Shown here one piece after another: positions 1 through 35,652 of a stretch of DNA of 35,652 bases (within the stretch, counting starts at the first letter, position 1; every line of letters begins with the position of its first letter). A program made the translations under genes and the position numbers. Below the pieces are notes generated by a model, which had not been told where the DNA came from, did no database searches, and was given only the letters and a program-made list of their open reading frames with translations. The stretch is from an uncultured Bacteroidota bacterium (lineage in GTDB: Bacteria > Bacteroidota > Bacteroidia > Chitinophagales > LD1): contig CAIXBT010000092.1 of the NCBI GenBank assembly GCA_903917755.1, forward strand, positions 1-35,652, given 5' to 3'.

Positions 1-1357
1 CCCCGCCAAATGGGGTCCTCAGATCACGTAGCAACCAGCAATTGACCCAGACGATGCCTGCCTCTATCTTTTCAGCTACGCGGTGGGCACGTTTCAGGTC
101 ATTGGTCCAGATGGATGATGCAAGACCATATTTCACTGAGTTTGCCATGGTCAGTACCTCATCTTCAGTATCAAAAGGAGTAAGTGTGACTACAGGGCCG
201 AATATTTCTTCCTGATTGGTGCGGCAGAGATAGTCGAGGCCTTCTATCACAGTTGGTTCGATGAAGTATCCTTCTGCGCATCTGCCAGCCAATTTTACTT
301 CATTACCTCCAGTGAGGATGGCGCCTCCTTCGTCCTTTGCCAGTTTGATGTAGGACAGTATCTTCTGCTGATGTATGAGTGAGACAATAGCTCCGAGATT
401 AGTGTCATCATTATTCGGGTCACCGACCTTCAGTGCTTTTACCTTTTCTACGAATGAATTTTTGAATTTATCATAGAGGCTTCGCTCTATAAAGATCCGA
501 GAACCACAGAGACAGATCTCTCCCTGATTGCTGAAGGCAGAATTTACTACCTGTTTAATAGTATCATCAAAATCACAATCTGCGAATACAATAGTAGGGT
601 TCTTGCCTCCTAGTTCGAGCGATAGTTTCTTGAACATGGGTGCGGCAGTAGCAGCGATCCGTTTACCGGTTTCCGTGCCACCGGTGAATGATATTGCTTT
701 GATCTCGGGATGTTCGACTATGGACTGACCAACTTTGCCACCCAGGCCGTGAACGATATTCAAAACTCCTTTCGTAAGCCCGGCTTCTATACATACCTGA
801 GATAGTAAATAAGACGTATATGGCGTGATCTCACTTGGCTTAGCTACGACACAATTTCCTGTGGCGAGAGCAGGTGCTATCTTCCAGGTGAAAAGATAAA
901 TGGGCAGGTTCCAGGGCGAAATACAGCCAACGATACCGATTGGCTGACGAAGAGTATAATTAACACCTATGCCGGGCATTTGGTGGGACTCTGATGCGAA
1001 ATGCTGCAGAGCTGATGCATAGAAACGAAAATTTGAAATAGCACGTGGAATGTCCATTGCTCGCGCAAGTTTGAGTGTCTTGCCATTGTCTCTGGACTCG
1101 GCTACAACGAATTCTTCCATTCGTTTCTCGATACCATCAGCGATCTTCAATAGGAGCAACATCCTTTCTTCCAGTGGCATTTTGCTCCATGCGGGGAATG
1201 CTGATTTGGCAGCTCTGACAGCCTGTGCTACATCACTCTCGTCTGAGTCGGGTATAAGTGAATAGACCTTGCCGGTAGCCGGTTCATAGTTGTTTAGCCA
1301 TTGATCAGCATTGGGCTTTTGTAGTCGACCGTCAATATAGTTTAGTATTTGTTCCAT
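1..1357 (-). CDS. Aldehyde dehydrogenase, ALDH8 / 2-aminomuconic semialdehyde dehydrogenase-like; C-terminus cut by window edge
   Basis: Reverse-strand translation from ATG at 1357 (MEQILNYIDGRLQKPNADQWLNNYEPATGKVYS...) is open to the window edge. Contains FTGGTETGKR, LELGGKNP, SNQGEICLCGSR (catalytic Cys) and VWVNCWLLRDLRTPFGG. Absent from the ORF track because it is truncated. Confidence 0.93.
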   Translation of the reverse strand, partial: MEQILNYIDGRLQKPNADQWLNNYEPATGKVYSLIPDSDESDVAQAVRAAKSAFPAWSKMPLEERMLLLLKIADGIEKRMEEFVVAESRDNGKTLKLARAMDIPRAISNFRFYASALQHFASESHQMPGIGVNYTLRQPIGIVGCISPWNLPIYLFTWKIAPALATGNCVVAKPSEITPYTSYLLSQVCIEAGLTKGVLNIVHGLGGKVGQSIVEHPEIKAISFTGGTETGKRIAATAAPMFKKLSLELGGKNPTIVFADCDFDDTIKQVVNSAFSNQGEICLCGSRIFIERSLYDKFKNSFVEKVKALKVGDPNNDDTNLGAIVSLIHQQKILSYIKLAKDEGGAILTGGNEVKLAGRCAEGYFIEPTVIEGLDYLCRTNQEEIFGPVVTLTPFDTEDEVLTMANSVKYGLASSIWTNDLKRAHRVAEKIEAGIVWVNCWLLRDLRTPFGG

Positions 1358-1469
1358 TCTAGTTTAGGCTATTGTCAATAATGCAAATTATGTACAAATG
1401 CTAAAGAAACAAAATGCAGATAAGTATTTGCAAGTTATGATAGATGCGAGACTGAAAATACAAAGTATC

Positions 1470-3278
1470 TTAAATCTCCTTGACGCCGCTATAGAGACTA
1501 TCGATCTGATCTTTATATTTTTCCATCACCACCTTACGTTTTACTTTAGTGGTAGGAGTCAGCTCACCACCTTCTATTGTCCATTCATTAGGCAGGAGTT
1601 CGAATTTTTTGATCGTTTCCCAGTTTCCGAAACTTTTATTTTTTGCATCGATCTCTGTCTGCAGCATTTTTTTGACCTCTACAGACTTCACTATTTCTTC
1701 ATTAGTACCGACTGAAACATTATGTGATTTGCACCAATCTTTTAGATTAGGGAAGTTTGGAACTATCAGGGCAGTGACATAATTGCGATTTTCGCCTATC
1801 ACCAGCATCTGCTCAATGTATGGGATCTCTTTCATCTTGCTCTCAAGAGAGAGAGGTGCAACGTATTTGCCTCCAGAGGTTTTAAATATTTCTTTCACAC
1901 GGTCCGTGATCTGGATATAATTTTGGCCTTTGTATGCCAGAAACTTTCCTACATCTCCTGTATAAAGCCAGCCATCTTTGATAGTTTGTGCGGTTATGTC
2001 AGGACGTTTGTAGTATCCCATCATCACGTTAGGGCCTTTGCAGAGGATCTCGCCTTCACCTTCGCCCATCCCTTCGCGATAATCCAATCGTACTTCCACA
2101 CCCGCTATCACCGGGCCAACTGTTCCGAATTTATTGCGCTCTTTGTCGAATAGATTGACTGAAATGACCGGGGAAGATTCAGTCTGGCCATATCCCTCAC
2201 TAATGATAATCCCTGCAGCAGTAAAGACCCTTGCCAGCTTCGGATTGAGTTTAGCAGCACCAGTACAAATACCCTTTACATTGCCACCGAGTGCATCGCG
2301 CCACTTTGAGAAGATCAGTTTGTCATAGACGTTTTTGTACAGGAAATTATCAATGATGCCATAGTTTTTGTTTATATCATATTCGCCCGCAAACTTCAAT
2401 GCTGCACCATATATGATCTTCTTGATACCATCCAGATTGGCTGAAGCCGCTTCAAGTTTCATATACACCTTCTCAAGCAATCGAGGAACAGATGTAAAGA
2501 AATCGGGTTTTACTTCTTTGAGATTATCAGCTATTAATTCGAGGCTTTCGGCATAGTAAATTGATACTCCATTTGCGATATATACAAAGACTACCATTCG
2601 CTCAAAAATATGGCACAAAGGCAAAAAGCTTAGCACTCTCATGGTGGAATCAAGCGGTAGAATAGGTTTAACGGCTTTGATGTTGCTTACCACGTTATTA
2701 TGTGAAAGCATTACCCCTTTAGGATTGCCGGTGGTACCTGATGTATAGATGATCGTAGCGAGTTGTTCTGGTTTGACAGCGGCCTTCCATTTTTCGAGTT
2801 CTGCGGTCTCAATGTCATTGCCTGTCAATAGGAAATCATCGAAATGTTTACAGCCATCTACATTCTCAAAACTATATATGTCAATGAGAGTGGGAGTAGA
2901 ACTTTTGATGTTGTTTATCTTCTGAAATAAACCACTATCTCCTACGAATGCAAATTTGATCTCTGCATCGTTAAAAATAAAATGATACTCCTCCTCGCTG
3001 ATGGTAGGGTAGATCGGCACAAGTACTGCGCCGGTCTGCAGTACACCCAGATCGAGCATATTCCACTCGGGCCTGTTGGATGATACGACAGCGATCTTGT
3101 CATCGGGCTTCACACCCAGCTTAATAAGGGCCTTGCTTACCTTGTTGACATTTTCAATAATATCAGCAGTGGAGAATTTTTGCCATACGCCATTCAGTTT
3201 TCTGCAAAAAGCATCATGTTGAGGAAATTGTGCCTGCTGATAATAGATCAGGTCAAATAATCTGGTGTAATCGTTCAT
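1470..3278 (-). CDS. Long-chain fatty acid--CoA ligase (AMP-dependent synthetase)
   Basis: 602 aa; AMP-binding motif IIYTSGTTGNPKGVMLSH, GYGQTESSPV, GWLYTGDVG. Confidence 0.95.
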   Translation of the reverse strand: MNDYTRLFDLIYYQQAQFPQHDAFCRKLNGVWQKFSTADIIENVNKVSKALIKLGVKPDDKIAVVSSNRPEWNMLDLGVLQTGAVLVPIYPTISEEEYHFIFNDAEIKFAFVGDSGLFQKINNIKSSTPTLIDIYSFENVDGCKHFDDFLLTGNDIETAELEKWKAAVKPEQLATIIYTSGTTGNPKGVMLSHNNVVSNIKAVKPILPLDSTMRVLSFLPLCHIFERMVVFVYIANGVSIYYAESLELIADNLKEVKPDFFTSVPRLLEKVYMKLEAASANLDGIKKIIYGAALKFAGEYDINKNYGIIDNFLYKNVYDKLIFSKWRDALGGNVKGICTGAAKLNPKLARVFTAAGIIISEGYGQTESSPVISVNLFDKERNKFGTVGPVIAGVEVRLDYREGMGEGEGEILCKGPNVMMGYYKRPDITAQTIKDGWLYTGDVGKFLAYKGQNYIQITDRVKEIFKTSGGKYVAPLSLESKMKEIPYIEQMLVIGENRNYVTALIVPNFPNLKDWCKSHNVSVGTNEEIVKSVEVKKMLQTEIDAKNKSFGNWETIKKFELLPNEWTIEGGELTPTTKVKRKVVMEKYKDQIDSLYSGVKEI

Positions 3279-3425
3279 CTGATATGCAATATTTTTGAGG
3301 AGCGTAAATATAAAAGAAAAATCGAACGAGGTTAGAAAACATCAATAAACAGCCAAGATCAGCGGATAAGAGCCATCATGGTGTATTAGGGTGTGCTTAA
3401 AATAGCAACAAACAAGTTTTTCTTA

Positions 3426-5426
3426 TTATTTAAAAAGGTAGCCATTAAATTTGAGTTTTATTTTGCGGGTCTTGAGTTTTTTGCTGACCATTTTGCCAGT
3501 GGTGTAGATAATATAAGAATGCTTATAATAAGAATATGGCGGGGCCCGGTGGAAAGCAATAGCATCCGTCTTTGAATGTCGAGTTTCTGATAGCCTGTGT
3601 GGTGGTTTTATTGCTACGATCATATCAGTGGTATCTTTTCCTACTTTAAATATCTGTACCCTTTGCGGCTCTGCATGGTCATTTAATTCAAAAGCTTGAA
3701 TCATCCCGGACATGCTGTCCGCGTCTCCTGCCAAAAGATAATATGGCCCACTCTCTACATTCAATACCTCAAAAATATTGTAATGCTTTAAATGGTTTAT
3801 CACGTTAGTCCTGTGATCGGGGTCGAATGATTCAATTTTTTTCACCCTGATATCTCCCATATAGCTATGCGTCTGCATCACCACATCGTTATATGGGTAG
3901 GCATTTTCTCTCCAAGAGAAGATAACCGCTGAACTATCAGCCCGGAGTACCGAAATGTGTTTCTGACGCAAATACTCAAAGGGGTAGCCAAGAGATCTCC
4001 GAAGCATCAAGGTAAACTCCATATTTTTCAAAAAAACCTCTTCAGCACTTAATTTGGCTACTAAAGATAATGCCCCCATCGAATCAGCTAAACTGCAAAG
4101 CACTGCCTCGATCTCAGGCATAGATTTTGTGGTGTCTATCTTCAGCCAGTATGGAGGGGGTTTGACCAATAAGGTATCGCTGAAGTCAGGCAGCCGTAGA
4201 TGCGCGAGGTGTCGTTTGGGTCTGATGAGTTCCTGTTCGTAGATGGTATTGAAGAGATTTTTGAAAAATGGATAACCTATCTGATCGTATTCGTAGACAC
4301 CATCATTCAGTATTCCATCGGCATTGAGATACATGGCGCAGGAGAGAAAGAATTCGATCTTATTCAATGTATCCACTACATAGCTGCAGTCGGTCATAAA
4401 TCCATACGCCTGCCCGACCTTATTGAAGATGCGGATATTGTCGGGCATGATGTATGAGGTGGTATCATTACCCATAAAATACTTCATGTACCTGTCGGGA
4501 TAATGCACAGAGTCGAGTTTGGGATAGGCAGACTCTCGAGGGAACATGCCCATACATTTGTAGAGATACTGATAGTCACGGCGGGTGAGGTTGAGTTTTT
4601 CGGCGGGTTGCTGAGTCTCGGGCAGCATCACTTTGGTCAGAAATTTATGCAGATCGCTGAGTGCGATGTAATTGGCAAAGCGAAAATCTTTGGGCTGATT
4701 GATGAGCTGATCTGCGGCGCCAAGATAGCCTATGCCGACCTGCGGATCCAAGTCGCGATTGTAAAATTGCCGACGCTCATTATTGACACAGGGCTGATAA
4801 TATTTGAGCTGATGGGTATGGCGATCGAAGAGTGAGAGAGGATCGCAAAATCTGTTGGCATTAGTATCGCAAGCAGCGAAACGATTGCTGATCACCGCAG
4901 ATTTAATGCCGATCTGATGCAAGCGATCCTGAAAATACTGTTGGCCGAGAAAATCGTATACGGGATTGAAAGCCCTGTTATTGCTCAGCATGAGCATCTC
5001 TTTGATATAATGACCGAGGCATGAGTAGGGAGTGCCGAGCATCATGCTCTGCGGGTTCAGCTCTGTGCAGCCTATACTATCGACACCCAGAGAGTCTAGC
5101 ATATCCACTCTGTAAGAAGCAAGGTTATTCAACTTCTCAAGTGTCAGTGCACAGGCTGGCAGCTTGACCATGCTGGCGCAGTAATAGTAGTATTTATCGG
5201 CGTCGTAACTGTATGTGGTAAGATGCGGAAAATTGTTTGAGTCTCTGTCTATACGTGTATATATTATCTGAAGGCGATAGTCAGCTTTATGCTGAATGAT
5301 AGAATCAAAAGAGGAAGCCTGTCTGGCAAAAGTACTGTCAAACGAAAATGCCTGCCCATGTACATGGGCGAAAGAGGCCAAAATGACCAACAGTAAAATC
5401 ATATGTAGTTTGCAGGTGTTCACCAT
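3426..5426 (-). CDS. Putative exported serine hydrolase, class A beta-lactamase-like fold, with uncharacterised C-terminal region
   Basis: Likely start is the internal Met (MVNTCKLHMILLLVILASFAHVHGQ, signal peptide). SMVK (SxxK-like), LSNNRAF (SxN-like) and a later KVGQAYG (KTG-like) occur in the expected order. Confidence 0.7.
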   Translation of the reverse strand: MVNTCKLHMILLLVILASFAHVHGQAFSFDSTFARQASSFDSIIQHKADYRLQIIYTRIDRDSNNFPHLTTYSYDADKYYYYCASMVKLPACALTLEKLNNLASYRVDMLDSLGVDSIGCTELNPQSMMLGTPYSCLGHYIKEMLMLSNNRAFNPVYDFLGQQYFQDRLHQIGIKSAVISNRFAACDTNANRFCDPLSLFDRHTHQLKYYQPCVNNERRQFYNRDLDPQVGIGYLGAADQLINQPKDFRFANYIALSDLHKFLTKVMLPETQQPAEKLNLTRRDYQYLYKCMGMFPRESAYPKLDSVHYPDRYMKYFMGNDTTSYIMPDNIRIFNKVGQAYGFMTDCSYVVDTLNKIEFFLSCAMYLNADGILNDGVYEYDQIGYPFFKNLFNTIYEQELIRPKRHLAHLRLPDFSDTLLVKPPPYWLKIDTTKSMPEIEAVLCSLADSMGALSLVAKLSAEEVFLKNMEFTLMLRRSLGYPFEYLRQKHISVLRADSSAVIFSWRENAYPYNDVVMQTHSYMGDIRVKKIESFDPDHRTNVINHLKHYNIFEVLNVESGPYYLLAGDADSMSGMIQAFELNDHAEPQRVQIFKVGKDTTDMIVAIKPPHRLSETRHSKTDAIAFHRAPPYSYYKHSYIIYTTGKMVSKKLKTRKIKLKFNGYLFK

Positions 5427-5578
5427 ATCTAAGAAACGAAAAAAGGAGAATTTATATCCTATCTTTGGAAACAATAAATCCCACATTTCACCGTTTCGTG
5501 GGCGATTTCAGCCTTTTTACAAAAATTTTATTCTTCAAGACAAAACAAATAAGCTTATTTGTGTTTATACTACCTACT

Positions 5579-7921
5579 ATGCGTTTTATAAAACTTTTTA
5601 TTCCGGTCATTGTCATCTTTGCATCTACACACTTGTTTTCTCAAAGCAAGTATACGATCAGTGGTGCCGTGCGTGATGGCAAAACTGGTGAGGAACTGAT
5701 AGGTGCTACAGTGTCGGTCAAGGAAATTCCAAACACGGGAGCTTCGACTAACGCTTATGGTTTCTACTCACTCACCGTGCCAGCCGGCAAATACACACTT
5801 CAGGTGCATTATGTTGGCTACACTGAATATACACAGGTACTCAATCTGGACTCAAGCAGACGTATCAATATTAATCTCATGCCTGTATCTGTTGAAATGA
5901 AACAGGTAGAAGTTTCTGCCCGCAGAGCTGACGAAAATGTCAAACAGGCACAAATGAGTGCTACAAAACTTGATATTTCCGAGCTGGCAAAGATACCTGT
6001 TATTTTCGGCGAAAAGGATATTCTGAAAACGATACAGCTTCTACCAGGTGTCAAATCTGCCGGAGAGGGTAACAGCGGATTTTATGTAAGAGGAGGCAAC
6101 TCTGACCAGAACCTGATACTCCTTGATGAGGCGATGGTCTACAATGCATCGCATCTACTGGGTTTCTTCTCCACTTTCAATAATGATGCACTCAAAGATG
6201 CTACGCTTTTCAAAGGAAATATGCCTGCAGAGTATGGTGGCAAATTGTCGTCTGTTTTGGATATTAAAATGAAAGATGGTAATGATAAGACCTATTCGGT
6301 AGGTGGTGGTTTAGGACTCATCGCCTCCCGGTTATATGTGGAGGGGCCGATAGTGCCAGACAAAGGTTCATTCATCATTACTGCTCGCCGCACCTATGCT
6401 GATCTTTTTCTCAAGCTGAGTAAGGATACTAATCTCAACAGAAATGTTTTGTATTTCTATGATATCAATGCAAAGGCCAGTTATCGTCTGGGCAAAAAAG
6501 ACAGAATATTCGCATCAGGATATTTCGGTCGCGATAAATTCGGACTAGGGTCTACCTTTGGGATAGATTATGGCAATGCTACCGGTACATTCCGGTGGAA
6601 CCATATTATCAACGATCGTCTATTCTCAAATCTTTCTTTTATCTATAATGACTTTTCATGGAAGATCACAATAAGTAACAATGGTCTGGATGTCAATATC
6701 AGCTCTATTATACAGGATTATGGGTTGAAAGAGGACCTCGAATATTATCTCGATACACGCAACAAAATTAAATACGGGGCGCAAACTACATTCAAGTCAG
6801 TGGTGCCCGGGCAGATAAATTCAAATACACCAAGCCTGATCAATCCGTTTTCGATCACACATAGCTATGGATGGGAAAGTGCTATCTACGCTCAGCATGA
6901 AGTGACACTCCGGAATAAAGTCAATATCAATTATGGTTTGAGAATTTCCGCATTCAGTATGGCAGGTCCCGGCAAAGAATTTTTCTTTAATCCAAATCAT
7001 ACCGATACGGTCAATATGCGATTGGGTCAAATTGGTAAAACTTATATAAATCCTGAACCAAGGTTCTCACTGAGTTATAATTTCGTTAAAGATATGTCGT
7101 TCAAGGCCGCTTATTCACGCAATACTCAAAATATACATCTCCTTTCAAATACTACTACCAGCAGCCCTACAGACAGGTGGATCATGACGAGCAATAACAT
7201 TCGCCCGGAAATAGCAGATCAGGTGTCGGTCGGATATTTTTACAACTTCCTCAATAATATGTTTGAGATGAGCATAGAGGGATACTACAAATGGATGCAA
7301 AACCAGATAGACTACAAAAACGGTGCATCGCTCATAGCCAATGAGACAGTGGAGTCTCAATTGCTCTATGGAAATGGTCGTGCTTATGGAGGTGAATTGT
7401 TTTTGAAAAAACGCGCAGGTAAACTGACAGGATGGGTCAGCTATACATTGTCACGTACAGAAAGAAAATTTGATTCTATCAATAATAATAGCTGGTATCC
7501 TGCTAGATATGACCGTACACATGATGTGTCTTTGGTCCTCATGTGGGATGTGACACCTCGCATCAATCTGGCCGCTACCTGGGTATACAGTACCGGCAAT
7601 GCGGTGACCTATGCTGCAGGAAAGTATTTCATGAACGGGACCTGGGTATCTTATTACGCCCCGAGAAATTCCGATCGGTTCCCGCCATATCACCGGCTGG
7701 ATATAGGAGCGACATTTGTGTTAAAAAAAAGAAAGATGTGGGAGCATGACCTGAATATCTCGATCTATAATGTGTATGCACGGCAGAACGCTTACCAGAT
7801 CACATTCAAGACGGATGTGAATAATCAGTCCATTACGCAGCAGTTGTCATTGTTTAAGATCGTACCATCGATCACCTACAATTTCAAATTTACTTATGTA
7901 AAGAAAACTAAAACCAAGTAA
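5579..7921 (+). CDS. TonB-dependent receptor with N-terminal carboxypeptidase-like regulatory domain
   Basis: Signal peptide, YTISGAVRDGKTGEELIGATVSVKE...GFYSLTVPAGKYTLQVHYVGY, then plug FYVRGGNSDQNLILLDEAMVYNASHLLGFFS and beta-barrel. Start chosen at 5579 (MRFIKLFIPVIVIFAS), codon 39 of the tracked ORF. Confidence 0.95.
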   Translation: MRFIKLFIPVIVIFASTHLFSQSKYTISGAVRDGKTGEELIGATVSVKEIPNTGASTNAYGFYSLTVPAGKYTLQVHYVGYTEYTQVLNLDSSRRININLMPVSVEMKQVEVSARRADENVKQAQMSATKLDISELAKIPVIFGEKDILKTIQLLPGVKSAGEGNSGFYVRGGNSDQNLILLDEAMVYNASHLLGFFSTFNNDALKDATLFKGNMPAEYGGKLSSVLDIKMKDGNDKTYSVGGGLGLIASRLYVEGPIVPDKGSFIITARRTYADLFLKLSKDTNLNRNVLYFYDINAKASYRLGKKDRIFASGYFGRDKFGLGSTFGIDYGNATGTFRWNHIINDRLFSNLSFIYNDFSWKITISNNGLDVNISSIIQDYGLKEDLEYYLDTRNKIKYGAQTTFKSVVPGQINSNTPSLINPFSITHSYGWESAIYAQHEVTLRNKVNINYGLRISAFSMAGPGKEFFFNPNHTDTVNMRLGQIGKTYINPEPRFSLSYNFVKDMSFKAAYSRNTQNIHLLSNTTTSSPTDRWIMTSNNIRPEIADQVSVGYFYNFLNNMFEMSIEGYYKWMQNQIDYKNGASLIANETVESQLLYGNGRAYGGELFLKKRAGKLTGWVSYTLSRTERKFDSINNNSWYPARYDRTHDVSLVLMWDVTPRINLAATWVYSTGNAVTYAAGKYFMNGTWVSYYAPRNSDRFPPYHRLDIGATFVLKKRKMWEHDLNISIYNVYARQNAYQITFKTDVNNQSITQQLSLFKIVPSITYNFKFTYVKKTKTK

Positions 7922-7925
7922 GATC

Positions 7926-8738
7926 ATGAAACGCCTCATCATATTATCACTTATCGCAGCATTGATCGCAGCATCATGTACTAAGAATATACACCTCAAT
8001 CTCCAGAATGCTGCCGGACTACTGGTGATAGAAGGTAATATCAATAATCAACCCGGCCCGTATACAGTTCTCCTTTCTAAGACCGTAACATATTATGACA
8101 GCAATAATTTGATACCAGTGTCAGGTGGCCGAATCACAATATCAGACAATGCCGGAAATAAAGATTCGCTGATCGAGGTAAGCCCCGGTACCTATCATAC
8201 TACATCAATTGTCGGTACAGTGGGTCGCATATATCATCTCAGTGTCAATAGTGGTGGCCAACAATATGACGCATATAGTACCATGAATCCGCCCGTATCT
8301 ATCGATTCAGTCGGTGTTCTTTCCTTTAATTTTTTTGGAAGATCACAGAAGCGCACTTTCATTCAGTTTCAGGACCCTGCAAACGTTGTAAATTATTATA
8401 AAGGCTGTATGTATGTGAACCACATAAAGCAATATAAAGTAAACCCCCTCAATGATAATCTGAATAATGGTATTACGGTACAGGCTTTTCTCAGTACTGA
8501 TAGCGGTTTCAATATACATGATACGCTACAGGCAGAACTTGACGCAATAGATCAGCCAATGTACAATTATTGGAATTCGCTCAATAGTTCTACACTCAGT
8601 TCGCAGACCGCAGCACCATCTAATCCTGTCACCAATATTTCCAATAATGCATTGGGTTATTTCAGCGCCTATTCAGCTACAGTAAGCCATATTATCGTAG
8701 TAGATAGCTTTGGAATAGGGTTTCACAGGATCAATTAA
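7926..8738 (+). CDS. DUF4249-type lipoprotein paired with the upstream TonB receptor
   Basis: Lipobox-like MKRLIILSLIAALIAASC; LLVIEGNINNQPGPYTVLLSKTVTYYDSN typical of DUF4249; starts 4 nt after the receptor stop. Confidence 0.85.
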   Translation: MKRLIILSLIAALIAASCTKNIHLNLQNAAGLLVIEGNINNQPGPYTVLLSKTVTYYDSNNLIPVSGGRITISDNAGNKDSLIEVSPGTYHTTSIVGTVGRIYHLSVNSGGQQYDAYSTMNPPVSIDSVGVLSFNFFGRSQKRTFIQFQDPANVVNYYKGCMYVNHIKQYKVNPLNDNLNNGITVQAFLSTDSGFNIHDTLQAELDAIDQPMYNYWNSLNSSTLSSQTAAPSNPVTNISNNALGYFSAYSATVSHIIVVDSFGIGFHRIN

Positions 8739-8863
8739 TGATGGCCTGTCCGGATTCATATACTTGACTTTCCGATTTCACGAGGCAATCTATGCTGTTT
8801 AAGTCACCTTTTTGTCTCGGTTTTATGACATTCGTCAAGGACTGATAAGAAGAATTAAAAATA

Positions 8864-8894
8864 TTTGTCAAAGACAATATGCTTCGTATCTTTA
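8864..8894 (+). promoter_or_regulatory. Bacteroidota-type promoter (TTTG-N19-TAnnTTTG) for the T9SS protein gene
   Basis: TTTG at 8864-8867, 19-nt spacer, TATCTTTA at 8887-8894 (one mismatch), CDS start at 8915. Confidence 0.6.
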
Positions 8895-8914
8895 AAATCT
8901 AAACCCTATTAAGT

Positions 8915-9436
8915 ATGAAAAAACACTTACTCTTTGTTTTTACAGTGGCATTTGTTATTTCTGCTCATGCCCAATCACTATCTCCCACTGTCATAGCATC
9001 AGGAGGGAACTTTTCCTCGGTAGGTGGCACCAGTTTATCTTACACTATAGGTGAGCTCGCAGCGATTCAAACATTTAGCTCAGCAAGTGTCATCCTCACT
9101 CAGGGTTTCCAGCAGCCCAATGACGTACTCAATGGATTACTGGATATAGAAAAAGGTGCAGATGGTTCTTTTAGTGTGTATCCTATTCCTGCACAGACCA
9201 CTCTATGGTATGGATATGAATTTAACGAAGCGGGCAAGGTGGAAGTCAGTATGTTCAATATACTTGGACAAAAGATGGACTATGGTTTTTCGGAAACATA
9301 TGGTTCCGGTAAACTCATTCATAGTTTTGATTGCTCTGCATATGCTTCAGGAAACTATATCCTAAGTGTTAAATTCACTACATCTTCTGGTCATGAAAAA
9401 ATCCTAAGCAAGAAAATCCAACTGATCACTAACTAA
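8915..9436 (+). CDS. Short secreted protein with T9SS type A C-terminal sorting domain
   Basis: Signal peptide MKKHLLFVFTVAFVISAHAQ; SYTIGELAAIQTF...LTQGFQQP; C-terminal FSVYPIPAQTTLWYGYEFNEAGKVEVSMFNILGQKM...GNYILSVKF. Confidence 0.85.
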   Translation: MKKHLLFVFTVAFVISAHAQSLSPTVIASGGNFSSVGGTSLSYTIGELAAIQTFSSASVILTQGFQQPNDVLNGLLDIEKGADGSFSVYPIPAQTTLWYGYEFNEAGKVEVSMFNILGQKMDYGFSETYGSGKLIHSFDCSAYASGNYILSVKFTTSSGHEKILSKKIQLITN

Positions 9437-9538
9437 ATCGGTTACCCAAATTTTTTAAAAGATTGGTGTTATGGAATAATTCATTGCACCATTTAATATA
9501 GACTCAAATTCAATTTTCAATAAACCCCATTAATAATT

Positions 9539-11677
9539 ATGAAGCCCATCAAACAATTACTTTTAGCTATCAGTGTGCTGGTGGCACTGGGACTGACGGC
9601 ACAAGTGCCTCAGCAGGTCAACTATCAGGCAGTGGCAAGAAATGCTGCAGGTGCAGTATTGGCCAATCAGACTGTGAGCGTTCGTTTTTCGATTCACGAT
9701 GTGTCTACATCAGGAACAGTAGTATATGAAGAGACTCATTCAGGTCTTACTACTAATCAGTTCGGTCTTTTCACTTGCGCACTGGGCGCAGGTACTCAGG
9801 TAGGTTCGGCTACATTCGTCGGTATCAACTGGGGAACTAATGCTAAATATCTGCAGGTTGAGATCGATCCAACTGGAGGCACTAACTATGTAAGTATGGG
9901 AACTACACAGCTTAATGCTGTACCATATGCACTTTATGCTGCGAGTTCTGGTGGAGGAAGCACTGGGCCTACTGGTCCTACCGGCCAGCCGGGCAATAAT
10001 GGCAATAATGGTTCAAACGGATCAAATGGCAGCACCGGTCCTACTGGTCCTACCGGTCCGTCAGGTGTGGGTGTCACTGGCCCGTCAGGTCCTACCGGTA
10101 CAGGTGGTGGCCCTACCGGCCCTACTGGTCCTACCGGTCCGTCAGGCTCTGGTGGTGGATCTACGGGAGCAACAGGTCCAAGCGGTTCTAATGGACTCAC
10201 TGGCCCTACCGGCCCAAGTGGTACCAATGGTAATAATGGTTCGAACGGTTCTAATGGCAGTACAGGTCCGACAGGCCCTACAGGTCCATCGGGCACAGCA
10301 GGTACGACTGGTACGACTGGACCTACAGGTCCGGGCGGTGTGAACGGTACTCTTAACTACGTGGCTAAGTTTACAGCTGCTACTACAGTCGGTAACTCTG
10401 AGATATTTGACAACGGTACAAACGTAGGTATCGGTACAGGATCTTCTAAGGCTAAATTCTATGTGAGGACAGCACTATCTGCTACACTCCCTTATGGTAT
10501 TTATGATTCATTGACCGGACCAGCCAGCACCACTGCATTGTATGCGAATCTATACGGATCGCTGAACGCTCAGGGGGCATTGAATGCCAGTGTGATCGGT
10601 GCTTCTTTCGGTACGACTGCTACAGGCCAGAATGAGGGTGGCGATTTTTCTGCAGCAGGAAGTGCATTTAACATTGGTGTGAGCGGATATGCTTATGGCA
10701 CAGGCACGGCTCCTAATTATGGAGGATATTTCACAGCCTCAGGTGGCAGTACAAACCTTAATGCAGGTGCAAGAGGTAGTGCGCAAAGTTCATCTTCCGG
10801 TGCAAACCTGGGTTTGTTTGCTGTGGCAGATAGCTCTACGAATGTAAACAGAGGTCTGGAGGCAGATGCCATCGGAACACGTAGCGGTTCATTCAATGAA
10901 GGCGTGTTTGGTTCGGCTTCAGCTTCAAACGATATCAACTCAGAGAACATAGGTGTGTTTGGTGTAGCTGACAAGAGCTTAGGATTTAACGTAGGTATCT
11001 ATGCATTGTCTGATACCAGTTTAGGTACTGCTGGTAGCCCTGGACCAAGTAATATAGCCCTTTATGCACAATCTACATGTGCTACCTGTACACAAACCAC
11101 TAGCCTTACAAGCGGTGGAAACAGTATGGCAGGTTTATTCATAGGAGACGTTTCTGTACAGGGCAACATGGCTAAAACCGGTGGTACATTCAAAATAGAC
11201 CACCCGCAGGATCCGGCTAACAAATACCTGATACACTCTTTCGTAGAGAGCCCGGATATGATGAATATCTATAATGGTAATATCACTACTGATGCCAATG
11301 GCGAAGCGATAGTTAATATGCCGGGATATTTCGAAGCGGAAAATATCGATTTCAGATATCAGCTTACAGTGATGGGCACTTTCGCTCAGGCTATTGTTTT
11401 GAAAGAAATAAGCAACAATCAGTTTGTAGTAAAAACAGATAAGCCTAACGTGAAAGTAAGCTGGATGGTGACAGGCGTAAGAAATGACGTTTGGGCACAA
11501 AACAGAAGGGTGGTACCTGAAGTAGAAAAAACAGGAGCTGAAAAAGGTAAATATCTGCATCCTGAATACTATGGCAAGGGTGATGAAGCGAGGATAGGCT
11601 GGATCAATCCGGCTCCTCTCAAATCTAAAACTTCTACTGCTGCCAGACCCAAAGTAGCTACAACTCAAACTAAATAA
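9539..11677 (+). CDS. Secreted collagen-like (Gly-X-Y, GPTG-rich) repeat protein with conserved N- and C-terminal domains
   Basis: Signal peptide; N-terminal [30 protein letters not shown]...[11 protein letters not shown]; central [10 protein letters not shown] repeats; C-terminal [33 protein letters not shown]. Confidence 0.9.
9961..10344 (+). repeat. Collagen-like Gly-X-Y coding repeat tract
   Basis: In-frame Gly about every third codon; two blocks (9992-10066 and 10220-10294) encode 25 aa differing at one position. Confidence 0.85.
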
Positions 11678-11706
11678 TTAGCACACAGAAAAAAATCATT
11701 TTAAAG

Positions 11707-11734
11707 CCCTTACTTCATAGTAAGGGTTTTTTTT
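11707..11734 (+). terminator. Rho-independent terminator of the collagen-like gene
   Basis: cccttac-ttcata-gtaaggg hairpin followed directly by T8. Confidence 0.88.
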
Positions 11735-11785
11735 ATTTTGGTCATTCTACTTGATAGAAAATCATAGCTTTTGTTTGAACGAGGT

Positions 11786-11793
11786 TATATTTG
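11786..11793 (+). promoter_or_regulatory. -7 element (TATATTTG) upstream of the 11811 CDS
   Basis: Exact TAnnTTTG match 18 nt before the ATG; no clear TTTG at 19-nt spacing. Confidence 0.4.
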
Positions 11794-11810
11794 CCCAACA
11801 AAGAATAAAG

Positions 11811-12464
11811 ATGCACCGTTATTTTCCCTTATTGATCCTCTCTGTGCTGGTCAGTTTATTTACTGATTGTTCTAACAAACCTGCTCCGACAGAAACATTC
11901 GGTGAGCTTGATACCACTGTGATAGCAGCAGATACATCCATGCAGGTCAATATAGATCATTCATATGAATATCAAAAAACGCTCGTGCAGAATGATACCA
12001 CTGTATATGACTTTCTGGCTTATGACAGACCCCAAAAAGGAAGCAACACGATTTGGGAATCAAAATTCATTGTGATAAAAAGGACCAATACCAGACAGGA
12101 TACCGTGATCAAAGACAACAGGGTCGGCCCGGTCAAAGGGCTTTGTCTGGCTGACCTCGATCATGATGGCCGCCCCGAGATCCTGTTTTATGAAGATCAA
12201 TCGATAGACAAATCGCTCTGGCGGGTGCGTATATACAGTCCCGGACCGGATGGGAAATATGCTAGAGTAGTCTGGGGAGATCTGGATCTTAAACCGACTG
12301 AAAATCATAAAGCCGGAGATACCCTCTTTGTTTATCAGGATCATCTCATTCGGCGCTATCCATACTATGAGGTTGGTGATACCTTGGCAAAAGGGGCTTT
12401 CTGGCAGAGTTATCAATTGAATAAGGGCAAACTGGTTCTGGAAAATGAGAAGAGAGTGCAGTGA
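11811..12464 (+). CDS. Hypothetical exported protein, possible lipoprotein
   Basis: MHRYFPLLILSVLVSLFTDCSNKPAPTE; lipobox is non-canonical. LCLADLDHDGRPEILFYED resembles an FG-GAP/VCBS-like motif. Confidence 0.7.
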   Translation: MHRYFPLLILSVLVSLFTDCSNKPAPTETFGELDTTVIAADTSMQVNIDHSYEYQKTLVQNDTTVYDFLAYDRPQKGSNTIWESKFIVIKRTNTRQDTVIKDNRVGPVKGLCLADLDHDGRPEILFYEDQSIDKSLWRVRIYSPGPDGKYARVVWGDLDLKPTENHKAGDTLFVYQDHLIRRYPYYEVGDTLAKGAFWQSYQLNKGKLVLENEKRVQ

Positions 12465-12503
12465 TTATGAAAAATATCATTTATGAAAAGACAAAGCTTT
12501 ATC

Positions 12504-12511
12504 TAACTTTG
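12504..12511 (+). promoter_or_regulatory. -7 element (TAACTTTG) upstream of eno
   Basis: Exact TAnnTTTG match 40 nt before the eno ATG; weak -33 (TTAT) at 19-nt spacing. Confidence 0.5.
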
Positions 12512-12551
12512 CCACGTTTTTAATTATTAAACCTTCAATTTCTTATAAAAA

Positions 12552-13838
12552 ATGAGTCAGATAGCAGCAGTACATGCACGCCAGATATTAGATTCCAGAG
12601 GCAATCCAACAATAGAAGTAGATGTGATCACCAGCGAGGGTGAGTTAGGCAGAGCAGCTGTGCCATCAGGTGCTTCTACCGGTAAGCATGAAGCTGTTGA
12701 ACTTCGTGATAATAAGAAGAACGAATGGATGGGCAAGGGCGTGTCAAAAGCCATCAATAATGTAAATAACATAATAGCAAAAGAAATAACCGGCCTGCTG
12801 GTAGATGAACAGAATCTGATAGATGAGGTGATGATACAACTCGATGGTACTGCAAACAAAGCCAAACTAGGAGCCAATGCCATATTGGCTGTGTCTCTGG
12901 CCGTGGCCAAAGCTGCAGCACAGGAATCAGGATTGAGCCTGTATCGCTATGTGGGTGGTGTCAATGCAAACACACTGCCTATACCTCTGATGAATATCCT
13001 CAACGGTGGGGCACATGCAGATAATAAGATCGACTTTCAGGAATTTATGATCGTGCCTACAGGTGCAGATACATTCAGTCAGGCATTGCAGATGGGTACT
13101 GCGGTATTTCATCAGTTGAAAGCAGTATTGAAGAAAAAAGGATATTCAACTAACGTAGGTGATGAAGGAGGATTCGCCCCTAACATTGCCAGCAATGAAG
13201 AGGCTATAGAAACAGTGCTCACGGCTATTGAAGCAGCGGGCTACAAACCTGGTAAGGATATCTATATAGCTATGGATGCGGCATCTACTGAGTTCTATGA
13301 CGAAAAGGCTAAGGTGTATCATTTCCATAAGTCAAACGGCAAGAAATTAACCTCAGATGAAATGGTAAACTATTGGGCTAGCTGGGTCAAGAAATACCCG
13401 ATCATATCCATAGAAGATGGTATGGCAGAAGATGATTGGGATGGTTGGAAAAAGCTAACTGACAAACTGGGTAAGAAAACTCAGCTCGTGGGTGATGACC
13501 TCTTTGTCACAAACGTAACCCGTCTGAAAAAAGGTATCGATGGTGGAATAGCTAATTCAATACTGGTCAAAGTAAATCAGATAGGATCACTCACAGAGAC
13601 CATTAATGCTGTTAATATGGCTAAGAACAATGGCTATAGCTCAGTAATGAGTCATCGCTCAGGTGAAACAGAAGACACTACTATCGCCGATCTCGCAGTA
13701 GCACTCAACTGCGGTCAGATCAAAACAGGATCTGCTTCTCGTACTGATCGTATAGCTAAGTACAATCAGTTACTCCGCATCGAAGAGGAGCTGGGACCAA
13801 TGGCTTACTATCCGGGGAGAACTTTTAAGTTCAAATGA
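12552..13838 (+). CDS. eno: Enolase (phosphopyruvate hydratase)
   Basis: 428 aa; [77 protein letters not shown]. Confidence 0.99.
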
Positions 13839-13956
13839 TCTTAGGCTAATAGTCTGGAATATAATTGATAGCTGTCGAAAGACATTGACAGAATCGCTAT
13901 GTTCCATTATATTACAACTATTGATTTGTACTAATTAATCGTAAACTCTTCCGAAT

Positions 13957-15066
13957 ATGTTTCGTATTGCCTTGTTTATTTTGTTTCTGTCCTTCACTGT
14001 TCATTCTGCTAGGGCGGGAGATTATCTGGGTAATAAACTGCTTGAGATCCTCGGTGAGGACAAAAATAGTGATGCAGTAAAGAGTTTTAAAACGCAATTT
14101 ATACTTGACAAAACACTTAAAAATCCTGCTCTTGGTATCAAACTCACTGCTACACACGATTCGGTAAGTATCATCAATGCGATCACTGTCACAGCCGCAG
14201 GATATGATATTAATGATATTAAGTACAAACAATTTAATGGCGTATTGCCATTCAATATTTTGTTTACAGATGATGGCGAGAGTCTGCAGCAAAAACTTGG
14301 ACCAAGCAAAGTAGGCGCTGACGACGACGTAAGACTTAAGTTCAAGAAGGATGGCATTACAGTAAATGTGTATTTTAAAAGTGCAGCCAAGAAGAAGATC
14401 ATTTATATAAAATTTACCCAGAACATAGGTATGGTAGGCCCTTATCGTTTAGATGGCAATCATGAAATGCCTGTCGTAGCTGCTCCTATACCTGCAGAGC
14501 CGGCAAAAAAGGATGTCAAAGCTGTTAACTCAAAACCAGCTACCAAAAATGCACCATTACCTGCAGCTGCCACATTCGGAAAGTCTGCTGCGTCGGGGGC
14601 AAGAATATCTGATGATCCTTTTTACAATGCTATTATGAATGTGATCGAGTCAGGTGAAGAAGAGATGTTTAAGGACATAAAAAAGGCCCCAATGCAAAAG
14701 GCCAATTTTTGGAATTATAAATACACTTATTCCACTTCAGTGACTATCCCCGGCGAAAAGTATAATATGCTTTATAGCTTCCCGTTTCAGACATCACAAT
14801 TGGATTTTGTTTGTGTACTCGAGGAAACCGATGGAGCCAGTTCTATTATTGAAGCCAAATATGTGGAGGTAGAAGCTAAACTCAAACAGTATTTCAAGGC
14901 GTCAGAAGGTTGGTCCTATCACTATACAGTCAATCAGGAAGACCCTAAGGGCATCAAAGATTTTGAATTAAAAAACCCTAAGTTGGGAAGTATCGTGCTG
15001 GATCATTCAATTAATCCCTACGGCAAACACGTGCTGTACCTGCGCTTTCTGTTGCAGTACACTTAA
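13957..15066 (+). CDS. Hypothetical exported protein
   Basis: 369 aa; signal peptide MFRIALFILFLSFTVHSARAG; no family recognised. Confidence 0.75.
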   Translation: MFRIALFILFLSFTVHSARAGDYLGNKLLEILGEDKNSDAVKSFKTQFILDKTLKNPALGIKLTATHDSVSIINAITVTAAGYDINDIKYKQFNGVLPFNILFTDDGESLQQKLGPSKVGADDDVRLKFKKDGITVNVYFKSAAKKKIIYIKFTQNIGMVGPYRLDGNHEMPVVAAPIPAEPAKKDVKAVNSKPATKNAPLPAAATFGKSAASGARISDDPFYNAIMNVIESGEEEMFKDIKKAPMQKANFWNYKYTYSTSVTIPGEKYNMLYSFPFQTSQLDFVCVLEETDGASSIIEAKYVEVEAKLKQYFKASEGWSYHYTVNQEDPKGIKDFELKNPKLGSIVLDHSINPYGKHVLYLRFLLQYT

Positions 15067-16211
15067 TTTATTATTCGCACACCATCTTCTGCCTGACATT
15101 CATATATCTCACAGTTCAACCCTGTGACTGTAAGATATCGATGAGAAAGTATTTTTGAAAATGACTCAATACTCTTTTTTTGTACCAATGCTATAGCGCA
15201 TCCTCCGAATCCTGCGCCTGTCATTCGTGCACCTAGGCATCCAATTATGTTTTGAGCCGTTTCAGCCAGTGTGTCTAGTTCGAGGCCGCTGACCTCATAG
15301 TCTTCTTTGAGTGATTGATGTGATGCATTCATCAGTCTGCCGAATGTATGCAGGTCGCCCATTCTGAGTGCAGTGGCTGCATGTCTCACACGGATGTTTT
15401 CAGAAACTACATGTCGTGCACGTTTTCTGATAGTTGGGTCGGTTATGATACTGATATCTGCCATGTCAGCATCTACCAGATACTGGCCCTGATTAAGTTT
15501 CCTAGCTTCTATCAAGATTCTTAATGCTTCTTCACTCTCTGCTTTTCTTTCGTTGTAAGCTGATTTGATGAGTGACCGTGGTTTCTTGCTATTCATCACC
15601 AGCAGTGAGTAGTCGTCCAGTTCGAACGGTACATGTTCATACTTCAGTGTGTTGCAATTGAGCAGCAAGGCATGATCTTTTTTGCAATTTGCTACAGCAA
15701 ACTGATCCATGATCCCGCACTTGACACCGATGAATTCATTTTCTACTTTCTGGCATAGCACAGCGAGAGCAGGAAGGTGAATGGGGTTGCCTGCTTGATG
15801 TAACAGTATATAAGCAGTCAATACTTCAATAGCAGCAGAGGAAGATAATCCGGAACCCTCCGGTAGATTGCTGTCAAAAGAAAGGTCAAAGCCATTAATT
15901 TTCAACCCATCATTATATAGAGCATGAATGACTCCAATCGGATAATTACACCAATCATTCTCAGGGTCGTATTGAGATGGAATATTATCTGCTGAAAAAA
16001 TAATCTGCTTTTGATGGCTGCTAGAGTACAGACAAATATTATTGTCCTTACGTTCTTTATATTGTCCTTTAATGCCAAGATTAATAGCTATGGGCATGAC
16101 CAGACCTCCGTTATAGTCTATATGTTCGCCTATCAGATTCACACGTCCTGATCCGAAATAGTGGGTATCGCTTTCTATATTATCTGATTTAATATTATCG
16201 AGGCTCATCAT
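15063..16211 (-). CDS. galK: Galactokinase (GHMP kinase)
   Basis: GSGRVNLIGEHIDYNGGLVMP, LPEGSGLSSSAAIEV, GARMTGAGFGGCAIALV; start assigned to ATG 16211-16209, overlapping the galT TGA. Confidence 0.95.
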   Translation of the reverse strand: MMSLDNIKSDNIESDTHYFGSGRVNLIGEHIDYNGGLVMPIAINLGIKGQYKERKDNNICLYSSSHQKQIIFSADNIPSQYDPENDWCNYPIGVIHALYNDGLKINGFDLSFDSNLPEGSGLSSSAAIEVLTAYILLHQAGNPIHLPALAVLCQKVENEFIGVKCGIMDQFAVANCKKDHALLLNCNTLKYEHVPFELDDYSLLVMNSKKPRSLIKSAYNERKAESEEALRILIEARKLNQGQYLVDADMADISIITDPTIRKRARHVVSENIRVRHAATALRMGDLHTFGRLMNASHQSLKEDYEVSGLELDTLAETAQNIIGCLGARMTGAGFGGCAIALVQKKSIESFSKILSHRYLTVTGLNCEIYECQAEDGVRIIN

Positions 16212-17173
16212 TTCAGTTTTTCTCTTAACAAGGCAGCACATTCATCTATATCTAATGGATTGGCAGCAGCACCTGCTCCCATTTCGCTACCTGCATACCA
16301 TTTGATCTTGTCTTTAGCACGCAGCGGTGGATAGAACTCAATATGAAATGCATAATATTCAGTGCAGTCTTTGTATTGGGGGCTATTGACCGGACTCTGG
16401 TGTATAGACATGATATAAGGAAAAGGACGGTCATATATTTTGTCAAACCCTCTGGTCAGATCTTTTAAAATAGCTGCAAGGTCCCTTTTTTCCGCTAAAG
16501 TAAACTCTGTGAAATTCAGTTTGAGTCTCTTGCTGACTATAAAAACCCCAAACGGATAGTCGGTGAAGTAGGGTATATAGGCTATGAAAGATCTGTTCTC
16601 AAGGACCACTCTTTTTTTATACTTCTTTTCAGCTTCATTGAGATCTTTGAAAAGGTTAGTGCCGTTTTTCTTGAAATATTTTTTGCTGTTGGTCAGTTCA
16701 TTTTTGATCTTCTCAGGTATCCAAGAGTAGGCATAAAGTTGACCGTGCGGGTGTGGCATGGTCACACCTACTTCTTCACCTCGGTTCTCAAATTCAAAAA
16801 TGTACTTGATTCGATCGTCCTTACTCAATTCTTTGTAACGGGTGGTCCAGAGCTCTACTATCTTCAGAACATGATCGTCGCTGAGCTCGTATATCTTTCT
16901 GGTATGTTCCGGAGAGTAGAGCAGTACTTCGCATTTGCCATATGCTTCTTTGACTTTGAATATATTGCTTGTACTGTTTTTAACGGATTCAGGATGCTGG
17001 CTCAGTGTTGGAAAATCATTCGGATATGCCAGTACATCATAATGCGCTGGGACAGTCTTTCCCTCACCCGGACAGAAAGCGCACCAGTTGGCTGGTAGGT
17101 GTGGCCTGTTTTGACGATTTTTTGCGACCATCGTCCAGGTATCGAGCAGAGGGTTATATCTCAACTCAGGCAT
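16208..17173 (-). CDS. galT: Galactose-1-phosphate uridylyltransferase (HIT superfamily)
   Basis: WCAFCPGEG (CxxC), ENRGEEVGVTMPHPHGQLYAYSWIP active-site motif; immediately followed by galK. Confidence 0.93.
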   Translation of the reverse strand: MPELRYNPLLDTWTMVAKNRQNRPHLPANWCAFCPGEGKTVPAHYDVLAYPNDFPTLSQHPESVKNSTSNIFKVKEAYGKCEVLLYSPEHTRKIYELSDDHVLKIVELWTTRYKELSKDDRIKYIFEFENRGEEVGVTMPHPHGQLYAYSWIPEKIKNELTNSKKYFKKNGTNLFKDLNEAEKKYKKRVVLENRSFIAYIPYFTDYPFGVFIVSKRLKLNFTEFTLAEKRDLAAILKDLTRGFDKIYDRPFPYIMSIHQSPVNSPQYKDCTEYYAFHIEFYPPLRAKDKIKWYAGSEMGAGAAANPLDIDECAALLREKLK

Positions 17174-18924
17174 TAGAACTCGTATTTTCGCATGGCGAAA
17201 TTCATCCTTAACCCTAAGCCAAAATAGAATGTACTGGAACTATATCCTCTGAAGGCACTACTTTTCTCACGATACAACATTTCTGCATCTACATATATAT
17301 TATGCCAAGCCTGATATGAAGCTCTCATGTCAAAATAAACTATGGTCGCAGCAGCTCCCTGACCGATCGTATTTCCCAGATCGTGAGATGCGGGGTCGAT
17401 ACGATATGGATCAGTACCGAAGTTTGAATAGATCGGAGTGGCACCATTGTATGACATTATCGTATCATCACCTACGCGCGATACGATCAGTTTTAAGTTG
17501 ATGGTCCATTTCGGTTTAGGTTGATAGTGCACCTGAGCGAGCACTTCATAAAAATTACTTCCCAGAGGATGTGCCAGAGGCTGATTGTAATTAGTATAAT
17601 CATCGCCGGGGAATGTGGTAGCTGAGTAGGTAAACGGTCTGACCATGTTGAATTCCAGTTGGGCATCCAATCCCGGAGCTATGTCTATATATTTCATGCC
17701 TAGCTGGATACCGAACTTGTTATTTTGCCATCCGTCATGATGAAGAACATGGCTCACATTAAGTTCTGATAGCAGGAACTGACCATAGAAAGACAGGTGA
17801 TTTGCAGCGTTGGCCTTGAAGTAGCCGCCGATAAATTCCTTGTCAGGATTACCCAATGCATGGTCTACAGCACGATAAAAAATGACCGGATTCAGATAGG
17901 AAACATCAAAATTATTACCGTTTCGTCTGGATATATTTCCTTCAAACAAACCCATGTTTAGCCAGTAGGTGATCTTGATGTCCAGTTTTTGGAAGGAACC
18001 GTATTTCTTTTCCAGCAATACATCTCCACCCCTGCTATAGTCTGAAGTGAGTTGTGTGATCATGCTGATGTACTCTATTCTCCAGAAGGTTAGTTTCTCT
18101 TTGAGGAATAAATAAGGCGCTGAATTGTCAGATAGGAAAAGGGTTCGTTGTCCATCTCCCCAGAAATTTTTATCACGACCAAAAGAGATGTTGAGATAAT
18201 CAAGTACATTGACATTCACATAGCCTACAGCATTGAACCAGTTGACACCATCCTGAAATTTGAAGAGGCGTGAACTGTAATCTTTATAATAGGCAACCCC
18301 CGGCACGAAACTTTGATTAGACCCCGGATGAACGGAAGGCATCGAATCATGGTTCATGTTATTGGTGTATTTCGACGATACATATTCGGGCAGACGGGCG
18401 GCATCTCCTGTAGTGGCAGAGTAGAAGCTCAGAACCTTTTTGATATTACCACGAAACTCAACTCCCAGGCTTCTTTCAAAAATAAACCTGCCTCCCTGTG
18501 ATTCTCCTCCCATATGCAGGTCTACGATGGGGTTTACCCGAAGGTCAAAAAGCCCTTTTTTCTTTGATTCAACATGTGCGAAACTGGCCGGTTCGCGATA
18601 TAGCTTTTTGAGGAGTGGATGTTTGGTTTTGCTGATCACACTATCGAGCCATTCGGGGCTGTCGTCCATCAGATATTGCAACTGAAAATCACCAACCTTG
18701 GTTAGTTTCAGATTAGAGAAATGTAGAGCTTCTGCCATACGCGCCACCTCGCTTCTTATGTAAGGTTTGGTAGTGGTGTGTATCATAGGCAGTATCTTGC
18801 CATACTTAATGTCAATACGGTCGATATAATCATAAGTATCTCCACCCAATGGCACATAGGTACCCTGTGAGAAAGCGGATATACTGATGAGATAACCAAA
18901 AGCCAGAAGTAATACTCTCTTCAT
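17173..18924 (-). CDS. Outer-membrane beta-barrel protein, Wzi/RemB-like
   Basis: Signal peptide; GGDTYDYIDRIDIKYGKILPMIHTTTKPYIRSEVARMAEAL; barrel-like repeats; ends in aromatic residue (MRKYEF). Confidence 0.7.
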   Translation of the reverse strand: MKRVLLLAFGYLISISAFSQGTYVPLGGDTYDYIDRIDIKYGKILPMIHTTTKPYIRSEVARMAEALHFSNLKLTKVGDFQLQYLMDDSPEWLDSVISKTKHPLLKKLYREPASFAHVESKKKGLFDLRVNPIVDLHMGGESQGGRFIFERSLGVEFRGNIKKVLSFYSATTGDAARLPEYVSSKYTNNMNHDSMPSVHPGSNQSFVPGVAYYKDYSSRLFKFQDGVNWFNAVGYVNVNVLDYLNISFGRDKNFWGDGQRTLFLSDNSAPYLFLKEKLTFWRIEYISMITQLTSDYSRGGDVLLEKKYGSFQKLDIKITYWLNMGLFEGNISRRNGNNFDVSYLNPVIFYRAVDHALGNPDKEFIGGYFKANAANHLSFYGQFLLSELNVSHVLHHDGWQNNKFGIQLGMKYIDIAPGLDAQLEFNMVRPFTYSATTFPGDDYTNYNQPLAHPLGSNFYEVLAQVHYQPKPKWTINLKLIVSRVGDDTIMSYNGATPIYSNFGTDPYRIDPASHDLGNTIGQGAAATIVYFDMRASYQAWHNIYVDAEMLYREKSSAFRGYSSSTFYFGLGLRMNFAMRKYEF

Positions 18925-18982
18925 TTATAGTGTTTGCGAAGCCAAGATAAAATATTTGGGCTAAATGTGCACAAGGGTAATG

Positions 18983-20101
18983 TCAATCCTCTATAAATAG
19001 ATCAGCTGCTATCCTGTCAGCATAGTGTTTGCCAGCCTGAGTCAATGTCAGGATATTGTCTTTTAAAATGTAAAATGAAGCATCAATATTTTTCAACTCA
19101 GTCATTATATCTGCCATCTGCAGTCTGCTATCTCTTATATCCATGCCCCAAATGGTACGTAGTGAGGTCATGATATACTCATTGGCTTGTTGCGATGGGG
19201 TCAATCGCTCCACTTCAGCAGGGATGACTGCTGTATTTATGCTTTTGATATAGTTGTTGTTATTGGCTACGTTCCAGCGGCGGCTTTGGCCGTCATAAGA
19301 ATGAGCAGACGGCCCGAGGCCAAGATATTTTTTTCCGAGCCAATAGTTTGTATTATGGATGGCATAATGACCCGGCCTGGCAAAGTTGCTGATCTCATAT
19401 TGGTCATAATTATGACTGCTCATTTGCGCCATTAGTATATCAAACTGCCTGACTGTTTGAGTCTCGTTGACAGGGATGGCCCTTCCGGTTTTGATGTATC
19501 GGTCGAGATATGTTTTTGATTCCACCGTGAGCGCATAAGATGATATATGGGGGATGCCGAGATCAAAGGCGGTGAGAATATTGTCCATCCACTGCTCGTC
19601 AGACATAGTGGGGGTGCCGTATATCAGGTCTATGGTCACATTTTCAAATCCCACATCCTGTACCCGCCTGATAGCAGATAGCGCCTCCTGAGCTGAATGG
19701 ACTCTGTTCATATATATGAGGTCAGCCTGATGAAATGACTGTACACCGATAGATAGTCGGTTCAGCCCGTATGATCTCAGTGCTGCCAACTCATTTATCT
19801 TTTCCGGTGTCAGGTCATCTGGATTTGCCTCCAGTGTCAGTTCCTTTAGATCCATTTTAGGATGATAATGAGAAATAGAGTCAAGAATAGACTTGATCTC
19901 ATCAGCACTTAGTAATGATGGAGTGCCGCCGCCTAGGTAGATAGTTTCAATCTCCTCTCCTGCCAGATAGTCTTTGTTTAGTTCAATTTCCTTTGCGATC
20001 GCCTTCACCAGATCAGATTTCAAAGAGGTGGAGACCGAAAAATAAAAATTACAATAATGGCAAGCCTGCTTGCAGAAAGGAATATGTATATAAATGCCGG
20101 C
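18983..20101 (-). CDS. hemW: HemW-type radical SAM heme chaperone (coproporphyrinogen III oxidase-like)
   Basis: MAGIYIHIPFCKQACHYCNF (CxxxCxxC), TIYLGGGTPSLL, LTLEANPDDLT, RLSIGVQSF; internal Met at 20101 preferred as start. Confidence 0.92.
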   Translation of the reverse strand, partial: AGIYIHIPFCKQACHYCNFYFSVSTSLKSDLVKAIAKEIELNKDYLAGEEIETIYLGGGTPSLLSADEIKSILDSISHYHPKMDLKELTLEANPDDLTPEKINELAALRSYGLNRLSIGVQSFHQADLIYMNRVHSAQEALSAIRRVQDVGFENVTIDLIYGTPTMSDEQWMDNILTAFDLGIPHISSYALTVESKTYLDRYIKTGRAIPVNETQTVRQFDILMAQMSSHNYDQYEISNFARPGHYAIHNTNYWLGKKYLGLGPSAHSYDGQSRRWNVANNNNYIKSINTAVIPAEVERLTPSQQANEYIMTSLRTIWGMDIRDSRLQMADIMTELKNIDASFYILKDNILTLTQAGKHYADRIAADLFIED

Positions 20102-20224
20102 CATGCTGCGAAGATAATATAAAGCAATGACGCTAAATGTCTTCCTGATTCTCATCTATTATCTATTGTATATCATTGTATAATCTAAATACATCTTTAG
20201 CGTTATCTTTATCTTTATATTAAA

Positions 20225-21997
20225 ATGAAAAGACTGGTTCTGTTATTACTCATCTTTGGGTTGAAAGCTTCCTATGCTCAGGAGTCCTTCAGGCTGGAGT
20301 TGGTATGTCATGACAAGGCCCCATCTTTTTTTACAAAGCATTTTTCATACAAGTCCAGTTTCAAAGATTCGATCCTGCGTAAGAAAGAGATCGACCTCCT
20401 GTATACTAAACTCCGCGAAGGCGGATATCTTGTAGTTTCTATAGATAGTAGTGTGCGGAAAGGTGATCTGCTGACTGCATATATATATGTAGGAGAAAAG
20501 TTTCAAAACATAACCATCTATAACGGCAATATCCCCAATGACTTTTTAGATAATATCAATCTGAAGAAACTTGGAGAGGGTAGAGTGATACCTGCAGACG
20601 GCACTCAACTCTTTAAGGCAAAAGTGATCCAGTCTTGTGAGAACATTGGTTACCCATTCGCAGAAGTGGTTCTGGATAGTTTTGCAATCAATAAAGGCGA
20701 GGTGTCGGCTAAGCTCTATTTGCAGCGACATGAGCTTATCCGCTATGATTCTGTGCGTATCCAAGGTAAGACCAAAGTCAAAGCAGTGTTTCTTAGAAAT
20801 TATCTGGGTATCAAACTAGGCAAGGTATATAATGAGGCTACTGTGCGCAGGATATCACAACGCCTGAACGACTTGCAATTTGCAGAGGTCATCAGGCCGC
20901 ATACGGTAGAATTTAGAAGTGAAAAAGCGCGCATCAATGTATTTCTCAAAGACAGAAAGGCGAGCCAGTTTAATGTAGTGATAGGTTTGCTGCCCGGTAG
21001 CTCCGGTCAGAAAGTATTGATCACAGGTGATGTTAAGATACATTTATTTTCTCCGTTTGGAGTGGGAGAGGAGTTGCTGCTGCAGTGGCAAAAGCTACAA
21101 CCTAAAACACAAACGCTGAATGTGAAGGTAGTTTATCCGTATCTGATGGGGTTGCCTCTGGGTTTGAATGTGAATTTTCAATTGTTCAAGCAGGATACTT
21201 CTTATCTTGAACTCGACGGTGACTATGGGGTGCAATATCAACTGGCAGGAAGCGACTATCTCAAGGCGTCATACAAGCAGAAATTGAGTATCATGCTCGA
21301 CCCGGATACTAATTTCGTAAAGATCAATCGTGCCCTGCCACCCAATCTGGACCTTAGTACAAATGAGTTTGCCCTGCAGGCCTATTTTCAAAAACTTAAT
21401 TACAAATTCAATCCGGTATCAGGCTATATACTGCAGGCCAGTGTGGCGCTGGGTGCGCGAACTATCAAGAAGAACACAACGCTTCTTAGTTTATATGATG
21501 AACAGCAAGGGCGAACGTTCGGCTATCTTTATGATTCTTTGAAACTCACTACTTTTCAAATGCATATCGCTCTGATGGTAGATAAATTCTGGAAGATCAC
21601 GAACCGCAATACAATTCGTACTATGTTCAGGGGTGAGTATCTCCTTAGTCAGAATATTCTGGAAAATGAAAAATATAAGATCGGGGGCAACGGTTCACTC
21701 CTCGGATTTGATGATAGGTCTATTTATACTCCATACTATTTGATAGGTGATCTGGAATATAGATTTCTGCTTTCAAAAAACTCTTACTTTTATGCTTTCT
21801 TCAACGCCGCTATGGTAAAAGATGCAGGTCATTACGTCTATAAGATTTTTGATTTCCCCTTTGGATTCGGTGCTGGGACTACGTTTGAGACCAAAGTTGG
21901 ATTGTTTGGCCTGACGTATGCACTGGGTAAGCAGGAGGGCAATCCTATCTCGTTCAAGACGGGCAAGATACATTTCGGGTATGTAAATTATTTTTGA
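20225..21997 (+). CDS. BamA/TamA-like outer membrane protein with POTRA-like repeats
   Basis: Signal peptide; POTRA-like segments (YDSVRIQGKTKVKAVFLRNYLGIKLGKVYNEATVRRISQRLNDLQFAEVI); C-terminal barrel ending GKIHFGYVNYF. Confidence 0.8.
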   Translation: MKRLVLLLLIFGLKASYAQESFRLELVCHDKAPSFFTKHFSYKSSFKDSILRKKEIDLLYTKLREGGYLVVSIDSSVRKGDLLTAYIYVGEKFQNITIYNGNIPNDFLDNINLKKLGEGRVIPADGTQLFKAKVIQSCENIGYPFAEVVLDSFAINKGEVSAKLYLQRHELIRYDSVRIQGKTKVKAVFLRNYLGIKLGKVYNEATVRRISQRLNDLQFAEVIRPHTVEFRSEKARINVFLKDRKASQFNVVIGLLPGSSGQKVLITGDVKIHLFSPFGVGEELLLQWQKLQPKTQTLNVKVVYPYLMGLPLGLNVNFQLFKQDTSYLELDGDYGVQYQLAGSDYLKASYKQKLSIMLDPDTNFVKINRALPPNLDLSTNEFALQAYFQKLNYKFNPVSGYILQASVALGARTIKKNTTLLSLYDEQQGRTFGYLYDSLKLTTFQMHIALMVDKFWKITNRNTIRTMFRGEYLLSQNILENEKYKIGGNGSLLGFDDRSIYTPYYLIGDLEYRFLLSKNSYFYAFFNAAMVKDAGHYVYKIFDFPFGFGAGTTFETKVGLFGLTYALGKQEGNPISFKTGKIHFGYVNYF

Positions 21998-22879
21998 GTG
22001 AAGGCAATTCTATTGGCATTGATTTTTTTTCTTCCTATGTATTTGGGTGCTCAGGTTGATCCCGTAGCGGTCAATGATCAGGACTCGGTATCTGTATCTT
22101 CAGATAGTATTCAGGAGATCATCATCGATACTGCCGCTATTTACAAAGCAGCTCATTCTGAGTTTTATAATTCAGCTATCATGTCAGGCGAAAAACCTAA
22201 ATGGTATGATATAGAGCAGCAGCGAAAAGGTAAAAATGATGCCTGGATATTTTTCATTCTGTTACAACTTCTCATTCTCCTCACTATCCTGAAACTGGCG
22301 TTCCATAACGATTTCGAGAACCTATTCAGGATATTTGCCAATTCTAATATAGCATCGCAGATAGGCAGAACTGCTAAGGACGATATCACACTTTCATCTG
22401 TACTCATGAGTATGATATTCATAACCACTATGTCTATCTTCACGCGATTTGTTCTATTGCATTTCTATCCTCACTCTGTATTACAAAATGATATTTCAAT
22501 ACTCGCTCTCATTTTTTTATTCACATTTTTTTCTGTTGCAAAGTACGTGTCATTGAAGTACATCGGAAATATTTTTGAGATAACATCAACAGTAGATGAA
22601 TACCTTTTTAATTTATCTGCTATCACTCGAACCATTGGTATTTCAATGATTCCATTACTATTCATGTTATACGCATCACCTGAAAAATATTTCATTTCTA
22701 TTCTTATCATTTCAATAATTATTTTGTGCATCGGTCTTGTAATGGTTGTTATCAGAGGGTTATCCACATCGTATAAATTGATGTACAGCAGTATGTATCA
22801 TTTTTTAATCTACATTTGTGTTGGAGAAATATTACCAATATTTCTATTTATCAAATTGTTAACCAAAACAGTTATTTAA
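21998..22879 (+). CDS. DUF4271-type integral membrane protein
   Basis: GTG start directly abutting the upstream TGA; several hydrophobic helices; position ahead of hemD matches the usual Bacteroidota arrangement (recalled, not checked). Confidence 0.7.
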   Translation: MKAILLALIFFLPMYLGAQVDPVAVNDQDSVSVSSDSIQEIIIDTAAIYKAAHSEFYNSAIMSGEKPKWYDIEQQRKGKNDAWIFFILLQLLILLTILKLAFHNDFENLFRIFANSNIASQIGRTAKDDITLSSVLMSMIFITTMSIFTRFVLLHFYPHSVLQNDISILALIFLFTFFSVAKYVSLKYIGNIFEITSTVDEYLFNLSAITRTIGISMIPLLFMLYASPEKYFISILIISIIILCIGLVMVVIRGLSTSYKLMYSSMYHFLIYICVGEILPIFLFIKLLTKTVI

Positions 22880-22880
22880 C

Positions 22881-23060
22881 ATGGCAACAAAGTCACCAGC
22901 AAAGAAGGCTGCCCCAAAGAAAGCTGCTAAGAAAGCTGCCCCTAAAAAGGCTGCTGCTAAGAAAGCTGCTCCAAAGAAAGCCGCTGCCCCTAAGAAGGCC
23001 GCAAAAAAAGCTGCCCCTAAAAAGGCTGCTAAGAAAGCTGCCCCTAAAAAAAAAGCGTAA
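22881..23060 (+). CDS. Histone H1-like Lys/Ala/Pro-rich small basic protein (59 aa)
   Basis: Manual translation: MATKSPAKKAAPKKAAKKAAPKKAAAKKAAPKKAAAPKKAAKKAAPKKAAKKAAPKKKA*. ATG is 1 nt after the DUF4271 stop. Just below the apparent 60-aa cutoff of the ORF track. Confidence 0.7.
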   Translation: MATKSPAKKAAPKKAAKKAAPKKAAAKKAAPKKAAAPKKAAKKAAPKKAAKKAAPKKKA

Positions 23061-23086
23061 GCAAGGGAAAGCAAACAAAGTTAAAC

Positions 23087-23149
23087 AGCAGTAGCACTTC
23101 CGGTCGCAATAAGGCTGATGAGAAATCAACTAAACCGAGTGCTACTGCT
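23087..23149 (+). repeat. Perfect 12-bp inverted repeat / stem-loop followed by T-rich tract
   Basis: agcagtagcact (23087-23098) and agtgctactgct (23138-23149) are exact reverse complements; inner cggt/accg can extend the stem; tttatttt follows. Confidence 0.75.
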
Positions 23150-23155
23150 TTTATT

Positions 23156-24106
23156 TTGAAAAGTGACAAAGGATCTACGGCAAAAAAATCCCAGCCCAAA
23201 ACACAAGCTCTTCCTGCTGCTAAGAAAGCTCCCCACGCTCCCGTACCATCTGTACCTCAGCCCGAAGAAAAAAAGAAGCCTGTCAGACTCGCAGATATAC
23301 TAAAATCCAAAAACGAAAAGAATTATAGTGAGTTGATCACTCACGAAGCTAAACCAAAACTTAAAAATATTTTGGTGGCGCAGCCTCAGCCAGAAGGTAT
23401 CAAGTCTCCTTATTTTGATCTTGAGATCAAATACAAAGTGAAGTTTCAGTTTACCCCATTCGTCACTGTAGAAGGTGTACCCGGAAAAGAATTCCGTAAG
23501 CAAAGGATCACTCTCAATGACTATAGTGGTATCATCTTTACTAGTCGCAATGCTATCGATCACTTCTTTCGGATATGTGAAGAACTGAGAGTGAAGATGA
23601 GTCAGGAGACTAAGTACTTCTGTACATCTGAAGCTATAGCACTCTACCTGCAGAAATACACTCAGTATCGCAAGCGTAAAGTGTTTTTCAGTGATACCAA
23701 TAGCAATAAAGAACTGAGAGGCCTTCTTCTGAAGCACAGAGAAACTACCAGATGCCTATATATCGGACCTGAGGTGAGAAGTAAGGATGAGATCACATCG
23801 TTCATGACCGAACAAAATATCCCCTATGCTGAAGCTGTGATGTATAAGACAGTACCCAGTGATCTGAAGAAGATCGATTTTAGCAAGTTTGATATGATGA
23901 TCCTGTTCAGCCCATCGGCGGTACATTCTCTGTATCAGAGCTATCCGGGTTTCAAACAGGGTAATACTAAGATCGCGGTATATGGCAAGACCACTGCCGA
24001 TGCTGTGCTTGATGCAGGCCTGAAATTTCATTTGATGGCTCCGTTGGAGGGAGCTCCGTCTATCATTGCCGGTGTTGAAAATTATTTGAAAGTATCGAAT
24101 AAGTGA
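23156..24106 (+). CDS. hemD: Uroporphyrinogen-III synthase, Bacteroidota type, with basic N-terminal extension
   Basis: LKNILVAQPQPEGIKSPYFDLEIKYKVKFQFTPFVTVEGVPGKEFRKQRITLNDYSGIIFTSRNAIDHFF. Tracked start is TTG; the frame is open upstream to 23048. Confidence 0.85.
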   Translation: MKSDKGSTAKKSQPKTQALPAAKKAPHAPVPSVPQPEEKKKPVRLADILKSKNEKNYSELITHEAKPKLKNILVAQPQPEGIKSPYFDLEIKYKVKFQFTPFVTVEGVPGKEFRKQRITLNDYSGIIFTSRNAIDHFFRICEELRVKMSQETKYFCTSEAIALYLQKYTQYRKRKVFFSDTNSNKELRGLLLKHRETTRCLYIGPEVRSKDEITSFMTEQNIPYAEAVMYKTVPSDLKKIDFSKFDMMILFSPSAVHSLYQSYPGFKQGNTKIAVYGKTTADAVLDAGLKFHLMAPLEGAPSIIAGVENYLKVSNK

Positions 24107-24148
24107 GAAGAGATATGCGTGAGAGAGAAGTCTTAAGTCCTGAAAGTT

Positions 24149-24895
24149 CTATCCCCCTAGCAAGAAAATAGAATAGCGTTTATGCAGATCAGGCACTAGT
24201 TTTTTCCAGTCAGAGATCTTTTTAGTGGAGATGAATTCGGTAGGGAGTGTAAGATCGCATGCGACACAAAGTTTCGTATCGGCATCTAATGTGTGCAAGG
24301 CATCTTTCAGCAGGCTGTCATTTCGAAACGGAGTCTCCATGAATATCTGTGTGATATTATGTCGCCTCGCGATCTCTTCGAGCTGCCTGAGTTTTTTGAT
24401 CCGGTCTGCTGACTGGATAGGCAGGTAGCCATGAAAGGTAAACTGCTGTCCGTTCATGCCCGATGCTATCAATGCCAGTAGTATAGAGCTAGGTCCGACC
24501 AATGGTACTACCTGGATGTTTCGCGAATGAGCATATCGCACCAACTCATGTCCGGGGTCTGCTATACAGGGGTTACCGGCCTCGCTTATGATGCCGATGT
24601 TCTTGCCTTTTGAAATATTGGCAAGAAGTTTTGGAGCTACATTTTCTCCATGCTTGTCGATCTCATTTATTACAACTTCGGTATCGAAATTTTTCGTGAA
24701 ACCTATAGCGCGAAGGTATCGCCTGGCGGTCTTTGCATTCTCAACGATAAATTCATCAAGTTGCATCACCATCTCTTTGACCTGGTCAGGTATGATAGCT
24801 TTATTGTCTTCACCCAGAAAAGAAGGGATAAGATATAATTTGCCCTCTGCTGCGCGATGCGAAACAGGTTTAAACGGTGTTTTATTTTCTTCCAT
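24149..24895 (-). CDS. Tetrapyrrole methylase-family SAM methyltransferase (RsmI-like)
   Basis: GKLYLIPSFLGED, GIISEAGNPCIADPGHELVRYAH, VPLVGPSSILLALIASGMNGQQFTFHGYLP. Confidence 0.88.
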   Translation of the reverse strand: MEENKTPFKPVSHRAAEGKLYLIPSFLGEDNKAIIPDQVKEMVMQLDEFIVENAKTARRYLRAIGFTKNFDTEVVINEIDKHGENVAPKLLANISKGKNIGIISEAGNPCIADPGHELVRYAHSRNIQVVPLVGPSSILLALIASGMNGQQFTFHGYLPIQSADRIKKLRQLEEIARRHNITQIFMETPFRNDSLLKDALHTLDADTKLCVACDLTLPTEFISTKKISDWKKLVPDLHKRYSIFLLGG

Positions 24896-24897
24896 AA

Positions 24898-27153
24898 TTA
24901 ATTGTCAGGATTAGGCGTATCGCCGCCTGTCGTATCTTTAGGCACGAACGAGCAGTTGAAATTTATCTCCAAGGTACTATCGGCGGGCATAGGGAACGCG
25001 GCTGTTTGGTTTAGCTTGAGGTGGTAGTCGCCATAGCTCTTACTAAGAAACTTGCCTACTACAGGCAGCGCAGCAGAAGCACCCTGCCCGGTAGCCGTAC
25101 TATAAAAATGCACACTCGGCTGCTCGAATCCCACCCAACATCCTGCCACGATCTCTGGAGTGATACCCATAAACCAGGCATCGGCATTGCTCTGAGTGGT
25201 ACCTGTCTTGCCTGCTATGGTCAGTGTAGGCATACCATAGTGTGCACGCAGGCTGGCACCGGTACCTTTGTTCATTACACCTTTCATCATTTCGGTGGTA
25301 GTATAGGCTACTTTGGGATCTATAGCTTCGGCGTGTTCCTCATTGAATGAAGCGAGCACATTGCCTTTCTTGTCAGTTATTTTTTTGATGTAAAAAGGTT
25401 TGCTGTATACGCCCAGATTAGCGAAGATCGTATAAGCACCCACCATCTCCCAAAGTGATATGTCTGAGACCCCAAGACAGAGCGATGGTACTGCATCAAG
25501 CGGGCTCTCAATTCTCAGTTTACGAGCCATATCTACCAGTGCCTGCGGATGAAACTCGCACATCAGATTAGATGTCATTCTATTGTCAGAATACCACAAC
25601 CCCTCCTGCATTGGTACCAGATCTCCATCCTTCCATTTCTTGGTGCCGGCCGGGTCCCAACTATTGTCTCCGCAATTTGGTTTGACATATTCCACCAGAT
25701 GGCATGGATCCCAACCCCGTTCGATGGCTACTGCATATTGCAGAGGCTTCATCGTAGAACCTACCTGACGCTTGGTAGATTTTTTGACGTGATCGAGTTG
25801 AAAGTATTTCAGATCAGGACCACCCACCCATGCTTTTATTTCTCCCGTATGTACATCGACAGCCAGAAAGCCGCACTGTATGACCTGCAGATAATATTTC
25901 AGAGAGTCGAGGGGACTCATGAGTGTATCTTTATTAAAGGTACCATTGTCTCCATTATAAGAGAAGATGGTCATGTCTACTTTGGTATCAAATATTTTTC
26001 GGATCTCTTCATCTGTTTTTCCTTGTGCTTTCAGATCCTGATAGTGCTGGCTCTGTACCATGCTTTTCTCCAGCAGTTCGGGTTTGGCGCGCTCACCTGA
26101 TTTCCAGGGTTCCTTGCCTCTCCATTCCTTGAAATAAATATCCTGCAGATATTTAAGGTGATCCTTTATGGCCTCTTCTGCATAGCGCTGCATACGTGAG
26201 TCGATGGTAGTATATACATTCAGACCGTCCCGATAGATGTCATATGGTGATCCATCAGGTTTCTTATGCTTCTCGCACCATTGTTTGAGTTCCTGACGAA
26301 GGTTTTCGCGGAGATAGGTAGCTATGCCTTCACGATAGTCGGGGCTATGGAAGTTGAGTTTAATTTTTTTCTGTGACAAAGAATCATATTCTGTCTTTGT
26401 TATTGCGTTCGCCTCGAGCATTCGTTTCAGGACAATGTTTCTTCTTTCTTCTGCTCTTTCAGGATGTTTTTTGGGATTGAGTTTTGCCGGCGCGTTGACC
26501 AAACCCACTAATAGAGCAGCTTCATTAGGTTTGAGCTCTTTGGGTGTTTTGCCATAGTATGTGAAGGCAGCAGTTTTGATGCCGTATGATTGATTGCCGA
26601 ATTCCACGGTATTGAAGTAAAGGGTAATGATCTCTTCTTTAGAAAACATACGCTCGATCTTGGCCGCCAGTATCCACTCTTTGAGTTTTTGTTTGGCGCG
26701 CTGAATACGCCCGGCTTTATGAAAGTTCTGGTGAAATAAGTTTTTGGCAAGCTGCTGGGTAATGGTCGATGCACCACCTCTGTCATGTCGGGTGATCAGT
26801 GGCCCGAATATGGCACTAAAGAGTCCCTTCATATCTATACCTGAGTGGTCATAGAAGCGTTTATCCTCAGTAGCGACCAGACCCTTCACTAGATATGGCG
26901 ACAGATCATCATAGCCTACTTCTATTCTGTTCTCGCTGTAGTAGCTGCCTAGGACTTCGGCATCTGCCGAGTATACTGTAGTGGAAACATCATTGTTGGG
27001 ATTCTGAATAGCCTCCAGGTCAGGCATTTCTCCGAGCATACCTGCATTGACACCTATGAAAAACAATATGACGAACAACACAAATGACCACAGAGCGATC
27101 TGCACTATACGAAACAACTGCCAGAAATCATTAAAATTTATCTTTTTAGCCAT
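24898..27153 (-). CDS. Penicillin-binding protein 1A (bifunctional transglycosylase/transpeptidase)
   Basis: ATEDKRFYDHSGID, GGASTITQQLAKNLFH, QVGSTMKP (SxxK), WYSDNRMTSN (SxN), IAGKTGTTQ (KTG). Confidence 0.96.
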   Translation of the reverse strand: MAKKINFNDFWQLFRIVQIALWSFVLFVILFFIGVNAGMLGEMPDLEAIQNPNNDVSTTVYSADAEVLGSYYSENRIEVGYDDLSPYLVKGLVATEDKRFYDHSGIDMKGLFSAIFGPLITRHDRGGASTITQQLAKNLFHQNFHKAGRIQRAKQKLKEWILAAKIERMFSKEEIITLYFNTVEFGNQSYGIKTAAFTYYGKTPKELKPNEAALLVGLVNAPAKLNPKKHPERAEERRNIVLKRMLEANAITKTEYDSLSQKKIKLNFHSPDYREGIATYLRENLRQELKQWCEKHKKPDGSPYDIYRDGLNVYTTIDSRMQRYAEEAIKDHLKYLQDIYFKEWRGKEPWKSGERAKPELLEKSMVQSQHYQDLKAQGKTDEEIRKIFDTKVDMTIFSYNGDNGTFNKDTLMSPLDSLKYYLQVIQCGFLAVDVHTGEIKAWVGGPDLKYFQLDHVKKSTKRQVGSTMKPLQYAVAIERGWDPCHLVEYVKPNCGDNSWDPAGTKKWKDGDLVPMQEGLWYSDNRMTSNLMCEFHPQALVDMARKLRIESPLDAVPSLCLGVSDISLWEMVGAYTIFANLGVYSKPFYIKKITDKKGNVLASFNEEHAEAIDPKVAYTTTEMMKGVMNKGTGASLRAHYGMPTLTIAGKTGTTQSNADAWFMGITPEIVAGCWVGFEQPSVHFYSTATGQGASAALPVVGKFLSKSYGDYHLKLNQTAAFPMPADSTLEINFNCSFVPKDTTGGDTPNPDN

Positions 27154-27161
27154 TAACTATT

Positions 27162-27731
27162 TTATCGTTTACGCATCTGGGCATAATAAGCCTCCAGCAC
27201 ATTATAAAATTCTTCACCGTATTTTCTGATCAGGGCATCTTTCACAAAACGAAATACGGGTACTTTTAGTTTGTTGCCATTCTTGCAGGCTGCCTTGCAG
27301 ATGCTCCATCTCTCATAGTTCACCGCTTCGAATGTTTTGTACTGCGAGATACGCACCGGATACAAGTGACAAGATACAGGTTTTCTGAAATCGACCTTTC
27401 CGGCCAAATATGCTTTTTCGATACCGCATACTGCTACCCCATTATCATAGTTCACATATGCGCAGGGGCCATCCTGTATGAGAGGGGTTTTCCATTTCTG
27501 GTCTTCTTCCTCCCACATATATTTGCGTTTTTCGAGTTCTGCTATCCCTTCGGGAATCAGGAATGGTTTTACATCCTGATATATTTCGTCCAGTATCTTC
27601 AGTTCGCTCTCATCGAGCGGGGCGCCGGTATCCCCCTCTACGCAGCAGGCTCCCTTGCAGGCATGCAGGTCGCATACGAAATTTTCTTCGAGCAGATCTT
27701 CGCTGACTATTTTATTATGTATTGATATCAC
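27162..27731 (-). CDS. DUF3109 family Cys-rich protein
   Basis: FVCDLHACKGACCVEGDTGAPLDESEL, KPVSCHLYPVRI, WSICKAACKNG. Confidence 0.88.
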   Translation of the reverse strand: MISIHNKIVSEDLLEENFVCDLHACKGACCVEGDTGAPLDESELKILDEIYQDVKPFLIPEGIAELEKRKYMWEEEDQKWKTPLIQDGPCAYVNYDNGVAVCGIEKAYLAGKVDFRKPVSCHLYPVRISQYKTFEAVNYERWSICKAACKNGNKLKVPVFRFVKDALIRKYGEEFYNVLEAYYAQMRKR

Positions 27732-27762
27732 TTATTCGCCGATGTATTTATATTTTTGGGGA

Positions 27763-28740
27763 ATGATCCCCACTATTTTTTCAAAAATAAGCATATCTAT
27801 CGATTCCTCGCAGGTTTCCGATATCAGATTCCGATCTTTTAAGGTAATATACCATGCTATAAAAGCTGGTTTACGTGGTCCGGTGGCTGTATTTCTACTG
27901 CTCATCATTTCTTTCGGTGCATCCGCACAATACCAGTCACTCTGCTGGCAGATATCAGGAAATGGTTTGAAACACCCCTCATACCTTTATGGCACGATGC
28001 ATGTCTCAGCCAGACGGGTCTTCAATTTCGGCGACAAAGCCAACAAAGCATTCGCGGAGTCAAAGGCCTATGCGATGGAGATCGATCCCGAAAAAGCCAT
28101 GTCTCTCAGTACGCTGACCAAAATGATGATGACAGGAGGTACCAGGATCAGTAAGCTGATACCCGATTCTGATTATCGCTTCATAGACTCGGTTATGACA
28201 CTAAGCATGGGGCATGGTATGTCCATATTCAATGCTATGGAGCCGATCATCGTATCATCTGTACTGGATGAATACGGAATGGGGATAAGCAAATCTGATT
28301 CGACCAATATGGCCGATGCGATGGATATTTATTTTTTCAAAAAAGCAAAAAAAGAGAAGAAGACCCTGATCGGAATAGAAACAATAGATGAGCAGATCAA
28401 TGCATTGCATACATTGAATTATCAGGAGCAGGCAGAGCTGCTGCTACAGTCGATACAGGATCTCAAGAAGGGCGAAAAAAATACTAATTCTGATCTGATG
28501 AAGTTCTATCTGGCGCAAAACCTCGATAGCATCATGGCGATAAGTGATGAAGAACAGATGCCGCCGAAATTGTATAAGGCTATGATCACGGATAGAAATA
28601 TCAGAATGGCAGACAGGATGGCAGAATTTATCCAAAAGAAAGCCACATTCATTGCCATCGGAGCCATGCACCTGCCGGGCGAGGGTGGTGTGATCGAGCT
28701 GCTCAGAAAGAAAGGATATAAGGTGGAGATGTGGAGGTAG
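27763..28740 (+). CDS. TraB/GumN family protein
   Basis: SLCWQISGNGLKHPSYLYGTMHVSARRVFNFGDK...GIETIDEQINAL...ATFIAIGAMHLPGEGGVIELLRKKGYKVE; start uncertain. Confidence 0.88.
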   Translation: MIPTIFSKISISIDSSQVSDIRFRSFKVIYHAIKAGLRGPVAVFLLLIISFGASAQYQSLCWQISGNGLKHPSYLYGTMHVSARRVFNFGDKANKAFAESKAYAMEIDPEKAMSLSTLTKMMMTGGTRISKLIPDSDYRFIDSVMTLSMGHGMSIFNAMEPIIVSSVLDEYGMGISKSDSTNMADAMDIYFFKKAKKEKKTLIGIETIDEQINALHTLNYQEQAELLLQSIQDLKKGEKNTNSDLMKFYLAQNLDSIMAISDEEQMPPKLYKAMITDRNIRMADRMAEFIQKKATFIAIGAMHLPGEGGVIELLRKKGYKVEMWR

Positions 28741-28789
28741 AACTAAGTAAGCCACATAATATATTCCAATATTTTCTTATTTTCCACGA

Positions 28790-30115
28790 GTGATAGAAAG
28801 CAATCAAGGTCTCAGTAAAACACTCACTCCGCTTCTGCTCTGGGGTCTTGGAGTGGGTTATGTCATCTCTGGTATGTATGTGGGCTGGAACCTCGGACTG
28901 GAGCAAGGGGGTACATTGGGACTCGGCATCGCGACTTTTTTCAGCATCATCATGTACACGGCTTTTAGTTTTTCCTATTCGGAGCTGGCATGTGCCATTC
29001 CCAAAGCTGGCGGGGCTTTTGATTATGCCTATCGTGCATTGGGCAAGGATGTGGCTTTTGTTACCGGTCTTGCGCAGATCATAGAGTTCGTCTTCGCACC
29101 ACCGGCTATAGCGATCGGTATAGGCACCTATCTGAATCTGGAATTTCCCCAAATAAATATCACAACGGCGGCTATCGTGGTATATATATTATTTACTGCG
29201 CTCAATATATATGGTGTCAAAGCAGCCGCAGCTTTTGAATTGTTCATCACGGTTTTGGCGGTGGGTGAGTTGCTATTATTTGCGGGAGTTACGCTGCCCC
29301 ATTTTCAGGCAGTCAATCTCACCCGAAATAGTTTCCCGCATGGATGGTCAGGTGCATTTGCATCTATGCCATTTGCTATCTGGTTCTTTCTGGGTATAGA
29401 GGGTGTAGCCAATGTAGCCGAAGAGACCATCAATCCGCAACGGGACATATTGAAAGGTTTCGGCTGGGCCATATTGACACTGGTGGTTCTTTGTGTACTT
29501 ACTTTCATAGCATCTGTGGGAGTGAGTGGCTGGGAGGCCATCGTATATAAAGCCCCCGGTGTGACTTCTGACTCGCCTCTGCCGATGGCTATGGGCCATG
29601 TAGTATCTCCTGACAATGTGCTGTATAAAATGCTCGTAGGGGTGGGTATCTTTGGTTTGATCGCATCATTTCATGGTCTGATACTGGCATCAGGCCGCGC
29701 TACATATGAGTTTGGCAAGATAGGTTTTGCGCCGAGGTTTTTGGGAGAGATCAGCCCGCGTTTTCTCACACCGGCCAATGCTTTGATCTTTAATACACTC
29801 ATTGGGATAGGTGCATTGCTGGCCGGCAAGACCGATCAGATCATTACCTTTTCTGTATTAGGAGCCCTGATGCTTTATATTGTATCTATGGTTTCTATCC
29901 TTAGGCTGCGCAAGATAGAACCCGATCTGGTCAGGCCATTCAAGGTTCCATTTTTCCCTGTCACACCTGTCATTGCACTTATCATTGCCGTTGTCTCGTT
30001 AATTGCAATGGTTCGGTATAATTTGCGTCTCTCAGGATTATTTTTCGCGATAATTTTGGTCGCATACACTATATTTAAAGCCTTGAAATCAATCAGCAAA
30101 GATCATGACCAATAA
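28790..30115 (+). CDS. APC-family permease, ethanolamine permease-like
   Basis: GTG start; LLLWGLGVGYVISGMYVGWNLGLEQGG, YSELACAIPKAGGAFDYAYRALG, FLGIEGVANVAEETINPQRDILKG. Confidence 0.88.
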   Translation: MIESNQGLSKTLTPLLLWGLGVGYVISGMYVGWNLGLEQGGTLGLGIATFFSIIMYTAFSFSYSELACAIPKAGGAFDYAYRALGKDVAFVTGLAQIIEFVFAPPAIAIGIGTYLNLEFPQINITTAAIVVYILFTALNIYGVKAAAAFELFITVLAVGELLLFAGVTLPHFQAVNLTRNSFPHGWSGAFASMPFAIWFFLGIEGVANVAEETINPQRDILKGFGWAILTLVVLCVLTFIASVGVSGWEAIVYKAPGVTSDSPLPMAMGHVVSPDNVLYKMLVGVGIFGLIASFHGLILASGRATYEFGKIGFAPRFLGEISPRFLTPANALIFNTLIGIGALLAGKTDQIITFSVLGALMLYIVSMVSILRLRKIEPDLVRPFKVPFFPVTPVIALIIAVVSLIAMVRYNLRLSGLFFAIILVAYTIFKALKSISKDHDQ

Positions 30116-31463
30116 AGAAATAATCTCTTACGTAAAGAATCACCCTTCGGGCAAAGTCAAACTCGCGATCACAGATATAGATGGCATCCTGCGCGGCAAA
30201 TATGTTTCGACCGAGAAGTTTCTCGGAATAGTGGATAGTAATTTCGGTTTCTGTGATGTAGTATTCGGATGGGATGCAGGTGATGTAGCCTATGATAATA
30301 CAGAATACACTGGCTGGCATACAGGTTACCCCGATGCGAAGGCTACTATTGATCTGAGCACATTTCGCAAAATACCATGGGAAAATGATGTGCCTTTCTT
30401 CTTAGGTGAATTCATAGATCACAAAAATGATGCGCTATATGTCTGTCCACGTCAGCTCCTGAAGCAGGTGATAGGCCGCGCGGAAAAAGAAGGCTTCAAA
30501 CCATATTTCTCGCAAGAGTTTGAATGGTTCAATTTCGAAGAGACACCTCAGAGCGCAGAGGCCAAGGGCTATCGCGGTCTCACTCCGCTTACACCGGGTA
30601 TGTTCGGATACTCGATCCTTCGCTCCACATTGAGGACCGATTATTTCACCGCACTGTTTGATCTGCTGAAGAAATTTGATGTGCCTATCGAGGGCCTTCA
30701 TACAGAAACCGGCCCGGGAGTATATGAAGTAGCACTCCGCTATGGAGATGTACTCACAGCTGCAGATCAGGCTGTATTATTTAAAACAGCTGTGAAAGAA
30801 ATAGCCTACAAACATGGCGTCATTGCCACCTTCATGGCAAAGATCAGCGAGAACCTGCCCGGCTGCAGCGGTCATGTGCATCAGTCACTGTGGGATATGA
30901 AGACCACCAAAAATCTTTTCTACAATGAAAAGGACAAGAACAAAATGAGCGATACCATGAAAAGCTATATAGCCGGACAACTCCACTGTCTGCCGCATAT
31001 ACTGCCCATGGTAGCACCAACGATCAATTCATACAAACGTCTCGTAGAGGGCGCATGGGCACCTACCACCGTCACCTGGGCCATAGATAATCGCACCGTA
31101 GCGCTGCGCGCACTCCCTGCCGGCAGCAAGTCTACCCGCCTCGAAACCCGTGTAGTGGGCAGCGATACCAATCCGTATCTGGCTATGTCTGCCTGTCTCG
31201 CAGCAGGTCTCTATGGTATCAAACATAAACTCAAACTCAACCAGCCAGCCACTGTTGGCAATGGCTATAAAGATGAATCGAACGGCCGCTTCCCTAAAAA
31301 TCTGCACGATGCCACAGTCGCCATGCGCGATTCTGATGTAGCAAAAGAACTCTTCGGCGACAAATTTGTGAAGCACTTCACTCAAACCCGCGAGTGGGAG
31401 TGGAGACAGTTTAGCCGCGTGGTCACTGACTGGGAAACAAAAAGATATTTTGAAATAATATAG
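30105..31463 (+). CDS. Glutamine synthetase-family ligase (non-canonical GS, candidate gamma-glutamyl-amine ligase)
   Basis: 452 aa; GLHTETGPGVYEVALRYGD, NLPGCSGHVHQSLWD, APTTVTWAIDNRTVALRA, ETRVVGSDTNPYLAMSACLAAGL; overlaps permease by 11 nt. Confidence 0.88.
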   Translation: MTNKEIISYVKNHPSGKVKLAITDIDGILRGKYVSTEKFLGIVDSNFGFCDVVFGWDAGDVAYDNTEYTGWHTGYPDAKATIDLSTFRKIPWENDVPFFLGEFIDHKNDALYVCPRQLLKQVIGRAEKEGFKPYFSQEFEWFNFEETPQSAEAKGYRGLTPLTPGMFGYSILRSTLRTDYFTALFDLLKKFDVPIEGLHTETGPGVYEVALRYGDVLTAADQAVLFKTAVKEIAYKHGVIATFMAKISENLPGCSGHVHQSLWDMKTTKNLFYNEKDKNKMSDTMKSYIAGQLHCLPHILPMVAPTINSYKRLVEGAWAPTTVTWAIDNRTVALRALPAGSKSTRLETRVVGSDTNPYLAMSACLAAGLYGIKHKLKLNQPATVGNGYKDESNGRFPKNLHDATVAMRDSDVAKELFGDKFVKHFTQTREWEWRQFSRVVTDWETKRYFEII

Positions 31464-31475
31464 ATCAACACATAA

Positions 31476-31504
31476 CCCTCAAAGGGTTTCAAACCCTTTG
31501 AGGG
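31476..31504. repeat. Near-perfect intergenic palindrome (14-bp arms, 1-nt centre)
   Basis: ccctcaaagggttt-c-aaaccctttgaggg; no T-tract follows. Confidence 0.85.
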
Positions 31505-31518
31505 CTATAATTATTGCC

Positions 31519-31962
31519 ATGCAAAAAACAATACTTCGCTTTTATCTCTGGGGCACTCTGGGTCTCAGTACAGAAATATTTTTCACAGCCATAGTTGCCT
31601 TTTATCATTCCGTCATGGATCACAAAGCCATCGATTGGGGTTTCTCAGGTCATAGCTATATTTGGATGTTCTTTATCTATGGTGTCGGCGCTGTTCTTTT
31701 TCCGCTCGTACATAAGCACCTCAAAGGGTTTCAACTTATATTGAGGATATTTCTTGTGTCACTGGGTATCTTTACGGTTGAGTTTGTTACAGGATTTTTA
31801 CTAGATAAATTCACAGGTCATTGCCCATGGGAATATACCAGCCGATGGAACATAATGGGCTATATCCGTCTCGACTATTTACCCGCCTGGATGGGGTTTG
31901 CATACCTGATAGAGCGTGCCGATGAGCTGTTTGAAAAGATGACCGGCACTCTGGTAGATTGA
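31519..31962 (+). CDS. Small integral membrane protein, possibly CmpB/'putative ABC transporter permease' family
   Basis: Start ATG 31519 (MQKTILRFYLWGTLGLSTEIFFTA); VEFVTGFLLDKFTGHCPWEYTSRWNIMGYIRLDYLPAWMGFAYLIE. Confidence 0.65.
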   Translation: MQKTILRFYLWGTLGLSTEIFFTAIVAFYHSVMDHKAIDWGFSGHSYIWMFFIYGVGAVLFPLVHKHLKGFQLILRIFLVSLGIFTVEFVTGFLLDKFTGHCPWEYTSRWNIMGYIRLDYLPAWMGFAYLIERADELFEKMTGTLVD

Positions 31963-32718
<756 letters not shown>

Positions 32719-32768
32719 TCACATGAAACCTATTAATACCTATAACTTAAAACTTACAACTAAATATT

Positions 32769-33335
32769 ATGACAGACGCAGATGTAAAGAAACTACTGGA
32801 TGAAGTAAAGGGCAATATGCAGAAAGCATTGGAGCACTATGAGTATGAACTGTCCAAGATACGCGCAGGCAAAGCCAGCCCGATGATACTAGAAGGCCTG
32901 AACGCTGATGCTTATGGCACTATGACACCGCTCAATCAGCTCGGAAATATCTCTACTCCTGACTCCAGGACCATCACGATACAGCCCTGGGACGCATCTG
33001 TCCTGCATGCTATAGAGAAGGCCATCATGATGGCGAATATCGGTCTGACGCCTCAGAATGACGGCAAGGTGATACGTCTCAATATCCCGCCACTGACAGA
33101 AGAGCGCCGCAAGGAACTCGTCAAGCAAACAAAGAACGAAGCAGAAGACTGTCGTATATCACTTCGCACCACACGCCGTGAGGCCAATGAGAAAGTGAAG
33201 AAAATGCTCAAGGATGGTCTGCCGGAAGATGCTGCCAAGAACGCCGAAACCTCTATCCAGAATATCCTGAATGACTACTCTGCCAAAGTGGACAAGCATA
33301 TCGAGATCAAGGAAAAAGAGATCATGACTGTCTAG
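32769..33335 (+). CDS. frr: Ribosome recycling factor
   Basis: MQKALEHYEYELSKIRAGKASPMILEGLNADAYG, PLNQLGNISTPDSRTITIQPWD; downstream of pyrH as usual. Confidence 0.98.
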   Translation: MTDADVKKLLDEVKGNMQKALEHYEYELSKIRAGKASPMILEGLNADAYGTMTPLNQLGNISTPDSRTITIQPWDASVLHAIEKAIMMANIGLTPQNDGKVIRLNIPPLTEERRKELVKQTKNEAEDCRISLRTTRREANEKVKKMLKDGLPEDAAKNAETSIQNILNDYSAKVDKHIEIKEKEIMTV

Positions 33336-33345
33336 TCATAGCTTC

Positions 33346-34056
33346 TTATACAGTCACATATCGCACCAGCATTCTCTTTGCCACAGGGAGCATAGTCTCA
33401 TTGAGCGGGAATGTCTCTTTAAACTCCAATGCATAGGTAGCCGGCATCAGTTTAGTGTCGCGGATCAATTCATACTTGATATTTTGGTAGGTATTTGATA
33501 TTGACATCTCGTATTGATTGACCAGTGTGGTATGGATACCTCTGAATTTCTCAAATGCGCTTTCGAAAATGGTGATGTTGTACTGATATACGTTTATCAT
33601 GCGTCTCACAAAATCTGATAGCATAAAATAACCTTCCTCGACTTTCAGCGGTATCAGCCCTACAGGAAATACCTCAACCTTGTCTTCTACCTCTTCAAAG
33701 AGTTCCTTGCCCAGAGACATTTTGTTTTTGAATTCGGGCATGGCGAAGGCTACGATTTCATCTATCTCCTTTATCAGTTCAGCATCATGCCCCAGCGTCT
33801 TATATTCCACCTTGAATCGTTCAAAATCGAGACTTGTTATTTCTTTCGGGAAACTATTTTGCGCGATTTTTTTCTGCTCATGCAGTATTTCCATATTTCG
33901 GTAATGCTCCATCAATTCAGAGAACTTCGGATACAGTTTCTTAGCATCAAACTCCTGCTCCACCTGCTGCAGGTATGCGAGCAGCAGATATTTCTTGTAC
34001 TCAAAATCTATATGCCCCTCAGTGAGCCAGTCTTGCTTCAGATCTATCATTATCAC
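33346..34056 (-). CDS. Conserved hypothetical protein
   Basis: 236-aa ORF convergent with frr; no family recognised. Confidence 0.65.
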   Translation of the reverse strand: MIMIDLKQDWLTEGHIDFEYKKYLLLAYLQQVEQEFDAKKLYPKFSELMEHYRNMEILHEQKKIAQNSFPKEITSLDFERFKVEYKTLGHDAELIKEIDEIVAFAMPEFKNKMSLGKELFEEVEDKVEVFPVGLIPLKVEEGYFMLSDFVRRMINVYQYNITIFESAFEKFRGIHTTLVNQYEMSISNTYQNIKYELIRDTKLMPATYALEFKETFPLNETMLPVAKRMLVRYVTV

Positions 34057-34413
34057 TACATTATATTATACTAACGAAATTTCGGACCAAATAGTTGCTT
34101 CATACCTGAACCCGCCCATCTGAACCAGGGAAAATAGCTAGTGTATTTTTTCATTTATACATATGAATAATCCTAATTTTCCACTATTGGGCTCTTTTTT
34201 CAAAAAAAATTAAATAGTTGCAATTGAAGCTTTTGTATATAAATAAAAATAGTATTTTATATAATGATATGCATAATGCAATTTATTTGCACAATTGAGT
34301 TGTGTAATACAAATATAGCTAGTTAATATCTAAATTCCAAATACGAGATTGGGATAGCTTGAGCCTGACGTGGAATTCTGATTTAGCGATAGATTTTTTT
34401 GTTTTCCGATTTC

Positions 34414-34421
34414 TATCTTTG
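34414..34421 (+). promoter_or_regulatory. -7 element (TATCTTTG) upstream of the 2Fe-2S ferredoxin gene
   Basis: Exact TAnnTTTG match 25 nt before ATG 34447; -33 element unclear. Confidence 0.45.
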
Positions 34422-34446
34422 TTCCTTATTCTCAAAAAGACAATCA

Positions 34447-34773
34447 ATGGAAAGTAATCTGAAATTTGATAAACACGTATTCGTCTGTACCAATCAGCGG
34501 GTGAATAGCGAAAGGCCAAGCTGCGGTGAGGAACACGGCATGGAGCTGGTCAAGGCATTTAAGAAAGAGATCAAAGACAGAGGTCTGAATGTCGATATGA
34601 GGGCGCAGAAGGCAGGCTGTCTGGACTTGTGTGAGTTCGGGCCCAATGTGGTGGTGTATCCCGAGGGCGTTTTCTATGGTCATGTGCAGCTGGCAGATGT
34701 GCTGGAGATAGTCGAGGAGCACCTGATCAACGGCAGACCTGTAGAGCGCCTGCGATTGAAGTTTCAGCGCTAG
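34447..34773 (+). CDS. Thioredoxin-like [2Fe-2S] ferredoxin domain protein
   Basis: KHVFVCTNQR...SCGEEHGMELVKAFKKEIKDRG...AQKAGCLDLCEFGPNVVVYPEGVFYGHV; four Cys spaced as in this family. Confidence 0.88.
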   Translation: MESNLKFDKHVFVCTNQRVNSERPSCGEEHGMELVKAFKKEIKDRGLNVDMRAQKAGCLDLCEFGPNVVVYPEGVFYGHVQLADVLEIVEEHLINGRPVERLRLKFQR

Positions 34774-34901
34774 TACGCAAATCATTTTTTACATTCGTTG
34801 ATATGAGATCAGATTATGGCATTCCCAATTTAGTGGCTGTTAAAGCCTTCAGGGTAGTAGGGCTATATCATTCTAAAAATGAATACAAGCATCACGAAGG
34901 C

Positions 34902-34988
34902 CACAGAGAAAACGGAGACACAGCCATTAGCACAAAGAGCAATTGCCAGTGTGCTCTTTGTATTCCTCTATCCTCTGTGTTCTCTGTG
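34902..34988. repeat. Nested inverted repeats, REP-like intergenic element
   Basis: Outer cacagagaaaacggag / ctctgtgttctctgtg (14 of 16 complementary); inner acaaagagca / tgctctttgt perfect 10 bp with 10-nt loop. Confidence 0.75.
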
Positions 34989-35060
34989 ATAAATAGCTGC
35001 TTAGAATTATTATTTTGTCAGAATGAAACAGCTCAGCCCTTCTGGGGGGGTAGGGGTATC

Positions 35061-35652
35061 GTGAGGTCGTTTTTTCTTATTGTCTTATTTTATGCTTCGG
35101 CACTGTCTGCACAGACCGAGCGGGCAGCAGATATATATGGTGTAGGTGTGCGGGCATACTATGCACAGGATTATACTACCGCACTGGCCAGATATACGAC
35201 AGCCATCGGGCTCAAACCAAATACCATCGGTTATATATACAGCAGGGGGCTCACCTATCAGAAGCTTCATATGGATTCGCTGGCCGATCTTGATTTTCAG
35301 AAGGTCGTGAAACTCGATCCCAAATATCTCGATGCCTGGTATCAGCTGGGTATGATACAGATAGATGAAAAGCATTATGACAATGCCATCGAGTTTTTCT
35401 CGCATGCCCGGTCTATCAATCCTAAAGATGTCAATACGCTGCATCAGTTGGGGCTTGTTCTTTATTACAAGCACAAATATTTTGATGCCATAGATATTTT
35501 CACTCAGATCATTCAGATCAACCCCGATGATGAGCAGGCATTTTATAAAAGAGGATTGGCAAAATTCAATGATGATGATTTTGTCGCAGCGGCGAGCGAT
35601 TTCTCAGAATGCTACCGGATCAATCCCGAAAACACGCTCGCTCTGGAGCAGA
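35061..35652 (+). CDS. Exported TPR-repeat protein, 3' end truncated by window
   Basis: Manual translation from GTG 35061: MRSFFLIVLFYASALSAQTERAADIYGVGVRAYYAQDYTTALARYTTAIGLKPNT...ADLDFQKVVKLDPKYLDAWYQLGMIQIDEKHYDNAIEFFSHARSINP; open to window end, hence absent from the track. Confidence 0.85.
   Translation, partial: MRSFFLIVLFYASALSAQTERAADIYGVGVRAYYAQDYTTALARYTTAIGLKPNTIGYIYSRGLTYQKLHMDSLADLDFQKVVKLDPKYLDAWYQLGMIQIDEKHYDNAIEFFSHARSINPKDVNTLHQLGLVLYYKHKYFDAIDIFTQIIQINPDDEQAFYKRGLAKFNDDDFVAAASDFSECYRINPENTLALEQ

Follow-up and report, generated by a model that had tools for sequence, protein, structure and literature searches.

The window analysed here is a stretch of 35,652 nt of DNA from an uncultured Bacteroidota bacterium, and all the features discussed lie on its forward (+) strand. 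A gene for a DUF4271 membrane protein (21998 to 22879; Pfam PF14093, E=3e-19) is followed by a short open reading frame (ORF) at 22881 to 23060, whose 59-aa translation is rich in Lys, Ala and Pro. The ATG of this ORF is separated from the DUF4271 stop codon by 1 nt, a short gap being kept across the window's family, and because of this spacing the two genes are likely to be translationally coupled. The short ORF has the K/A/P repeat composition that is a trait of the histone H1-like proteins AlgP and Hc2, and Pfam gave no match for it. The segment from 22850 to 22880 (AAATTGTTAACCAAAA), at the 3' end of the DUF4271 gene before the ATG, is near-invariant in four genera, silent sites included. 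It is possibly a promoter or a protein-binding site.

The short ORF ends in CCT AAA AAA AAA GCG TAA. The run of nine A residues (A9) at 23046 to 23054 is the candidate slip site. In the -1 frame relative to the short ORF, reading is open from 23048 and continues for 352 codons up to a stop codon at 24104 to 24106. This frame encodes a linker (23055 to 23347, 100 aa) and then uroporphyrinogen-III synthase, HemD, whose HEM4 domain (23348 to 24103; PF02602, E=1.7e-25) is the sole HemD profile match in the genome. A HemD-frame stop (TAA, 23045 to 23047) stands directly before the run and the 0-frame stop is 3 nt after it. Hence the two frames can be joined only by a shift within 10 nt. A preliminary description of this DNA had given the short ORF, its A9 and the open -1 frame exactly as they are found here, and had rightly seen no ATG in that frame upstream of the HemD domain. 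The only ATG, GTG or TTG codons there are TTG at 23156 and TTG at 23333, and the ATG of the short ORF appears to be the sole plausible HemD start in the window.

The linker contains a further feature, a conserved hairpin at 23087 to 23149, that the preliminary description did not notice. Its arms (AGCAGTAGCACTT, 23087 to 23099, and GAGTGCTACTGCT, 23137 to 23149) covary and enclose a loop of 37 nt. A T-rich tract (TTTATTTTG, 23150 to 23158), possibly the tail of a terminator or attenuator, follows the 3' arm.

Comparison of HemD loci

We compared the HemD loci of all 30 genomes of the window's family (f1, four genera) and of sampled genomes of the order. For the layout count, two f1 genomes were set aside, one with N's in the assembly (L032) and one at a contig edge (L026), leaving 28 that are readable. 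The layout is shared by all 28, in four genera, and by 4/4 genomes of a second family, f4. The f4 loci (L136, L138, L153 and L154) were located with an approximate, partly hand-typed HemD N-terminus query, which was used for locating only. A short ORF with a MATK start and a K/A-rich body is present in all f1 genomes.

The run that closes the basic ORF is A9 in 28 of these 32 informative genomes and A10 in the other four. HemD is in the -1 frame in 32/32, and an in-frame fusion is seen in none. The 0-frame stop lies 0 to 9 nt past the run and the HemD-frame stop just upstream of it, and the overlap in which both frames are open, 10 to 46 nt, always contains the A run. This is the arrangement expected of a slippage gene: a conserved out-of-frame pair of ORFs that are joined only at the run.

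One explanation put forward in the preliminary description was a one-base homopolymer error or mutation. Homopolymers are indeed prone to errors. However, the identical offset is found in independent assemblies, 28 of f1 and four of f4, even where the run is A10, and HemD is in frame in none of them; moreover, the linker is constrained both at silent sites and in structure. Neither an error of sequencing or assembly nor a recent mutation that shifted the frame can thus, for all practical purposes, explain the offset.

The run is read in all three codon phases: the window's genus has AAA AAA AAA, the genus g3 has GCA AAA AAA AAG, and g2 and g4 have GAA or CAA followed by AAA AAA AGC. Hence it is the length of the run itself that is conserved. 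Among 320 Lys-Lys pairs inside the basic ORFs the longest A run is A7, no A9 or longer run occurs elsewhere in these ORFs, and one third of their Lys codons are AAG. In 106.7 kb of compared loci, 33 of the 37 A9/T9 runs are slip sites. The 4.05-Mb genome to which the window belongs has 65 matches to A9, with both strands and overlapping matches counted. Judged by this comparison, an out-of-frame A9/A10 before hemD is far from chance, and the run length and the -1 offset are clearly held by selection. As a separate observation, the window genome (G000) has about 60 other A9/T9 runs, some of which may be slippage sites.

The preliminary description had also allowed for two separate genes, with hemD starting at a TTG or GTG. 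In such a case HemD would be made by reinitiation after the short ORF, at an ATG in f4. Candidate starts do exist: TTG 23156 is conserved, within the window's genus only; many g3 species have a GTG in the motif KADV; and f4 has a conserved ATG (MPKS) 4 codons ahead of the HemD domain. Nevertheless, no ATG, GTG or TTG in the linker common to the f1 genera was found, and in one f1 species (L020) there is none before the HemD domain or in its first codons. In addition, the g3 linker is constrained in the HemD frame upstream of the candidate starts: the stretch before KAD has a pN/pS of 0.58 in this frame versus 1.11 and 0.91 in the other two. For the linker as a whole, pN/pS in the HemD frame is 0.36 in g1 and 0.47 in g3, and the peptide SNSSST..KAD..SP.KSA.SF is conserved across genera. 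The linker thus appears to evolve under selection as a HemD-frame protein. Separate genes would also leave the constant A9/A10 and the -1 offset unexplained. We consider this explanation very improbable on the whole; it is not supported for f1, while in f4 it is possible, given that the conserved ATG may make recoding dispensable there. The f4 ATG lies within a small hairpin of its own (GATGC..GCATC in 2/4 of the f4 loci), which may mask it from ribosomes.

It had further been considered that relatives might carry a separate histone-like gene together with an ATG-started hemD. No f1 genome does so. In each of the 68 loci compared from outside f1, HemD starts at an ATG near the domain, and a basic or histone-like ORF beside hemD is lacking. 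The window genome contains hemC and hemE and a single HemD, meaning that HemD must be made. In f1, a frame change within the 10 to 46 nt that hold the A run seems to be the only route to it.

Such a change of frame could be accomplished by RNA polymerase or by the ribosome, and the preliminary description had proposed either as a source of both a short basic peptide and a basic-tailed HemD. The comparison supports this proposal and favours the polymerase. Nine A or T residues are a classic length for bacterial transcriptional slippage (PMC5009743, PMC1088944), and in all 32 genomes the run reaches the slippage threshold of about 9. The ribosome could likewise connect the two frames by a -1 shift on A_AAA_AAA or A_AAA_AAG, the mechanism of E. 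coli dnaX: a usable A_AAA_AAA/G heptamer is available in the 0 frame in all three codon phases, and A_AAA_AAG is found in many g3 species. Seven bases would be enough for the ribosome, yet 9 to 10 A's are always retained, whatever the phase. The run in the window's genus is preceded by GCTGCCCCT, with nothing Shine-Dalgarno-like. The linker hairpin begins 21 to 96 nt past the run, too distant and too variable for a -1 stimulator, whose spacing is usually a few nt, and we have rejected it in that role. Ribosomal frameshifting, the chief rival to polymerase slippage, is in our opinion unlikely. RNA polymerase slippage would fit better because 9 to 10 A's are needed in any phase and because there is no structure at the spacing of a -1 signal. 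A replacement of the A9, AAGAAGAAA, has been designed that is meant to abolish both polymerase and ribosomal slippage.

The RNA hairpin in the linker

A covariance model located the hairpin at the same place in 30/30 f1 genomes. Its stem has 10 to 16 bp in f1, with compensatory changes. A MAFFT alignment of all the hairpins left the arms out of register, and hence the genera were analysed one by one. The two arms change together between species: AGT-AGC-ACT is found with AGT-GCT-ACT, AGC-AGT-ACT with AGT-ACT-GCT, AGC-AGC-GCT with AGC-GCT-GCT, AGC-AAC-ACT with AGT-GTT-GCT, and AGA-AGC-GCT with AGC-GCT-TCT. In a set of 14 sequences the paired cells amount to 98.8%, with double changes at 5 pairs and no one-sided changes; no shuffle reached the covariation score, and sliding the arms destroyed the pairing. 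A second set, of seven sequences, has 91.1% of cells paired.

The encoded peptide does not account for this structure. Over 28 loci the hairpin is more stable than versions of the same peptide written with other codons (mean z -3.9), meaning that it is no by-product of the protein sequence. The first 30 linker codons in the window's genus have a pS of 0.08, versus 0.50 further downstream, and it is the RNA hairpin that keeps this value low. The f4 genomes have a hairpin of their own, of 14 to 17 bp, at the same position. Six loci searched against Rfam gave no match above the gathering score.

The stem starts 12 to 89 nt past the stop codon of the short ORF (26 nt in the window). The hairpin would be accessible when a ribosome halts at that stop, and a ribosome in the HemD frame would have to melt it. 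Our guess is that it is either an attenuator of hemD or an mRNA stability element, tying hemD output to the slip. A T tract after the stem is a trait of intrinsic terminators and attenuators; in most f1 copies 6 or 7 of the 9 bases there are T, and L013 has 5. The attenuator reading is weak, given the long loop (30 to 45 nt) and the poor T tract in g2 (3 to 4) and in f4 (1 to 3). A simple scan calls no intrinsic terminator at the hairpin, a loop of this length being beyond what that scan accepts.

It is also quite conceivable, if somewhat short of an even chance, that the hairpin merely protects or processes the upstream mRNA as a 3' stabiliser and takes no part in the choice of frame. A strong stem after the stop of the short ORF, in both f1 and f4, would suit this role, as would the lack of a T tract in f4, which means that termination is not general. 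However, the hairpin lies within the HemD coding frame, not past it, and the peptide encoded there is conserved as well.

Proposed mechanism

We propose that the locus is a programmed recoding site at which HemD is probably made by way of RNA polymerase slippage at the A9, with the linker hairpin acting downstream. The short basic ORF would provide the start of translation, its ATG lying one base past the DUF4271 stop. In some fraction of transcripts the polymerase would slip at the A9. Transcripts with nine A's would yield a free basic peptide ending just after the run, while those with ten (or 10+3n) would be read through the linker into HemD, giving an enzyme with a basic N-terminal tail, which would be the sole HemD of the cell. 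We infer the two products, and any ratio between them, from the arrangement of the frames. The hairpin, beyond the footprint of a ribosome halted at the short ORF stop, would control the fate of the downstream mRNA; most likely it would attenuate or destabilise hemD mRNA unless a HemD-frame ribosome passes and melts the stem.

A stricter version of this proposal can be formulated. On unslipped RNA the ribosome would stop before the hairpin, which would then end or destabilise the RNA; on slipped RNA the hairpin would be melted and hemD made. We regard this slip-coupled attenuation as doubtful. If it is correct, slippage of the polymerase would set the dose of a heme enzyme, and the free basic peptide would be the default product.

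The basic part itself calls for some comment. A DNA-binding-like tail on a heme-biosynthesis enzyme had been called unusual in the preliminary description. This wording can be softened, since similar tails occur in other families of the order. Lys-rich N-terminal HemD tails of about 60 to 200 aa are encoded in frame in the families f16, f19 and f20 and in one f21 genome, so that such a fusion is evidently tolerated in the order (the f16, f19 and f20 loci are L120, L132, L133, L135, L141-L144 and L160-L169). In the HemD tree f1 forms one group and f4 another, and a shared single origin is not rejected (p-AU 0.57). The free basic peptide may be a by-product; in many g3 species it has only 24 to 34 aa.

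Basic tails are also present on other proteins of the same organism. At L004 (window genome contig C253, about 36280 to 37298) adenylate kinase has a long in-frame Lys/Ala/Pro C-terminal tail that resembles the one ahead of HemD, and hence more than one metabolic enzyme of this organism carries a basic low-complexity tail. At L006 (contig C422, about 3400 to 3850), upstream of the gene for the ATP synthase a-subunit, a small coiled-coil protein, phasin-like by eye, has a K/A/P tail at its end.

Relation to known systems

A close parallel is dnaX of Thermus thermophilus (PMC5009743, PMC1088944), a single gene from which polymerase slippage at a sense-strand A9 yields two products. In that gene the unslipped frame gives the long product, whereas at the hemD locus the functional enzyme would need the slip. 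Thermus dnaX also differs in that its first product is not a basic repeat peptide, and the linker hairpin has no counterpart in it.

The magnesium chelatase gene chlD/bchD is, like hemD, a gene of the tetrapyrrole pathway. As excerpted, the reports on it (PMC3711429, PMC9227772) describe a longer product that needs a -1 shift and plain fusions in relatives. It encodes another enzyme, with no histone-like part, and the shift was observed in E. coli reporters; in contrast to the hemD locus, these excerpts make no mention of a covarying hairpin in a linker.

Frameshifting in the ermC leader is a distant precedent for the attenuation idea, but it is antibiotic-induced and acts on the initiation of a separate gene.

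As for the basic part, AlgP is found in association with DNA and with granules of polyphosphate (PMC9239181). The likeness of the short ORF to AlgP and Hc2 is one of low-complexity Lys/Ala/Pro repeat composition, which need not mean homology, and here the basic part would be joined to HemD by recoding.

Programmed slippage in general and -1 shifts in chlD are thus already known. Our search of the literature found no report of a recoded hemD, of a histone-like first product or of the linker RNA element, and the hemD case and its RNA element are apparently unreported.

Implications of the hypothesis

To our knowledge, it is rare in bacteria that a housekeeping metabolic gene undergoes recoding that is both conserved and productive. 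Across f1, the sole HemD found seems to depend on recoding, which would give this heme enzyme a histone-like basic tail. Automatic annotation would mis-start or split hemD in f1 genomes, and the RNA element at this gene lies outside Rfam. Should the hairpin link slippage with attenuation, the dosing of hemD would take a new form. The recurrence of basic HemD tails in the order raises the question of their ligand, which may be DNA, RNA or polyphosphate.
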